64,000 nt of DNA from Bacillota bacterium. Lineage in GTDB: Bacteria > Bacillota > Sulfobacillia > Sulfobacillales > Sulfobacillaceae. Of this stretch, positions 1-64,000 are shown piece after piece. Each line of letters begins with the position of its first letter. Position 1 is the stretch's first letter. Location: positions 1-64,000 of the forward strand of contig JAKBWA010000055.1 in the NCBI GenBank assembly GCA_021841025.1, written 5' to 3'. The notes beneath the pieces are model-generated. The model was not told the origin of the DNA, ran no database searches, and saw only the letters and a list, made by a program, of their open reading frames with translations. A program made the position numbers and the translations under genes.

Positions 1-45
1 ATATACGATGTTCCCCTAAAACACCAAGGGAGAAGAGGGGCCCAT

Positions 46-405
46 TTTATCCAGTGCGCCGTAAAACCCTGCTGTTTAGGGCGGGGATAGAAGGCGCTCG
101 CCGTCAGGCGAAAGTTTTTCCCTGCAATGCCATACCCGGGTCGTGTCGTGATAAACTAACTGTGTGTTCGCTCTTTGACAATAGGATATATTGGCGGTTG
201 TCTCCCGCAATCGTGGGAGGCGTAAAATATATCGCGTCGTCAAGACCAGACGTTAACAGGATTCGGCGAACGATCATTCCCCGTAACCGGAGACCTTCGG
301 GCGACCGGATAGGGGGCTTTTGGCTAACCCTTTGCGAGTCAAGCTGACGTCAGTCGGTTCCTCGCAAGAATCTCCTCCCTTCAGGGAGGGGCGTGTCAAT
401 CGAAG
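46..405. mobile_element. IS200/IS605-like element remnant (non-coding ends)
   Basis: Two short GC-rich hairpins of the kind found at the ends of IS200/IS605-family elements lie about 300 bp apart: one near 68-100 (CCCTGCTGTTTAGGGCGGGG) and one near 370-392 (CTCCTCCCTTCAGGGAGGGG). A third small stem (TCGCC/GGCGA) follows the first. No intact transposase or TnpB reading frame lies between them. I read this as a decayed or non-autonomous element, or the leftover 3' part of a TnpB element. The resemblance is from memory of such ends, so confidence is low. Confidence 0.35.
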
Positions 406-933
406 CTGCGCATGATATAATTCGACTTCTGAACCATACTCTGCCCTCCCATCAATATTGATCTCCCGCGATCCATTAAGATAGAGCTGTCTCGTCAATC
501 GTATGGGATCAGTTCAAATGCTGGCTCCTTTTGTCCAAAATTTTTGTTAATCATCAATGCCTGGGGTTGAACCTCAACTTCCGGTCCCGACGCCTCTTGA
601 CGTTGCCTGCACGGATGCAACGAGGCCAAAGTCTCTGAGAGCAAGACCTCGTCAAAGTAGTGGAATCCTTAATAGAGCAACCCCGTCCTAGCAAAAGCCC
701 CATTCATCCGCCGAGTTATCCAGACCACCCAGCAAGCTCTTGACCGCTTCCTCCCACGCCGATTGGACGATCGGAATATTTTAGCCCGGTTTCTGCTCGG
801 CTAGAGCCATATCCTGCTTCGCAGTTGGACGATGTGCCGAATGCAAACGCAGGAATTTGACGTTGAGATATGTTTAGAAAGGCAGGAATCTTCCTTTGAG
901 CGGCGAATAAGCTATGGGGAGGTCGTTTATCAT
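406..933. other. Intergenic, no supported gene
   Basis: No reading frame here has a convincing start, ribosome binding site or family resemblance. A short in-frame stretch around 715-795 on the + strand (IQTTQQALDRF and onward) looks protein-like but is bounded by stops and could be a decayed fragment. The reading frame of the following amidase is open back to 832, but its own ribosome binding site places the start at 934. Confidence 0.5.
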
Positions 934-1848
934 ATGCGCGAAATTCATCCTATTCAACCATACCCCTATACGTTTGGCAAATATCATGAGCCCATTGCCC
1001 ACGTAACCCCTGGGGAGATAGTGGCACTATATACCGAAGATTGCTTTGAGGGCCGGGTAGTGTCCGAGCAAGATCTGCCTTCTCACGTAGCCGGGAAATA
1101 CCTAAATCCGCAAACTGGCCCCATATATGTGGACGGCGCCGAGCCGGGAGATACCCTCTTAGTCCATATACACGATGTAGAGTTAACCAGGGACTGGGCA
1201 GTGAGCGCACAGATTCCGTTCTTTGGAGGATTGACCTCCACCATGCTAACCCGGACTTTGCAAGATCCGTTACCCGAAAAAGTCTGGATTTACCGTAGGC
1301 AGCCGGATGGCCGCTTTGCCTATAGTGACAAGTTTTCCATTGCCCCACGCCCCTTCATGGGAACTATTGGCACCGCTCCAGACCTCGAAGCTCTCTCTGC
1401 CTTGACGCCATTTGCTCACGGCGGAAACATGGATGTTCCCGACGTCAAAGCCCAGAACACCGTGCATCTGCCCGTAAACGTCCCCGGAGCCTATTTCTCT
1501 ACCGGCGACTGCCACGTGGCACAAGGCGAAGGGGAAGCATGTGGAGTCGCGTTGGAGATTTCCGGCAAGGTTACGCTTTCATTTGATCTCATTAAGAATC
1601 ACCCGATTAGTTGGCCCCGGATTGAGTCAGCCACAGAAATCATGACTGTGGGCAGCGCGAGACCTATGGAGGATGCAGCCCGGATTGCCTATACTGAATT
1701 GGTCCTCTGGCTAGAGCGTGAACTGGGCTTCAATCGCTGGGATGCCTATCAATTGGTGAGCCAAGCCGGGAAATTGTATGTCGGAAACATGGTCGATACC
1801 TATTACAGTCTCGTTGCCAAATTATCCAAGGAGTTTCTGGAAAAATAG
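934..1848 (+). CDS. Acetamidase/formamidase family protein
   Basis: A 304-residue member of the FmdA/AmdA family, which hydrolyses formamide or short-chain amides to ammonia and the acid in the cytoplasm. The length fits the family (about 300 residues). Recognisable blocks are the G-(D/E)-T-L-x-V-x-I-x-D segment early on (GDTLLVHIHDVEL), the central GGNMDVPD segment, and GDCHVAQGEGE, typical of this fold and its metal site. I chose the ATG at 934 because GGGGAGG sits 12 bases upstream; the frame is open about 34 codons further but without a good site. It faces the APC permease across a shared terminator. Which amide is used cannot be told. Ammonia release would fit nitrogen supply or acid resistance, but that is inference. 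Confidence 0.85.
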   Translation: MREIHPIQPYPYTFGKYHEPIAHVTPGEIVALYTEDCFEGRVVSEQDLPSHVAGKYLNPQTGPIYVDGAEPGDTLLVHIHDVELTRDWAVSAQIPFFGGLTSTMLTRTLQDPLPEKVWIYRRQPDGRFAYSDKFSIAPRPFMGTIGTAPDLEALSALTPFAHGGNMDVPDVKAQNTVHLPVNVPGAYFSTGDCHVAQGEGEACGVALEISGKVTLSFDLIKNHPISWPRIESATEIMTVGSARPMEDAARIAYTELVLWLERELGFNRWDAYQLVSQAGKLYVGNMVDTYYSLVAKLSKEFLEK

Positions 1849-1860
1849 GATCAGCGTGCG

Positions 1861-1901
1861 CATGAAAATACCGGCAAATGTGATCTGCCGGTATTTTCAT
1901 G
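1861..1901. terminator. Bidirectional hairpin terminator
   Basis: Perfect 16-bp inverted repeat (CATGAAAATACCGGCA and its complement) with a 9-base loop. It carries A-rich left and T-rich right flanks within the arms, so it can end transcripts in both directions. It lies exactly between the convergent amidase and permease genes. Confidence 0.85.
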
Positions 1902-1914
1902 AATTCCGTTTCCT

Positions 1915-3342
1915 TTACCCGGTTATCTCTTCCGACGTGTCGCCGGTTATAAGACCGGCATTCTGGATGCGATCCGGGGATTGTTTAAAGATGCGGACCA
2001 ACAAGATGCCTCCCATAATGATCCATGCCCCAACGACATACGGCGGAATATTGTCGGGAAAGTTCGGCACTGGATAAACCGTGAAGTAGATCGGGAACAG
2101 ATATAAAACCGTGGCCAATGCCGGAATAATTCCGTGGACGAGTACACGAAACTCACCTAACCTCTTGTAATAGCGCGTCAGCGAGAAGTTGGCAAAGATG
2201 TGCACCATCAAAGTCGAGAGCGTCATTAACTCCCCGAGAAAGACGAACCCGGCAAACGATCCCAGCCAAAAGCCCACCAAGCTCACCACTAAGATGTTGA
2301 TAACTGACTGGAAATGGATTGCCTGGAATGGAGAGCGGTGCACAGCATGGGTCTGTCCTAACCGTTCAGGAACTACAAGCCTATCGCGGCCCAGCGCATA
2401 AAGCACTCGGACTTGCGCATTATGAATGGCGGTAATGCAAGCGAGCGTACCGTTTATCACCAAAATCGCCACCAGCCAAAACCATAAGGGCCCTAGATCC
2501 TTTTGCGCCATGGTCATCAAAGGAAGCGGAAGGCTGGCATAGCTGCTCATTTTATTCAGTCCCCATCCTACGGTTGAGGCATAGCCGATAAAAACATAAT
2601 AAATGCCGACGATAAGCACAGCGAGAAAAACTGCCCGACTGATCGTTTTCTTGGGATTCTTGGCCTCTTCGCCCAAGGGGGCCGCCGCTCCATAACCGGC
2701 AAAGGAAAAGAGTCCAAAGACCATAGCCATCCCGACGCCCGCCCAACCGCGAGGCGAAGAGGCAGGAAGAAAGGGGGCAAAGGTATTGTGGGGACCTGCT
2801 TTTTCCACCAGGACAGTACCCAGAATAACAAACACAACAAATTCGATAAGTCCAGCCACCATTGAATATCGCAGGGACGGCTTGATGCCTTTGTATGAGA
2901 TGTACCAAACAAAACCCGCGGCAGCCAATGCAAAAGGCCACCAGGTCCACCGGGGCAAATTCATACCCAACCCCATATCCAGGACTGAACGCAGGAGAAA
3001 ACCGAAAAATAAGATCATGGCAGGAGCGTTAATTCCTTGGTACAACAAATAGATCCAACCGGTGAAGATGCCCATCCGAGGACCAGACCCATGAGCCACG
3101 AACGCATAATATCCTCCCGCGCTGGATATTTTTTTCGCAAATTGAATAAGCGTGTTTGCACCCAGCAAGGATGCTATCAAAGCGAGTATGATCGCAAGCG
3201 GCATCGCCCCGGCGGCAAAGCTTGCCGCAGCGGTTAGACCGGACACAGCGGATAGGCCCGGACCCATTTGCGATACTGATTGAAACAATACTTGCCAAAA
3301 ACCCACATGGTTCTTGGCAAGCTGACCGTATGACTGGGCCAT
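1915..3342 (-). CDS. APC-superfamily amino-acid permease
   Basis: About 475 residues with some twelve hydrophobic segments, matching amino acid/polyamine/organocation permeases that import amino acids or amines by ion or substrate exchange. The first helix carries the family's glycine-rich MGPGLSAVSGL segment, and the GYGAAAPLGEEAKNPKKTI loop is the classical APC consensus after helix 6. The start is the ATG at 3342 (MAQSYGQL), preceded by GGAGTGG; 14 further codons are open upstream. It converges on the amidase, and there is no operon partner on its own strand. Substrate is not predictable from sequence alone. Confidence 0.85.
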   Translation of the reverse strand: MAQSYGQLAKNHVGFWQVLFQSVSQMGPGLSAVSGLTAAASFAAGAMPLAIILALIASLLGANTLIQFAKKISSAGGYYAFVAHGSGPRMGIFTGWIYLLYQGINAPAMILFFGFLLRSVLDMGLGMNLPRWTWWPFALAAAGFVWYISYKGIKPSLRYSMVAGLIEFVVFVILGTVLVEKAGPHNTFAPFLPASSPRGWAGVGMAMVFGLFSFAGYGAAAPLGEEAKNPKKTISRAVFLAVLIVGIYYVFIGYASTVGWGLNKMSSYASLPLPLMTMAQKDLGPLWFWLVAILVINGTLACITAIHNAQVRVLYALGRDRLVVPERLGQTHAVHRSPFQAIHFQSVINILVVSLVGFWLGSFAGFVFLGELMTLSTLMVHIFANFSLTRYYKRLGEFRVLVHGIIPALATVLYLFPIYFTVYPVPNFPDNIPPYVVGAWIIMGGILLVRIFKQSPDRIQNAGLITGDTSEEITG

Positions 3343-3932
3343 GATTGTCCACTCCAATATTAGATTGGCTACCATAAATATCAAATATCATCTGAAGCTA
3401 TTGCATTATGCCATATGGGTTAAGTATTTGTATTGTGCATGATTCCAATATAAAAACACTAATTCTGCCGAGAATTGCCGCAACAGGGATTGTCCAGCTT
3501 TTTTGCCTCCATGGTCTGATCAAAATCGCCAAGAAATCGTCAACGAACCTGGACGTCTGCTGTAAGCTTGCATCTGAACCAACTCAACAAGGTGTCACAA
3601 GATAGCGACACTTCTCTGAACTGAGACTACCGGCATTTACCGTGATGCACTAACCCCCAAGGACAATGAACCTCCCAATATCGCGTGGGTTGAGATTGCT
3701 TGAGGGTCCACGGCAGGCCAACAATGAGAAATTTTCTTATGGCCTCACCTATGCACCGATTCCTCCCATTGGTCATTGGTTCTTCCGCCACGAAAATCCC
3801 AGAGACAAGACTAGCTCTCCTTGGTTCCTGATGACTTTTCAGAGCAATCCTGATAGCATTCAACATGAACAAGAGAAATGTGACCAATCGGGTATCTTTA
3901 GCCCGCTGGCAAGAGGAAGAGGAGAAAAATCC
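3343..3932. other. Intergenic, no supported gene
   Basis: 590 bp between divergent genes. Reading frames here lack ribosome binding sites and family resemblance. The tetR reading frame is open back to 3666 but the upstream part looks random. It must hold the promoters of both the permease and tetR, but I could not define either with confidence. Confidence 0.5.
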
Positions 3933-4463
3933 GTGTCGAAACCAAACTCCCGCGATCTCATTCTAAAGGCCGCATTGCAAGAATTTGCCGAAAAGGGCTA
4001 TGACCGTACCACGGTTGACAGCATTGCGCAAAGCTCTCATGTGGCCAAAGGCTCTGTTTATTACCACTTTTCTTCCAAAGAAGCTATCTGGACCGCCTTA
4101 TTCGAGTCAAAGACCCAAAGACTATTGGAAATCACTATCCAATCGCTAAACGACCACAACACACTTCCTCAACTCTTGTGCCACTGGATTGATTTTTTTT
4201 GGGAAGAGCAAGATTTTTTGGGTCTATTTCTAAGCGAAGCCTGGCGCGACCGAGAAAGAGAAAAATTAGTCGGAGAATTCCTCAACCAACTCTTGCAACC
4301 CGTCGCGGCGTATATTCCCGAACCCCACCGCCACAATGAATCCTTAGCCTATGCCTTGTTTGGCTCAGTAGCCGTGCCCACATTGCACATCTTAAAAAGT
4401 GAGCATCCAAAAAAATCGAGTCTTTACCAGATTGCCCAAGTGATCGCTGCACAATTTGCTTGA
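3933..4463 (+). CDS. TetR-family transcriptional repressor
   Basis: 176 residues, the usual size for TetR repressors. The N-terminal 50 residues form the DNA-binding domain: LILKAALQEFAEKGYD, then TTVDSIAQSSHVAKGSVYYHF, the hallmark TetR helix-turn-helix ending in YYHF. The rest is the variable ligand/dimer domain. The start is GTG at 3933, chosen because AGGAGA lies seven bases upstream. The gene is followed 62 bp later by the YhgE/Pip gene, with a perfect palindrome in the gap, so it most likely represses that gene. The inducer is unknown; regulators of this kind often sense lipophilic or toxic compounds. Confidence 0.85.
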   Translation: MSKPNSRDLILKAALQEFAEKGYDRTTVDSIAQSSHVAKGSVYYHFSSKEAIWTALFESKTQRLLEITIQSLNDHNTLPQLLCHWIDFFWEEQDFLGLFLSEAWRDREREKLVGEFLNQLLQPVAAYIPEPHRHNESLAYALFGSVAVPTLHILKSEHPKKSSLYQIAQVIAAQFA

Positions 4464-4484
4464 TTTCTTTTTTTGAACGGTTTA

Positions 4485-4506
4485 TTATACTGACTAGTCA
4501 GTATAA
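4485..4506. promoter_or_regulatory. Operator palindrome between tetR and yhgE
   Basis: Perfect 22-bp palindrome with arms TTATACTGACT and AGTCAGTATAA. It contains a possible -10 hexamer (TATACT) and ends 18 bases before the YhgE start, so a bound TetR dimer would block transcription. No second copy is visible upstream of tetR itself. Confidence 0.7.
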
Positions 4507-4524
4507 ATGAAAAGAGGGTTATTC

Positions 4525-6561
4525 ATGCATTCGCCATTGCTTCGCACCAAAAAAGGCTGGTTCGCCCTGGCCGCTGTGGCTATTGTTCCTTTGCTCTACA
4601 GCGGGTCCTATCTCAGTGCTTTTTGGAACCCCTATGGTCATCTCAATTCATTACCTATTGCCATCGTCAATCAAGACCAAGGGTATCATGGGCACCAAGA
4701 AGGACGGCAAGTGATTCATATGCTGCCTAAGGACTTGCACACACGCATTTTCACCTCCGGACAAAATGTTCATGCTCAAAAGCTCTTGAAATCGGGTAAA
4801 GTGGACATGGTAATCGATATTCCCAAGAACTTTAGCCGCGATTTGTTTCACCAACACACCCCTACGATAAGTTATGCCACTGACCCTGGAACCAATTATC
4901 TGACCGGAATATTAATGGACCGGGAAGCCGTCTCTTTGACCCAAAGTATGGTTCACCACATTCAGTCTCACATCACGCACCGGGAATTTGCGGGAATGAC
5001 TCGCCTGCAACAGGACTCTTGGAAACTGCACGAAGCAGCGGCCACACTATCCCAAAAGTCCCAGGCACTAAAACCAGGCGGAATAACTTTAAGTCAAGAT
5101 TTAAAGGCCGTTGCCACTGCAAGCCGCCAATTGTCTCAAAACACTCAGCAGCTTGCATCACAATATCATCTGTTTGCCTCAAATGTGCAAGCTTATGTCT
5201 TAAGTCAAGACAAAGTAAACCACAACATGAATATCCTGTCTCAAAAGGCTGGGGATTTCCACCAGGGGATCCTTCAAGAACAGCAAGCCATATCGGCCTT
5301 GGCATCTTACGCGAACAAACTCGCGAATCAATCCACGTCCTTGACAAGCGCTTCCTCTTCCCTGACTCAAGCCACCACACAGCTCCAAGGAAACGAAGAG
5401 AGGCAAGGCCAATTACTGCAAGAAGCCATAACTTTGGCACATAAGAGTCCTAACAATCCCTCGACTCAAAAAGAGTTGCAACAGGTTTTGGGACGTATGC
5501 AAGCACACCAAGTTCCCATTCAGAATCTCTCCCAGCACATCAATCAGGGAGCAACGGAGTTAACTCACAATCTTCAAGCTTTCACACAAGCCTCGAGTCA
5601 GCTTGCGGCCTCGACTCAAGTGCTTGATCAACACGCGGCCAGCTTAACCGCGTCTTCATCAGCATTTGACACGTCCATCATAGAGCTGCAACAAGCTTCG
5701 GCCCAAATCACCGAAGCTGCCCAAAAGATTGACTCTGGTGCGCAGCAATTGACAGAACCCTTGGCAAGCTTAGCCCAAGGGCAAAACACCGCAAGTCGTT
5801 CTCTCGGTAATTTGTCCAGTCACTTGACCCAATACACAAATTCGGTCAATCTCATCACCCAGCCTTTGTCCCTGTTTTCCTCTCACTTAACCCAATTGTC
5901 CAAAGATCTGGGCAAAGCCAAAAATCCTCTGTCTGTGCTAGCCTCGCCGTTAAAAACACATCATATGAACGTCGGCCCCCAAGGCAATTACGGGACAGGC
6001 TTGTCTCCGTATTTCGTTGGCTTGTCGTTGTGGGTAGGAGCGTTGGTAGTCACCGTCCTTGTGCCTGGCGGTAAGAAGGACGGGCTGAAAACACGGCAAT
6101 GGCTGTCATTAGGATTATCCGCGGCCCAATTCTTGGTTTTAACGGCAGGCATCCTGATCCTATTGCCGTTACACCCCACACATCTTGTCGTATTTTGGCT
6201 CGTTTTAGCGGCAATTTCTCTTAGCTGGTGGGCTATCATGCGCTTTTTGGTCGAGAAATTTGGGGACGGAGGACGGCTCTTGGCCATCGTTCTCTTGGTC
6301 GTCCAACTGTCGGGATCGGCCGGCACTTACCCGATAGCGCTTTCCCCCCGGTTTTTTGCTCTCATTCATCCCTATTTGCCGATGACTTGGGCCATTCATG
6401 TGATGCGCTACGCATTGTCAGGAAGCTATCAGTCGGTCTTGGTTCCTGACTTAATCCGGCTTCTGGCGACAGCCCTAGTCTGTTGGTTGCTCACACAATT
6501 TCTGCCTGCCCGCCTAGCCTTTGACGCCCCGTCTCTAGAATCGCCGAAAACCTTATCGTGA
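4525..6561 (+). CDS. YhgE/Pip-domain membrane protein
   Basis: 678 residues with the YhgE/Pip architecture: one N-terminal transmembrane helix, a long outside domain, then about five to six C-terminal helices related to ABC-2 type permeases. The segment after helix 1 (FWNPYGHLNSLPIAIVNQD) and GLSPYFVGLSLWVGAL before the C-terminal helices are typical. The outside region, roughly residues 170-470, is rich in Gln, Ser, Thr and Ala with heptad-like spacing, probably coiled coil. The start is the second ATG (4525), which has AGAGGG at the right distance; the earlier ATG overlaps the operator. Family members are linked to phage infection, envelope stress and secretion accessory roles, but no clear activity is known. 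Controlled by the adjacent TetR. Confidence 0.8.
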   Translation: MHSPLLRTKKGWFALAAVAIVPLLYSGSYLSAFWNPYGHLNSLPIAIVNQDQGYHGHQEGRQVIHMLPKDLHTRIFTSGQNVHAQKLLKSGKVDMVIDIPKNFSRDLFHQHTPTISYATDPGTNYLTGILMDREAVSLTQSMVHHIQSHITHREFAGMTRLQQDSWKLHEAAATLSQKSQALKPGGITLSQDLKAVATASRQLSQNTQQLASQYHLFASNVQAYVLSQDKVNHNMNILSQKAGDFHQGILQEQQAISALASYANKLANQSTSLTSASSSLTQATTQLQGNEERQGQLLQEAITLAHKSPNNPSTQKELQQVLGRMQAHQVPIQNLSQHINQGATELTHNLQAFTQASSQLAASTQVLDQHAASLTASSSAFDTSIIELQQASAQITEAAQKIDSGAQQLTEPLASLAQGQNTASRSLGNLSSHLTQYTNSVNLITQPLSLFSSHLTQLSKDLGKAKNPLSVLASPLKTHHMNVGPQGNYGTGLSPYFVGLSLWVGALVVTVLVPGGKKDGLKTRQWLSLGLSAAQFLVLTAGILILLPLHPTHLVVFWLVLAAISLSWWAIMRFLVEKFGDGGRLLAIVLLVVQLSGSAGTYPIALSPRFFALIHPYLPMTWAIHVMRYALSGSYQSVLVPDLIRLLATALVCWLLTQFLPARLAFDAPSLESPKTLS

Positions 6562-6579
6562 AAGCGCCAAGACTATAAC

Positions 6580-6622
6580 AGAACAGACCTCTGTGAATTA
6601 GACGTAAACAGGGGTCTGTTCT
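6580..6622 (+). terminator. Hairpin terminator after the YhgE/Pip gene
   Basis: 15-bp arms (AGAACAGACCTCTGT and partner, one G-T mismatch) around a 13-base loop, 18 bases after the stop codon. There is no long T run. Confidence 0.65.
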
Positions 6623-7598
6623 CCAACACGGGCACTTGACACGAACCTAACCTCTCTTCATCACAGTCCTTGCACTATTCCCATGATTCGGCAATGCGAA
6701 AGATGCCGTCATCTTGAGATGCTACCAATTGGTCTTTAACTCATTGCCTGTTGGTTTAACAGAAGTGATGCAGACCATCTCAACTAGTTGGTTCTTTGTG
6801 CCAAAACCTTGTGCAGTTGGCCTCTATGAAATTTTCTCCTCATTCTGCTCGGCGAACCGTTGTTTTGGGTTCCGCCCCCCCAATCATTGAAAGCTTCCCC
6901 TGTGGAGATTGCCGTATCATGTCCTCGGGTGCTCTCGACTCTGAGCACCGGTGTTTTTGCCCCGACTCACGGAGAATGAACCCGAATGGAACTCCTTTGG
7001 TTGCCGTTGAACCAAAGCCAGTAAAACACATTTCTGTTCATCGACAACTTATTTCGAGAAGATATTGCCCCGTCATGGCAGACAACACCACGCTGCCATG
7101 GTGTATCGCCGGCAGTGGATGGTGAGACATCCCATCCATGTGCCAGCAGAAAAAAGCTTCAGAATTAGCCCAAAAGATGGTCACAACCCAGGACGGGTCA
7201 TCTTCGACAAATTTCGGCTTTAGTGGCCTACGCAAACAGGGGCCGGATGGGACAGCAATGAACTCCAAATCCGTCAAAAAACTCCATGGCCTCACGTATG
7301 GCTTCTAACCGTGTGAGAGAACGGCATCGGTGATGGCCACGGTACATGCTCTTAAAATCGTCGCAGTGCCTTCACCTCATGCCCTCGTCACGAATCATGA
7401 ACGGCACAAATCCACGACTTTGGGGAATTTCTCTTCCAAAGCAAATGCTCCAGTCTTTTAAATCTTACTGGGAACCAAATCCCCCGGATACAGCTTTTAT
7501 CCTTTCTGCATCCCTCGTGAAAACAGCTTAAATGAGGATGGAACGCTGTTTCCGGCGCAGACATACACTAGATTCTCAACTCTCTCAAAAGAGAGCTT
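6623..7598. other. Gene-poor stretch, nothing supported
   Basis: About 975 bp. Several reading frames of 60-110 codons exist on both strands, but none has a good ribosome binding site, hydrophobicity pattern or recognisable motif. It may be decayed sequence. A small hairpin (CTCTC-AAAA-GAGAG, 7582-7595) lies just after the stop of the following minus-strand gene and could be its terminator. Confidence 0.4.
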
Positions 7599-8534
7599 CT
7601 AGGATAACGGACGCCATGACACAGCCATATGCAGCACATCCGGCGCCGGTTCACGCCCGCCCATAATAGAAAATAAAAATCGTCCGTTGAGCCAGTCAAC
7701 CGATGCCGTATTTTGGTATACATCGATCAACCCCGGATGGGGCGGAAGAGAGGCCGTATGCAAATAAGCCTCTAGAGTCTTCGCTTGGGCAACATCTGGC
7801 CCCCGGTTTGCGTCTGTCCCCTGCACCATCAGGGTCCAATTGCCTTCATGCCAGATCACAGTGCCATTCTCATAAAGCTTACCCGTAATCCCCGTGCCTA
7901 ATGATATGGAGTGGGAAGTGCCGGTCGTGACAGGTGGATGGTTCGGTCCGATTGGGCTATAAGCCTCTAACAGCCCAAGCTGATGGGTGTCCAATTGACT
8001 CGGAGTCATCACGTTGAGTCCCCAACTCACCCAGTTCCGCGTGTGGGGGGATTGATTGATAGCGGGATTGTTCACCCCATAGGGACGAGACGTTAAGTGC
8101 AGAAAAATCGCCCATCCCTGCTGAGACACATTCGTCGTAGGAGAGAGATATTGTCCCTTGACCTTGGCCGCACCGGGAATCCACGTAGGCGCACCCAGAG
8201 CTCGTGAGGTTCGGGCGTGCAACCACTGCAGAGCTTGATTGACTACCGCTGGATAGGAGGAAGATGTCCCTCCCCCGGTGTTCGAAGTTTTTACTGTGCT
8301 ACCAGGTGACGCGGACATTGACTTTGTCTCAGAGGACGTCGTGGGAAAAACATTTGATGATGGAGTAGTGCTGCCCGACACTGCACTGGCTAAAGACTGT
8401 ACCGTCCCTTGATGAGTGCTCGGCCCTTCGAACGGGACAGCCAGATTCCCCCTGAGCCCGCATCCGCTCACTCCAAACCCCAACAATCCACTCGCCCCAA
8501 TCCCCATAACACGGTAACGCCATTTGCTATGCAT
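7599..8534 (-). CDS. Secreted lipoprotein of unknown function
   Basis: 311 residues. It begins with a short basic segment and hydrophobic stretch ending in a lipobox (VSGC, Cys26), so it should be lipid-anchored on the outer face of the membrane. Residues about 35-95 are a Ser/Thr-rich low-complexity linker, followed by a compact domain with WLHARTSRALGAPTWIPGA and repeated Trp-Gly blocks. I do not recognise the domain. The start ATG at 8534 has a GGAGATGAGG site. It stands alone on the minus strand in a gene-poor stretch. Two other secreted proteins of similar style (10.0 and 40.6 kb) occur in the window, suggesting a lineage-specific set. Confidence 0.7.
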   Translation of the reverse strand: MHSKWRYRVMGIGASGLLGFGVSGCGLRGNLAVPFEGPSTHQGTVQSLASAVSGSTTPSSNVFPTTSSETKSMSASPGSTVKTSNTGGGTSSSYPAVVNQALQWLHARTSRALGAPTWIPGAAKVKGQYLSPTTNVSQQGWAIFLHLTSRPYGVNNPAINQSPHTRNWVSWGLNVMTPSQLDTHQLGLLEAYSPIGPNHPPVTTGTSHSISLGTGITGKLYENGTVIWHEGNWTLMVQGTDANRGPDVAQAKTLEAYLHTASLPPHPGLIDVYQNTASVDWLNGRFLFSIMGGREPAPDVLHMAVSWRPLS

Positions 8535-10023
8535 GTTGCCTCATCTCCATAAACTTCACTTACTATAGATGGAAACGACAAGGCATCAAAATTGGTCACA
8601 ACATTATGCGTTCATCCACGGATCCGTGAACATTTCGCCTGTATCTCTAAGTCTGCAATGACTGGGCGTTTGGAACCAGCGTTTGGCCCTATACTCAAAT
8701 GATGGCATAATCAGCACGGGATTGTTCTTGGCACGGAAGCCACCGGCACGAACGACCCCAACACGGCGGCATATTTAGTTGGATGGCGTGCCATTGATGC
8801 ACCTGGGGGTCGCAGAGCGGTAGTGGCCTCAAACTCTTGGAAAGAAAAGAGTCCAGAGGGGCCAATATTCTGGCCATCTTGTTTTCCTTAAGAAGATTTA
8901 AGAAGATTGGCGAGAGTTCGGTTATAGCTGTGGTGTCAACGATATCCGAAATACCTGGCGGTCTTCATTTCTTTCCCAAGGACACCTGTAACGCGTAGAT
9001 TACAGCATTATTCGACTTTTTCTGACAACAACCACAGCCATGCCGAGCCCAATAGCCATTCCGGAAATTAGGGCCGCCCAGGGAACCTCGGGTGTTTGAC
9101 CGACAGGCAGACCGGAGCTAATGGGCAATTCATTCGTATCCTTCGTGTTACCGGACGGTGTGAAGATTACTACTTCAAGGTATCCCCTCTTCTTCGGGAT
9201 TCCGTATGCGTTAGACTTAACAGAGTGCTTTTGCGCTGTACATTTATACTTCCTTGGTCTTTTCTGCTTTTCCATCTCCCACGATCAGCGGGTTCTAAGC
9301 AGTCTCCGTTAGGGTTTCGACTGCATCTCACATGCATCAAAGGCACAGTCTTCCAAGCCTCCCGCAAGCCCTTCGCGAGAGGGCAGAAAACAGTGGGAAA
9401 CCAAGAAGGAGCCACCAGCGGTGCCGAAGACGGCATCTTCAGCACTTCCTTGGGATTAGTCAAAAGTTCAGGACGGATCTGACATCTTCTGTGACGTTAT
9501 GAAATTGGAAACTGAGAAGAGCTTTGAAGCCATTCGGCGTAGGAGGCAAGATCCGTCATATCCCCAGGGACGATCTAAAGACATCGATGCCCATACCTAT
9601 AATCGCGGACTCGAAAGAGAGATATTCCGTGAGCTGCCATGCTGAAATCTTGCGGAAAACACGATCTACGACCTTTGATTGATGATGTAAATCCCAATCC
9701 GGTCTTAGGCAGTCTTCGGGCTTTTTAGTTAAGACCCATCGAAAATTGATCACGGCTGCCCCATGCTCGCCGCATTGTCGCTGAAGAATGCTGAATTAGG
9801 TTTTGAACAAGCTTTATGAGGATACTGCTTACGGAGTCTGTATCTAGACCATAGTGTCTTGAGACAACACTAAAAAGATACTGGCCCAGCCAAATGCCCC
9901 CACTTTACGTTCTGAGACACTTCCATGACAATTAACGTACAAATACCCCGTTCGTCTAGGAATTTTAGGATCGATGTCTCAAAAAGGAGGAGCGTTTCTT
10001 TAGAGAGTGAATCACCCCCACAG
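8535..10023. other. Gene-poor stretch with a surface-protein remnant
   Basis: About 1.5 kb with no intact gene I can support. The only recognisable piece is the C-terminal anchor fragment at 9000-9275, listed separately. The remaining frames are short and unconvincing. Confidence 0.4.
9000..9275 (-). pseudogene. C-terminal fragment of a cell-surface protein
   Basis: The last 40 or so residues read as a surface-protein tail: a Pro/Ser linker, then TPEVPWAALISGMAIGLG, a hydrophobic helix and a short basic end (RKSR). That is the pattern of membrane- or wall-anchored C termini. The N-terminal half of this frame is basic and looks unrelated, and no long secreted domain precedes it, so I read it as the surviving 3' end of a larger gene. 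It could also be a small membrane protein in its own right. Confidence 0.35.
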
Positions 10024-10656
10024 CTATCTAAACGCCGGAACCCAGCTGTTCTTCGCAAGCCATTGAAAGAGCGCTGGATCTTTCATGATCATTGTTCGTC
10101 CTGATTGTCCTTGTTTTTGTATCACAACATCAGGCGATTGCCAGATCAAATGAAACAAGGTAGGTTTCTTTGTAGTACGGGAAACCACCTGGCCATTATT
10201 ATATGTTATTGAAGTTATCCTAATCGATGATGAAATCCCTGAAATAATTCGGTAGTCAGGATAGATCTGATAGACTCCCGAGGAGGTTTTGAGATACAAA
10301 GTGGACGGGCCGAACGGCTCCATCCACGGATGTCCTGCTTTCCCATGCACACTAACGGGCGGTGCACCAGATGCACGGATCGCTCCTTTTAGCAATTGGT
10401 GGATCAGATGGAGGGTTTGCGATGCATTTTTGGGTGAGCGGTTGATCATCGCTTCGGAATTGCCAACCATCCACACCTTCTCAATCTGAGGGTTCCATGC
10501 CGGCGACGATGAATCAGGGGAAGAATACACCGCCAACCTCTGTCCAAAGCCGTCTACCGGTGATGAGGCAAAACCCGGTCCGCTTGCGGATGCACCGCAT
10601 CCGGCCGCAACCAATACCGCGATAGCTGCTAGGCTTGCCGGCATAATTCTCTTCAT
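10024..10656 (-). CDS. Secreted lipoprotein of unknown function
   Basis: 210 residues. An MKR start, a hydrophobic segment and a lipobox ending LVAAGC (around Cys20) mark it as a lipoprotein. The mature part has no motif I recognise. It contains a helix-like block (ASQTLHLIHQLLKGAIRASG) followed by predicted strands (YLKTSSGVYQIYPDYRII, then TKKPTLFHLIWQSPDVV). The start at 10656 has GGAGTG nine bases upstream; a start six codons earlier is less well placed. Next to it on the same strand lies the single-pass membrane protein at 10770-11351, with a 113-bp gap, so the two may be co-transcribed. Confidence 0.65.
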   Translation of the reverse strand: MKRIMPASLAAIAVLVAAGCGASASGPGFASSPVDGFGQRLAVYSSPDSSSPAWNPQIEKVWMVGNSEAMINRSPKNASQTLHLIHQLLKGAIRASGAPPVSVHGKAGHPWMEPFGPSTLYLKTSSGVYQIYPDYRIISGISSSIRITSITYNNGQVVSRTTKKPTLFHLIWQSPDVVIQKQGQSGRTMIMKDPALFQWLAKNSWVPAFR

Positions 10657-10769
10657 TGTATTCACTCCAGTCACTCCATTCCACTGGGACGTATTCGGGG
10701 AGATGTTTCATGCGTCCCCCTCGAATTTGTGCGAACCACTTAACAACAAACTGAACAACAAGGATTTCA

Positions 10770-11351
10770 CTACACCCTTAAAGGGTGGCCCACACTGAGC
10801 GCTGTCAACCGCCTTAGCATGGCTGATGCTTGAGAAGAATTTTGTGTGATCAGGCCGTTATCAACCACACTCCCATTTTGGGCATTCACGATGAGAATTA
10901 GCGTATTACCTTTTAAGGGAGCAGCCAAAGGGGGTTCACTGGCCCATAGGGGATTGGAAAAGTGACCGCGCATCACGACCACATCGACCGGCATAGAGCT
11001 CTTGTCCACATAATCTCCAGACGTCGCCTCATTGCCTTGTTTACGTGTGGTGGTAAAATACATTGCAACACGGGGCTTGCTGTCGTGCGCGGAGCGAGCC
11101 GCCTTGTCGGCTAAAGCCGCTAGTGTCTGGTGTCCCCAAAGAGGCCCCCTAGACGTCATGTTCGATGAGAGTCTGGCATTCAACACTCCAGAACGAGCAT
11201 AGAATCTAAAGAACACCGCTAATGCAAAAATAGCGCAAATCCCTAGGCTTCCGGCCGCTATTGCCCTTCGTGTTCGATTCACAGTCTTGAGACTCCTCTT
11301 CGTTCGGTTTTTGGCCTCGCATATCGTCTTCAGCAGGTTGCTGTTCTCCAT
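10770..11351 (-). CDS. Single-pass membrane protein, unknown function
   Basis: 193 residues: a basic N-terminal cytoplasmic segment rich in Lys, Arg and Thr (about 30 residues), one transmembrane helix (AIAAGSLGICAIFALAVFF), and an outside domain with predicted alternating strands (KPRVAMYFTTT, VDVVVMRGHF, NTLILIVNAQNGSVVDNG). The layout recalls membrane anti-sigma factors or regulatory lipoprotein partners, but no sigma factor lies upstream and I see no zinc-binding motif. The final domain may form a PepSY-like or ferredoxin-like fold; this is a guess. Confidence 0.6.
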   Translation of the reverse strand: MENSNLLKTICEAKNRTKRSLKTVNRTRRAIAAGSLGICAIFALAVFFRFYARSGVLNARLSSNMTSRGPLWGHQTLAALADKAARSAHDSKPRVAMYFTTTRKQGNEATSGDYVDKSSMPVDVVVMRGHFSNPLWASEPPLAAPLKGNTLILIVNAQNGSVVDNGLITQNSSQASAMLRRLTALSVGHPLRV

Positions 11352-11824
11352 AATTCACGCGCATCTCAAGGATGACATCCCTTGCTTTCTGGGCAGAACC
11401 GATCATTAGAAATTCCGTCCCAACATCGTATTCCTACTTTGTGAAACGTCATAATCTTTCCTAAAGTTACGGATAGTGAGGGATTTTATCGTGATCAAAA
11501 CCGAAACTGTGGGCATCTTTCGCAGCGACTCGAAGATCTTATCGCGCAAGCTAACGTAATCGCTAAGCCGATATCCTAGGAAAAACACCCAAGAGAAACC
11601 CTGTTCGTCCATTTACTACACTGAAAAATGCTTTCACCAGACAACTCTCAAGCAAATCAAGACAACTGCCCGTGGACTGGACACGGCCTGTCCCTCACCC
11701 ATTCTCCACCAAAGCGACACCATCAACAAGTGTAGCGGGTGTGATATCCTAAGCCGTCTGAAAACAAGAAATCTCAGAGGGAGAAAACACGCTGGCCGCT
11801 GCTATGTCCCGCGCCAAAGAGACA
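11352..11824. other. Intergenic, nothing supported
   Basis: No gene with a ribosome binding site or family resemblance. The frame at 11406-11612 (minus) has no recognisable features. Confidence 0.4.
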
Positions 11825-11863
11825 GATCGTCTCGAGGGGATCTCGAGAAGTTTTGAGACGATC
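11825..11863 (-). terminator. Possible terminator of the sugar importer operon
   Basis: 9-bp arms GATCGTCTC and GAGACGATC with a 21-base loop, about 30 bases beyond the stop of the substrate-binding protein gene. The minus-strand side is followed by TGTCTCTTTGG, which is only weakly T-rich. Confidence 0.4.
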
Positions 11864-11891
11864 CGTCGCCCTTGCGCTCTCAACTCTCACT

Positions 11892-13193
11892 TTACTGATA
11901 AGTTCCGTCCTTTCGAGCTAACTTGACAGCTTGCTGGTAGGCAGCGTGCATAGCTTGTACCGGAGTTTCTTTATTGATCAATACGGCAACAATAGCATTA
12001 AGTAAAACCTCATGAGAGAATTGATCCCACCAGGCTACCTTCGGTTCTGCGACAGCCGTAGGCAATACACTTAATGAGACCCGTTGAGCCGGATGGGTTT
12101 TCAGAAAGGCTGTAGCCGCTTGAGCCACGTCCGTGCGCACCGGAAGATATCCCTGACTGTGCTCCATCCAATAAAGTTGCCCTGTTTTAGAGGTGAGATA
12201 TTTCACAAAGGAAAAAGCGGCACGTTGTTGACTGGGCGTTGATTTAGCAAATATTCCTAGATATCCTCCGAACATAGACGTCGCGTGGCGAACATCGTGA
12301 GGCAATGGGGCTTCCGCCAGAGTAAATTTGTTTCCCACCGCCGCCTGCACATATGGATAAAAACCCGTCGTCCCAATAAGGATGGAGCTGGTTTCGTTGG
12401 CAAAGTCAGTTTGGGACGCATAACCGTGAGTTAATACCGCAGACCCGTTTTTAACCATATTACTCCATAAGGTTAAAGCTTTAACTGCGGGTCCGTGAGA
12501 AGAAAAAGCTGCTTTATTCGGCATGCCGTTGGAACCCACAAAATTTCCGGCCGCCTGGTCAAAGAATGCAAGCCACGGATAGGTGTGTACCAAGGTAATG
12601 GCAAAGGCCTGTTTGCCCGATCCGGACAACTTGGCGGCATCTCGGGCAAATTGTGTCCAGGTCTTAGGCGGAGCGGTAATTCCAGCGTTGTCGAAAGCAT
12701 TTTTGTTGTAATACATAATGGCGGCACCGAGATTGAAGGGCAGCAGATATTGATCCCCATTGGGCCATTTCCCCGGCTTGAGCAGATTAGGGTAAAATGG
12801 CGTCAACGAAAATCCGTGAGGTCCTTTAATCAGAGGGTTCAGATTGATTAAGCTGTGTGTTTGGATAAACCCGGTGGCCCATGGCGGGTTCATTTGTGAC
12901 AACGTCGGAGGATTGCCCGCAACGATAGCAGTCAACAACTTTGGCTCCAAAGCGGCATCATTGGGCACGACGATGTCGTTGACAGTAATCTGAGGATGCG
13001 ACTTTTCAAATTGATGAATTTCTCCGGCTAAAGCAACTTTATAGGGCCCCGTCATTTCATTCCAAAAGGTAATGGTAACAGGGCTGGTACTGTGTGCAGT
13101 CTTATGCGATACACCAGGGCCGCAACCAGCCAAAGCAGACGACATGACTACCGTGCTGAGAAGCGAAAATATAATTGATGATTTTTTGTTCAC
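11892..13193 (-). CDS. ABC sugar transporter, substrate-binding lipoprotein
   Basis: 433 residues, a family 1 extracellular solute-binding protein (the MalE/UgpB group) that captures a sugar or oligosaccharide outside the membrane. The N-terminal hydrophobic segment ends in the lipobox LAGC. VTITFWNEMTGPYK, followed by the (I/V)TVNDIVVPND stretch and NPPTLSQMNPPWA, is typical of these proteins. The GTG start at 13193 has AAGGAGGAG seven bases upstream; a start 15 codons earlier has none. It is the last gene of gntR-permease-permease-SBP, an unusual order since the binding protein usually comes first. The ligand is unknown. Confidence 0.88.
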   Translation of the reverse strand: MNKKSSIIFSLLSTVVMSSALAGCGPGVSHKTAHSTSPVTITFWNEMTGPYKVALAGEIHQFEKSHPQITVNDIVVPNDAALEPKLLTAIVAGNPPTLSQMNPPWATGFIQTHSLINLNPLIKGPHGFSLTPFYPNLLKPGKWPNGDQYLLPFNLGAAIMYYNKNAFDNAGITAPPKTWTQFARDAAKLSGSGKQAFAITLVHTYPWLAFFDQAAGNFVGSNGMPNKAAFSSHGPAVKALTLWSNMVKNGSAVLTHGYASQTDFANETSSILIGTTGFYPYVQAAVGNKFTLAEAPLPHDVRHATSMFGGYLGIFAKSTPSQQRAAFSFVKYLTSKTGQLYWMEHSQGYLPVRTDVAQAATAFLKTHPAQRVSLSVLPTAVAEPKVAWWDQFSHEVLLNAIVAVLINKETPVQAMHAAYQQAVKLARKDGTYQ

Positions 13194-13268
13194 GGAAAAA
13201 CTCCTCCTTATATCGTAAGGTAATGGTCTCAACGACAAATCAGTATCATCCGAAAACTCAGAAATCTC

Positions 13269-14093
13269 TCAGCCTTTAATGCCTGTACGGCTAACCGATT
13301 CAACAATTTTGTGTTGGGCTATCACGTAAAAGATCAATACGGGCACTGTGGTAATGGCAGCTGCAGCAGACAACACTGTCCAATCTGTTCCGTTGGCTGT
13401 GGAAAGAAAATTAGCCAGGCCAACTTGAATAGGTTGGACTTGCGGACCATTCGTCACAATGAGCGGCCATAAGAAGGCATTCCAGCTCAGCAAAAACAGG
13501 TAAATACTCACCGTGGCTAAAGCCGGCATCAGATTAGGCACAACGATTTTCCACAAATATCTCCACGGAGTAACACCGTCAATCCGCCCCGCATCCCATA
13601 ATTCTTTAGGCAAGGACCGCATGAACTGCATCAGCATGAAAACGGCAAATCCGTTTGCGGCAAAGGGGACAATTTGAGCCGTGTAGGTATTTAACCAATT
13701 TAAATCACGTATCAGTAAGTAGTCCGGTACAATAATCGAATAAAACGGGATCATCATTGTCGACAAAATGAGCGCCAAAAGATATTTGGTTATGCGGTTA
13801 GGCAAAAAGACAATGCTATAGGCAGCTAAGGTCGATGTTAAAAGCGCTAGCAGCGTTGTCACCAGGCCCATACCCAGCGAATTAACCAGAAAACGCAGCC
13901 ATGGCGCCAGACTCCAAGCTGCTACATAGTTGTGAACAACTCCTTGTGGCAAAAGAGCACCAGGAAAACTATAGGCGCGAGTTGACGTCTCTAAAGAGGT
14001 AGCAAAAATCCACCAAATTGGAAACACCACAAGCACAGCGGACAGAGCCAGAAAAACATATGTGAATATCCGAGTCATGGTACGCTGGTGCAT
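13269..14093 (-). CDS. ABC sugar transporter permease (MalG/UgpE type)
   Basis: About 274 residues and six transmembrane helices. The cytoplasmic EAA loop reads DAGRIDGVTPWRYLWKIVVP, the CUT1 permease signature that contacts the ATPase. I prefer the ATG at 14093 because GGAGG lies nine bases upstream; an ATG three codons earlier overlaps the upstream stop but abuts the ribosome binding site. It pairs with the MalF-type permease immediately upstream. No ATPase gene is nearby, so a shared MsmX-like ATPase elsewhere probably energises it (inference from known CUT1 systems). Confidence 0.88.
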   Translation of the reverse strand: MHQRTMTRIFTYVFLALSAVLVVFPIWWIFATSLETSTRAYSFPGALLPQGVVHNYVAAWSLAPWLRFLVNSLGMGLVTTLLALLTSTLAAYSIVFLPNRITKYLLALILSTMMIPFYSIIVPDYLLIRDLNWLNTYTAQIVPFAANGFAVFMLMQFMRSLPKELWDAGRIDGVTPWRYLWKIVVPNLMPALATVSIYLFLLSWNAFLWPLIVTNGPQVQPIQVGLANFLSTANGTDWTVLSAAAAITTVPVLIFYVIAQHKIVESVSRTGIKG

Positions 14094-14098
14094 CGTTG

Positions 14099-14983
14099 TC
14101 ATCCTCCATAGTAAATAGACCGGCGCGAAACCCAAAACTGCAAACCGGTCAAACCTAATATCATCACAAAAAATATTACGGCTTGAGCTGAAGCTTCTCC
14201 AAAGTGAAAATAATTAAAAGCGGTTTCATAAATCAGATACGTCAAGGTCGTCGTCCCGTTTAAGGGTCCTCCCCGCGTCAACGCAAAGATTTGGGTAAAA
14301 GTCTGAAATGCATTAATCGTATTAATCACAATCACGAACAATGTAGTCGGTGACAGAAGCGGCCAGATAATGTGCCAAAACTGGCGCCATGACGAAGCCC
14401 CATCAACCGAAGCGGCTTCAAGCAAGTCTCGAGGAATATTTGTCAGCCCCGCCAAAAACAGTAACATCGTGAAGCCAAAACTGAACCAAATCGTGTAGAT
14501 TATCAGACTCACTAAAGCTAAGGTTGGATCGTTTACCCATCCAATCCCGCTTCCCAGACCCAAAACCCCCAAAACATGGTCAATGAGCCCGACACGAGGT
14601 TGGTACATCCACAACCAAACTGTCGAGGTGGCCACAACCGGCATCACATAGGGCAAGAAGAACAAAGCTCTAAATAAGCCGCTCGCACGCATACCTCGGT
14701 ATAACAAAACGGCAAACAACAAGGAAATGGCACCCCCTACCACAACAACTCCCAAGGTAAAAAACAATGTGACTCGTAGGGCTTGCCAAAAAGACTGAGT
14801 CTCTAACAATTGGTGATATTGATTGAATCCAACAAACCGGGGATGCATCCCATACATAAAATGAAAAAAACTATACCCTCCCACAAAAAACAGCGGAACA
14901 ATCCAGAAAACGATCAATACCATTAATGACGGAACCAGATACCAGAATCCATAAGACGATATGGATTGGTCTTGCCTTGTCAT
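14099..14983 (-). CDS. ABC sugar transporter permease (MalF/UgpA type)
   Basis: 294 residues with six transmembrane helices. Its EAA loop is EAASVDGASSWRQFWHIIWP, the CUT1 consensus. The ATG at 14983 overlaps the stop of the regulator gene by four bases, so translation is likely coupled. AGGAGA lies ten bases upstream. Partner of the downstream MalG-type permease. Confidence 0.88.
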   Translation of the reverse strand: MTRQDQSISSYGFWYLVPSLMVLIVFWIVPLFFVGGYSFFHFMYGMHPRFVGFNQYHQLLETQSFWQALRVTLFFTLGVVVVGGAISLLFAVLLYRGMRASGLFRALFFLPYVMPVVATSTVWLWMYQPRVGLIDHVLGVLGLGSGIGWVNDPTLALVSLIIYTIWFSFGFTMLLFLAGLTNIPRDLLEAASVDGASSWRQFWHIIWPLLSPTTLFVIVINTINAFQTFTQIFALTRGGPLNGTTTLTYLIYETAFNYFHFGEASAQAVIFFVMILGLTGLQFWVSRRSIYYGG

Positions 14984-15720
14984 GATTCTGGTCTCTCCTT
15001 GAATTCCGTGTGCCGGATAATGCTATATGAAATATAGCCTTCCCGGTGATAGCCAATACTGTAGATGACGGGAATGTGTTCTGTCGTGTAGGCTACTTGT
15101 TGGAGATAAAGAACAGCCTCATCGGACGGAATTCCTAAGGCATTCGCGGCTTCTTCACTAGCGCGTTTGATCGAAATTTGAGTAGCAGCCGACGAAATTA
15201 TGATGCCCAAACGAGCTAATGCAGCCATCATTTTGTCAGAAAAGACTGTTAAATCAACACGCATCGTCCCTACTTGGGCAGGCAGGTAATCAATGAGAAA
15301 TACAGCCGGATCACCACTAGCCAGAACGGTTCGCGTGACGCGGTAACCGTCCGTTTCGTCCGGCAAATCAAGCGCATCCGTCACATGGTGCGGAAGACTG
15401 ACAGATGCGATGTGAATATTTGTCACCGACGGCTCAAATCCATTGTCGGTCACAATATCCGCCACACTATTCAAGATATGCAATGGGGCATTCATGGTTC
15501 GTAGCGGTCTAGCAGCAAAAGTTCCGACACCGTGTTTTCGAACAACCAAGCCCTCTTGTTCAAGAGCACTAAGCGCAGAACGAATAGTAGGACGACTCAT
15601 ACCTAGAAGCTTGGCCAATTTGTCCTCGGACGGCAAGCGTTGACCAGGCGTTGTAGTCATTAAAATTTCTTCTATCCCATCACGTGCAAGACGTTGACGC
15701 GGAATAAACCGCTCTGTCAT
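14980..15720 (-). CDS. GntR-family regulator (HutC/UTRA type)
   Basis: 246 residues. Residues about 10-75 hold the GntR winged helix: QRLPSEDKLAKLLGMSRPTI, then RSALSALEQEGLVVRKHGVGTF, the standard pattern. The rest is a UTRA ligand-binding domain ending with YHREGYISY. These proteins usually repress a transport operon until a sugar or sugar phosphate binds. It is the first gene of the importer operon, so it probably controls itself and the transporter. The ATG at 15720 has GGAGG seven bases upstream. An inverted repeat sits in its leader. Confidence 0.88.
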   Translation of the reverse strand: MTERFIPRQRLARDGIEEILMTTTPGQRLPSEDKLAKLLGMSRPTIRSALSALEQEGLVVRKHGVGTFAARPLRTMNAPLHILNSVADIVTDNGFEPSVTNIHIASVSLPHHVTDALDLPDETDGYRVTRTVLASGDPAVFLIDYLPAQVGTMRVDLTVFSDKMMAALARLGIIISSAATQISIKRASEEAANALGIPSDEAVLYLQQVAYTTEHIPVIYSIGYHREGYISYSIIRHTEFKERPES

Positions 15721-15744
15721 GACGGGTCCTCCCCCCACCACTCC

Positions 15745-15804
15745 TAAGACGTCTTACGACTTTGGATACAACCAAAATATAGCAAACCCCAGCGTAAACC
15801 GCAA
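15745..15804 (-). promoter_or_regulatory. Promoter and operator of the gntR-ABC operon
   Basis: On the minus strand TTGCGG (15799-15804) and TATATT (15776-15781) are spaced by 17 bases, a reasonable sigma-A promoter. A perfect 12-bp palindrome TAAGACGTCTTA (15745-15756) lies just after the expected transcription start, where a GntR dimer would block elongation or initiation. Confidence 0.6.
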
Positions 15805-16369
15805 GTCGTTCACTGCTTTTTTGTGGAACCTACGTCTATGTGAGGATTAGTACCGGTACTGCGTAATGGATCCCTTACGCAATGCACTTTCGCAAGCATG
15901 AATATTTGAGAAAATGCCCAAATGACAGAAAGAAGCGGAGGGCAAAATCGTTATATCGAAGGTTTCAATTCTTCTTTGTGCTCCAAATTTTCACCAAGGT
16001 TTAGCACTGCTCGCACCCACACATTCTCAACCGCTCAAGGCCTTGCTCTTCCCATCAATGCGCCGAGACTCCCAAAGTGCGCCAAGTCAAATCTGCGAGC
16101 AATCTTTATGGGCGCTCACGTGTCTGTGGCCTATTGCCACGTGTCCACCCAACAGGGCCAATGAAAACCTCAACCCCTTTAGAATATGGTGTCCCTCATA
16201 TGCCCAGGGCTGAAATCCACGGACACACACAGAGTCTGACCCTTTTTCCTGGATGTAGATGGCAAGCGGCCATGGGCTTGCCCACCTCCTCCCCACGCTA
16301 CCTTTTATTTTACTCTCCACTCCGCTAAGGTCTCTCTACAGGCCTCTACTCAGGCTTTCCCGGTCGTTT
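15805..16369. other. Intergenic, nothing supported
   Basis: 565 bp with short open frames on both strands but no ribosome binding site or family resemblance. It may hold decayed coding sequence around 16080-16320. Confidence 0.4.
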
Positions 16370-16579
16370 TTAGTGCAGGGTTGCCATCACGTTGATGACG
16401 ACTAAGATCACCATGCCCACAACATAGAAACGCAGGCCCCACATAAGCCACTTCAACCCCGGGGTTAGCCGTACAAGGCCTAAGGATTCAATCCGGCGGC
16501 GCGACTCTTGATGTTGCTCGAGAAGTTTGGTAATCTCGGGTTTCTGGGAATTTAGCTGTGAATCATGGTATGAAGGCAT
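16370..16579 (-). CDS. Small membrane protein following the NRAMP gene
   Basis: 69 residues: a soluble basic N-terminal part (LEQHQESRRRIESLG) and one or two C-terminal hydrophobic helices (LKWLMWGLRFYVVGMVILVV). The ATG at 16579 has AAAGGACG upstream. It starts 53 bp after the NRAMP-like gene on the same strand and is likely co-transcribed. I do not know the family; a transporter accessory subunit is possible but unsupported. Confidence 0.5.
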   Translation of the reverse strand: MPSYHDSQLNSQKPEITKLLEQHQESRRRIESLGLVRLTPGLKWLMWGLRFYVVGMVILVVINVMATLH

Positions 16580-16632
16580 GCGATCCGTCCTTTCTTCTTT
16601 CCCATCCTTTCTTCCGTTCTGTGTTCCTTCCG

Positions 16633-17976
16633 TCATAACATTGTGGCCACGGCATAAATGACGCCGGCAAGAGAAATAAACCCGCCCACCGTAATTCCCA
16701 GCACATTGAGCCACCAAGTATTGCGGTAGGATCCCATGATCTCGCGATCATTCACCAGGATCAGCAAAAATAAAAAAATGGGAGGCATGGTCAAGACTGC
16801 AATGATGTTGACGAAGATAACGATCATTTCAAGAGGAAAGCCAGGGATGAGCACCACCAGCCCGGCTGCCAAAGTCATACCAGCCAAAATCGCATAAAAG
16901 CCCAGGGCTTCAGACCACCGGCGATTGAGGCTGGCGGCTTGACGAAAACTCTCCCCCCAAACATAAGCGGACGATGTCGAAATCGTAGTAGCGGCCACAA
17001 GTCCTGCCTCTAAAATGCCCAAAGCAAACAGACTTCCTCCAATCCGGCCAATATAAGGGGTCAGTGCTTCAGCAAATTGAGCCCCATTAAATTGGCGGGT
17101 GTTCATGTGATGGGAAAACAATACACTGGTGGCTACAAGACATGCCACCGCAGCCAAAGAGGCCAAGCCAGCTCCCAACACGGTATCCCAACGCCCGTGA
17201 CGAATGTCCGGTTCCATGAGCCCTTTATCCCGAATACTGGCTTGCTGAAAATACAGCATCCAGGGCGTGATCGTGGCTCCAATGTCCGAGAGCGCCAGTA
17301 AAATCATGTGTTTACTCCATCCTCCCTGTGGAGAGACAGAGATAAACGCGTGGGTTAACACCGGCCACGAGGGATGACTCATTAAGGCGATAGGCACAAA
17401 CACCAGATTAAAAGTCGCAATAAGAAGAACTCTGCGTTCCCATGCAAAATACCGGTGAGAAAGAGGAGCCGCCATCACCAAAGCCATCCCTCCGCCAACA
17501 GCCAGTGCTGACGGGATATGAAAATAGCGGGCGCCCGCCACGATGCCGACAAATTCCGTAATGAGGGTGAGAAAATTAGTCAGCAACAGATCACCCATCG
17601 CCAAATGACCCCACTTACGGCCAAAGCGGCGATAGATCAATTCGGCCAGACCGCTTTGAGTCAAAGCGCCTAGGCGTACCGTCATTTCTTGGGTAATCAC
17701 GGCGAGAACAAATGTCAAGAGAATGAAAGGGAGAAAAAAATTGATCCCAAATTGCGAGCCGGTTCCCGCATAAGACAACATGCTGGGGGCATCATTTTCG
17801 CCGAGCATGGCTAAAAGGCCTGGCCCTACCAACAGCCATAAAAGCCGCATCTGACGGCGTTTTTGCCGTGCCTGATGAACCTCGAAACAATCTTGTAGAC
17901 GTTGATGCAAATCCCCTGGCAAAGGGAGCGGGTCCACTGCCTTGAAGTCTCTATGGATGTCACGGTTAGAGGGCAC
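16633..17976 (-). CDS. NRAMP-related divalent metal transporter
   Basis: About 447 residues with eleven or so helices in the NRAMP (SLC11) arrangement. Helix 1 carries GENDAPSM where classical Mn/Fe transporters have the metal-binding DPGN. Helix 6 reads GATITPWMLYFQQAS, matching the GTTISP-type motif of a distant NRAMP branch, where the classical helix has MPH. So the fold is NRAMP but the metal site differs, and the substrate could be Mn, Mg or another ion. The start is one of two GTG codons; the one at 17976 is nine bases from GAGG. It lies 110 bp downstream of the sigma-54 activator gene on the same strand, and could supply metal for the di-iron enzyme (inference). Confidence 0.75.
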   Translation of the reverse strand: MPSNRDIHRDFKAVDPLPLPGDLHQRLQDCFEVHQARQKRRQMRLLWLLVGPGLLAMLGENDAPSMLSYAGTGSQFGINFFLPFILLTFVLAVITQEMTVRLGALTQSGLAELIYRRFGRKWGHLAMGDLLLTNFLTLITEFVGIVAGARYFHIPSALAVGGGMALVMAAPLSHRYFAWERRVLLIATFNLVFVPIALMSHPSWPVLTHAFISVSPQGGWSKHMILLALSDIGATITPWMLYFQQASIRDKGLMEPDIRHGRWDTVLGAGLASLAAVACLVATSVLFSHHMNTRQFNGAQFAEALTPYIGRIGGSLFALGILEAGLVAATTISTSSAYVWGESFRQAASLNRRWSEALGFYAILAGMTLAAGLVVLIPGFPLEMIVIFVNIIAVLTMPPIFLFLLILVNDREIMGSYRNTWWLNVLGITVGGFISLAGVIYAVATML

Positions 17977-18086
17977 TTTCACTCACCTCGTCAATTGAGG
18001 AATACAATGGCCCATCTTTTGGCCCGTTCTTGAGAATTCGAAGACCCGGCTGTTTTTCATTGGCATCCCATGTGCCGTGCGTCCTT

Positions 18087-20063
18087 CTACCGGGTCTCCT
18101 TGAATTTACTTAATTTGCGGTATAGTGTGCTTCGGTGAATGCCGAGACGTTGCGCCGCCCGAGAAATATTGTTGTCACATTCCGCTACGACATGTAAAAT
18201 CCAGTCCATTTCTTGTTGGCGCAACCCCGGTTCTGACGGACCATTTTGGCGTATTTGCGAGACGGCTTCGTGAAAACTCTCGGGGAGATCCTGGGTGGTA
18301 ATAACGGGAGATTGGTGTGATTGAGCCATAATGCGCTCGGCCACATTGCGGATCTCGCGCACGTTTCCTTTCCAAGGGTAATTATTGAAGACCACAGCGA
18401 CCCCAGGAGAAATGGCCGGGGAGAGCCTTCCCGTTTTTTGCGCAATGCGGCTTAAAAAATACTCCAGGATTTTCACAGCGTCCCCCGGACGCTCTCTGAC
18501 CGGGGGAAGAAAAATGGGCAATACGTTTAAGCGATAAAACAAATCACGGCGGAAGGCGCCGTCTTCAACCATCTCTTCCAGATTTTGATTGGTAGCCGCA
18601 ATGACTCTCACTTGAAGATGCATAGACGATTGTGCCCCAATGCGGGTGACCTCGCCCGTATCCAAGACCCGAAGCAGATACGGTTGCAAGGACAATGGCA
18701 ATTCCCCAATTTCATCCAGGAATATGGTTCCTTTGTGAGCCAGCTCAAATTTGCCAGGACGTCCCTCTTTGGCCGCTCCCGTAAACGAGCCGCCCTCGAA
18801 CCCGAACAACTCACTGCCAATAAGTTCATGCGGAATGGCTCCGCAGTTGACGGCAATATACGGGCCTGCGGCCCGGTGAGAGGCACAATGAATGGCCTGC
18901 GCCATAAGTTCTTTGCCTGTCCCGGTTTCCCCCAGCAATAAAACGGGTGAGTCATAACGAGCCGCGGCCCGCCCTTGCTCCACGGCTTGCAGAAATTGGG
19001 GTGCCTCCCCAATTAAGCTGCCAAAGGAGGCCAGGGGCATGGGCGTATCCTCCTTATGATGATTTTTGAGGGCCAGGGTTGAGGGTTTCCCCACCCGGGA
19101 AGCTCCCGCAGGGACGGCTTGGATAAGAGTTCCGATAGGCTGACGCTGCCGGTAACAGCGATGCAACACCCATTTCCACCTGGCATAGGCACCTTGCACT
19201 TCCCACGTGGTTCCATCCTCCATCTGTGAATAATGCGCAGGCAGAAAGCGCAGTTGGTTCTGGTTGTCAATCCACCCTTGATCCCAGGCAGCCGATGAGC
19301 AGCGAATAATTTGACTCCCGCGGTCCAGAGCAATAACAAGCGTGTTAGGGTAACGGGCCGCCAACTCCAAGTATTCTCCAAAGATCATAAACCGCTCCAA
19401 CTCCAATGAATCACGCAACCGGTCTTCGATAGCGCGTGCAATGGACTGCACGACCGCCAGCGAATGCGGATGATGGTACTCCCTGAGCCCGGTGAGATCG
19501 ATAACCCCCAGCACTTTGTGGGTGGCGGGATCGGTGATGGGGGCCGCACTGCATGTCCAAGAATGCACCGGCTGACAGTAATGCTCTGCCGCAAAGATTT
19601 GAACTGCCGTTCCTAAGGACAGGCAAGTGCCAATGGCATTGGTTCCAGCATGGTCTTCCCGCCAACTGGACCCGGGCACAAAGTTCATTTTTTCGGCCGC
19701 TTGACGGATATTGGACTCCCCGGCAATATTCAAAATCAACCCCTCGGCATCAGTAAAAACCACCAAATGCCGCGAAGGCATCATCGTATCGGTCAGAGCA
19801 TGAATATAGGGCACAAGATTTTCGTGCAGAAAGTGATTGGCCCATAACATTTCCACGGCCGATTCGTTGGTCAGCCTTTGGGCTGCCGAGCGTTGTGGGC
19901 TAATGCCCACGTCTTGACAACGCTTCCAGGAATCCACCACAAAACTTCGTCCGATTACGGGATATTGCCCGGAAATAACAAACTGCTTCCAGGTCTGTTC
20001 AGTTTCGTTGATGGCGTGATGGATATTTTTAGGAACACTCCGGACTAATAACTCGCTTCCCAT
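18087..20063 (-). CDS. mimR: Sigma-54-dependent activator, AcoR/MimR type
   Basis: 658 residues. Layout (numbered from the upstream ATG at 20069): an N-terminal sensor region with a GAF-like domain (about 80-225), a central AAA+ domain (about 350-575) with Walker A GETGTGKE near 380-387 and Walker B IFLDE near 449-453, and a C-terminal Fis-type helix-turn-helix (NISRAAQRLGIHRSTLYRKL). The sigma-54 contact loop reads GSFTGA instead of the usual GAFTGA. AcoR-like activators bind upstream DNA and open sigma-54 promoters after sensing a ligand through GAF; MimR does this for mycobacterial mimABCD. It is the last gene of the leftward arm and very probably drives both divergent promoters. The start is the ATG at 20063, seven bases from AGGAGG. 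Confidence 0.88.
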   Translation of the reverse strand: MGSELLVRSVPKNIHHAINETEQTWKQFVISGQYPVIGRSFVVDSWKRCQDVGISPQRSAAQRLTNESAVEMLWANHFLHENLVPYIHALTDTMMPSRHLVVFTDAEGLILNIAGESNIRQAAEKMNFVPGSSWREDHAGTNAIGTCLSLGTAVQIFAAEHYCQPVHSWTCSAAPITDPATHKVLGVIDLTGLREYHHPHSLAVVQSIARAIEDRLRDSLELERFMIFGEYLELAARYPNTLVIALDRGSQIIRCSSAAWDQGWIDNQNQLRFLPAHYSQMEDGTTWEVQGAYARWKWVLHRCYRQRQPIGTLIQAVPAGASRVGKPSTLALKNHHKEDTPMPLASFGSLIGEAPQFLQAVEQGRAAARYDSPVLLLGETGTGKELMAQAIHCASHRAAGPYIAVNCGAIPHELIGSELFGFEGGSFTGAAKEGRPGKFELAHKGTIFLDEIGELPLSLQPYLLRVLDTGEVTRIGAQSSMHLQVRVIAATNQNLEEMVEDGAFRRDLFYRLNVLPIFLPPVRERPGDAVKILEYFLSRIAQKTGRLSPAISPGVAVVFNNYPWKGNVREIRNVAERIMAQSHQSPVITTQDLPESFHEAVSQIRQNGPSEPGLRQQEMDWILHVVAECDNNISRAAQRLGIHRSTLYRKLSKFKETR

Positions 20064-20140
20064 ACTCATTCCTCCTTAGCCCCTAAGCCTAACCCAGCAC
20101 TACACCTGAACTGACATATCCAAAGGACGGCATCTCTTGG

Positions 20141-21775
20141 CTAGTGCATCCCAAGCGCTTCTCCGCCTCCGCCTCGGGCGGGGCCTTGGGTCGGATCGGG
20201 CGCATCCAGAGTGTCACTGATAAGAACCGAGGTGGTGAGAACCATTTTGGCGATTGATAACGCATTGACCAAGGCCTGAATCACGGATGTCACCGAATCC
20301 AAAATGCGTGCCTCACGGAGATCCTCCAATTGCGCATTGAGTGCATTCAACCCTAAATAGGAACCCAAATCGATGTGGGCCAGCACCGTTTCGGGCGACA
20401 GCCCCGAATTTTCCGCCAAGGTCCTCAAGGGCTCCTCTAAGGCACGGCAAAGAATTTGGCGCGCCCATTCTTTGGTGTCTGGACGAGAAGCCAAAGCGAG
20501 GTCTTTGATCTTCATGGCGGCATGGACATAACTGATACCCCCGCCTAACACCACGCCGTCTTGGAGGGCATGCTTGGCTGCGTTAATGGCATCTTCGGCC
20601 CGTTGCAAACGTTCTTTTTGTTCAACAGTGTTAAGCCCTCCGACCAACAAAACCGCAGTGTTTCCGGCCAGACGAGTCAGCCGTTCCTCCAGCTTGTCCC
20701 TTTCAAAGGGCTGTTGCGTGTAAGCAAGTTGTTCGCGGATAGCATTTTGCCGCCCTTGAATGATATCAGGAGATCCGTGCCCATCTGTCATAGTAATGCG
20801 ATCTTGGGTGACAACAACATGCCCGGCGAAGCCCAAATCAGTCCACTCGGCTTCGTCAGGGGATAAGCTCAAATCCCGGGCTAAGAACCGCCCGCCGGTA
20901 AAAATGGCCAAATCCTCCAACGCCATCTTGCGCCAGGGCCCAAATTCCGGCGCTCTAATGGCTGCGATATGGCGCAAGGAGGATTCATTCAGTGCCACAA
21001 TATGAGCCGTCGCTTTTTCGTCATAATCTTCCGCGATGAGAAGAACGTCGTGTCCTTGTTCCACGGCCTGCTCTATCAAAGCATCTAATGTCCCGAAATG
21101 ACTCAACTTTTGGTCGGTGAAAAGAAGGGCAACATCGGTCATTTCGATAGTCATGCTCTTCGGATTGGTAACAAGATGATGAGAGATGTATCCGCGGTCA
21201 AATTGCATACCGCCATGGTACTGAATAGTGTCTGGTCCAAAATGGGGTTCCAGTTCAATATGACTTTCAACCCCTAAGCGAGTCAGGATCTCGGCGACTA
21301 GCTGGCCCAAAGTTTCGTCTCCGGCGGCAATGCGAGCAACGGCTTCCAGAGCATTTTGGCCATCCAGGGCAAAACACTGGGATAAGATGATGTCCTGGAC
21401 GGTTTTCCCCCAGAGTTCCAATTGTCTGGTCAGATCCACCGAGTTAATGCCCTCATCCAAAGCTGGTTGGGCATGCTGGATCAGAGCATCAGCCAAAATC
21501 ATGGAGGTGGTGGTGCCGTCACCTGCCACTTCATTCGTTTGAAAGGCCGCCTCACGAGCCAATTGTATACCCATATTCTGAAATCGGTCCAAGACTTCGA
21601 TTTCGTTGGCAATACTAATGCCGTCGTTCGATACCGCCGGTTTGCCAATCAACCGGTCCATCACGGCCAATTTTCCTTTAGGGCCCAAGGTGCCGCGCAC
21701 GGCTAGGGACAAGATATGGACACCCTGGGCCAGTGATTGGCGGGCTTCTTCTTCAAATCGCAATAACTTTGGCAT
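20141..21775 (-). CDS. mimG: GroEL-like chaperonin dedicated to the monooxygenase (MimG type)
   Basis: About 544 residues, full GroEL length. The equatorial ATP site is kept: TLGPKGKLAVMD, AGDGTTTS, an AEDA segment matching the catalytic Asp, and VVLGGGISY. The sequence is well diverged from housekeeping GroEL, and the usual GGM-repeat tail is replaced by GGGGEALGMH. A chaperonin of this kind is needed for folding of the hydroxylase large subunit in mycobacterial mimABCD systems, and the gene order here matches. The ATG at 21775 has AAGGAG eight bases upstream. No groES lies nearby, so it would borrow the genomic one or act alone. Confidence 0.88.
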   Translation of the reverse strand: MPKLLRFEEEARQSLAQGVHILSLAVRGTLGPKGKLAVMDRLIGKPAVSNDGISIANEIEVLDRFQNMGIQLAREAAFQTNEVAGDGTTTSMILADALIQHAQPALDEGINSVDLTRQLELWGKTVQDIILSQCFALDGQNALEAVARIAAGDETLGQLVAEILTRLGVESHIELEPHFGPDTIQYHGGMQFDRGYISHHLVTNPKSMTIEMTDVALLFTDQKLSHFGTLDALIEQAVEQGHDVLLIAEDYDEKATAHIVALNESSLRHIAAIRAPEFGPWRKMALEDLAIFTGGRFLARDLSLSPDEAEWTDLGFAGHVVVTQDRITMTDGHGSPDIIQGRQNAIREQLAYTQQPFERDKLEERLTRLAGNTAVLLVGGLNTVEQKERLQRAEDAINAAKHALQDGVVLGGGISYVHAAMKIKDLALASRPDTKEWARQILCRALEEPLRTLAENSGLSPETVLAHIDLGSYLGLNALNAQLEDLREARILDSVTSVIQALVNALSIAKMVLTTSVLISDTLDAPDPTQGPARGGGGEALGMH

Positions 21776-21826
21776 CCCCAAAACTCCTTCCTATCCTGTC
21801 CTGTTTCTGTTCCAGAAGCCCAGGGC

Positions 21827-22858
21827 TTAGGGCACGAGCACCGCTCGCCCCATGATTTCTCCTTGCTCCAGCATAGCCATGACGCGTGGCGCATCTTGCA
21901 GAGGGAATTGGCGGGCCGTGATGATCACCTTGCCTTGGCGGTTTAATTCCATCAGTTCCGCCAATTCATTGTAGGTGCCCACCAAATTGCCCACGATATT
22001 GATTTCACGATTGACAAAATCCAAGGTCGGCACATTAACACGGCCGCCATATCCCACCACCGAATAAGTGCCTCCTTTGGCTAGCATTTCAATGGCACTT
22101 TGAGGAGTTTGGTGTTCACCCACGAAATCGATCACAATATCGACACCGTCTTTAGCAATGCTCCGGACTCCCTGAACGCCTCCGTCCGGTCCGGCTAATA
22201 CGCTATAGTGCGCACCGATTTCTTCAGCGAATTGGAGACGGTTTTTTTGGGTATCCACAGCAATGAGGGTAGCCGGTGTGAGAGCCTGGAGAATTTGGAT
22301 GGCAAAATGCCCGAGACCTCCAATCCCGATAATCACAATACGGGTGCCCGGCACACTCCACGGCACTAACTTTTTGATGGCATGATAAGCCGTGATGCCG
22401 GCGTCGGCAAAGGGAGCAAGAGGAAGGGGATCGGTGCCTGGGGCTAATGGCACTACCGAGCGGACAGAGGTTTTCAGATACTCGGCATAGCCGCCATCGG
22501 TGCCGTCCAAACCCGGAAAATGCCCGTTGACACAATACATATCGCGCCCCTGGCGGCACGCTGCACAAATTCCACAAGACATCAAGGGATGCAATATCAC
22601 AGGATCTCCTTTTTTCAGGTGAGTTGCGTTTTTGCCCACGCTCTCGACCCAACCGGCATTTTCATGGCCAATCGTATAGGGCAAAGAAGGATTGCCTAAA
22701 GCGTCTTTCCAAATGCCGTCGACAATATGCAAGTCGGTGCGGCAGACTCCGGCCCCGGCAATTTTTACAATGACATCGGTATCCGCACCGATTTCAGGCG
22801 GATCAATCTCATCGACGGTTATGGGCTCATGATAGGCGTGAATACGTCCAGCTTTCAT
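21827..22858 (-). CDS. adh: Zinc-dependent alcohol dehydrogenase
   Basis: About 343 residues, medium-chain dehydrogenase. The catalytic zinc region GVCRTDLHIVDG and GHENAGWVESVG are present, as is the structural-zinc loop with four cysteines (CGICAACRQGRDMYC), and the Rossmann motif GIGGLG binds NAD. In propane and propanol pathways this enzyme oxidises the alcohol made by the monooxygenase (2-propanol to acetone, or 1-propanol to propanal). It sits between the DUF59 and chaperonin genes in the leftward arm, with short gaps. The start is one of two adjacent ATG codons, with GGGGAGG upstream. Confidence 0.88.
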   Translation of the reverse strand: MKAGRIHAYHEPITVDEIDPPEIGADTDVIVKIAGAGVCRTDLHIVDGIWKDALGNPSLPYTIGHENAGWVESVGKNATHLKKGDPVILHPLMSCGICAACRQGRDMYCVNGHFPGLDGTDGGYAEYLKTSVRSVVPLAPGTDPLPLAPFADAGITAYHAIKKLVPWSVPGTRIVIIGIGGLGHFAIQILQALTPATLIAVDTQKNRLQFAEEIGAHYSVLAGPDGGVQGVRSIAKDGVDIVIDFVGEHQTPQSAIEMLAKGGTYSVVGYGGRVNVPTLDFVNREINIVGNLVGTYNELAELMELNRQGKVIITARQFPLQDAPRVMAMLEQGEIMGRAVLVP

Positions 22859-22920
22859 CATTTAACCTCCCCAAAAGAATAGTCTTGCGGCCCGTGAACC
22901 GGCCGTGTTGTGAATACCCG

Positions 22921-23661
22921 CTAATGCGAATCCACCAAAGGTAAAGAATAACCCGGGTCTTGGCGGGGATAACGCACGGCAAGGAGCCCTTGGCAGATAT
23001 GGGCATTGGATTCCATATTCAGGGCAACCAGCCGCAGAATATGAGAATGACGCCCCCACAACTCTGGGCTAATCGCCCTCCCCGAGATGTCCACGATCAC
23101 CGCATCATTATCACCGCATCCCACTTTCCAATATTGCGCCATCTCCTCATAACGCTCCAGCAGTTGTTGACCCGGAGCAGGCGCTTGAAGGATTTGGCGC
23201 ACTTCCTGCCATGTCCCCGGTGTCCACGAAGACATATTGAGACCCTGGGTCTGAAGATAGTCCAAAACCCGCTTCTGCCGGGAATAAAACGCCTTTTCCT
23301 TGAATACACGGCGCACACTTTCCAAATCTCCCGTCGATTCCGAAAATATTTGGGAAAATGACTGATGGCGGGCAATGCCTTGATTGAGTTTCTCTTGGCT
23401 TTCGTGATCAATAAGCGTAATGCGCGCCGATTTAACCCACGGCAATGCCATTAAAGCGTCGTCCAAATCTTTCATCATCATAAACGAGAAATTAGGCGAG
23501 CACCAATAGGTCGGCAACCGCAAGGTGACGGCAACATCTGTGTCTGATACCTCGAGACAGGCGACAAAGTTGAGTTCGTGAATGGACCGGTCCAATTCCG
23601 GATCATAGACATGATCTAGAACATGCCAAATTTCTTTAATTCGAGCCTCTTGCGTATACAT
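22921..23661 (-). CDS. DUF59/MIP18-type iron-sulfur assembly protein
   Basis: About 246 residues. Residues 5-90 form the DUF59 domain: VLDHVYDPELDRSIHELNFV, then VAVTLRLPTYWCSPNFSFMM, whose cysteine matches the conserved Cys of PaaD/SufT-type proteins. The C-terminal 150 residues are not a family I know. A DUF59 protein is part of the known mim/prm gene set in mycobacteria, placed between the amidohydrolase and the alcohol dehydrogenase as here. It probably helps build or insert the reductase iron-sulfur cluster or the di-iron centre; that role is inferred. Confidence 0.8.
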   Translation of the reverse strand: MYTQEARIKEIWHVLDHVYDPELDRSIHELNFVACLEVSDTDVAVTLRLPTYWCSPNFSFMMMKDLDDALMALPWVKSARITLIDHESQEKLNQGIARHQSFSQIFSESTGDLESVRRVFKEKAFYSRQKRVLDYLQTQGLNMSSWTPGTWQEVRQILQAPAPGQQLLERYEEMAQYWKVGCGDNDAVIVDISGRAISPELWGRHSHILRLVALNMESNAHICQGLLAVRYPRQDPGYSLPLVDSH

Positions 23662-23678
23662 CACGCACACAACCTTTC

Positions 23679-24710
23679 TTAACCTGCTTGACGGGTTTTT
23701 TGGCTGATGACATCATGGCGCAGTTGGGACAGGCGGGAAGGCACGTCAATCTCATAAAGACGCGCGGCATTCGTCCCCAGAATTTTTTTCTTAATCTCGC
23801 GTGTCAGCTGGACACCCGTTTCCTGACGGATGTCATCCGGCAATTCAAAACTCATGAACTGATCGATAAGCCACCGAGGCTGCCATAAGGCGTAATCACT
23901 GCCAAACACAATGCGGTCTTCATTAAGCCAATACAAAAGCTCGCTGATAATTTGGGCAAAGTAGCGGGGTCTGGTGTGAATGAAAGCGTTAGCGACGGCC
24001 AGACCGGCATAGACGTTGGGCTCTTGAGTGGCAATCCAGCAAAATTGCTCCAGACGGGGCAATCCCACATGCTCCACAATAAAGTTCAGATCCGGAAAAG
24101 TACTGGCGGCGTCATCGATGTCGGAGACATCGAAGGCATCCATGTTCAATGGTTTAATGGTGGGGCCTTTGTGAACATGAATGTTGCGAATGCCCACTTG
24201 CAGGCACTTAGCCAAATATCTTTGCGCCCAAGCATCCGACAACCGGTATCCTTTCGAGTCTCCATGCCATTCGGCGGTATAGAGCTTAACCCCTCGGAGA
24301 TGATACGTTTTTGCCCACTCTTCCAGACGCTCCAGACCCTCCTCACCATCACGGGGGTCAAAATATCCATTGCCAATCAGCCGGCCCGGATATTGCTCGG
24401 CTAAGGCAAAGTTTTTGGCGACGTTGCCAAAAGGTTCCTTATAGAAGTCCGTTAAGCCGACCGGTTGAAAAATCGCCACGTCAACATACCCCGTTTCGAA
24501 CACGTCATGAATGAAGGTCTCTTGATCGTATCGGAGAAATTTGTCATGGGGCCAGAGCCACTCCTGGGGACTCAAGTTGCGGTGATAATCATAAAAGCAG
24601 TCAATAAATTCCTGGCCGTGACGATTCTTTTGGTTGGCTGTACTGCCATCCCACAACGCGACATGACCATCAACCACAAAAATTTCCTCACCGTCTGTTG
24701 TCTTGTACAT
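23679..24710 (-). CDS. Amidohydrolase-family protein of the monooxygenase cluster
   Basis: 343 residues, amidohydrolase 2 (TIM-barrel) family and the first gene of the leftward operon. Conserved blocks are GVKLYTAEWHGDSKGYRL, HVHKGPT (metal His), IVEHVGLPRLEQFCW (metal His) and FGSDYALWQPRW (catalytic Asp). The N-terminal metal motif, usually HxH, reads DGHVALWD, so the second His is missing. The protein accompanies mimABCD-type enzymes in actinobacteria and is thought to help make active hydroxylase, but its reaction is unknown. AGGAGG lies seven bases before the ATG. Controlled by the sigma-54 promoter at 24833-24849. Confidence 0.85.
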   Translation of the reverse strand: MYKTTDGEEIFVVDGHVALWDGSTANQKNRHGQEFIDCFYDYHRNLSPQEWLWPHDKFLRYDQETFIHDVFETGYVDVAIFQPVGLTDFYKEPFGNVAKNFALAEQYPGRLIGNGYFDPRDGEEGLERLEEWAKTYHLRGVKLYTAEWHGDSKGYRLSDAWAQRYLAKCLQVGIRNIHVHKGPTIKPLNMDAFDVSDIDDAASTFPDLNFIVEHVGLPRLEQFCWIATQEPNVYAGLAVANAFIHTRPRYFAQIISELLYWLNEDRIVFGSDYALWQPRWLIDQFMSFELPDDIRQETGVQLTREIKKKILGTNAARLYEIDVPSRLSQLRHDVISQKTRQAG

Positions 24711-24832
24711 TTTCCTACCTCCTAGTCGATGTGGTGATTTGTACTCGTCGGAAGATCGCTTTCCACGCTTTCCTCAAGACAAGAATATTGCCCGGGAATT
24801 TGAGGATCACGGCCCTCACTAATATGTAAAGA

Positions 24833-24849
24833 AGCATTTTTGGTGCCAA
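24833..24849 (-). promoter_or_regulatory. Sigma-54 promoter of the leftward arm
   Basis: The minus strand reads TTGGCACCAAAAATGCT. It has the invariant GG and GC with exactly ten bases between them and TGGCAC in full, matching the -24/-12 consensus. Transcription would start near 24822, about 112 bp upstream of the amidohydrolase. It is almost identical to the promoter at 25220-25236. Confidence 0.8.
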
Positions 24850-24942
24850 CATTCTGTCTCGATCTGATTCGTCTATCTTCCAAGGGTCAGCCGACCTTTT
24901 CCGTTTCCATGGGTCTATGGTTTGTTGCAGATTTCTTGGAGC

Positions 24943-24957
24943 GTTGCATATTGCAAC
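24943..24957. promoter_or_regulatory. Activator-binding inverted repeat 1
   Basis: Perfect inverted repeat GTTGCA-TAT-TGCAAC, 94 bp upstream of the leftward -24/-12 promoter. A further half-site GTTGC sits at 24924. It shares GTTGC/GCAAC half-sites with the repeat at 25117-25139, so both probably bind the same activator. Confidence 0.6.
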
Positions 24958-25116
24958 AAAAGTAACAAAATTCTATTTACTATCTTACAACGAAGTTTAG
25001 GTGTTCTGAGGGAGCTCGTTTGAATCATCTGCCATTATTTTTTGGTAAAGTTTAAATTTGTGAATAGTCGTCCTATTATGTCGTTTTAAAACCCTTGAGA
25101 CCACTCGGGTCAAGCG

Positions 25117-25139
25117 AGATGTTGCAAAACGCAACATCT
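25117..25139. promoter_or_regulatory. Activator-binding inverted repeat 2
   Basis: Perfect inverted repeat AGATGTTGC-AAAAC-GCAACATCT, 81 bp upstream of the rightward -24/-12 promoter, the usual distance for an enhancer-like site of a sigma-54 activator. Confidence 0.65.
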
Positions 25140-25219
25140 AAATCCCTTGCGCAACAATCCCGAGACCATCCCCCCTTAAAATACCCTTGAAACACGGCGG
25201 TGTGAGCCAATTGGAGCAA

Positions 25220-25236
25220 CTGGCACCAAACATGCT
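25220..25236 (+). promoter_or_regulatory. Sigma-54 promoter of mimABCD-rpoN
   Basis: CTGGCACCAAACATGCT matches the -24/-12 consensus, with GG and GC ten bases apart. Transcription would start near 25248, giving a leader of about 147 bases before the hydroxylase gene. Confidence 0.8.
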
Positions 25237-25394
25237 GCATATAGGGGATAAGAGCGTAACGACGTTCTTCATCCGTGTTGATAGGCGGATGCATAGCCGA
25301 AAGTTGTGATCCTGACCCATGAGCACAGAAGGATTGGGTCAAATTGAAAAAGCATTTCGGGAAGGACCTATAAGGATCTAAAGGAGGGTGCATC

Positions 25395-27053
25395 ATGGCA
25401 ACGCCGTTATCGAAAATTACCGCACAAAAGGGCATTAGCCTGGCTGAAGCAACGAGGCGGATTGCGGATTTGGGGTGGCTGCCCACATACGCGCAGCAGT
25501 CATTAAAATATCCGACCGACTACAAATTCTCGAAAGCGCCCAAAGACCCGATGAAGCAAGTACTCCGGTCATATTTTCCCATGCAGGAAGAGAAGGATAA
25601 CCGCGTCTATGGAGCCTTGGACGCTGGACTTAGGGGGAATATGTTCCGCAATGTGGAACCCCGGTGGATCGAGTGGATGAAATTGTTTTTGGCGATCATC
25701 CCGTTTCCCGAAATTTCCGCGGCCCGCTCAATGGCCATTGAAGCCAATGTGGTGCCCGGACATGATCTCAGAACCGGATACACCCTGCAAATGATTGACG
25801 AGATGCGGCACTCCACCATTCAAATGAACCTAAAGAAATGGTATATGGAGAATTACGTCGATCCCTCAGGATTTGATATTACCGAGGCGGCATTTGGCAA
25901 GTGCTATGCCACGACGATCGGCAGGCAGTTTGGCGAAGGCTTTATCACCGGAGATGCTATTACCGCGACCAACATCTATTTGCAAGTCGTAGCCGAAACG
26001 GCCTTTACCAATACCCTCTTCGTGGCAATGCCATCAGAGGCCGCAAGCAACGGCGACTACGCCTTGCCCACCGTCTTCTTATCCGTGCAATCCGATGAGT
26101 CCCGGCATATTGGCAACGGGCACTCCACATTAATGTCGGTCTTAAACGATCCCGACAACCACCTGTTGCTGGAACGCGATATCCGCTATGCATTTTGGCA
26201 AAATCACGCCATTGTCGATGCCGCAATTGGCACGATCATTGAATACGGGACCAAAGACCGCCGCAAGGACAAAGAATCGTATGCGGAATTGTGGCAGCGG
26301 TGGATCTTCGATGACTACTACCGCAGTTACCTCCTGCCGTTGGAAAAGTACGGGCTGAAGATTCATCATGACGATGTGCAAGCGGCGTGGGACAGGATCA
26401 TCAAGAAAGACTATGTTCATTACGTCGCACAGTTCTTCTCCGCAGGATGGCCCGTGAACTTTTGGCGCATTGATCCCTTGGATGAACGGGACTTCGAATG
26501 GTTTGAATACAAATATCCCGGATGGTACAACAAATTCGGCGCGTGGTGGGAAAACTACCGAGCGCTTTCCAAACCGGGGAGCACCCCCGTCGTCTTTGCC
26601 GATACCGGCTATGTCTATCCCCACCGGTGCTGGAGTTGCTTGGTTCCTTGTCTGATTCGGGAGGACATGGTGGTCGATGAAGTTGATGGGCAGCTGTATA
26701 CCTATTGTTCCGAACAATGCCGCTGGACTCATAAAGTGGCTTTCGCCAGCGAATATCAGGGACGTCCAACGCCGGCGATGGGAAGATTCAGCGGGCGCCG
26801 ACAGTGGGAGGAAGTCTATCACGGCTGGGATCTGGCCGACATTATTCAAGACTTGGGATTTGTCCGTTCTGACGGCAAAACCTTAATTCCCCAACCCCAT
26901 TTGGAGTTTGACGATGCCCAAATGTGGACTTTAGACCATGTTCGGGGTTATGAATTGCGCAGTCCTCTTATTGATCTCCGCAATATGAACCCCGAACAAA
27001 GACAAAAGCACATTGATCAATATCGCCAAGGCTTTAGTGTGCACAAGATTTAA
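25395..27053 (+). CDS. mimA: Propane-type di-iron monooxygenase, hydroxylase large subunit
   Basis: 552 residues, the alpha subunit of a soluble di-iron monooxygenase. All six iron ligands are present with the same spacing as in methane monooxygenase MmoX: Glu106 (PEISAARSM), Glu136 and His139 (DEMRH), Glu201 (VVAETAFT), Glu235 and His238 (DESRH). Thr205 matches the conserved active-site Thr (MmoX 213), and Gln143 occupies the position of MmoX Cys151. A CWSCLVPC motif lies in the C-terminal half. The gene order (large subunit, reductase, small subunit, coupling protein) is that of propane monooxygenases PrmABCD/MimABCD, which hydroxylate propane mostly at C2 and also attack phenol or acetone. 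The exact substrate cannot be read from sequence. AAGGAGG precedes the ATG. Confidence 0.92.
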   Translation: MATPLSKITAQKGISLAEATRRIADLGWLPTYAQQSLKYPTDYKFSKAPKDPMKQVLRSYFPMQEEKDNRVYGALDAGLRGNMFRNVEPRWIEWMKLFLAIIPFPEISAARSMAIEANVVPGHDLRTGYTLQMIDEMRHSTIQMNLKKWYMENYVDPSGFDITEAAFGKCYATTIGRQFGEGFITGDAITATNIYLQVVAETAFTNTLFVAMPSEAASNGDYALPTVFLSVQSDESRHIGNGHSTLMSVLNDPDNHLLLERDIRYAFWQNHAIVDAAIGTIIEYGTKDRRKDKESYAELWQRWIFDDYYRSYLLPLEKYGLKIHHDDVQAAWDRIIKKDYVHYVAQFFSAGWPVNFWRIDPLDERDFEWFEYKYPGWYNKFGAWWENYRALSKPGSTPVVFADTGYVYPHRCWSCLVPCLIREDMVVDEVDGQLYTYCSEQCRWTHKVAFASEYQGRPTPAMGRFSGRRQWEEVYHGWDLADIIQDLGFVRSDGKTLIPQPHLEFDDAQMWTLDHVRGYELRSPLIDLRNMNPEQRQKHIDQYRQGFSVHKI

Positions 27054-27119
27054 AATATTGCTCCCGGGGCTGCTCGTCCCAGGAGGCCATGGCGTACGTA
27101 TTGGGGAGGGTTGAAGGTT

Positions 27120-28181
27120 ATGGCGTATACGGTGCGACTCGAACCGGTGGGCATCGAGATGGAAGTGGACGAAGGCGAGAGTGTGCTCAAGGCCGCGTTT
27201 CGGCAGGGGATTATGCTCATGCATGGATGCAAAGAGGGGCAGTGCGCGAGCTGCAAATCCATTCTGCTTGACGGGGATATTGACTTGCTGCAGCATTCCA
27301 CCTTCGCACTGCCAGATTACGAACAAGAACAGAATTACATTCTTTTGTGTCGGACGATACCTTACAGTGATGTGAGTATTGAATTGCTCAATTACGACGA
27401 GGAAATCCTGAAATTTGCCATTCCCGTTAAAGAATATGCCGCCACCGTCACGGGGATTGAGACGTTAACACATGACATGCGTCTATTGCGTGTACACTTA
27501 ACCGATCCTCAGGGCTTGCGGTTTTTTGCCGGGCAATATGTGGATTTAAGTTTGCCTGAGTTTGGTGTAAGCCGGTCGTATTCAATGGCCAACACGCCAT
27601 CTTCGTCCCAGGACTTGGAGTTTATCATCAAAGTGTATCCCGGGGGAGCATTTTCTCAAGCGTTGAATGAACGGATTAAACCGGGTGATCCGATTAAGGT
27701 GACAGGACCTTATGGCATTTGCTGCCGGCGGGACAATGATAGCCTGGTGATTTTGGCCGGCGGCGGATCGGGCATGGCCCCTTTGCTTTCTATCTTCTAC
27801 GACCTGTTGGAAAATCATATTGACCGCCCCGTGCGCTTCTTTTACGGCGCGAGAACTCCGGATGATCTGTTTTATGTGGACAGGATTTTGGAGGCGGGAA
27901 AAACTCTCCGGGATTTTCAATTTGTGCCCGCTTTATCCCATCTCCCAGATGGACAATTGTGGGACGGAGACAGGGGATTTATCCACGAGGTTGTCAACCG
28001 GCACTTAGAGAGGACTCAAGACGCGGCAGCCGACGCCTATGTCTGCGGTCCTCCCCCCCTTATCGATGCCATCGTCCCCATCTTGCGGATGAAGGGTCTC
28101 GATGCAGATCGCATCTACTTTGACAAGTTTTATCAGGCTTCTCCTCTGCTATCTCCCATTAACCAAAGGAGTGATCAATAA
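27120..28181 (+). CDS. mimB: Monooxygenase reductase (2Fe-2S, FAD, NADH)
   Basis: About 353 residues in three domains. An N-terminal plant-type ferredoxin has cluster ligands Cys37, Cys42, Cys45 and Cys77. The FAD-binding domain has RSYSMANTP near 152-160, and the NAD domain has GGGSGMAP near 214-221. It moves electrons from NADH through FAD and the 2Fe-2S cluster to the di-iron site of the hydroxylase. The ATG at 27120 follows GGGGAGGG; a TTG three codons earlier is possible. Its stop overlaps the next ATG by one base. Confidence 0.92.
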   Translation: MAYTVRLEPVGIEMEVDEGESVLKAAFRQGIMLMHGCKEGQCASCKSILLDGDIDLLQHSTFALPDYEQEQNYILLCRTIPYSDVSIELLNYDEEILKFAIPVKEYAATVTGIETLTHDMRLLRVHLTDPQGLRFFAGQYVDLSLPEFGVSRSYSMANTPSSSQDLEFIIKVYPGGAFSQALNERIKPGDPIKVTGPYGICCRRDNDSLVILAGGGSGMAPLLSIFYDLLENHIDRPVRFFYGARTPDDLFYVDRILEAGKTLRDFQFVPALSHLPDGQLWDGDRGFIHEVVNRHLERTQDAAADAYVCGPPPLIDAIVPILRMKGLDADRIYFDKFYQASPLLSPINQRSDQ

Positions 28182-29257
28182 TGGCCACGACATTCAACAA
28201 ATCCGCAGCGGCCGGCGCGAAAAAATTTGCCGACTGGGATTCCCGGCATTACCGCTACTATAAACCCAAAGGACGCAAGGCGACTCTCTATGAGGACGTG
28301 ACGGTCGATGTCCAGCCGGATCCCAACCGTTATTTACTGCAGGGATGGATTATATCCTTCGCAGATGGCATTCCCGCCTACTCTCCCACCCGCACGCGCC
28401 TGAATTGCAGCGACTGGCACTTTTACAGAGCCCCTGACGAAGAATGGGAACGGCCGCACTACCAACGCCAGTCGGCTATTGTGAAGATGATTGGTCAAGC
28501 CGTAGCCAATGCTCGCCAGCAAAAAGCCGTTAGCAACTTTGATCCCGACTGGGTCCATATTTTGCAAGATCATGTGAGTGCGTCCAAGCACGCCGAATAT
28601 GGATTAGGCACAGCGCTTATGAGCGCCCAGCGCGACGGCATGACCCAGATGATCAATAATTCGATCTTAACCAACGCGTCCTACAAACTCCGCTATTCTC
28701 AGGATTTGACCCTGTATTTCGCCGATATTGCTCCCGATTTTTCCCAAACGTTTGATGAATCGGCCGGAAAGGAGCACTGGCTAAACGACCCGATTTGGCA
28801 GCCGACCAGAAAATTGGTGGAAACGGTATTGGCCACGGCCGATCACTTGGAGCAATATTTTGCCATCAATGTCCTCATTGAACCGTTGGTACTGGAGCTG
28901 TTCCGCAGTGGATTTGTCATGCAACTGGCCGCTTTGCATGGAGATTTTCTCACACCGACCGTGATCTCAGCCGCGGAAGCTGACTATTCCCGGAACATGG
29001 TCAACACCATTTCACTCATGCAGATTTTGGCGGACGACGAGAAATTCTCTCAGCAAAACCAAAAGGTAATGACAGAGTGGCTACGCCGTTGGTGGCCGTT
29101 GGCCACTGAGGCAGCTCAGCACCTGCAGCCTATTTGGTCATTGCCTCGGGTCAAGGCGCGTGGGTTTGCGGATGCCATGAAGAATGCCGAGAACCACGTC
29201 CAGCAAATCTTGCGCCAGATCGGCGTTGATTTTGAGGAGGGAGGAGAGCATTCATGA
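28181..29257 (+). CDS. mimC: Propane-type di-iron monooxygenase, hydroxylase small subunit
   Basis: 358 residues, the beta subunit of the hydroxylase. It has the ferritin-like helical fold without iron ligands and stabilises the alpha subunit in an alpha2-beta2 enzyme. DWHFYRAPDEEWERPHYQRQ and QDHVSASKHAEYGLG are typical of the family. TAATG overlap with the reductase gene and an ATGA overlap with the coupling protein indicate translational coupling. Confidence 0.9.
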   Translation: MATTFNKSAAAGAKKFADWDSRHYRYYKPKGRKATLYEDVTVDVQPDPNRYLLQGWIISFADGIPAYSPTRTRLNCSDWHFYRAPDEEWERPHYQRQSAIVKMIGQAVANARQQKAVSNFDPDWVHILQDHVSASKHAEYGLGTALMSAQRDGMTQMINNSILTNASYKLRYSQDLTLYFADIAPDFSQTFDESAGKEHWLNDPIWQPTRKLVETVLATADHLEQYFAINVLIEPLVLELFRSGFVMQLAALHGDFLTPTVISAAEADYSRNMVNTISLMQILADDEKFSQQNQKVMTEWLRRWWPLATEAAQHLQPIWSLPRVKARGFADAMKNAENHVQQILRQIGVDFEEGGEHS

Positions 29258-29595
29258 GTGCGCGACAGGATAATCTGAAACGGGAAATTTCCACCAAATG
29301 CGGCGTGACCTTAAATGACAGTGTCGAAGGCCGGGTCATAGCCGAGGTGATGGCCCAAAAACCCGGGGTGGTCGTGAAGTATTATCCGGCCATGATTCGT
29401 ATTGACGGAGAAGGACGCCTCGAATTCGACATGACCGAATTCAGTGAGGCCCTAGGCTATGAATTAACCCCGTTCCTCTTCGAAGTCGAGACATCAACCC
29501 ATTACGGGCGGATGGTGCGTTTCGATGACAAAGTCGTACTGTTCGGACGATTGGAAGATGCCCTACAATACGAAGAAGAAGAAGCTGACAAATAA
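29254..29595 (+). CDS. mimD: Monooxygenase coupling (effector) protein
   Basis: 113 residues, the cofactor-less regulatory protein of the MmoB/DmpM group that docks on the hydroxylase and couples electron flow to substrate oxidation. It contains the family pattern of a conserved N-terminal SVEGRVIAEVMAQKPGVVVKYYP and a closing GRLEDALQYEEE. It starts within the stop of the small-subunit gene and is followed 48 bp later by rpoN. Confidence 0.88.
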   Translation: MSARQDNLKREISTKCGVTLNDSVEGRVIAEVMAQKPGVVVKYYPAMIRIDGEGRLEFDMTEFSEALGYELTPFLFEVETSTHYGRMVRFDDKVVLFGRLEDALQYEEEEADK

Positions 29596-29643
29596 GCTTA
29601 AGACACAGGATACCAGGCGGGATGAACCAAAGGGGCCAGAGCG

Positions 29644-30981
29644 ATGCTCAATCACCAACTTGAAGACCGCTTGAATCAATCCCAGAATCTGGCGATGACG
29701 CCCCAGATGGTGGTGTCATTGAAGGTGCTGGCGTTGTCCGGACCGGATTTGGCCTCTTATTTGCAAGAACTCTTGCTGGACAATCCGGTTGTGGAATTGA
29801 CCCACCCGGATTACGCAAGGGCCTTGGACTACTCGGGTATCACCTGGGCCAAAAACGCGGCCAAGGACCCCACAGACATTGCCGATCCTCAAAATCACGA
29901 TCTGTACAGCTATGTTGAAGAACAGATCAGACTCATGCTTCCTCTAGGAAATTGCCGGCAATATGCTTTGTTTATTGCCGGCAACTTGAATCCGGATGGC
30001 TATTTGCGCATGAGTACCCGAGAATTGGCCCAGGCCATCAAGGTCAGTGAGGCGGATTTATTTCCGGCGCTAAGAGTTGTCCAACAGTGTGATCCTGCAG
30101 GAATCGGAGCCAGGTCCTTGCAGGAATGTTTATATTTACAAGCCTTAAGACGCTTTGGCGCATCACACCTGCTCACCCAAATTCTCCAGGACCACTGGGA
30201 CGCTTTGAAATCCCCTTCGCCGTCCCGACTGGCCAAGACACTGAAACTGACGAACCAAAGAGCCTTGGAGATATTGCAAGATTTACGGCTTTTGCAACCT
30301 AAACCAGGGGCTGCCTTTGGTCCAGGGGCTCCCGTTATGACGGGATATCCCGATATTCAGATGTCATGCCGTCCAAAAGGCGAGGTAGCCGTCGAAGTGC
30401 TTAAGGATTCGCAACCCTCACTCTCTTATGTCCCGGAATATAAACGCTTGAGCAAAACGGCACAAGACCCGGCGGTGACGGATTTCCTGGCGCAGTCCCT
30501 AAAACAAGCCCGGTGGGTCCAAAAAGCCTTGCGAGAACGGCAGAGCACCTTGCAGACGGTGGGATCCTTGATGGTGGTCCGGCAAAGAGGTTATTGTTGC
30601 CAAAATGAGCCGTTATTGCCCCTCACGGTTAAAGAGATGTCACAGACTCTGGGATTTCATGAATCCACCATCAGGCGAGCGATAGCGGACAAAATCTTGA
30701 TCTGTCCCCGGGGATTTTTGCCCTTGTCTAGTCTTTTGTGCGAGCCTGCCACCTTCGACCATAGCGTGTCCGTGGCAATGATCAAAGACTGTATCCAGTG
30801 CATGATACGAGGAGAAGATCCCGCTCATCCCCTCTCAGATGCGGCAATAGCTCATCAACTAGAAAAAAGAGGAGTGTGGGTTGCCCGGCGCACCGTCGCG
30901 AAATATCGCCAGGAATTGGGTTTGCTTGCCGCCCACCAGCGCCGGCAACAAAGAGACTTGGGATGGCGGCAGCCGAAGTAA
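29644..30981 (+). CDS. rpoN: RNA polymerase sigma-54 factor
   Basis: 445 residues. Region I is Gln/Leu-rich (LNQSQNLAMTPQMVVSLKVL), the acidic linker is short, the core-binding region includes LNPDGYLR and CDPAGIGARSLQECL, and the C terminus carries the RpoN box ARRTVAKYR at 414-422, the signature that reads the -24 element. All parts needed for function are present. It lies 48 bp after the coupling protein gene with no terminator between, so it is transcribed from its own type of promoter together with the enzyme, giving potential positive feedback. The ribosome binding site (AAGGGGCC) is modest. A sigma-54 gene placed inside a catabolic operon is unusual. Confidence 0.93.
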   Translation: MLNHQLEDRLNQSQNLAMTPQMVVSLKVLALSGPDLASYLQELLLDNPVVELTHPDYARALDYSGITWAKNAAKDPTDIADPQNHDLYSYVEEQIRLMLPLGNCRQYALFIAGNLNPDGYLRMSTRELAQAIKVSEADLFPALRVVQQCDPAGIGARSLQECLYLQALRRFGASHLLTQILQDHWDALKSPSPSRLAKTLKLTNQRALEILQDLRLLQPKPGAAFGPGAPVMTGYPDIQMSCRPKGEVAVEVLKDSQPSLSYVPEYKRLSKTAQDPAVTDFLAQSLKQARWVQKALRERQSTLQTVGSLMVVRQRGYCCQNEPLLPLTVKEMSQTLGFHESTIRRAIADKILICPRGFLPLSSLLCEPATFDHSVSVAMIKDCIQCMIRGEDPAHPLSDAAIAHQLEKRGVWVARRTVAKYRQELGLLAAHQRRQQRDLGWRQPK

Positions 30982-31060
30982 TGCAGCTTTCGTCATATGA
31001 ACGCCCACACAACTTTCCTAAGAATCTCCTGAAATTTGGCAAAGAAACCGCCGCCTAAAC

Positions 31061-31132
31061 GTGCCTGGTTAGACGGCGAAAGTTCATTAACGAAGCACAA
31101 GGGGTGGAAAGGCTGTTGGCTGGAAACACCCC
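31061..31132 (+). other. Possible structured RNA leader
   Basis: Two consecutive stems can form before the beta-helix gene: GTGC (31061) with GCAC (31095), enclosing GTTA/TAAC, and GGGGTG (31101) with CACCCC (31127), enclosing a GGCTG repeat. It does not match any riboswitch I can recall, and chance is possible. Confidence 0.25.
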
Positions 31133-31176
31133 GGCGGGGATCCAACCTAGGAAAAACGTTTTGGTCAAAGGGAGGC

Positions 31177-31821
31177 ATGATGAAAGACGAGATGGAGATT
31201 TACGATTTCGGTGACGGACAAGGGTCTGTTTTAGCCCGCCGCCATGAAAATGGCGGAGGTTTGGTGGCGGCCACAGCGCACGTTGAGCCGTCTGCTTTTG
31301 TGGATGAATTCGCGGCCGTGTTTGGACAAGCGGTGGTACGCGGTGTGGCCAAATTGCTGGATCGTGCGCGAGTGGGCGGTCATGCCACCGTAGAGGAACT
31401 CGCGACTGTCAGAGAACAAGCCTTAATAGAAGGATCCAGCCATGTGTACGGTTCAGCTCAAGTATCCGGATCTGCACGCTGTGACGAGTTTTCCCAAGTG
31501 GGAGGGAATGCGCGCATATTTGATCAAGCCCAGATATCGGGGCATAGCCTGATCGCTGATAACGCCTGGGTTTATGGCCAGGCGCAGGTGAAGGATTATG
31601 CCAAAGTAAGGGGCACGGCCCGCGTAAGTGGAAGTAGTGTCATCACAGGACAGGCAGTGGTCAGTGGATATGTCAAGATTGATGACAACGCCCTGGTCGA
31701 GGAGAACAGCGTAGTCGCCGGAAACTGCTCACTCAAAGGCAATGTCCGCATTACCGGCCACGCCGAAGTCATCGGTTTTGTGGAGATTGACCACGGTGTG
31801 GTGAATGATCACAGGGAATAG
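31177..31821 (+). CDS. Repeat protein with predicted left-handed beta-helix
   Basis: About 214 residues made almost wholly of short repeats of the form [A/S]-x-V-x-[G/D]-x-A, each about 6-8 residues (VGGHATV, VYGSAQVSGSARC, VRGTARVSGSSVITG). This is the spacing of hexapeptide or YdcK-type beta-helix proteins, which stack into a triangular prism. Some are acetyltransferases, but I see no transferase motif, and many are structural or anti-freeze-like scaffolds. The start is one of two adjacent ATG codons (31177/31180), directly after GGGAGGC. It lies 195 bp after rpoN on the same strand and may belong to its transcript. Confidence 0.65.
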   Translation: MMKDEMEIYDFGDGQGSVLARRHENGGGLVAATAHVEPSAFVDEFAAVFGQAVVRGVAKLLDRARVGGHATVEELATVREQALIEGSSHVYGSAQVSGSARCDEFSQVGGNARIFDQAQISGHSLIADNAWVYGQAQVKDYAKVRGTARVSGSSVITGQAVVSGYVKIDDNALVEENSVVAGNCSLKGNVRITGHAEVIGFVEIDHGVVNDHRE

Positions 31822-32175
31822 GGTTGTCTCGAAGCCCGGAATAGGGTTGTTCTCACGGATATGAAGATGGATTTTGGGATAGATGAGTTTTTCCGTAAAG
31901 GGAATTGTCAGCATGCGCAATAGAGAACGAACAACTCTTTGCTTTGAAGCCCAGCCTGTGTTCTTCCAAGAGACTGAGACGATGACTCAAGGCAATCCAC
32001 TCACATGCGTATCATCATCCTGATCACAAACAATAACCGGAGTGCCTTAAACTAGGCGGGAGAGAATATTCCCGGGTTGCACACCTTGCAGCAATCCCAC
32101 GCGGTATCGTGAGCATTTTCCTGGGGCATGAATTTTAGGCTTGAAATGGCGAAGATACAACACGGGTTCTGACGA
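31822..32175. other. Intergenic, nothing supported
   Basis: 354 bp between convergent genes. A direct repeat GAATAGGGTTGT occurs twice (31817 and 31840). I found no strong terminator hairpin. Confidence 0.4.
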
Positions 32176-32859
32176 TCAATGCCCTATTATCAAGGGAACA
32201 GCGACACTCAGCAAATCGATGAGGTTATGCAAAATTGCGGCTCCCCATAAATTCTGGGTGCGGTCATAATAATGACCTAAGATCAGGCCGATGACAAAAG
32301 CAAAGCTTGCTTGTCCGATCGTGAGGCTCAGTGGCTGATACCATAGATTGCCTACATGAGCGAGACCGAATACGAGAGCCGTCCCAATTGTCCCCAAACG
32401 CAAGCTTCCCCAGACAGGAGATGCCATGATGCTGTGGTTCATCGCCGTTTGGATGAGCCCCCGAAACAACAGCTCTTCCGTTGGGCCAACCACAACACCC
32501 TGAAAAATGAGAAGAGAGACAATCGCGTGGTGAGCGGGAGGACCCGGACTCAAAAGCACTAGAACCAAATAGAGAGTGCCCACAAGGATCCATGGGCGAA
32601 ACCATCCACTGAGGCCTTGTCGCGACAAACGCCCCAAAGGAAACCGACGCCCTAGAATCCACACCCAAAAACCTACGATGGCGAGATACCAAGCGTGAGT
32701 GAGATAGGCTAAGGCCAGATTGTTGACGCTGTGGGGTGTAAAGGCCTCCAGCCCAAATCCCCCACAAAGCGCCAAAAGCAACGGGCCGACGATATCGGGC
32801 CATCCCTGCGCAGGTGTTTGCTTGTGCGGTCGTAAACCCGATCTTCTTTCGGTAAACAT
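32176..32859 (-). CDS. CPBP-family intramembrane metalloprotease
   Basis: 227 residues with about seven hydrophobic segments. The three CPBP/Abi motifs are in order: EELLFRGL (the EExxxR motif with catalytic Glu residues), FGLAHVGN (metal His) and GAAILHNLIDLL (second metal His). These membrane proteases relate to CAAX prenyl endopeptidases; in bacteria they process peptides or give bacteriocin self-immunity. It stands alone, with GGAGACAAG before the ATG, and no peptide gene is visible next to it. Confidence 0.85.
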   Translation of the reverse strand: MFTERRSGLRPHKQTPAQGWPDIVGPLLLALCGGFGLEAFTPHSVNNLALAYLTHAWYLAIVGFWVWILGRRFPLGRLSRQGLSGWFRPWILVGTLYLVLVLLSPGPPAHHAIVSLLIFQGVVVGPTEELLFRGLIQTAMNHSIMASPVWGSLRLGTIGTALVFGLAHVGNLWYQPLSLTIGQASFAFVIGLILGHYYDRTQNLWGAAILHNLIDLLSVAVPLIIGH

Positions 32860-33300
32860 TAGCTTGTCTCCACACGCCCCCCACCGTCTACCGTACGTTC
32901 TTTTCCTTAGGGTCTCAATGTTTCATTTTGAATCGCTTGCCAGCGCATTTTGTCGACTTCACACAGGCTCGCAGTTGTAGGGCGCACCATAGGCATTTGC
33001 CACCGAACCCTCCTGATGTGGTAGCAATAGCCGTATCCAGTGTAGGTATTTGCCGTGTTTTGGGCCCTATCCCTGTGCAACACTGATTTCACTCGAAGCA
33101 TTTATATAAGGTGTCTTTCAAATGGCTGCTACGACAGATTATACCCTAATGACAAGGCCAATTTATTCATTGAAATTGTGAAAAGAGAACCGTGTTGAGA
33201 AAAATCCTCTGTCAAACCCAACACCCCGAGAGACTGGAGGGACTACAATACATGCAGCACTCCTAATCTTTTTACGGTGCAGCTTTTCTGTAGTCGCCTG
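32860..33300. other. Intergenic, nothing supported
   Basis: 440 bp containing short frames only. The right end leads into the broken MFS gene, and more of that gene may once have occupied part of this stretch, but I see no further recognisable piece. Confidence 0.4.
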
Positions 33301-33531
33301 CATGTGAGCAGATCAACCGCATCGGGCGAATCGATGGCCATGATTAATAGCATGGGAGGCTTAGGTTCATTTGTTGGCGCCTATTTTGTCGGATACCTTA
33401 ACGCACGTACAGGCGGGCCTAATGACGGATTTCTCTTCATGTCGTGAAGTCTCGTCTTGTCAGCAGTTCTGACAATGCTGGTCCACACCAGGCCCGCCGT
33501 GTCTATTGAAACCGCTCAACGCGCGCAATAA
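33301..33531 (+). pseudogene. 3' fragment of an MFS transporter gene, with internal stop
   Basis: The + frame reads SMAMINSMGGLGSFVGAYF, then VGYLNARTGGPNDGFLFM, a TGA stop, and SLVLSAVLTMLV, ending at TAA 33529. This is the last two transmembrane helices of an MFS permease of the anion:cation symporter (phthalate/hexuronate) group. The N-terminal 80 percent is absent and one codon is a stop, so the gene is dead. It lies just upstream of a 2-hydroxyacid dehydrogenase, a common partner of such transporters. Confidence 0.7.
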
Positions 33532-33574
33532 CCTGGAGAGAGATCAGGCGAGTTCACAATACTCTCAGGGAAGG

Positions 33575-34531
33575 ATGCATAAAGTGGAGATCTGCCATGC
33601 TGTCACACCCTTAATAGGATGGGATACCGTAAATTCGGGTCAAGCTCAGTGGTCTTTCGGAATCCCAGACTCCCATCTTTTGCCGGACATCCAAGGATTG
33701 ATCACCAATCCTTCATTTCCCCTAACACGCGAACGATTGACTTCCATGCCCAATCTCGTTGTGGTCTCGTCCTATGGGGTGGGCTATGACTATATTGACG
33801 TTGAGGCGGCTTCAGAATTAGGCATTCTGGTCACCCATACGCCCCATGCCGTCACCCAGGCCACAGCAGAATTGGGATTGACACTGGTTTTGGCCTTGAT
33901 GCGCCACATCGTCATTCATGACCGGGCTGTGCGACAAGAAAGCAACAGCCCCCACCCCATGTTGTCCCATCACGCAATTCTGGCGCATGATGCCTCGAGT
34001 CAAACCGTGGGCCTGGTGGGTTATGGGCGCATCGGCCAGCGGCTTGGCCAATTGTTAGACGCCGTAGGCTTTCAAGTTCTTTACACCAGAGCTCACGGTC
34101 CTCTCGCTGATCACCCGGGCTACCGTGATTTGCACAGCCTGTTAGAGGAGGCCGATATTGTTGTTCTAGCTCTCCCTCTGACGCCGGATACTCGCCACGT
34201 TCTCAACAGCAGCACAATTAAGCTGATGAAACCGACTGCCCAAATTGTGAACATCGGACGCGGACCATGCATTGATGAGAGAGCCTTGGTGGGCGGGTTA
34301 CAGACACAGCAAATTGCGGGGGCCGCTCTCGATGTGTTTGAATTCGAACCGCGCGTCAGCAAGGCATTGCTCCACATGCCGCAAGTAATTCTCTCGCCGC
34401 ATGTGGGCACATTAACTAAGGAAACACGCATTGAGATGACTCGCGACGCCGTGTCAAACATTCTCGCGGCCCTAGACGGCTGTGATCAAAATGCCGTCAA
34501 TGCCCAGTACTGGACACGCCGTCCCCACTAA
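33575..34531 (+). CDS. D-isomer-specific 2-hydroxyacid dehydrogenase
   Basis: About 318 residues, NAD(P)-dependent dehydrogenase that interconverts 2-keto acids and D-2-hydroxy acids (glyoxylate, hydroxypyruvate or phosphoglycerate type). The Rossmann motif is VGLVGYGRIGQRLG. The catalytic Arg is in NIGRGPCIDE, the Glu in FEFEP and the His in LSPHVGT, all in expected order. The start is ATG 33575 (GGGAAGG directly before it) or GTG 33584 (better spacing); the frame is open upstream into the MFS remnant. The dead MFS gene before it suggests a former uptake-and-oxidation pair. Confidence 0.88.
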   Translation: MHKVEICHAVTPLIGWDTVNSGQAQWSFGIPDSHLLPDIQGLITNPSFPLTRERLTSMPNLVVVSSYGVGYDYIDVEAASELGILVTHTPHAVTQATAELGLTLVLALMRHIVIHDRAVRQESNSPHPMLSHHAILAHDASSQTVGLVGYGRIGQRLGQLLDAVGFQVLYTRAHGPLADHPGYRDLHSLLEEADIVVLALPLTPDTRHVLNSSTIKLMKPTAQIVNIGRGPCIDERALVGGLQTQQIAGAALDVFEFEPRVSKALLHMPQVILSPHVGTLTKETRIEMTRDAVSNILAALDGCDQNAVNAQYWTRRPH

Positions 34532-34817
34532 GCCAAAGCTCATGGATCGGCCATTTCTCATTGTGAGAGATGCTGTTACTGTGGTACCAAAGAGCTGAAG
34601 TCACACTGCCCGCTTTCAGATCTTTGCCCCATGTTCTCGGCAGTAAAGGACTCATGGCAATTTGTCTCTTCTATCTTTACTTTGCTTACCCATTGGAAAT
34701 GGGCGCGCTCTTCTTTTATCCAGGCCAGAGCGCGCCGATTTGGGTTTACCCATCGGACCTTTGATGCCACTGTTGAAAAATTTTTTGTATTGCATCATCC
34801 ATAATTATTTTCCCAGT

Positions 34818-34836
34818 GTTATACTAGTTATATAAC
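34818..34836. promoter_or_regulatory. Operator and -10 of the YtrA-type gntR gene
   Basis: Inverted repeat GTTATA-N7-TATAAC overlapping a TATACT -10 hexamer, 15 bases before the regulator start. Autorepression is likely. Confidence 0.5.
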
Positions 34837-34851
34837 ATAGGGGTGATTGCC

Positions 34852-35262
34852 ATGATGTTTTTGATCAAATGGGATAGTGAACAACCCTTGTACCTGCAAA
34901 TTCGCAACCAGGTCGTTGAAGCCCTGGCTCGAGGGGATATCCGCCCCGGAGATTCCCTGCCTTCTATTCGAACCTTGGCCGAAGAGCTGGCAATCAATCT
35001 GCACACGGTTCACAAAGCCTATCAGTTGTTGGATCAAGAGGGTTATATCCGGCTCTCGCGGCGCAATGGCGGTATTGTCCGTGATTTAGCGCATCCCGCT
35101 CAGGACTTTGTGGAGGGTTGGCGAGACAGACTTTCCACGGTTTTATCCGAAGCTTTTGCTCAAGGCATGACCTCGCCAGAGATCCTCCAACATTGCCAGC
35201 AAGTCACCCAGGAATTTTCTAATAAGACCCATCATCAAGATGAGGGGGAGGGTGTTTTTTAA
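34852..35262 (+). CDS. GntR regulator, YtrA subfamily
   Basis: 136 residues: an N-terminal winged helix (PLYLQIRNQVVEALARGDIR, LPSIRTLAEELAINLHTVHKAY, RRNGGIVRD) followed by only about 45 residues, the short tail of YtrA-type GntR proteins. These repress a linked membrane-protein or ABC operon, often in response to envelope stress. The ATG at 34852 has GGGGTG upstream. TAATG overlap with the next gene means co-translation with the DUF1648 membrane protein. Confidence 0.85.
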   Translation: MMFLIKWDSEQPLYLQIRNQVVEALARGDIRPGDSLPSIRTLAEELAINLHTVHKAYQLLDQEGYIRLSRRNGGIVRDLAHPAQDFVEGWRDRLSTVLSEAFAQGMTSPEILQHCQQVTQEFSNKTHHQDEGEGVF

Positions 35263-36353
35263 TGAATTATGAAGTCATAAGCTTATGGGGTATATGGATA
35301 TTCTTGTTATTGGGTTACGGCATGATGCCTTTTTTAACTCAGAAAACCATTGCATTTGGCGTTCGGATTCCATCCGATATGCGCCAGCATCCCTTTTTGA
35401 GCCTGGTATTGCGCCGGTATTGGCTAGGCGAGGGGCTGGCCGCCATTCTCGTTCTCTTAATCGTTCATTTTTCTCATCTTGTGCGAAGCCCAGCAAGCGG
35501 CTCTGCCATATTGCTAGGCTTAACCCTTATTCTCTTGGCACTGAATTATGTCCTAGCTTTTCTGGCTGTGCATGCCCGCAAAGTCAAGGAAGGATGGTAC
35601 GAAAATCGGCACCAGGCCTCTTTGGCTGTCCCCGGTGCCACAAAACTGAATCCGTGGCTATGGTTATGGTGGGAGATTCCCGCTTGGGCTCTGGCCATGG
35701 GGCTTTTCGTAGCGGGAGTCTTGCGCTACCCCTATTTACCCCGCCGCATTCCGGTGCATTTTAACAGCCAAGGGGTGGCTAATGGCTGGATGAATAAGAA
35801 TATTTTTGTGGTCATCTTCCCAGTGGGCGTAAGTGTCAGCGCTATTTTGCTAGCAACGGGGATATTGTGGCTCGTCGTGTTCAAAACGCGCCCGGATCTA
35901 GACCCCAGTGAACCCCAAAATTCCACAACCAGAAGCCAGATCTTTCACCGCCGCATGATCATCAGCTTAGACATCCTGGCCCTGGCATCTGTATTCACCA
36001 CATCTTTAGCTGCACTGAGCACTTGGGGGATAATTTCTCCGTCCGCTCTGCCCAAAATCATTCCCGTGGCGATGTTGATTGCCCTAGCGGCCATTTTTGC
36101 CATCACCATGAAAACCGGCCAAGAAGGACGCCGCGTTCGTCCCGTGTCCTCAGAAAAGACCGATTCCGTACACTATGATGATGACCGGTTTTGGAAAGGC
36201 GGAATGGTGTACTATAACCCGAATGACCCCAAGATCCTGGTGGATAAACGCTTTGGTGTCGGATGGACGCTAAATTTCGCCCGTCCCAGCGTGTGGGTAG
36301 GGCTGGTGGTATTGATCCTGATTGCGCTCTTTCCCACCATCTGGCATTTATGA
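35262..36353 (+). CDS. DUF1648/DUF5808 membrane protein
   Basis: 363 residues with about eight transmembrane helices. The DUF1648 motif is YLPRRIPVHFNSQGVANGW, after the fifth helix. The C-terminal DUF5808 motif is DRFWKGGMVYYNPNDPKILV, followed by KRFGVGWTLNFARP. This pairing is typical of Firmicutes proteins encoded directly after a YtrA-type GntR regulator. Function is unknown; SdpI, with a related DUF1648 domain, gives immunity to a toxic peptide, so an envelope-defence role is possible. Confidence 0.82.
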   Translation: MNYEVISLWGIWIFLLLGYGMMPFLTQKTIAFGVRIPSDMRQHPFLSLVLRRYWLGEGLAAILVLLIVHFSHLVRSPASGSAILLGLTLILLALNYVLAFLAVHARKVKEGWYENRHQASLAVPGATKLNPWLWLWWEIPAWALAMGLFVAGVLRYPYLPRRIPVHFNSQGVANGWMNKNIFVVIFPVGVSVSAILLATGILWLVVFKTRPDLDPSEPQNSTTRSQIFHRRMIISLDILALASVFTTSLAALSTWGIISPSALPKIIPVAMLIALAAIFAITMKTGQEGRRVRPVSSEKTDSVHYDDDRFWKGGMVYYNPNDPKILVDKRFGVGWTLNFARPSVWVGLVVLILIALFPTIWHL

Positions 36354-36498
36354 TTCGGATGGGAAGGGGGCCATCACAGCAGATGGCAGGAAAAGAATCG
36401 GGCCACACCCCCCAACCATCCTATGGGACTCCGGTTTTTTCACTCATGGACCTTGCAGACCCCGTAGCCACCCGAATCTGGAAGGATTCGAATCATCT

Positions 36499-36534
36499 TG
36501 GCTGAAGAATGCTACACATCTTCAGCCAGTTTCT
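36499..36534 (+). terminator. Hairpin terminator
   Basis: 10-bp arms TGGCTGAAGA and TCTTCAGCCA with a 10-base loop, followed by GTTTCTTCC. Probably ends the gntR-DUF1648 transcript, about 145 bp after its last stop. Confidence 0.6.
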
Positions 36535-36645
36535 TCCCCCCACCTCCTATAATGGGACAAAACCAAGCTGGTGCCGGATTTTCCGGTAGGACAATGCTAA
36601 GCATTCGAAGAGAACAGAGATGTTTGTCTAAAGGAGCTTAAAGCA

Positions 36646-36816
36646 GTGAATATATTGTGCCCAAGGTACTTCCAAACGTATTGCAACAGAAGCAGTGGGC
36701 GTATCCTCTATCCGGCGGGGCTGAATCCTTACGAAGAAAAGATGTCTTCGATGAAGAGCCATTCTAGCTCAACAGGAAAATTTTCGGTAACATGCTACTA
36801 TAGATACAAGAGTTAG
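36646..36816 (+). CDS. Possible small protein (56 residues)
   Basis: A GTG start with AAAGGAG nine bases upstream opens a 56-codon frame containing CPRYFQTYCN and LYPAGLNPYEEK. It ends 77 bp before the Cys-pair protein gene on the same strand. The ribosome binding site is good, but the frame is short, matches nothing I know, and could be chance. Confidence 0.25.
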   Translation: MNILCPRYFQTYCNRSSGRILYPAGLNPYEEKMSSMKSHSSSTGKFSVTCYYRYKS

Positions 36817-36892
36817 GTCATAAGATATGACATGACAGACTATCCCCAAGGCACCATCACCTTTGTGAATTTCAATTGGGAGGCGAAGACTA

Positions 36893-37690
36893 TTGAGCAA
36901 AGCTGCTTGGCCTTTAGAATGGACACTGCTGCAGGATGTCTTTCCACAAGATTCTTGGACAATGCCATTGGCAGAGGAGATCACAGAAGCCGAACGACGT
37001 TATGATGTGTGGCTTCATTGGCATGACGAAGGAATCTATATAGCCCGTACGGACTCGACGCGCAATTGGTGCCCTCTTTGCGCCACTTCCATGGGAGAAC
37101 CCATCAACAGAAGTCAGGTTCTCCCTGAGACCCGCCCCTTTGAATCATGGAATGAGGCCAAAGATCGGTTGATTGAGTGGATCAGGGCTAATGCCGGTAC
37201 CCACTGGATGATTAGCCACCAGATGTCTGATATGACCGGGATTGATATGCAATGCAGGGTGATCAAAAATGATGCGAGTGCGACCTTGCAGCGACTGTTC
37301 CTAATGCTTCAAAGGGACCCTCCTGATGGCGTTAAAGTCTGCGCCCATGAACAATCTGAGTTGTTTTGGGCAGTGGCTACCGAAAACACCCAAACTCCTT
37401 GCCCTTTTTGCACGATGGAAATGCCCAAACAATCACCCGCATCTGTCGTTGTGGACCAAAATGGCAGAGTGGTGGGATTCACAGATAGAGTGATTAGAGC
37501 TTTGGAACAACAGCAGGACCGGGCCTCAGCCGAAACTCTGTACAAGGCTGCCAAAGAGGGTCATCAGCATCCGGTAACCTTGGAAAACCTTGAAGACATC
37601 GACTGCCCCGACTGCCGCCGCGTCGCAGAAGCGCGCTTAAGCCAAGGTCCTTTATCGCCAAGCTATCCCACGGACAGATTGCCGTTCTGA
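36893..37690 (+). CDS. Protein with three CPxC motifs, unknown function
   Basis: 265 residues, cytoplasmic by composition (no signal, no membrane helix). It has three evenly spread Cys pairs (CPLC near 60, CPFC near 168, CPDC near 240), the look of zinc knuckles. The first two halves are similar in layout (charged strand, Trp/Phe-containing segment, CPxC, Pro), suggesting an internal duplication. The start is TTG at 36893, chosen because GGGAGGCG lies nine bases upstream and no ATG is better placed. I do not recognise the family. Confidence 0.6.
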   Translation: MSKAAWPLEWTLLQDVFPQDSWTMPLAEEITEAERRYDVWLHWHDEGIYIARTDSTRNWCPLCATSMGEPINRSQVLPETRPFESWNEAKDRLIEWIRANAGTHWMISHQMSDMTGIDMQCRVIKNDASATLQRLFLMLQRDPPDGVKVCAHEQSELFWAVATENTQTPCPFCTMEMPKQSPASVVVDQNGRVVGFTDRVIRALEQQQDRASAETLYKAAKEGHQHPVTLENLEDIDCPDCRRVAEARLSQGPLSPSYPTDRLPF

Positions 37691-38149
37691 CGACCTTAAT
37701 TGGACAGCTAACACTTCGTTGTATTCATTGGGAACCAATTTGATCGCGGGTTCGTGATCACTTTAGGCCAACCATCGTCCTCGCTTTCTCCTTCCTTATG
37801 TGCAGTCTCGTGAGAAATGCGCTAAAGAAGTGGGCGGTTTGAGAGCGCCGTCCACTTCATATTGGCCAAGAACTTGCTGTGTCAACCCGTTCCATGCACA
37901 CGTTCCCGGACTTGGGGAAGATCACTTCCGGAGTCTCGTTCTAAGAGCAGGGACACAGCCCTCGTATGATGTCTTTCCTCTAATCGTCCGCTACTCTGAA
38001 ACCGAACACAGGATATTGTTATTAATATTTGTTAGTACTCAATATGCATGCTCCATGGGAATTTCTGTGGGTAATTGACGCCAGCTTCCTTTACTAATGC
38101 ATTAAGGTTTTAATACAATATGATTTAAACTGAGGAAAGGACGTGTCCC
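37691..38149. other. Intergenic, nothing supported
   Basis: 459 bp. It holds no gene I can support. The AT-rich end (around 38090-38130) is the likely promoter region of the lipoprotein gene. Confidence 0.4.
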
Positions 38150-38890
38150 ATGCGCTTGCGCAAATCTTTCGTTGTAGCAGGATTAAGTGGACTCGCGGGT
38201 ATTAGTATCGCAGGATGCGGTACATCCAGTCCAACCGTTTCGGCTTCGTCCGTCGCTCATCACATTATTCAGGCCCAATCACAAATCAAATCCTCGCACA
38301 GCGTCATGAGGCTGACTATCAAGGGGTTGCCAAATGGTTCCATAAAACAGACCATCCATTTGTGGACGAAATCTCCCAATTTGGCCCGAAGCTCTGTGGA
38401 CATCAATGGTCATACACAGGTTGTCAGCGTGTCCAATGCCCACACCATAACCATTCTGAATTCCGCCAACAATACCTATATGAGCATGCCTCTTCCCAAA
38501 GGTTCTGCGCTTTCAGCCCAAAACCCCGCCATGCTTACGACAATCTTAAAACACCTTATCTCGCAAAACCATGTGAGCCTGGTGAGTACTAGCGCTAAAA
38601 TCGCCAATCACCCCACCTACGAATTGAAACTGACGCCTAAGAAAAGCAATCAGACTTTAGGATTGTCATCGATGACGCTATGGGTCAACCAGCAAACTTA
38701 CCAACCCTTGGCTATAAACCTGAGTGCGAAATTACCGAACGGCAAAGCCCTCAACGAATCCTTGCGCTATGTGAGCATACAGAATAACGTGTCAGTGCCG
38801 TCCAGCATGTTTCACCTGCAAATTCCCAAAGGGGCCCATAAAATGGCCATACCGGGTCTGCCTGCTTCAACGTCTCAAACTAGCCCCTGA
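38150..38890 (+). CDS. LppX/LolA-like lipoprotein
   Basis: 246 residues. The N terminus is a signal with lipobox IAGC (Cys23). The mature domain shows alternating strands with the rhythm of the LolA/LppX fold (MRLTIKGLPNGSIKQTIHLW, YELKLTPKKSN, MTLWVNQQTYQPLAINLSAK, MFHLQIPKGAH), as in Gram-positive proteins that bind lipid-like ligands at the membrane surface. RBS GAGGAAAGG precedes the ATG. It stands alone; ligand unknown. Confidence 0.7.
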   Translation: MRLRKSFVVAGLSGLAGISIAGCGTSSPTVSASSVAHHIIQAQSQIKSSHSVMRLTIKGLPNGSIKQTIHLWTKSPNLARSSVDINGHTQVVSVSNAHTITILNSANNTYMSMPLPKGSALSAQNPAMLTTILKHLISQNHVSLVSTSAKIANHPTYELKLTPKKSNQTLGLSSMTLWVNQQTYQPLAINLSAKLPNGKALNESLRYVSIQNNVSVPSSMFHLQIPKGAHKMAIPGLPASTSQTSP

Positions 38891-38965
38891 ATGAAGGGAA
38901 GACAAGACCACGATGTGCTGCCCACCCCAGGCCCGGCGTGCTTGTCTTGTTTGTTCACTGTGGTG

Positions 38966-39025
38966 GAGTTCTGTGTGCCCGATCCCACGAAATCTATGCC
39001 TGATATACCTGAGCACACAGAACTC
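38966..39025. repeat. Inverted repeat with 13-bp perfect arms
   Basis: GAGTTCTGTGTGC and its exact complement are separated by 34 bases, 75 bp after the lipoprotein stop. A shorter stem AAGACAAG/CTTGTCTT (38899-38948) lies between. It may be a terminator or processing site; the long loop is unusual. Confidence 0.5.
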
Positions 39026-39407
39026 GGACAAAACATAGCACTTAAAGACCCCTGATTAAAGTCAAACCGTATGTCTTAACTCTGCTGGTGCAAAAAGAAA
39101 GCACAGGGAACAAAGACATATGGACGGATAAAACCTGGGGTGTTAGGAATAGCCAGGAGGGAGTAGAGGCCACAAGAACCGGTATGTTTGGTATCACGAT
39201 TATTTCACGCCACTTTCCTAGTCAAAGCCCGGAAAGAAGGCGAGAAGGCTTTATCAACGTTGTCCGGCAATCCATTTCACTGGGAGTGCGCATCAAGGCT
39301 TTTTTGCCTCTGCCGCACCCTTGTCGTTCTTAAGACGAGAGCTTTTTGAACTATTTCATGAAATCCATGCCGAACAACACCCAAACCTCTCGGCCAATTG
39401 AATGAAC
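39026..39407. other. Intergenic, nothing supported
   Basis: 382 bp with no supported gene; the right end leads into the promoter of the second gntR gene. Confidence 0.4.
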
Positions 39408-39422
39408 TGTATAGTATCTACA
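39408..39422. promoter_or_regulatory. Likely operator of the second gntR gene
   Basis: Inverted repeat TGTA-N7-TACA overlapping a TATAGT -10-like hexamer, 85 bp before the start codon. YtrA-type regulators usually bind such repeats at their own promoter. Confidence 0.4.
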
Positions 39423-39507
39423 CATCAATGAAGATTGAGATAGATCATCATGCTAACAGACTTCAGTGCTCACGGATGTGAGCCGGGACGACGGGAGGAA
39501 TCATACG

Positions 39508-39939
39508 ATGAACAAGAACAAGCCAAAAATTACTCTGGAAACCCAATCAGGCGTACCGCTTTACGTACAGATCCGCGACCAAATCAAAACGGCTATTCAG
39601 TCAGGGCAAATCCCGCCGCAGCACCGTCTGCAAACCATACGGGAATTAGCCCGTAACCTGAAGATTAATCCCAACACAGTAGCGCGGGCCTACCGCGAAT
39701 TGGAATACCAAGGATATCTGAAAACTCTCTCGGGCCGCGGAACCTTTGTCATAGACAAAGATCCGGTGGACAGGGATTTCGAACCGGATTTTTGGATTAT
39801 CGCCGAACTCGAAGACTGTCTAAAACGCATCCAAAATGAATGGCATGTGCCCCCCGATCGATTGCTTCACATGGCCACACATGCGGTAGAAAGAATCTCT
39901 GCCGAAAAAATTCCCACCAAGCTGGGTGACAAAAGATGA
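39508..39939 (+). CDS. GntR regulator, YtrA subfamily
   Basis: 143 residues. The winged-helix part reads PLYVQIRDQIKTAIQSGQIP, LQTIRELARNLKINPNTVARAY, RELEYQGYLKTLSGRGTFV, followed by a short tail. The ATG at 39508 has GGGAGG nine bases upstream. Unlike most of its family no transporter or membrane gene follows: a strong terminator comes 15 bp after the stop. It is therefore an orphan that acts on itself or on genes elsewhere. Confidence 0.85.
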   Translation: MNKNKPKITLETQSGVPLYVQIRDQIKTAIQSGQIPPQHRLQTIRELARNLKINPNTVARAYRELEYQGYLKTLSGRGTFVIDKDPVDRDFEPDFWIIAELEDCLKRIQNEWHVPPDRLLHMATHAVERISAEKIPTKLGDKR

Positions 39940-39953
39940 ATCGATTACAAGAT

Positions 39954-39996
39954 TCGGCCCTCTGAATCCGGCTCACCCGAGTACTCAGAGGGCCGA
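39954..39996 (+). terminator. Strong hairpin terminator
   Basis: Perfect 12-bp arms TCGGCCCTCTGA and TCAGAGGGCCGA with a 19-base loop, 15 bases after the gntR stop. No long T run. Confidence 0.7.
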
Positions 39997-40471
39997 CCCC
40001 TAAAAATCATCCCACGTCTTCACCCCCCATCGCCTCGATGGACAATGGCTGCATTAAAAGCACTCGCAAACCAAAGCAGGATCGGGAAGACAACCTCCGC
40101 CTCAGTTCAAGCCCAGAGTGAAGCTAGCAGGACAGAAAAACCGTGTTACAAGGACTGGCTATTCACACCACGACTTCTTTTTCCATGGGCTCAGGGGACT
40201 ACCGTGGTCTACCAAGAATAATGAAATTCCCCACATTGCGATGATCTAATGTGCACTGCGGAATCGGTTGGATTTCGTTAAAACGAGTCCAAGTAGGCCT
40301 ACCTCTTATGATCCGTTTTTGAGATTTCATGCATGTAAAGCACGACATGTGCTTGAACGCAAAAGGCCGGGACGAAAGGAGAAATATCGGCCGAAGACAT
40401 ATGAAGGCAGACAAAGAGGGACAGGTGTCTTGAGGATCCGCCGGTGGTGATATTCTTGCTGGTAGCAAAAG
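39997..40471. other. Intergenic, nothing supported
   Basis: 475 bp without a supported gene, leading into the DnaA-box cluster. Confidence 0.4.
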
Positions 40472-40502
40472 ATATCCACAATTGTCCACAGACTTATCCA
40501 CA
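40472..40502 (+). promoter_or_regulatory. Cluster of three DnaA-box-like 9-mers
   Basis: ATATCCACA (40472), TTGTCCACA (40482) and the consensus box TTATCCACA (40494) lie head to tail at 10- and 12-bp spacing. About 50 bp of A/T-rich sequence follows. This resembles a DnaA-binding module with an unwinding element, but no dnaA, dnaN or rpmH is nearby. Confidence 0.55.
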
Positions 40503-40557
40503 AAAACTACACAAAAGAAGATATTATTGTTAAACATTTTTCCTTATCTTGACGAAC

Positions 40558-41415
40558 CTACCCTTTTATGGAAACACTCTGTGCATCTTGACCCAATAGA
40601 TGGTACAGGGACAAATTCGGGTCTTGCAGAGCCGGTGCATGGGGCATTTTCACACTGATGCATGCCGCTTGTTCTTTAACCACCCAAGTTTTCTTGTTGT
40701 TAAAGTGGATGGTTAATGTGGCTCCTTGACCAAAATCCGCGGCACAGTGATACAACTCCTGGGGTTGAACCGGCAGAGCATTCAAGAGCTTCACCACAGC
40801 ATCTATTTGCTGGCTTTGAGTCAACGTGAATGACATGGCAGGATGGCCATAGCGCCAGGGTTTGTAGCTCACGTCAATAGACTTCACCGAGGACGGTGAA
40901 GAGATCAGGCTGGATGAGGGACGGGCGGGAACAGAGAGGCGGGCTGAAATATACTGATATTCGGTCAGAGTCGGGGTAATGGGAACAATATTGATACCCA
41001 CCTGATCCACATTCTCCTGGCCTTTGGCAAACAATAGGCCAAAGGTTTCCGACTCCGAATGATTCAGAGACGACAAGGCCCGGCTGATGAGATGGTAGCC
41101 CTGATCTTCCATTTTCCTTATGTACCAATTTTCTACCTGACGGTAAGAGACGGGGACTTTCCACACCGAAGATTGTTGATTGGCCGCTCCGAAGATCAGC
41201 GGCATGGAAAAGGGAGAGGTGATACTCATACTCTGGGTCCTCTGGCTGTTCGGATATACAGGAACAACCTTTTGGTGAGAAGAGTTGCTTTGGGTGATGT
41301 TCTTAGATACTCCAGGCGTTACTTGGGCCTGTGCCATTCCAGCACCCGGAGACAGGCCCACCAATCCTGAAGACAGAACAATAGGCAATCCCCAATGAAC
41401 AATGGCTTTTAGCAT
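40558..41415 (-). CDS. Secreted protein of unknown function
   Basis: 285 residues with a Sec signal peptide (basic start, hydrophobic core, cleavage near AGMAQAQ). The mature part has a low-complexity Ser/Gln segment, then WKVPVSYRQVENWYIRKMEDQGYHLI, a pattern common to extracytoplasmic domains with a small alpha-beta module. Two cysteines (in YHCAADFGQG and EQAACISVKM) could form a disulfide. I do not recognise the family. The ATG at 41415 has GGAGGGATGAG upstream. Confidence 0.7.
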   Translation of the reverse strand: MLKAIVHWGLPIVLSSGLVGLSPGAGMAQAQVTPGVSKNITQSNSSHQKVVPVYPNSQRTQSMSITSPFSMPLIFGAANQQSSVWKVPVSYRQVENWYIRKMEDQGYHLISRALSSLNHSESETFGLLFAKGQENVDQVGINIVPITPTLTEYQYISARLSVPARPSSSLISSPSSVKSIDVSYKPWRYGHPAMSFTLTQSQQIDAVVKLLNALPVQPQELYHCAADFGQGATLTIHFNNKKTWVVKEQAACISVKMPHAPALQDPNLSLYHLLGQDAQSVSIKG

Positions 41416-41646
41416 ACACTCATCCCTCCATCTATTGCTGCCAATACCGTCAAATGCCTCTTACTCCTAACAACGCCTAGGATGGCAAATTGTCACAGGA
41501 AATATGCGTGAGAATAATAAAAATGGTATCCCGACGCCGCGATGGTAAAATGACGCGACAATCGTATCACTACATAAGCCAACCCAGCCCTAAAAAGTAT
41601 GGAGCTGGGTTGGCTGTTTGCAAAATCTCGACCGCGAGATTCCGTC

Positions 41647-42087
41647 CTATGAGATGGTTATCTTAGCCGTAGTTGTTTGACCATCACGCATCGTCATTTG
41701 CAGGGTATATGTTCCGGTAGTGAGGGAATTCGGCAATTCCACGGAGACAAAGTATGGTGACCAGCTTCTAATCGTCAAGGATGTTGTCCCCAACATTACC
41801 GTGCCCGGCATCGTCCCAAAGTTTATGCCGGATACACTGACAATGGATCCGGGTTTGGCAGGGTTAGGATACACCGCACGAATGACCGGTGAAGGTGGTG
41901 GCACCACAGCTTCCACGAAGTAAGGTGTCCACATAGTAATGGAGGCGGATTGTCCACCGATAGTCAGCGTGCCTTTGGATGTTCCCAGATCCGATCCGAA
42001 AATTCGGATGGATTGTCCAACTAAAGCCGGGTTCGGAAAGACGGAACGAATGACAGGGCTCAGCGGCGGCAGTCGGACCGGGCGCAT
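41647..42087 (-). pseudogene. Truncated IPT/TIG-repeat surface protein
   Basis: 146 residues made of two IPT/TIG (Ig-like) repeats of about 70-75 residues: PVIRSVFPNPALVGQSIRIF and PVIRAVYPNPAKPGSIVSVS are the equivalent starts. Such domains occur in exported adhesins or carbohydrate-active proteins, yet there is no signal peptide here, and the reading frame begins exactly where an IS110 fragment starts on the other strand. I infer the 5' part was lost in that insertion or recombination. A cytoplasmic short TIG protein is unlikely. Confidence 0.6.
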
Positions 42088-42400
42088 ATGTTGGTGTGTT
42101 ATGAGGCGCGTCCCACGGGGTTCGAAATGACCCGTCTCCTCGATGAACCGGGAGTCGCCTGCCAGGTGATAGCCCCGGGGCTGGTGCCCCGGGAGGCGAC
42201 TGATCGGGTCAAGACCGATCGGCGCGATGCGCGGAAATTGGCGAGGGCCTTGCGGGCCGACTCTCTGACGCCGATTCGGATCCCGGCCCGATTGGAGGAA
42301 GCTTTTCGCGATTTGATTCGCACGCGGACGCGCCCTGAGGTCTTGTTGTTTTCTCCGCGAACACCTACGGTTCTAGGAAAAAGGCGCACGACACCAGAAT
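42088..42400 (+). mobile_element. IS110-family transposase fragment
   Basis: The + frame VCYEARPTGFEMTRLLDEPG, VACQVIAPGLVPREATDRVK, TDRRDARKLARALRADSLTP is the well-known conserved middle of the IS110 DEDD-type transposase (its TDRRDA motif included). Both ends are missing and the frame degrades after about 42320, so it is a dead fragment. Confidence 0.8.
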
Positions 42401-42869
42401 GTTGATCTGGGCACCACAACATCGCTCCCAGTCGATGCGACCCCGGCAGATCCTGCCGTGACGAGCTTGGCGCCCCATTCTTGGCATACAACTGCAGACA
42501 AAAATTACCCACCCACAGCCCTAATTTTGGCACAGCGGAAAAGACTCTATTATGCATCTTTACCGCGTGCTCACAGTTCAGGCCTCTTTGCGGGAGAGAA
42601 TCTTGGAACGTCCCCTTTTGCCACATTTCATGTTTTCAGGACGCGACAGCTTTCGGAACTGTCTACGACAGATTGTTGGGCTTCTCGCACTGCCTCTCGA
42701 CCATACTCAATTTGAAGTGATGGCGCCGATGCCAGGGTGCCATTCGTGCCTCTTGGGTTTCTTTCAATCCTAACGCCTTTAACATAGACCGAGAGATGAA
42801 ATGTCTCTAATCCTTCCGGAGTCGCTTACCCTGTTACAGCTCGCGCATGCCCCATTTCATACCGAAAAG
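42401..42869. other. Intergenic, nothing supported
   Basis: About 470 bp between the IS110 fragment and the sulfatase operon. It shows no gene I can support; further transposase decay cannot be excluded. Confidence 0.4.
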
Positions 42870-44123
42870 TTATGATGGTTCCGATATTTCTATGCCTTCA
42901 CAGCATTTTTTAAATTTCTTCCCGCTGCCACAAATACAGGGATCATTGCGACCAGGCAATTTCCCGCCGCGTCGTTTGTAGCCGGCGAGTCGCTGCGCTT
43001 TAATGGTCCGCGCCAGTTTCATCATCCGGTCATGACCATAGCGATATACTTGCTGGTAACTTGCACAAAAATAGTCGACATCCACCGTCGTCGCATCGTC
43101 ACCCCAGCGCGTCTCTTCTCGGTTGCGCGGACATCCTCCGTGACAAAATGATAACCATTCGCAACTCTGGCACTTTTGAGGAAGCGTCGGCTTTTTTTGC
43201 AAAAAGCGGTGATAGTTCATATTATGCAAAATCGTGTCCAAGGTCTCTGTTCCGACGTTGCCAACTTTATACTCATCACTCATGTAGAAATCACACGGGT
43301 ACACATCGCCATTCGGTTCAATAATCATCGTCGTAGGACAACTCGCCCGCAAGATACACAGCTCGGCTTCTTCCCCTACATACCTCGCGAGAATATTGTC
43401 AAAAAACCGGACGGAAATGTCTGGTTGCCCATGATTGTACCACTCATCAAAGGCATCACACAAAAATTGTCCGTACTCTTCCGGCGTAATTAAATACCGC
43501 GGCGGATGACCCGGATCTTGCGCTCGAAAATCCATCGCCGGAATAAACTGCACATACGAAAAACCTTCGGATCGATAAAATTGAAATAAGTCCGCCACTC
43601 GGTGAACATTGTGTTCGTGAAGCACCGTTAAGATATTGAAATCTACCTCCGCTCGTCGCAAGTGTTCGATGCCTCGCATCACCCGGCGATAACTCCCGAC
43701 GCCAGCGTGCGTCACACGCCGCGCATCATGAATCTCCTCGGGGCCATCCATACTTACCCCCACTAAAAACTGGTATTGTTTAAAGTACCGCGCCCACGCG
43801 TCGTTAATTAAGGTCCCATTCGTTTGCACCGCATTACTAATAATCGTATGCGGATACGCATACTGGGCCTGATAATACACGACCTCTTCAAAAAACTTCA
43901 ATCCCGCCAGAAGAGGCTCTCCCCCTTGCCAGGCAAACGATGCCACACCCCCTTGCACATATTTCATATATTCCTGAAGGAATTTTTTCAGCAACGGTGT
44001 TTCAATTTGGTGAACTTTGGGACCGATTTTTCCCCCAACCCGGCTATAATAGCAATAGTCACAAGCTAAGTTACAATCCTCCGAGACCGTCTTCCACATG
44101 ACTGCGACGTTGCTGGTAGACAT
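42870..44123 (-). CDS. Radical-SAM sulfatase-maturating enzyme with SEC-C tail
   Basis: About 417 residues. Radical SAM motif CNLACDYC (Cys17, Cys21, Cys24 of the chosen start) holds the first 4Fe-4S cluster. Cys clusters in the second half (CPTTMIIEPNGDVYPCDFY and CQSCEWLSFCHGGCPRNR) are the SPASM-type auxiliary-cluster ligands of anaerobic sulfatase-maturating enzymes. The enzyme converts the sulfatase active-site Cys to formylglycine without oxygen. The last 25 residues are a SEC-C zinc motif (GRNDPCICGSGKKFKKCC), an added tail that may aid binding. It is the last gene of the operon, directly after its two presumed substrates. Confidence 0.9.
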   Translation of the reverse strand: MSTSNVAVMWKTVSEDCNLACDYCYYSRVGGKIGPKVHQIETPLLKKFLQEYMKYVQGGVASFAWQGGEPLLAGLKFFEEVVYYQAQYAYPHTIISNAVQTNGTLINDAWARYFKQYQFLVGVSMDGPEEIHDARRVTHAGVGSYRRVMRGIEHLRRAEVDFNILTVLHEHNVHRVADLFQFYRSEGFSYVQFIPAMDFRAQDPGHPPRYLITPEEYGQFLCDAFDEWYNHGQPDISVRFFDNILARYVGEEAELCILRASCPTTMIIEPNGDVYPCDFYMSDEYKVGNVGTETLDTILHNMNYHRFLQKKPTLPQKCQSCEWLSFCHGGCPRNREETRWGDDATTVDVDYFCASYQQVYRYGHDRMMKLARTIKAQRLAGYKRRGGKLPGRNDPCICGSGKKFKKCCEGIEISEPS

Positions 44124-44157
44124 CGAGAAAATCACCCTCTTCGCAAATGAATTTTAC

Positions 44158-45465
44158 TTACTCGAACCGGGAATCATCGGGACTGTAGCAATCCACAGTA
44201 TTAACGATGGTACCAGGAGGTTTCGCAATCCGGCCATGAAGTATCGGATCGTTGGTGCTCACCATCCATTGTTGCAAGCGATTGACTAGACGCGTACGAA
44301 TATGCTGATGTTCCGGTGAATGGGCCAAGTTGATCCTTTCCGAAGGATCAAGATGCAAATCATATAGCTCTTCCGTTTCGTTGGCATACATATCTGTGTA
44401 GCCTTGGTCATATAAAAAGGTCTTGGAATCGCTATCGTCGATGTTTGCTGACACCACACCTGCTCTGTATCGCCGGATGAATTTGTAACGGTCAGTTCGT
44501 ATACATCTCATCGGTTCATACGCGGCATGATAATTAGTTTCGGCAAAAACTGCATCGTGAACGGAGGACTTGTCTCCAAACAACACCGGGCCCAGGGATT
44601 GTCCTTGCAACCACTCTGGCTTTGGCAGGTCCAAAAGATCGCACAACGTGGGAAACACGTCCAAGTGTGAAACCAGGGCATCCGACACTACTCCCGCTGG
44701 ACCCGAACCGTCCGGAGGCTTCACAATTAGAGACACCCCAATTCCGGTATCATACAATGTGGCCTTCATCCCCGGAAAAGCCATGCCATGATCGGTCGTA
44801 TAAATCACCAAAGTATCGTTGACTTGACCCGATTCCTGCAATGCCTCCATGACAATCCCCACACACTTATCAACCACCCGTACCGATGTTAGAAATTGTG
44901 CATAGTCTTGTCGGGTGGCTGCAACATCGGGTAACGGAAACGGAGGCCTGACGTATTTTTCATCGACATCAGCGTTCGGAAAAGGGCGATGGGTACTGAA
45001 CAGCCCAAAAGACAGGAAATAGGGGAGCTCATGTTTTCCTTTGATAAACTGTGCGACATGCTGTGCATTATCCAGATCGTCTAAATGTCCTGAATTCCAA
45101 CGCTTGGATTCCAACAACTGACCAATAATTTTTTTATATCCAATATCTTTCACATCTCGTGCCTCATGTTGTACTCCACTAAGCGCCGTCTCATACCCGT
45201 GAGCATTTAGATACCTCACTAGGTGCTTATGATAGTCCTGAAGCCGAAAGCCACGGTGGACCAGGCCTAACATGCCGTTGGAATGAGGGACCATTCCCGT
45301 CAATAGCGCCGATCGACTTGGTGAACATGTCGGTGCCGCACTAAAGGCTTGGCGAAAAACGATGCCTCGCTCTGCGAGTTTTTGTAAATTGGGCGTCCCG
45401 TCGCCAAGACCGTACGGTGTGATCTGTCGACCTGTATCATGTGAATGAACATAAATGACGTTCAA
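44158..45465 (-). CDS. Sulfatase (Cys type), heparan N-sulfatase-like
   Basis: About 435 residues. The active-site motif CSPSR (Cys47) will be matured to formylglycine. Metal residues are HDTGR near the start and DHGMAFPGMKATLYD. The whole resembles N-sulfoglucosamine sulfohydrolase-like bacterial proteins (HSHDTGR...ITPYG). There is no signal peptide, so it works in the cytoplasm on an imported substrate. I favour the TTG at 45465, nine bases from GGGAGG; an ATG eight codons earlier (45489) precedes that site. The gene starts 28 bp after the other sulfatase. Confidence 0.86.
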   Translation of the reverse strand: MNVIYVHSHDTGRQITPYGLGDGTPNLQKLAERGIVFRQAFSAAPTCSPSRSALLTGMVPHSNGMLGLVHRGFRLQDYHKHLVRYLNAHGYETALSGVQHEARDVKDIGYKKIIGQLLESKRWNSGHLDDLDNAQHVAQFIKGKHELPYFLSFGLFSTHRPFPNADVDEKYVRPPFPLPDVAATRQDYAQFLTSVRVVDKCVGIVMEALQESGQVNDTLVIYTTDHGMAFPGMKATLYDTGIGVSLIVKPPDGSGPAGVVSDALVSHLDVFPTLCDLLDLPKPEWLQGQSLGPVLFGDKSSVHDAVFAETNYHAAYEPMRCIRTDRYKFIRRYRAGVVSANIDDSDSKTFLYDQGYTDMYANETEELYDLHLDPSERINLAHSPEHQHIRTRLVNRLQQWMVSTNDPILHGRIAKPPGTIVNTVDCYSPDDSRFE

Positions 45466-45493
45466 ATCGTGATCCCTCCCATTTCTCATTCTG

Positions 45494-46954
45494 CTATCGG
45501 TTAGAAGTGCTAAACTGAGTAAATTTTTCTTCGGTCCACCGCAGAGTCTCTCTAACCTGCGTTAAGCGGAGCTCAGTCATCGGCTCGTTCACATGGTAAG
45601 GCGTGGAAGGACACTCAAACAGAAAGTGCTGACTGAGGTAATTTTTTAACTTTCGCCGATCATTCCCATAATACGACTCGTCGTAGACATTGTGAGTTTC
45701 CATGGGATCCTTCCTTAGATCGAATAACATATTATTCTTTGCATCCCTCCGTAGGATTAATTTCAGATTCGCAGTTCGAACCATGTACTGACGGCCGGAC
45801 AGCTCCTCCGCTACGATATACTCCCGTGAGGGGAATTTGTCTAAGAGGTTCGACCCGTTCGAATAGGGCATCGGCTCCATCCCTACGTGCCCCAAAATCG
45901 TATTGGCCAAATCAATATTGCTTACTAGCTGATCATTTCGGGTGGGTCGAGAAGTCTGATAGAGAGGCTTCATAATGAGGGGAATTCGGACCACCGGATC
46001 GTACATATGATTCTCTTTGAGCAGCAGGTGATGAAATCCCATGTACTCACCATGGTCGCTGGTATAGATAATTAGCGTATTGTCGTAGAGACCCTTCTTT
46101 TTCAGTGTTTCCAGGACTTCACCAATATAGAAATCCACATGACTAATGCTGGCATAGTACATAGCCATAACGGCTTTCAACGCATTCTCGGTTAACTTCT
46201 TATGAGGGAAGAATCCAGAATGGAAATGCAGGTCGGCCGCGGAATTTGTCTCAGTCCATCCCGGTAATAACGTGAGTCGATCGGGGTTATACATCATACT
46301 CCATGGGTACGGGGGATCAAACGGGTGATGCGGCTTAACGAAACTCAGCATCAAGAAGTTACCCCCGCCTCTCCATTGAGCAACATGCTCTACGGCGGTA
46401 CGCCCAATCCACGCGGTTGAATGCGCCCATTCCGGCAAGTTAGACTCTTCAGAACCAAAAGAGTCCCAATATCTCTTGGAAGCTCGTTGGCGAAACATGT
46501 CAACCTGGTCGATTAGGTCAACATAATCGATCAAATCGTGCTCGCGCAGGTATCGATGATAGTCATCTTCAAATCGCCCCATACCATTTTGTTCCGCCAG
46601 CGTCATCGCGTCAAACCCCACGTCCATATAGGTTGGCGTCAGATGCATTTTTCCAATCGCTTGGGTGCGGTAACCGTGAGCTTGTAATACCCTAGGGAAT
46701 GTCGGCACATCGGTGGGAATTGACGACCCGTTATCCCAACCTAGATGTTGATGGGGATATAGTCCTGTTAAAATTGAATACCGCGATGGGGCACATAAAG
46801 GAGACGAGCAAAACGCTTGATCAAACACCACACCATTATCCGCCAAGAAATCAAGAGTGGGTGTCTCGATTTCCTCATTCCCATACGCCCGAAGGCAATC
46901 CGCTCGATGTTCATCGGCCAGAATTAGCAAAATGTTAGGCTTCTCGTCTGACAT
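45494..46954 (-). CDS. Sulfatase (Cys type)
   Basis: About 486 residues, alkaline-phosphatase-like sulfatase. CAPSR (Cys54) is the formylglycine site; NILLILADEHRAD supplies metal ligands, and SDHGEYMGFHHLLLKENHMYD is the second metal-binding block. It has no signal peptide. It differs from the neighbouring sulfatase in metal-site style, so the two probably remove sulfates at different positions or from different linkages. The ATG at 46954 has GAGGAG upstream. Confidence 0.88.
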   Translation of the reverse strand: MSDEKPNILLILADEHRADCLRAYGNEEIETPTLDFLADNGVVFDQAFCSSPLCAPSRYSILTGLYPHQHLGWDNGSSIPTDVPTFPRVLQAHGYRTQAIGKMHLTPTYMDVGFDAMTLAEQNGMGRFEDDYHRYLREHDLIDYVDLIDQVDMFRQRASKRYWDSFGSEESNLPEWAHSTAWIGRTAVEHVAQWRGGGNFLMLSFVKPHHPFDPPYPWSMMYNPDRLTLLPGWTETNSAADLHFHSGFFPHKKLTENALKAVMAMYYASISHVDFYIGEVLETLKKKGLYDNTLIIYTSDHGEYMGFHHLLLKENHMYDPVVRIPLIMKPLYQTSRPTRNDQLVSNIDLANTILGHVGMEPMPYSNGSNLLDKFPSREYIVAEELSGRQYMVRTANLKLILRRDAKNNMLFDLRKDPMETHNVYDESYYGNDRRKLKNYLSQHFLFECPSTPYHVNEPMTELRLTQVRETLRWTEEKFTQFSTSNR

Positions 46955-46998
46955 TCCTACCACTCCTCTAGAGAAATTGCCCTGTTGTTGAATTGGGG

Positions 46999-48078
46999 CT
47001 ACAAATAGACCGGCGCGCCGTTGCTCGCCGACAGGTAGAGGGCCTCAACAACTGCCGTCACGATATATGCTTGCTGAGGCAGTACGCAAGGAGAGGTATC
47101 ATGGATGATACTCTCAATCCAGCGCCGCATTTCCAGGTCATGCGGCGACTGTGAACTTATGACATCGTTGAAATTCACTCCTTTAGGATCCGTATCTACT
47201 GAGGTTACAAATAGTTTACCATGGTGTTCCCCATTAATTCGAATCCCCTCGTGCATGTCCGCCCCCGCCAGGGTGCCAAATAGACTGCACTGAGCTTCCA
47301 TTGGCACCCGTGTATTGAGTGCCCAACTCGCATCGATGGCTATCGATGCACCGTTTTTCATAACAATCAACCCAAAAGCGGCATCTTCTACCTCAAAATT
47401 ATCCCCATTCCAATTCCCAAACGGATTAGCCAATGATCCCATGCGGCCAAGATGATTATAGGTGACCCCGGTCACCTCATGAGGTTCATAGTTGTCCATT
47501 AACCACAATGTCAAATCCAAAGCGTGGGTGCCAATGTCCACCAAGGCTCCTCCGCCTTGAACCTCTGCCTCTAAAAAATGCCCCCATGTTGGAACTCCAC
47601 GCCGACGCACGGCATGTGCCTTAGCATGATAAATATGCCCGAGTTCAGCGCGACGACATGCATCAAATAAATATTGACTATCTCTGCGAAAGCGATTAGT
47701 GAAAGATATTGTGAGCTTCTTTCCTGACTTCTCAGCTGCATCCATCATAGCTTGTGCTTCACGGGTATTGCGAGCCATCGGCTTCTCGCACATCACATCC
47801 TTGCCAGCGGATAGTGCCGCAACCGAAATTTCGGCGTGAGAAGAATTTGGGGTGCACACGTGAACAACGTCCACCTGTGGGTCACGCACCAGATCTCGAT
47901 AGTCTGTAACGACCACGGCCTGAGGTGACCCGAACATCATCGCAGCCCGTTGAGCTACCGCAAGATCTGGATGGCAAAATGCCGACATTTCGACTTCAGG
48001 AATTTTAGCTAGACTTGGCATATGTTTGGAAAACGCAATACGACCACACCCGACAATTCCAACTCTAATGTGTTCCAT
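46999..48078 (-). CDS. Gfo/Idh/MocA-family sugar dehydrogenase
   Basis: About 359 residues, NAD(P)-dependent oxidoreductase acting on a sugar or inositol-like ring. Rossmann motif VGIVGCGRIAFSKHM; conserved CEKPMARN with the catalytic Lys; the His/Lys-like FLEAEVQGGGALVDIGTH segment of the second domain. The ATG at 48078 lies within the upstream gene (14-bp overlap), with AAGAAGG before it. Second of two normal-looking family members in the operon. Confidence 0.88.
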   Translation of the reverse strand: MEHIRVGIVGCGRIAFSKHMPSLAKIPEVEMSAFCHPDLAVAQRAAMMFGSPQAVVVTDYRDLVRDPQVDVVHVCTPNSSHAEISVAALSAGKDVMCEKPMARNTREAQAMMDAAEKSGKKLTISFTNRFRRDSQYLFDACRRAELGHIYHAKAHAVRRRGVPTWGHFLEAEVQGGGALVDIGTHALDLTLWLMDNYEPHEVTGVTYNHLGRMGSLANPFGNWNGDNFEVEDAAFGLIVMKNGASIAIDASWALNTRVPMEAQCSLFGTLAGADMHEGIRINGEHHGKLFVTSVDTDPKGVNFNDVISSQSPHDLEMRRWIESIIHDTSPCVLPQQAYIVTAVVEALYLSASNGAPVYL

Positions 48079-49090
48079 CCGCGTCACCTTCTTTGGCTGA
48101 GATGCGAACATCTCGAATGAAAATCGGCCGATGCAACGCGGCCGATTGATAGGCAGCTAAGGTTACTTCTAGTGCTCGAAGTCCGTCAATGCCGTAAGCG
48201 GAACCGCCATGGACACTAAGGCAGTGATCAAGAAATTCTCGCAGCATGAAATATTCTTTTGGAAGACCCACAGGCACTCTCGTGATTTGAGGATGCCTGT
48301 TATCATACACGACCACTCCTTGCGAAAATCCATCGACACGAAGGCCGCCTCGATCTCCAACAAATTCAAACGTTAAGTCTCCCCACTCTAGACGCGATGG
48401 AATGTAGGACCAACTAGGGTCATGAGACGCGATCACCCCGTTGTCGAACATCATCGTCAAAAGGGCGATATCCTCGACACTTGCACTAGTGCCCATGTGT
48501 CCCATTTCGGCATATACTTCAGTGATCTCCGCATTGAGAACCCAACGTAAAATGTCCACCGCATGAATGGTGTGATCTATGAGGGCACCACCACCGGACT
48601 GATGCGGGTCGAGGAACCAACCACCAGGGTTTTTGCCACGATTCGTCGAATGCACGGCATGAACTCTCCCGATATTCCCTCGGTCCACGGCGTCCTTCAC
48701 ATCTCGAATAGGCCCAAGGTAACGATTGGGAAGGGCTAGTTGGAAATATACACGAGTCTCTTGACACGCCGCAATCATACGATGAGCATCATCTAAGTTC
48801 AGCGCCATTGGCTTCTCACAGAGGATAGCCTTCCCCGCCTGAGCTGCACTCACGACAATTTCGGCATGGCGAACCGTCTCAGCACAAATAATGACGCAGT
48901 CAATCGTGTCATCTTGGAGCATCGCATGGTAATCCGGGATAAAAGGACATCGATACCGATCGGCCGCTTTCCTGCCTCGCGGGACATCCGCATCGGATAT
49001 CGCGGCAATTGTCACGTCACACATTCGCGCCAAGAGATCTCCGTATGTCCACGCATGGAAATGTGCAAAGCTAATGAAGCCCACTCGCAT
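48065..49090 (-). CDS. Gfo/Idh/MocA-family sugar dehydrogenase
   Basis: 341 residues. The N-terminal nucleotide fold is present but its turn reads SFAHFHAW where most members have GxGxxG. LCEKPMALN with the catalytic Lys is present, and WFLDPHQSGGGALIDHTIH is the substrate-domain signature. It overlaps the next gene by 14 bp and starts two bases after the upstream stop, so translation is coupled. The unusual dinucleotide turn hints at a special cofactor mode or a tightly bound NAD, as in some retaining glycosidase-like members (inference). Confidence 0.85.
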   Translation of the reverse strand: MRVGFISFAHFHAWTYGDLLARMCDVTIAAISDADVPRGRKAADRYRCPFIPDYHAMLQDDTIDCVIICAETVRHAEIVVSAAQAGKAILCEKPMALNLDDAHRMIAACQETRVYFQLALPNRYLGPIRDVKDAVDRGNIGRVHAVHSTNRGKNPGGWFLDPHQSGGGALIDHTIHAVDILRWVLNAEITEVYAEMGHMGTSASVEDIALLTMMFDNGVIASHDPSWSYIPSRLEWGDLTFEFVGDRGGLRVDGFSQGVVVYDNRHPQITRVPVGLPKEYFMLREFLDHCLSVHGGSAYGIDGLRALEVTLAAYQSAALHRPIFIRDVRISAKEGDADGTH

Positions 49091-49092
49091 TC

Positions 49093-49977
49093 CTAACGCT
49101 CCTCGTTTAAAGACACAGGTAATCTAGTCTCCAGTGATTGATCAATGGCGTCCAATGTGGAAAGCTGACGCCGTAGTTCAGCTATTCCAAAATTCGTCGG
49201 GGGGAAAGTTCGCAGATGATCAATAAGAATCCGGTAATCTATTATCAACCGTTCCTGGGATTCTTGCTCAGTGTCCGGTTCAGTAACGGAAACAGTCATG
49301 GTACGTGTGGCGGTAGAGACCTCGACTTCGACCGTATTCAAGGAAACCCTACAAAAAGAAAGCAATAAATGTCCGATCATCCCGCTGGCAAATCGTAAGG
49401 ACACTGTTAAATGGGTTTGGAAATCATGCGTTCCGGTTCGGTGTGCATAAACCCTTTCTACCGCTCCCATCGCCCAGGTCAGAAAGCCCACATCATGATG
49501 AAGCAAATGGCGTTCCCTTGCATCTAGCAAGCTCCCATCATCCGTGTCTATAGCGCACCTCCTCCACAGGCGCAGGGTTCCTGGTGTCAACAGCTGAGCG
49601 CCGAAACGATCCCGGTAGTCCCTATACGGCAGTGCAATCATATTCCGAAATAAGACATGGGCACGCCTATTGTCACAGTCATGGACGATTTGCTCCAGGC
49701 GCCGCTCGCCCAACCCAAAGGGGTTGGTACATAACACGGTTCGAATGCCAGCCTGAAGGGCTTTGTCTACCCATGTGTGGCAATGGTTGCCGGCCACTGC
49801 CACATCAATCATATCCATGTTCTTACGCGCCACCGCGTGATCAAACCGTGCGAAGTCGGACATACTCCCGTTTTGGTCCGAAACAACTAAGACATGGGCC
49901 CTTACACCGTTTATCAGTCCATATATATTTGCTCGAAGTTCGGCAGACTGGCTTCTGCCCACAACTATTACGTTCAT
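49093..49977 (-). CDS. Divergent Gfo/Idh/MocA-like protein
   Basis: 294 residues, shorter than its relatives. The first strand and helix (MNVIVVGRSQSAELRANIYG) and the DVAVAGNHCHTWVDKALQAG segment follow the Gfo/Idh/MocA plan, but the catalytic EKP motif is replaced by CTNPFGL. The substrate domain is reduced. It may be a non-catalytic subunit, or an enzyme working by another mechanism. Position between the MFS transporter and two true dehydrogenases supports a role in the same pathway. Confidence 0.65.
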   Translation of the reverse strand: MNVIVVGRSQSAELRANIYGLINGVRAHVLVVSDQNGSMSDFARFDHAVARKNMDMIDVAVAGNHCHTWVDKALQAGIRTVLCTNPFGLGERRLEQIVHDCDNRRAHVLFRNMIALPYRDYRDRFGAQLLTPGTLRLWRRCAIDTDDGSLLDARERHLLHHDVGFLTWAMGAVERVYAHRTGTHDFQTHLTVSLRFASGMIGHLLLSFCRVSLNTVEVEVSTATRTMTVSVTEPDTEQESQERLIIDYRILIDHLRTFPPTNFGIAELRRQLSTLDAIDQSLETRLPVSLNEER

Positions 49978-50017
49978 TGCGTCGCCCCATGTAAAAAGTT
50001 GGAGTCGTTATAGCAAG

Positions 50018-51361
50018 TTACCTTGGAGCTAATGTCGAACTCTCCCGCATTTCGATATCCTCCAATGATAATCCCTTTGTTTCAAATAGAGAATTGCTTG
50101 CCACAATGACACAGTAAAGAACCACCGGAACCGCCATAATTACCATCGCCCAAGAAAATCCAATAGTGGCAATGGCTACAGGGATTAAGTACGTTGTAAT
50201 TATTACAGCAAACCGTCCCGCACCATTGATAATCCCTTGACTAAAGCCGCGAAACTGCGTTGGGAATATCTCCGATCCCCAGGCCCACTGCAAAGCTGAT
50301 GCCCCACCCCAATCGAAAAAGCCAAAAAGAAAGAATGCCGGTATAAATATCACAGCGTCCTTTACAGTAAGCGCCATAATGAGAGCAAATGCTATTGTGG
50401 GAATCTGCGAGATCAATGCCAAGCTTTTATGACTGATTTTGTCGATTATGAAGGATCCGGCCACAACACCCAGAAAATTCGCCGCCCACAGCATTAGCGT
50501 AAAGAGCATAGACCCGGTGAGTGTCGCATGGCTGACGTATTTGAAAATATAAGGGGAGGATATCGTCGACACTGCTCCCGCTAAGGCATTTAGCCAAAAA
50601 ACCAATGCAACAAGAGAGATTTTTTTCCCCCAGCCGGTGCCCGAAATTTTCTCTTTCGAATTCCGAACGCGTTCCATTTCTTTAAATTCATCATAGGTGA
50701 TCCCCAAACGCTGACACGCAATTTCAGCTTCTTGCACTTTCCCTCGATTCATAAGCCACCGCGGTGATTCCGGCAGTTTCTGGCGAAGGATGAGAATAAC
50801 CAGAGCGGGCACCGCCCCAAGTCCCAACAGCCATCGCCAAGTAGATGGCCCCGCGAAGTGGCTCACTACTAGAGCAACCGCCACGGAGACGATCGCCCCG
50901 CCAGTCCATAGACCTTGCGTTAACGATCCTAAAATTGCCCCGCGCCGTTGTTTTGACGACACCTCCGCAAGAAATGCCATCGCTGTCGGAATATCGGCAC
51001 CAATTCCCAGACCCACAACCAAACGCATTACTATAAGTTCCCATGAGTTAGTTACGAATGCCGAGAGAATCGATGCGACAACGAAAAACATGAGATTGAA
51101 GACAAAGATTGTCTTGCGCCCAAAGCGATCAGTTAAATTCCCAAAGAGCAACATGCCAACCAAAGCACCGAATACGCCAGCCGATCCAACTAGTCCAACT
51201 TGCGACGCAGATAGATGGAGAGCAGACTTAAGAAACAAATTGGCCGTACCAATCACTAACAAATCATACCCATCGATAAAAATCCCTAGACCAATTAGGG
51301 TGATGGCTCTGCGTCTTGCACTCGAGAACTCACCTGGGACATTGGCCGAGTTTGCAACCAT
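50018..51361 (-). CDS. MFS transporter (sugar/acid symporter type)
   Basis: About 447 residues and twelve helices. It carries the sugar-porter style motifs GNLTDRFGRKTIF after helix 2, RLVVGLGIGADIPTAMAFLA and PESPRWLMNRGK. It most resembles metabolite:H+ symporters of the MFS. It is the only transporter of the sulfatase operon, so it probably imports the sulfated substrate. The ATG at 51361 follows AAAGGCGG. Confidence 0.88.
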   Translation of the reverse strand: MVANSANVPGEFSSARRRAITLIGLGIFIDGYDLLVIGTANLFLKSALHLSASQVGLVGSAGVFGALVGMLLFGNLTDRFGRKTIFVFNLMFFVVASILSAFVTNSWELIVMRLVVGLGIGADIPTAMAFLAEVSSKQRRGAILGSLTQGLWTGGAIVSVAVALVVSHFAGPSTWRWLLGLGAVPALVILILRQKLPESPRWLMNRGKVQEAEIACQRLGITYDEFKEMERVRNSKEKISGTGWGKKISLVALVFWLNALAGAVSTISSPYIFKYVSHATLTGSMLFTLMLWAANFLGVVAGSFIIDKISHKSLALISQIPTIAFALIMALTVKDAVIFIPAFFLFGFFDWGGASALQWAWGSEIFPTQFRGFSQGIINGAGRFAVIITTYLIPVAIATIGFSWAMVIMAVPVVLYCVIVASNSLFETKGLSLEDIEMRESSTLAPR

Positions 51362-51412
51362 GTCGTTACCGCCTTTCATGTTGCGAGAGTTTTATTTCAT
51401 ATCAAGAAACGT

Positions 51413-52684
51413 CTAAAAACCCACCATACTAACTAAAGACACTTCCATCGTGTCTGGGGATCCATCGTGACGGACACGAAATGCCCTATCTAGAATTTGG
51501 CTAGCCACTCCTATTAGCATTGTCTTTGTCTTGTCACGAAGAACGCGAAGTTGCAAGTTGCTCCATAACACAGGCGCAGTCTCAGCACGGATCATTTTCC
51601 ATACACGTTCCAACATCAAATGCTCCGCTTCCTCAAAGAGTGGTCCGCCGATGACGATGCCTGCAGGATTCAAAATGTTTACCACCGTGGTGATCGCTCG
51701 CCCCATGTAGAATCCTACCTCGTCCATCACTCCGAGCGCCTCCGGCACTCCTTGCATAGCTAAACGTGCAATAATCTGAGCGTCTATTTGGTCAAGCGGT
51801 GTTCCTATTTTCCCCGCTATTTCTTCCGCAGCCTCTGGAGACAATCTGGCCACGAAATTAGTTTTCACCGCAGAATTAGACACGAAAGTTTCTAGACATC
51901 CAGTTTGACCACAAGAACAGAGCATTCCATCATCGGAAACTTTCATATGTCCGATTTGACCGGCCCCAAGAGATCCCCCCTTGACCATCATGCCGTTGGC
52001 GATAATCCCGGCACCAATGCCGTCTTCGACAAGCATAACCAGCATGTCATCGAGATTGGCGGGAGTGTACTTCATACGTTCTCCTAAACAAAGAGCGTTG
52101 GCGTCATTTTCTACGGCAACCGCTTTTCCCAAAGTTTCAGACAACCACGAGGCTATCGGAAATTCAGGCCATTTACTTAAACGCGATATGGACACTGTTG
52201 ATGTATTAATGACTCCCGGTAAAGCTAAGGACACTCCTAAGACGTCGTGTTCCCAATCAATTTTTGCATCAAGGCAAATTGTCCTGACCAATGGCACGAG
52301 TTCTCTCAAGATATCCTCCCAGGAATATCCGCGTAAGGGTTTCGCGATCTTTTTGTCGTATATAATTTGCCCTTTAAGATTGATAATCCCCACATGCACC
52401 TGTGAAATATCTAGCCGCACAGCTATCACGTATTTCCAGTTGGAATTCATCCGTAATGATCGGGGCTTGCGCCCGATTGATGATTGCTGTGCTCCCATCT
52501 CCTCCACTGCACCACAACTCATCAAAGCGTTGATAATCACCGTGATGGTCGACTTCCCCAACCCCAGGGCATGTGACAGTTCGACTCTGGACACTGCGTC
52601 TTGCACACGAAGTACATTTAACACATTGCTCACGTTGATATCGCGTATCATTTGTTGATTGCCGGACTGAAGTTCATCCAACAC
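51413..52684 (-). CDS. ROK-family transcriptional regulator
   Basis: 423 residues: N-terminal winged helix (VSRVELSHALGLGKSTITVI) and a C-terminal ROK sugar-kinase-like domain with VENDANALCLGE, GIGAGIIANG and the zinc motif CSCGQTGCLE. Regulators of the NagC/XylR group bind a sugar or its phosphate and release DNA. It is the first gene of the operon, with an inverted repeat overlapping its own promoter, so it is most likely an autoregulated local repressor. Confidence 0.9.
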   Translation of the reverse strand: MLDELQSGNQQMIRDINVSNVLNVLRVQDAVSRVELSHALGLGKSTITVIINALMSCGAVEEMGAQQSSIGRKPRSLRMNSNWKYVIAVRLDISQVHVGIINLKGQIIYDKKIAKPLRGYSWEDILRELVPLVRTICLDAKIDWEHDVLGVSLALPGVINTSTVSISRLSKWPEFPIASWLSETLGKAVAVENDANALCLGERMKYTPANLDDMLVMLVEDGIGAGIIANGMMVKGGSLGAGQIGHMKVSDDGMLCSCGQTGCLETFVSNSAVKTNFVARLSPEAAEEIAGKIGTPLDQIDAQIIARLAMQGVPEALGVMDEVGFYMGRAITTVVNILNPAGIVIGGPLFEEAEHLMLERVWKMIRAETAPVLWSNLQLRVLRDKTKTMLIGVASQILDRAFRVRHDGSPDTMEVSLVSMVGF

Positions 52685-52722
52685 AGCACACTCCTTTATA
52701 GGTTACGCATCACAAAAACAAT

Positions 52723-52771
52723 TAGTTCGTCCAGCAAACAAACTATATCTTGTGTGAGCACTAATTGTCAA
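52723..52771 (-). promoter_or_regulatory. Sigma-A promoter and ROK operator of the sulfatase operon
   Basis: On the minus strand TTGACA (52766-52771) and TATAGT (52742-52747) are 18 bases apart, close to consensus. An imperfect inverted repeat TAGTTCGT-N7-ACAAACTA (52723-52745, one mismatch) overlaps the -10, where a repressor would block polymerase. Confidence 0.7.
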
Positions 52772-53280
52772 TGCTATTGCAATAATTTAGACGAATATAA
52801 TGCTCACAGAATTCTCGGTCATCATCGTGATAGTATCGCCGACGCATACAGATACCGATCCCCACACTCCTAAGACAAGCCGGAGCTTGCCGCCAATGAG
52901 AAGAACGTCCTGTGTTCGGATTACACGCTCTCTTCCAAATCTGTAGAAACCGAGGCGTCTCGACGGTTGTTGGTCGTGATATTTCTACTTTGGCGATTCA
53001 GCGCAGTGTAGCGATGGGGCACATTGAGCAGCACTAGGCGCTGGACTTACGCTCCAAATATGTTAACAGCCACGCTATTCTCCTTCTCATTTCTCAAAAA
53101 CCGAAGACTTGGCTGTAAAAGTGTTGCCCACTTCTCGTGGGATCAGATCGTGCATTCTCGGTTCCTGCAGGCGATGGGTGTAGGTGGTTGACTCGTTCTT
53201 CCCGGTTGAGGGCAACACAAAATCTGCAACTGCATGCGGTATAAGACGCTCAAATAGAAGGCGTGGGCAGGATTCTTACG
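52772..53280. other. Intergenic, nothing supported
   Basis: 509 bp with no supported gene. Confidence 0.4.
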
Positions 53281-53315
53281 GCACAAGGCGGAACATTTTG
53301 TCCCGCCTTGTGCCT
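53281..53315. terminator. Strong hairpin
   Basis: Perfect 12-bp arms GGCACAAGGCGG and CCGCCTTGTGCC with an 11-base loop, 65 bp beyond the glycosyltransferase stop on the minus strand. No clear T run, so role as terminator is likely but unproven. Confidence 0.6.
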
Positions 53316-53380
53316 ATGATGCTCAATGAATAAGCAAGTTTAGCACCCTATGGAAGTCAGTGGCACTCATTTCGTGGTGT

Positions 53381-54838
53381 TTAAGAACGCTGAAGAATTT
53401 GTCTGGACTGCTCTTTAAGATAGTTGAGCTGGGCTTCGACTTCTTTGGCCTCAGGATTGGCCTCTAAGGCCATTTTGTATAAGGTGACAGCATCATTCAA
53501 CCGGCCTTGCAATTTAGCGACGTCCGCCAATCCTACCACTGAACGAAAACCAGGTATGGCACTGTCATAAGAAACTATGCCGCGGTAAGATGGCGCCTGG
53601 TCTCTTGATTGGGCGAAGGAGACTTTGGCTTCCTCCAGCATTTTCACGGCAATCGTCAATTCCACCCGGCCCTTAAGATACCAGCCGCCGGGAAATTGAG
53701 GCATGTCTTTGACCAGTCGCTTGGTCACTTGCAGTGCCTCTTCCAGACGATCGAGCTTTAACAAAGCCTCGGTCAAGTAAGAACGCACCTCGGGTACCCG
53801 TCCGTAATTGGGATTGCCTGCCGCCAAGCCTTCGGCTTGGTAAAGGGCCCGCACTGCTTCTTCCAGTTTACCGACTAAGTAATATTCCCGGCCTAAGAAA
53901 CCCCAGGAGGCCACATCTCTGGGATCTTCCTCTACCGTCTTGCGCAATAGCTCAATATTGCGGTCCAGTTTCTTCTTTTGCAGCATGACTTCGGGTTCAT
54001 ATCCGGTGTGATGAAGACGGATACGAACGACAGGACGGTTATAGACCTGAGCAAATACTCCGCCTTCAGGCGGACCAATCTGTTCGTGAATGCGGCCCCA
54101 CCACCTCAGTCCAAAACGGGTGGGAAAAAGACGAGACATATCATAGTTGGGTTCAATTGTGCCGCCCATATGATTGACTTGCACAATGCGGAAGATAAAA
54201 GGAGGATCCTGCTGGTTAAAGAGTCCTGCTACCGTGCGCGGAACATAGACATCCTCATCATCCAGCACTTCATCGCCGTCGACAAACAGCACCCAGTCGC
54301 CGCTGACGTGGGACAGTGCCTCATTGCGAGCTTGGCCAAAATCGTCCTCCCAGGTGTACGAATACACTTTGGCCCCGGCATCTTTGGCCAAAGCCATGGT
54401 GTCATCCTCACTGCCCGTGTCGACGACAATCACTTCATCAGTGGCCTTGAGCAATTGCTTCACGGCATCGGCAATGGTCTGGGCTTCATTTTTCACAATC
54501 ATGGCTGCGGAGAGAGAAACCTTAGGAACCTCCAATAACGATTTCAACCATTTCGGGATCTGTCCATTTACATGGGCTTTCAACCGTTCTTTCGTGCCGG
54601 GTGCCCAAGCCGCCGCCGGATCCAAAATCCAGGCTCTTTCATAGCAAGCCCAGGCCTCTTCTTTTTTATTTAAATGCTCCAATGCTTCCGCCAAAAACAC
54701 CCACAACTGGGCTATGGCAGGATTGTCTTCTAATATTGAGACAACTGTTTCCTGGACCCGAGGATATTGTTCCTGACGCAACATATTGGTAATTTCCTGC
54801 ATCGTTTCGGCCGTAACCGGCGTTGCCGCAGGTGCCAT
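53381..54838 (-). CDS. TPR-containing glycosyltransferase, family 2
   Basis: About 485 residues. N-terminal TPR-like helices (residues about 10-80), then a GT-A catalytic domain with LSAAMIVKNEAQTIADAV, VIVVDTGSEDDT and the metal-binding DGDEV motif, then further TPR repeats to the end (VASWGFLGREYYLVGKLEEA, PGGWYLKGRVEL). This layout resembles SunS-type peptide or protein glycosyltransferases and cytoplasmic O-GlcNAc-like enzymes. I prefer the ATG at 54838; other in-frame starts up to 54898 exist. It lies beside two surface-protein genes, so it might glycosylate them before export, but that is inference. Confidence 0.82.
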   Translation of the reverse strand: MAPAATPVTAETMQEITNMLRQEQYPRVQETVVSILEDNPAIAQLWVFLAEALEHLNKKEEAWACYERAWILDPAAAWAPGTKERLKAHVNGQIPKWLKSLLEVPKVSLSAAMIVKNEAQTIADAVKQLLKATDEVIVVDTGSEDDTMALAKDAGAKVYSYTWEDDFGQARNEALSHVSGDWVLFVDGDEVLDDEDVYVPRTVAGLFNQQDPPFIFRIVQVNHMGGTIEPNYDMSRLFPTRFGLRWWGRIHEQIGPPEGGVFAQVYNRPVVRIRLHHTGYEPEVMLQKKKLDRNIELLRKTVEEDPRDVASWGFLGREYYLVGKLEEAVRALYQAEGLAAGNPNYGRVPEVRSYLTEALLKLDRLEEALQVTKRLVKDMPQFPGGWYLKGRVELTIAVKMLEEAKVSFAQSRDQAPSYRGIVSYDSAIPGFRSVVGLADVAKLQGRLNDAVTLYKMALEANPEAKEVEAQLNYLKEQSRQILQRS

Positions 54839-54943
54839 ACAATCCATGCCCCTTCCTATTCTAAACATAGAAAAATTTCCGTCACAGACGGCCTTCATGT
54901 CTTAATACGCCGTCCAGAGGGAATCCGGGTTCCTCTTATTGAA

Positions 54944-54973
54944 GGAGGAGGACGGAAGAAACCGTCCTCCTCC
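54944..54973 (-). terminator. Terminator of the 1046-residue surface-protein gene
   Basis: Perfect 12-bp GC-rich arms (GGAGGAGGACGG and partner) with a 6-base loop, 60 bp beyond the stop. On the minus strand it is followed by TTCAATAAG only. Confidence 0.65.
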
Positions 54974-55032
54974 TAACCCCAGGCTATAGTAACAGATAAC
55001 TGCTCTGGCTGCTACCATCAGCGCCCGAGAGA

Positions 55033-58000
55033 TTAATCACTGAGTCCGGTCACTGTACCCGAATAGGTATTGCCGGATATCGTCGTAGTAGCCGTGACTG
55101 AGCCACTGGTGAAGGCACTTGAGTGAGTGACTACGTCAAACGAGGCCGTCGACTGACCAGAGGAAATCGTCACGGAAGAGATCGGCACTCCCGAAGACGT
55201 TTCAAGGCTAATTCCCGAAGTGACACTCAAACTCACGGTCGCGCTCGCGTTCGTGATAATCGGATTGCCGCCCGCGTCCACCAACGTAACGTTTACCGGA
55301 TAGGCCGTGCCCGTGGTCAAAGTCTCATTATTGGTAAGACCCGAGATAGACAAAGCCGCCGGTGTCGTGCTGGCTACCACATCAATCCCCGCGGAACCCG
55401 AAGCTCCGGTGCTGTTGTCCTTGATAGACACGGTGACTTCTCCCGCTTTCCCGGCCTTGAGTGTACTGCCACTCAAGAGGGCACTGACATTCGAAAGCGT
55501 GCCGCTCAAAGTCTCCGTATTGGTGGTGCTGTTCGCCGTCACACTCACACTGCTCGTAGATGTTGTGGGCAGACCCATCAGACCCGAAGCATGGCTAATG
55601 GTTACCGTGACATTGTCTACGCCGTCCACTGAAGATGACACCGGATTGCTGTTGGCATCTAGACCCGCTTTAGCCAAAGACGGCGTGATCACAACCGTAT
55701 TCCCTGCTTCAGCATAGGTGGTGTTGCCGCTGTAGGTGCCGGAACTCGTGTCTTTCAGCTTGTAGGAATAACTGGCTACCGGGTGGTTTTGAACATAGAG
55801 GCTCACTGCCGACGGTGCACTGATGCTGCTGGAGGATCCGACCGAGGGCGTCACAGTCCAGGTGCTGGTGTAATCCTGGGCGTTAAACATCACACTGGCC
55901 GATCCGGCAGCATTCGTGTCCACCGTAATGGAAGGCGAGGAACTGTAACTGCCGCTGTTAAAGGATGCCGCACCGGCGGTTCCGGTTGCACTCAGCGTAA
56001 TGGGCACATTCGAATCCAATACCGGGTTGCCGTAAGCATCGGTTACCTGCATGTTCAGCGCCGTGGACAAATGAGACGGGCTCAGCACGTTCGTAGCCGG
56101 TTTCAAGGTAAAGGTGTGAGCACTGGCTGCCTTTTCGGTGACAGTGAGACTCGTGGAGGCCAAAGGCGACGTGCTCTGCCCATCTTTCACCGTGACGGTG
56201 TATGTGCCCGCATCCGGCTTGCCGCTGGTGTCGGTTATCGTAAAGGACGAGGTTCCCGACGGCAAGTCATAGGTCGTTCCCGACATTGTCGAGCTGCCTG
56301 TGTTGGGAGTGACCGCAAGGCCTGTTACGGCAGTTCCCGAGGCATTGGTAATCGTAACTTCGGGACTCACAGAGCTAGGCAGTGTAACGGTATTGCCGCT
56401 GGAGTCTGTGGCACCCAATGTCACAGTTGTTCCCGTTGATGATCCTTCCACAAAGGAAGGGGTGGTGTCCGATGCAGTGAGATCTTTTGCCACGCCGGTG
56501 ATGACGGCAGAGATATCGGCCGTTCCGGTGGTGAGAGAATTGCCGCTAACAGTCAAGACGTAGGTGCCTGTGACTCCCTGCGCGCCATAAACGGTCAGAG
56601 AAGTTGTGGCGGGGTTCCCGGAAGCATAGATGGTTTCAGACGTCGCCGATCCACTAAAGCTTGCTCCTCCCGAAATGGCGGCATGAAGGGCATAAGTGCC
56701 TCCCAGCATGGGGTAACCGGCCTGATCGTCTACTGTGACATTCACCGTATCCGGCTGATCGTTGGAATTGACTGAGAGGGTCTTAGAGGAGGGCTTCACC
56801 GCAATACTCGTGGCCGACTGCGGCACACTGGCGATATTGACGCCTGATCCGTAGGAAATGCTGGATGACTGCGAAGATCCACTGGCTGCGGTCAAGCTCG
56901 ATACCGTTACCGTTGAGGAGATTCCCGGAGTCGAACTGGCCTGCACCACGAACGTTGCCACTCCGCCAGAGAAAGTCACTGTGCTTCCTGAGACATCCGA
57001 GGCTTGAGAGGATCCCGTCGCCAGAGCGACAGCGGAACCGGAAATGGCGACCGTGGCTGTGCCGCTGTAGTCTGAAACGGCGTTGCCATTTGCGTCAGTG
57101 ACTGTGGCCGTGATGGTGTCAAGCTCTTTGCCGTCAGCCACGACATGGGAATGACTGGCCGTCTCCGACACTGCCGAAGCTTGTCCATAAGCCACAACTT
57201 TATAGGCTGTCGAAGTCACTCCATCGACACTCGCCGTCACCATATAGGTTCCCGGATCACTGGAAGGCACGTTAAACGAGGTGACTAAGCTACCGGGATG
57301 AGTGAACGCCACGTCTGACGCCGTACCATTGCTGGAGGTTACCGTCCAGCTGACAGCACTAGGACTCGTCACGATGGATCCGTTGGCCGTAGCCGTTGCC
57401 GTTAACGTGGTGGAATTCCCGGCCGCAAAATCGTTGGTGCCAGAAACACTAACAGAGGATACGGCGTTCACGGATTTCTCCGTAACGGTCTTGCTGTATA
57501 AGGCACCTTCGGGATCATTAAGAGCTAATGGGGATTTTGCATATGCGATGATGTTATAAGTTCCCGTCGTAGCGGCTTTGAAAGAAAATGTGCCCGACGA
57601 GGAGTAATTGCCGCTTTGATGCCAAGTTCCCGAAGGGGTTTTATACCAGAATTGGTACAAGGGGGAATAAATATTCGACGCAGTCGCCGTGACCGTAACC
57701 TGGCTGCCGGCAGTCACCGTCGCACTGGAGGCGGTTAAACTCACCGAACTGTTTACAAATACCCCGTCGACTTGCTGAAGTCCATTAGAGCCTACATTGG
57801 TGGCCGCAGAATAGTCACCGGTGCTTATTTGCTGAGCTCCTAGGACATAGGCTGTAACCAGGTAATCCCCCGAACTCACGTTATTTAACTTAAATGTGTT
57901 GCTAGTCGAATAATTTTGGGCCATAACCCACTGTCCATTGGGTTTTTCTACCCAAAACTGGTAACGAGGGTTGGTGACTCCATTAGAATTTGCGGTAAAA

Positions 58001-58170
58001 CTTACACTCTTTCCCGGAGTTACCTGGGCTGCGATAGAATAGCCCTGTTCGCTTAAGCTCACGGTCGGAGCGGATGCAGCAAAAGCCGATGCTGCGGGCA
58101 GCATCGAAAGAACTAGCATCGAGGAACCTAACGCTAAGCTAGATGCCTTTTTGCCAAATTTAGTGGTCAT
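55033..58170 (-). CDS. Large secreted Ig-like surface protein
   Basis: 1045 residues. A Sec signal peptide (basic start, hydrophobic core, AAASAFAAS-like end near residue 33) is followed by two modules of about 100 residues with the shared pattern YQFWVEKPNGQW / YQFWYKTPSGTW. Then many Ser/Thr/Val-rich Ig-like repeats follow (invasin/bacterial Ig types, e.g. VTDAYGNPV, VTDANGNAV). There are no cysteines to speak of. It probably coats the cell as an S-layer or adhesin. The ATG at 58170 or the preceding TTG follows GAGGAGG. The frame is continuous. It lies 46 bp after a ribbon-helix-helix gene on the same strand. Confidence 0.8.
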   Translation of the reverse strand: MTTKFGKKASSLALGSSMLVLSMLPAASAFAASAPTVSLSEQGYSIAAQVTPGKSVSFTANSNGVTNPRYQFWVEKPNGQWVMAQNYSTSNTFKLNNVSSGDYLVTAYVLGAQQISTGDYSAATNVGSNGLQQVDGVFVNSSVSLTASSATVTAGSQVTVTATASNIYSPLYQFWYKTPSGTWHQSGNYSSSGTFSFKAATTGTYNIIAYAKSPLALNDPEGALYSKTVTEKSVNAVSSVSVSGTNDFAAGNSTTLTATATANGSIVTSPSAVSWTVTSSNGTASDVAFTHPGSLVTSFNVPSSDPGTYMVTASVDGVTSTAYKVVAYGQASAVSETASHSHVVADGKELDTITATVTDANGNAVSDYSGTATVAISGSAVALATGSSQASDVSGSTVTFSGGVATFVVQASSTPGISSTVTVSSLTAASGSSQSSSISYGSGVNIASVPQSATSIAVKPSSKTLSVNSNDQPDTVNVTVDDQAGYPMLGGTYALHAAISGGASFSGSATSETIYASGNPATTSLTVYGAQGVTGTYVLTVSGNSLTTGTADISAVITGVAKDLTASDTTPSFVEGSSTGTTVTLGATDSSGNTVTLPSSVSPEVTITNASGTAVTGLAVTPNTGSSTMSGTTYDLPSGTSSFTITDTSGKPDAGTYTVTVKDGQSTSPLASTSLTVTEKAASAHTFTLKPATNVLSPSHLSTALNMQVTDAYGNPVLDSNVPITLSATGTAGAASFNSGSYSSSPSITVDTNAAGSASVMFNAQDYTSTWTVTPSVGSSSSISAPSAVSLYVQNHPVASYSYKLKDTSSGTYSGNTTYAEAGNTVVITPSLAKAGLDANSNPVSSSVDGVDNVTVTISHASGLMGLPTTSTSSVSVTANSTTNTETLSGTLSNVSALLSGSTLKAGKAGEVTVSIKDNSTGASGSAGIDVVASTTPAALSISGLTNNETLTTGTAYPVNVTLVDAGGNPIITNASATVSLSVTSGISLETSSGVPISSVTISSGQSTASFDVVTHSSAFTSGSVTATTTISGNTYSGTVTGLSD

Positions 58171-58215
58171 CAATCCATAAACCTCCTCAAACTCACAAAA
58201 TACCCATGACTCACA

Positions 58216-58473
58216 TTAATCATCGGTGCCGGGGTTTTTCTTTTTAGGATTCGGAATGCCCGGCAACGATTCAGAAACGGATTCCAGATCCTTTTCTAAA
58301 GAGACGGATCCCGTCTCGACATGGTCCAAATAATATTCCAAGGCCGCATTGACGATAGCGACTTGGCTAAATCCGCCTTCATAGGACATCTTGGCCAAAC
58401 GCTCTTTCAGTTCTGGCGTCAAACGGGCTTGGAACGCCACGTAAGCTCGGGATTTCCCGTGAAAGTTGGCCAT
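58216..58473 (-). CDS. Ribbon-helix-helix DNA-binding protein
   Basis: 85 residues. AYVAFQARLTPELKERLAKM and GFSQVAIVNAALEYYLDH follow the ribbon-helix-helix (MetJ/Arc/CopG) layout: one strand, then two helices. The C-terminal 25 residues are an acidic and Pro/Lys tail. The ATG at 58473 follows GAGAGGTGA. Sitting 46 bp upstream of the surface-protein gene on the same strand, it likely regulates that gene or its own promoter. Confidence 0.75.
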   Translation of the reverse strand: MANFHGKSRAYVAFQARLTPELKERLAKMSYEGGFSQVAIVNAALEYYLDHVETGSVSLEKDLESVSESLPGIPNPKKKNPGTDD

Positions 58474-58705
58474 AGCTTCACCTCTCATAGCTCCCGTTCC
58501 TATGAACAGTTGCTCGCCAAAAAACCGTTATTGCCTAACCGCTTGCGGTTGGAGTATCTCTAGATTGTTACCAAGCGTTCATGATACCAACCACGCTGAA
58601 CAGTATACACCAATATTCGCCAAGAATGTGGAAGATTACGGCCGATTTTCCGAGAAATTTATACTCGGAGCACAAAATGGTTGAATCGGTACCTTATGGA
58701 GGATC

Positions 58706-58744
58706 CATATTCAGCGGAAAAGATGGTCTTTTCCGCTGAATATG
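58706..58744. repeat. Very long perfect hairpin
   Basis: 18-bp arms (CATATTCAGCGGAAAAGA and exact complement) around a 3-base loop. It lies about 190 bp from the end of the 1223-residue surface-protein gene, and also in the promoter side of the ribbon-helix-helix gene. It may be a bidirectional terminator or a cruciform. Confidence 0.6.
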
Positions 58745-58930
58745 TTTACATAATATTTGTGTCGGATGATCTGATTGGTTGCCATCCTTTCATCTACGGG
58801 CTCACAAGCCTAAGGCGGATGATCACAGATTCTTATACGTCTTTGAAGAGACCTGCGGCTTCACCATCACCTCCTGTGCTTCAAACCCCTTGCTCTGTCT
58901 TATCTTCCCTCTTCCTTTTCATTTATCCGT

Positions 58931-61900
58931 TCATCCCGTCACAGAGAAGGTTTTGCCGTCGAAGGACACGACATAAGTCACCTTCGCGGCACCTTGATCC
59001 TGGTAAGGAATCTTCCAGCTGTCCAAAGTGGCCACGCCCGATGTGCTTAACACATCCGCTTCACCGCCTGAAAGTCCCGCTAAGGAACCCGATGGCGATC
59101 CGGGCATGATCACCACTGACTGACCGGAGGGAATGGACGCTCCGTGATTCGACACGGTAACGTTAAGATTGCCGTTTTGGGCGGTTGCCTGAATTTCTGG
59201 CGCAGACGGTGCAAATGCCGTCACCACGCTGGATGGTGCCGCTTGTTGATAGGTGTCACTGACAATACTCGTGATCCCGTTATAAGTCACGGGAGTCACA
59301 GCCACTTGAATGCCGGAGTGCGCTGAAATATCGGGATTGGAGTTAGACAAAGTCAGTGCCACTTGAGATCCCTGGACCTGAAGGGAGTGGACTTGATAGA
59401 CCATGCCCGTGTGAGGATTCTTGACCACAAACTGCGATCCGTTGGAGAGCACCGAATTAGGATCAACGCTGCGGGAAAAGCTCACGGTGAGGATATTAGG
59501 CTTTTTGGCAGCATTAAGGCTTAGTGTCAGGGGAACCATCTGAGACACCCCTAAAGGCTTAAGCCAACTGAGGGGTGTCGTCACTGACGCTGTTGTCTTG
59601 GGACTTGAAGCCTCGAGTGTATCCTCTTCCCCCGCTTGCCCCCCCGATACCCACACTTGAGCAAGCCCTTCGGCATTCGTGCTCACACTTCCGGTATTTA
59701 ATGCGGCAGTCTTTTGTCCCCACAACGAGAAGGAAATAGGATCATTGACCAAGGGATTACCGTCGGCATTCTTAGCCAAAACCGTGAACGGTACTTTGGC
59801 TCCGACCGCAGCCAAAGCGGGCGGGGGGACATTCCACTTCAGAGACGGAATAGATTCACTCTGCCAGGAGAGAGGAATTTTCAGTTCGGGAAATCCCGCT
59901 ACCGGGCCTTGTCCGGCATCGGGAGAACCATTCAAAGCCAAAGTGGTGCCTTGATCCAAACTAGATGACACACTCTTGACATTCCAAGTTTCCGCTGGAT
60001 AGTGATTGGTCGTGATTTTCCATTGCGCAATGCCGTGAGAATTGGTAATAGCGGGTGTTGTCTGGCCTTGTTTGTTGTCCATTTCCACACCGTATCCCGA
60101 TAACGGCTCATTCCCGGCTAATACCTGAATCCCCATCTCATAAGACTGTGATGCATTGAGTGTTTGTGTTGGCACCCTTTTGACAAATTGAGCGGATGAC
60201 GTGTCATAGGTTCTTGCCAACCTTGATGTAAAGGCAAAACGAAGAGGCAACCACTTTAAAGCCAGGCTGGTTCCAGTGGCATCTTTATCCTGAATCTTCA
60301 CCTGATATCCCGGGCTTTTTGCACTCACCAGGCCTTTCGTCAATCCATTAGCCTCTAGTACAATTTTGGCCTCGCCTTGCCCGTCGGTCGTGCCTTGACG
60401 GCTCAGTACCGTGATCTGAGTGGGAACGGACCATTGGACAGGGGTGCCCCAAGGAGCTGGATTGCCAAAGCGATCTGTCACTTGCGCTCGCACCACCACA
60501 CTTTGCCCGGCCAATGCCCATGACGAGGGATAGGACGATACCAACCCGGATCCAGCCACGAACGCCGCATAGGAATGCATCAAAGGCCAGGCCATATGGG
60601 TGCCGGGAATGGCAAGACGTCCCACGAATTCGGCCCCGCCACTTTGGGTGCTGCTGACAGTGTAAGGTGAACCCCAATCCATTTTAGGCAAAGTGTCCAT
60701 CACTTTGGGCGCCACCGGCACAGCTTTTTGAGTATCCGTCAGTACATTTTGGTTGTTCCCGTTATTTACACTGGGTACCAAAAAGTCACTCACGGTGTGA
60801 TGGTTCATCACTTCAGAAATGACCCCGTCCCCGACTTCAGGATATACAGGCACTCTGACGTGATAAGAGACCCCGGACTGATAATAGGATCCCAAATACT
60901 TTTGGGCCTGGCTGGAGTTTAAATCCGTAGCCACGGAGTAGTTCACGCCAGCGGCCTGCCAGGCGGTGTCAGACGGGGGCACAGGTACACGCACCACACT
61001 GCCGGAAAGGGTGTGCCAGGTGAGAGAGGTGACATTAACCCCGGACGCCTCCTGCGAATTGATTAAAGATGGCGTCGACAATGTCAAGGACAAGGTTCCC
61101 CCCGTCATCTCAGGTGGAATTGGTATGCTTGCCGCTAATTGGCTGATAGGTCCCGAAATCGTACGGACGTAAGGAGTGCCTTTGCCCTTTGGGGTGAAAG
61201 TCACCTTGAAGACGCTGCCCTGGGGCAAATTTAGCCTGCTCAATTTGAGAAGAGCCCTGGTAAATCCTTCGGGTATCGTCACAGCTTTTGGCGACCACGT
61301 TTCGAGAGGTTCCAGATCCTGAGAATTGTCGTGGACTTGAAGAGTCGCTGCAGAATGATTAGAGGAGACCGGCAAAATGAAAGACGCTGGCATCTTTAAC
61401 GTCAAGGGTTTTCCCAGGCTTTGATCAATATTTTCGGCAAAGGCGTATTGCAGATGGTAGACTGGAGAGCCCCACGACGCGGTTTTTTCCACCCCTCCCG
61501 TGGCATTGGCCACGGCCGTTCCCGACTCTTGCACAGCCCCAAAGAGCACACTATTCGTAGCGGCCACCCCTGGGGCCGACGGCACCGTGACCTGGTAGGT
61601 GATCCGGGCAATAGCTCCGGAATTCATGGCCAGAGAGGTTGCATGTCCGTTCTCCGGATTGGTTAGACTCAGCACACTTTCCGCCGTGCCTTGCGCATTG
61701 GTAACTTCCGTGTCATTTAACCCTTGCGGAAGACTCACATGATCGGATGGATTGGAATCATTGGTCAGAGTGAATTCCACAGGAACATCAACTAAAGGAT
61801 TGCCGTGATCATCCTTGATACTACAACTCACCAAAGCACTTTGTCCCAATAGCAGCGCATGCGAATTATGCAAAAGAGGCAAAGGATTGTCGAGATGCGT

Positions 61901-62602
61901 GGCAATCGTGGCGACAGTGGTTTCGGTCGGAGCGGCTTGCATTCTTTCAACCCGGCTCCAAACACTGTCTTTGCCATTATTAGGAGCACCTCTATCCTTG
62001 GCATAGGCAATAATGCGGTAAGTTCCAGCCAGGGGTGGAACATAGCGAAAAGATGATGAAGATTGGTATCCTCCACTCGACGTCCACTGTCCGTTAGGAT
62101 TCTCAATCCAAAATTGATACACCGGGTCAATGAGATTAGTGCTATGCGCCTTGAGGCTCACACCTTGCTCTTGGACGGCGCTGGGGCCAAGACTTAACTG
62201 TACCTGGCTTCCCGCATTGATGACGGCAGTGGCTATCTGAGCTTGACTCCACTGATGTTGGTCAAACTGACTCTGAGTTAGCCCGTAGACCGCTGCAATA
62301 TAGCTGCCGGATTTCAAGGGAACACGGACCATATTGCTGGAAGAGTAATCCTGAATCATTGACCATCCCTTCTCACTCTCTAGCCAGAACTGATAAAGCA
62401 TATGGGGATCGGTTGATCCGGGTAATGACGCTTGAAATTTCACGCTGCCATTGCTCGCAACTGATCCCGAAGCCATAAGCGATAAATTCCTCTGGGAAAC
62501 AGCGGGCCTATTCGATGCCGCATAGATCCGGGGCATAAAAGAAAATGTGGCCAAAGTGCCACTAAAAATCGCACTGAGCCACACATGTCGATGTCGTGTC
62601 AA
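58931..62602 (-). CDS. Large secreted Ig-like surface protein, second copy
   Basis: About 1223 residues. Signal peptide with Phe/Ile-rich core ending near IYAAS. Two N-terminal modules again carry YQFWLESEKGW and YQFWIENPNGQW, then a long series of beta-rich Ig-like repeats (VTDRFGNPAPWGTPV, VLAKNADGNPLVND are invasin-type repeats), with a final domain VTVSNHGASIPSGQSVVIMP. It is clearly related to the preceding surface protein in the N-terminal modules, so the two are paralogues. The TTG at 62602 is eight bases from GGGGGAGG; an ATG seven codons upstream of it is also open. No obvious wall anchor. Confidence 0.8.
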   Translation of the reverse strand: MTRHRHVWLSAIFSGTLATFSFMPRIYAASNRPAVSQRNLSLMASGSVASNGSVKFQASLPGSTDPHMLYQFWLESEKGWSMIQDYSSSNMVRVPLKSGSYIAAVYGLTQSQFDQHQWSQAQIATAVINAGSQVQLSLGPSAVQEQGVSLKAHSTNLIDPVYQFWIENPNGQWTSSGGYQSSSSFRYVPPLAGTYRIIAYAKDRGAPNNGKDSVWSRVERMQAAPTETTVATIATHLDNPLPLLHNSHALLLGQSALVSCSIKDDHGNPLVDVPVEFTLTNDSNPSDHVSLPQGLNDTEVTNAQGTAESVLSLTNPENGHATSLAMNSGAIARITYQVTVPSAPGVAATNSVLFGAVQESGTAVANATGGVEKTASWGSPVYHLQYAFAENIDQSLGKPLTLKMPASFILPVSSNHSAATLQVHDNSQDLEPLETWSPKAVTIPEGFTRALLKLSRLNLPQGSVFKVTFTPKGKGTPYVRTISGPISQLAASIPIPPEMTGGTLSLTLSTPSLINSQEASGVNVTSLTWHTLSGSVVRVPVPPSDTAWQAAGVNYSVATDLNSSQAQKYLGSYYQSGVSYHVRVPVYPEVGDGVISEVMNHHTVSDFLVPSVNNGNNQNVLTDTQKAVPVAPKVMDTLPKMDWGSPYTVSSTQSGGAEFVGRLAIPGTHMAWPLMHSYAAFVAGSGLVSSYPSSWALAGQSVVVRAQVTDRFGNPAPWGTPVQWSVPTQITVLSRQGTTDGQGEAKIVLEANGLTKGLVSAKSPGYQVKIQDKDATGTSLALKWLPLRFAFTSRLARTYDTSSAQFVKRVPTQTLNASQSYEMGIQVLAGNEPLSGYGVEMDNKQGQTTPAITNSHGIAQWKITTNHYPAETWNVKSVSSSLDQGTTLALNGSPDAGQGPVAGFPELKIPLSWQSESIPSLKWNVPPPALAAVGAKVPFTVLAKNADGNPLVNDPISFSLWGQKTAALNTGSVSTNAEGLAQVWVSGGQAGEEDTLEASSPKTTASVTTPLSWLKPLGVSQMVPLTLSLNAAKKPNILTVSFSRSVDPNSVLSNGSQFVVKNPHTGMVYQVHSLQVQGSQVALTLSNSNPDISAHSGIQVAVTPVTYNGITSIVSDTYQQAAPSSVVTAFAPSAPEIQATAQNGNLNVTVSNHGASIPSGQSVVIMPGSPSGSLAGLSGGEADVLSTSGVATLDSWKIPYQDQGAAKVTYVVSFDGKTFSVTG

Positions 62603-62641
62603 AAAAGTGACCTCCCCCATTGGGTATAATGTGAAGAGCAA

Positions 62642-63075
62642 GCGTTGAAGCCTATTGCTCTTCTGTCATGATTCGACATATTTCGACATAGTCCTCTATT
62701 CTTCCAGGGGTTTTATATGCTATTTCTCAACGATGTTTTTACACCGCTTCGCAGGACCTCAGGTCAATTTCTCTTGTGGAAACGGACAATCCTCTCATTG
62801 CGCAAAGATGAAGAAAGCCGAAAATACAAGCGAATTCTTGAATTGTTTCACCGGATAACGGGTCCTGCTGGTATTAGCCGTTCCCACAATTACTGTGGGG
62901 GCGCTTTTAATTGAGCACAGCTTATAACAAAAAGGATCTGGGCGGCGTAACAGCCCAAGAGCTCTTCAGCAAAGCTGATGACACTCAGGTATAATCAGAT
63001 GGGGAGCCGGGAGCAACGGGGCCAACCTCACTTTCACTTGTTGGGGCAACTCATTATTCACCAGGAGGTTTTTCA
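62642..63075. other. Divergent promoter region
   Basis: 434 bp between the leftward surface-protein gene and the rightward cold-shock gene. Short frames only. It must contain both promoters, but I cannot place them. Confidence 0.4.
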
Positions 63076-63324
63076 ATGCCCAGACGAAAAGGTGTTGTGA
63101 AGTGGTTCAAAGAAGAAAAGGGCTATGGCCGCATTATGTTGGACGGACAAGACGGTCATCATGTCTTCGTTCACTTCAGTGCAATTCGGCCTAATCCTCG
63201 AAGATTTCCCAATGGCTATCGCTTTCTCAAGCCAGGTCAGAAAGTGACATTTCACTTAATCGAGACAAATGCCACAGATAGTCAACGATTAACAGCCGTC
63301 GACGTTGAAATCTTGTCTGACTAG
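63076..63324 (+). CDS. Cold-shock-domain protein
   Basis: 82 residues. VVKWFKEEKGYGRIML (RNP-1 type) and HHVFVHFSAI (RNP-2 type) define the cold-shock domain, a single-strand RNA/DNA-binding beta-barrel. It is about 15 residues longer than typical Csp proteins, with an insertion after the FSAI strand rich in Arg/Pro. CCAGGAGG sits seven bases before the ATG. Likely an RNA chaperone, perhaps a variant. Confidence 0.85.
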   Translation: MPRRKGVVKWFKEEKGYGRIMLDGQDGHHVFVHFSAIRPNPRRFPNGYRFLKPGQKVTFHLIETNATDSQRLTAVDVEILSD

Positions 63325-63643
63325 CAAATGTTCCGCCATAAATCGCCGCATCATGGACTCTCACGACGGTTTATTCGCTGTCAATTTGGATGAGGGCACA
63401 GACAAATTTAACATATGTCTATTGCCAAAAGCTGATGACACGATGATGTCAGTACCTTATCCGCCGTCTCGTAATGGCCCGGTCTTCCGGGTGACAGAGA
63501 TTCACACGCCCAAACAGGATTGTCTGCCAGAAAGAAATGAATGGATGCGAATAGGGTTAGAACAGTGCACCGATCATCCGCTCTAACGTATAATAAAGAA
63601 TAGAGAATATTGGTGATAATCACGCTAAGGAAGGTTAAAGACT

Positions 63644-63886
63644 ATGACGACTCTGAAAAAATGGAACCTTGTCCAGTGGAAGCGCTGGAATCAATTGCCT
63701 TTACAACAGCGCTCCGGATGGTTAGTCGGACTCATTGCACTGGGGGCGACGATGACTGCTGTCTCCGCCACACAATTGACGTCCCCAGCCTTCTGGCGGG
63801 GATTCATAACCGGAATTTGGGCCAGCGACACATTGATTCTCATTGGATTCCTGGCCCTGATTCAGTTCCAGGCGCGGAAACGTTAA
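63644..63886 (+). CDS. Small membrane protein, unknown function
   Basis: 80 residues with two hydrophobic helices (GWLVGLIALGATMTAV and GIWASDTLILIGFLALIQF) and a basic N terminus. AAGGAAGG precedes the ATG at 63644. It resembles no family I can name. Confidence 0.5.
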   Translation: MTTLKKWNLVQWKRWNQLPLQQRSGWLVGLIALGATMTAVSATQLTSPAFWRGFITGIWASDTLILIGFLALIQFQARKR

Positions 63887-64000
63887 TTTTCCTGGCATCC
63901 CTCTTCCCGGATTAGCCTCATCTGCCTCAGATCCAGGGCCGTGTCAACCTTAGGGCAGAAGCAGGTTTTCAGTGGGTGTGCCCGAAAGAGGTAGCCTGAG

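Follow-up and report, generated by a model that had tools for sequence, protein, structure and literature searches.

A putative self-contained sigma-54 switch at the centre of a propane-monooxygenase-like gene cluster in Sulfobacillaceae

Gene content of the two arms

The window, i.e. the whole stretch of 64,000 nucleotides analyzed in this work, carries a module made of two gene arms that point away from a common intergenic region. The right arm (+ strand) starts with prmA (25395..27053; PF02332, 192 bits), encoding the large subunit of a diiron hydroxylase, followed by prmB (27111..28181), encoding a FAD/2Fe-2S reductase (PF00970, PF00175 and PF00111), prmC (28181..29257; PF02332, 237 bits), encoding the hydroxylase small subunit, and prmD (29254..29595; PF02406), encoding the coupling protein. 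This order (large subunit, reductase, small subunit, coupling protein) is the one of group 5 SDIMO (prm/mim) clusters. PrmA is ~74-80% identical to the products of genes carried by proteobacterial plasmids, and its closest solved structures are sMMO hydroxylases (241 bits). Gene order and plasmid relatives identify the predicted enzyme as a propane-monooxygenase-like one. Since PrmD scores 126.6 bits against the curated MimD model (NF045941), whose cut-off is 150, the cluster is referred to here as prm-like and not as MimABCD.

The enzyme genes are followed, after a gap of 48 bp, by rpoN (29644..30981, + strand), which encodes sigma-54. Its product harbors the three expected domains (PF00309, PF04963 and PF04552) above their cut-offs, scores 316 bits against TIGR02395 (cut-off 277) and has an intact RpoN box (ARRTVAKYR). 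Downstream of rpoN, a gene for a YdcK-like beta-helix protein with sub-threshold Pfam matches (31036..31821, + strand) was found; a related protein also adjoins rpoN in all five other copies of the module that were checked (one near-identical, four at 49-55% identity).

The left arm (- strand) successively encodes an Amidohydro_2 protein (23679..24710; PF04909), a FeS_assembly_P (MIP18-like) protein (22921..23670; PF01883), a zinc-type alcohol dehydrogenase (21827..22861; PF08240 and PF00107), a GroEL-like chaperonin (20141..21781; PF00118, and NF009487 with 511 bits) and, after a gap of 71 bp, a sigma-54 activator (18087..20069; PF00158, PF01590 and PF02954). The latter combines a GAF domain, an AAA+ domain (PF00158, 222.9 bits, and 226 bits in the search of the genome) whose GAFTGA-type loop is the variant GSFTGA, and a Fis-type HTH. 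The same variant is found in four of the five other module activators of Sulfobacillaceae.

The window belongs to a genome of 3.39 Mb. Our search found a single sigma-54 gene (the module rpoN) and a single strong PF00158 activator (the one of the module), although a second copy of either could be missed, since this genome is 97% complete and split into 118 contigs. Four other PF00158 matches were rejected as activators, as they score 34-54 bits and have no GAFTGA-type motif. The first-pass annotation had proposed that one activator and one sigma factor control both arms; this proposal is supported, as the only ones found in the genome are both encoded by the module. Since they sit within this cluster, the entire switch seems to be devoted to one pathway.

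Promoters and inverted repeats of the intergenic region

The intergenic region carries two -24/-12 sites on opposite strands: (i) TGGCACCAAACATGCT (25221-25236, + strand), facing the enzyme and rpoN arm, and (ii) TGGCACCAAAAATGCT (24833-24848, - strand), facing the accessory and activator arm. As the first-pass annotation had stated, they face outward, enzyme genes lying on the right and accessory genes on the left, differ by a single base and both have the GG-N10-GC spacing. They are separated by 372 bp and match the TGGCAC...TGCW consensus at 10 of the 10 scored positions. The pattern TGGCACNNNNNNTGCW has only these two exact matches in the window, compared to 0.38 expected, and two matches were reached in nine of 100 shuffles of the window. 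Over the whole genome, it has 24 matches compared to 14 for a reversed-pattern control, and the motif by itself is therefore little proof: taken alone, it occurs near chance frequency, with an only marginal excess in the window.

Comparison of module copies is far more informative. Both promoters were found in correct orientation in all seven distinct copies (the one of the window and those of six relatives), with 8-10 of the 10 scored positions, as well as in an eighth, near-identical copy. The alignment shows that they were kept while most of the other intergenic DNA diverged. In shuffled intergenic regions, sites with at least eight of the 10 positions, GG and GC being required, arise on both strands with a probability of 0.006-0.05 per locus; these values are not independent, since the loci share ancestry, and should not be multiplied. 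The recurrence of both correctly oriented sites in the seven distinct copies indicates that the promoter pair goes beyond chance.

Inverted repeats that the first-pass annotation did not mention are located upstream of each promoter. They have the structure TGTTGC-N5-GCAACA and, in the alignment, form two mirrored conserved blocks, each made of a half-site (TGTTGCA) and, ~20 bp farther from the promoter, the palindrome. For the left promoter, the probable activator site (24922..24958, - strand) includes the half-site TTGTTGCA (24922-24929) and the palindrome TGTTGCAATATGCAACG (24942-24958, - strand), whose center is 103 bp from the GG. The probable site of the right promoter (25120..25156, + strand) includes the palindrome TGTTGCAAAACGCAACA (25120-25136, + strand), whose center is 94 bp from the GG, and the half-site GCAACA (25151-25156). 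Both distances lie inside the ~80-200 bp expected for activator sites. Considering all module copies, the palindrome center is located 93-116 bp from the -24 GG in 13 of the 14 arms, the exception being the right arm of one locus (L063), which has no strong palindrome. A strict pattern joining half-site and palindrome missed most loci because their spacing varies. The core GTTGC-N5-GCAAC has three occurrences genome-wide, including two at this locus. Given these repeats, the conserved blocks and their spacing, the elements are most simply read as predicted binding sites of the activator, one set per promoter. With 178 bp between the two palindromes, cross-activation would also be possible.

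These data bear on the proposal that both 16-mers match by chance, or are relics, and that the arms are read from ordinary sigma-A promoters. The near-chance frequency of the motif and the presence of some sigma-70-like matches in the intergenic region would fit it. However, these matches are not more numerous than in shuffles, and the sites were kept with their spaced palindromes in seven diverged copies, together with rpoN and the activator gene, which makes this proposal very improbable. Hence, we keep the two sites as predicted sigma-54 promoters.

Two other features of the window were considered. The ~150-nt leader upstream of prmA includes the sequence GACCCA...TGGGTC (25316-25342), a possible hairpin whose conservation in the other loci is not obvious. 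The Rfam scan of the window gave no match.

Distribution and origin of the module rpoN gene

Among the 34 genomes of the family, seven (G000, G001, G006, G007, G011, G014 and G026) carry a prm-type module as well as rpoN, and the 27 others carry neither. The gene rpoN directly follows prmD in G000, G001, G011, G014 and both copies of G006, and also in G026, where it is cut by the end of the contig. The two complete modules of G006 (L059 and L060) each have their own activator and their own rpoN, whose products are ~49% identical. In the 61%-complete assembly of G007, the contig carrying the module stops within prmA, and the single rpoN found is located elsewhere. This rpoN is very divergent and overlaps the gene of its own AcoR-type activator (L061 6865-9914), both adjoining a gene encoding an acyl-CoA synthetase; this pair is a second kind of pathway-bound sigma-54 unit. 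One further genome (G023) encodes a distant diiron monooxygenase of another type and has no rpoN. In G008, a strong activator domain was found in a fragment located at a contig edge (L126, G008:C87:33-536), whereas neither rpoN nor a diiron monooxygenase was found; this fragment is the trace of a lost or unassembled module.

At the scale of the order, 33 of the 42 genomes have no strong activator and only seven have an rpoN match above the family cut-off, activators tracking rpoN nearly 1:1. In G041, which belongs to the same order but not to the family, the only rpoN and the only activator gene adjoin a gene encoding a luciferase-like monooxygenase (L064 9400-14387). A -24/-12 site with nine of the 10 positions (TGGCATGGCGCATGCA, L064 12253-12268, - strand) is located just before this gene.

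The distribution should be considered together with the possibility that sigma-54 is not dedicated but serves other genes through weaker sites, the module merely holding its gene. Besides the 24 matches to the strict pattern, the genome has nine matches to a relaxed one, including seven outside this locus; five of these are inside long open frames and two are not. Degenerate further targets may also exist. However, sigma-54 requires an activator and only one was found, and no palindrome above 9/12 was found in the 300 bp preceding any of the seven relaxed matches. Furthermore, relatives devoid of rpoN also have 0-6 relaxed matches each, and the family genomes that do not carry the module do not carry rpoN either. 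We thus regard a non-dedicated sigma-54 as unlikely, and a factor bound to its module as the better reading.

In the phylogenetic tree, the six module RpoN proteins of Sulfobacillaceae form one clade (95/87) that joins the G041 protein (98/95), while the three module RpoN proteins of Rhodobacterales fall among alphaproteobacterial RpoN. The tree thus leads us to reject a common origin of the module genes of Sulfobacillus and Rhodobacterales, and these separate positions indicate that rpoN joined the prm-type cluster at least twice. The protein of G011, which belongs to another genus, groups with the one of the window before that of G001, which belongs to the same genus (99/86); this would be compatible with a transfer of the module as a unit. 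A near-identical rpoN, the only match in the contig scan for this gene, was found in Sulfobacillus benefaciens AMDSBA1, which places the window in Sulfobacillus. Sigma-54 may either have come with the module or be a remnant retained only where a client exists. From one copy to another, module sigma-54 proteins are 41-49% identical, which ranks among the lowest identities of the module. An unusually relaxed evolution was considered but not retained, since domain identities are only slightly below those observed between RpoN of different families of the class.

Proposed circuit and comparison with known systems

Taken together, these results suggest that the region is very probably the control center of a self-contained sigma-54 switch for the propane-monooxygenase-like enzyme. 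In the proposed circuit, polymerase carrying the sigma-54 of the module would wait at both outward promoters. An inducer, which is probably a short-chain alkane or the corresponding alcohol, would reach the GAF domain of the activator, which would then assemble on the inverted repeats located ~95-105 bp behind each promoter. DNA would loop, and ATP hydrolysis through the GSFTGA loop would open both promoters. The right transcript would give the hydroxylase, the reductase, the coupling protein and more sigma-54, and the left one the alcohol dehydrogenase, the GroEL-like chaperonin, the maturation proteins and more activator. As rpoN and the activator gene are inside the two arms, the loop would reinforce itself, with this locus as its only client. 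We infer DNA binding, inducer, co-transcription, feedback and exclusivity from comparative evidence.

Neither a terminator-like site nor a sigma-70-like hexamer pair was found in the prmD-rpoN and GroEL-activator gaps; sigma-54 and the activator are therefore probably produced from the very promoters that they serve. A self-dependent loop nevertheless needs basal expression, as for rpoN2 of Mesorhizobium loti and Rhizobium etli (PMC3538637). It is thus conceivable, though we give it clearly less weight, that the promoters and enhancers are real but that rpoN and the activator gene are mainly expressed at a constant level from separate sigma-A-type promoters, the inducer alone switching the arms without any closed loop. 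Some sigma-54-independent expression of rpoN is needed to start the system, R. etli rpoN2 is preceded by a weak separate promoter (PMC3538637), and gaps of 48 and 71 bp leave room for such a promoter. However, the result obtained for these gaps argues against it, as does the absence of any excess of sigma-70-like pairs in the region. We rather favor, as the somewhat more probable view, that sigma-54 is in this order a pathway part and not a global factor: it would have a single client, go with one activator and a single pair of operons, and be encoded in the operon that it transcribes, which would make a closed and possibly bistable switch. The other rpoN genes found in the order (those of G041 and G007) likewise adjoin a single activator gene and a different pathway.

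The usual view of sigma-54 is that of a global factor working with many activators. In the present case, it appears together with a single activator and a single pathway only, and this would provide a minimal circuit (one sigma, one activator, two promoters and two enhancers) that can be studied with every part mapped. Such a circuit would account for the functioning of an alkane-oxidation cluster that depends on sigma-54, and that has close proteobacterial relatives, in an order from which sigma-54 is nearly absent; the module would also offer a compact expression cassette. The promoters themselves are ordinary; the interest lies in the putative self-contained, single-client circuit that they belong to.

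Several known systems share parts of this organization. In Methylosinus trichosporium OB3b and other methanotrophs, the sMMO is RpoN-dependent: inactivation of rpoN abolishes its expression, and a -24/-12 promoter (YTGGCACGrNNNTTGCW) precedes mmoX (PMC5874634). The sMMO system (RpoN/MmoR/MmoG) and the present module have in common a diiron monooxygenase operon, a -24/-12 promoter, a sigma-54 activator and an adjacent GroEL homologue. However, the former encodes a six-gene methane enzyme in Proteobacteria, whereas the latter encodes a prm-type enzyme made from four genes in the order of Sulfobacillus and has two divergent promoters that each have their own putative activator site. The module also carries the only rpoN found in its genome inside the operon, a position given here for the module alone. 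The butane monooxygenase system of Thauera butanivorans (BmoR/BmoG) also associates a sigma-54 promoter, an alcohol-responsive activator, an upstream activator site and a GroEL homologue (PMC8784404, PMC8899819), elements that have predicted counterparts here. It differs by its single promoter with an activator site 193 bp upstream, compared to two mirrored promoter-enhancer units (~95-105 bp) in the module, and no rpoN is described as part of its cluster.

The prm-type clusters carried by plasmids of Azospirillum, Methylocella, Caballeronia, Bradyrhizobium, Gemmobacter, Paracoccus and Ponticoccus have the same enzyme genes, and most of these proteobacterial clusters share with the module the genes encoding the chaperonin, the amidohydrolase, the FeS_assembly_P protein and an AcoR-type activator. 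A -24/-12 site with 9-10 of the 10 positions precedes prmA in 10 of the 11 proteobacterial plasmids carrying a related cluster. Three plasmids of Rhodobacterales also have rpoN near the prm cluster, but these genes have an alphaproteobacterial ancestry and are not part of the enzyme operon, while those of Sulfobacillus form a separate clade. The AcoR-type regulators encoded near the rpoN-bearing clusters of Gemmobacter (L097 2602-4371) and Ponticoccus (L102 1058-3007) have no ELFG...GAFTGA motif and thus may not activate sigma-54 in the usual way.

Accessory rpoN genes serving one function on a mobile element are also known from the symbiosis islands of M. loti and R. etli, where the rpoN2 promoter requires NifA and sigma-54 (PMC3538637). 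However, these hosts possess a housekeeping rpoN1 as well, and NifA has many targets in them, whereas here a single sigma-54 and two known promoters were found. Non-interchangeable rpoN copies are known in Rhodobacter sphaeroides, as cited in PMC3162934. In none of the systems found for comparison do the only sigma-54 and the only activator of a genome belong to a module for one pathway, the arms of which are separated by two mirrored promoter-enhancer units. In the literature searched, which covers few subscription journals, no report linked Sulfobacillus to propane monooxygenase or described the module sigma-54. Diiron monooxygenase operons that are driven by sigma-54 and accompanied by an activator and a GroEL homologue were thus already known, as was a dedicated, self-dependent rpoN in rhizobia. 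The difference here is a genome-unique, pathway-bound sigma-54 encoded inside the operon that it would transcribe, in an order almost devoid of sigma-54.
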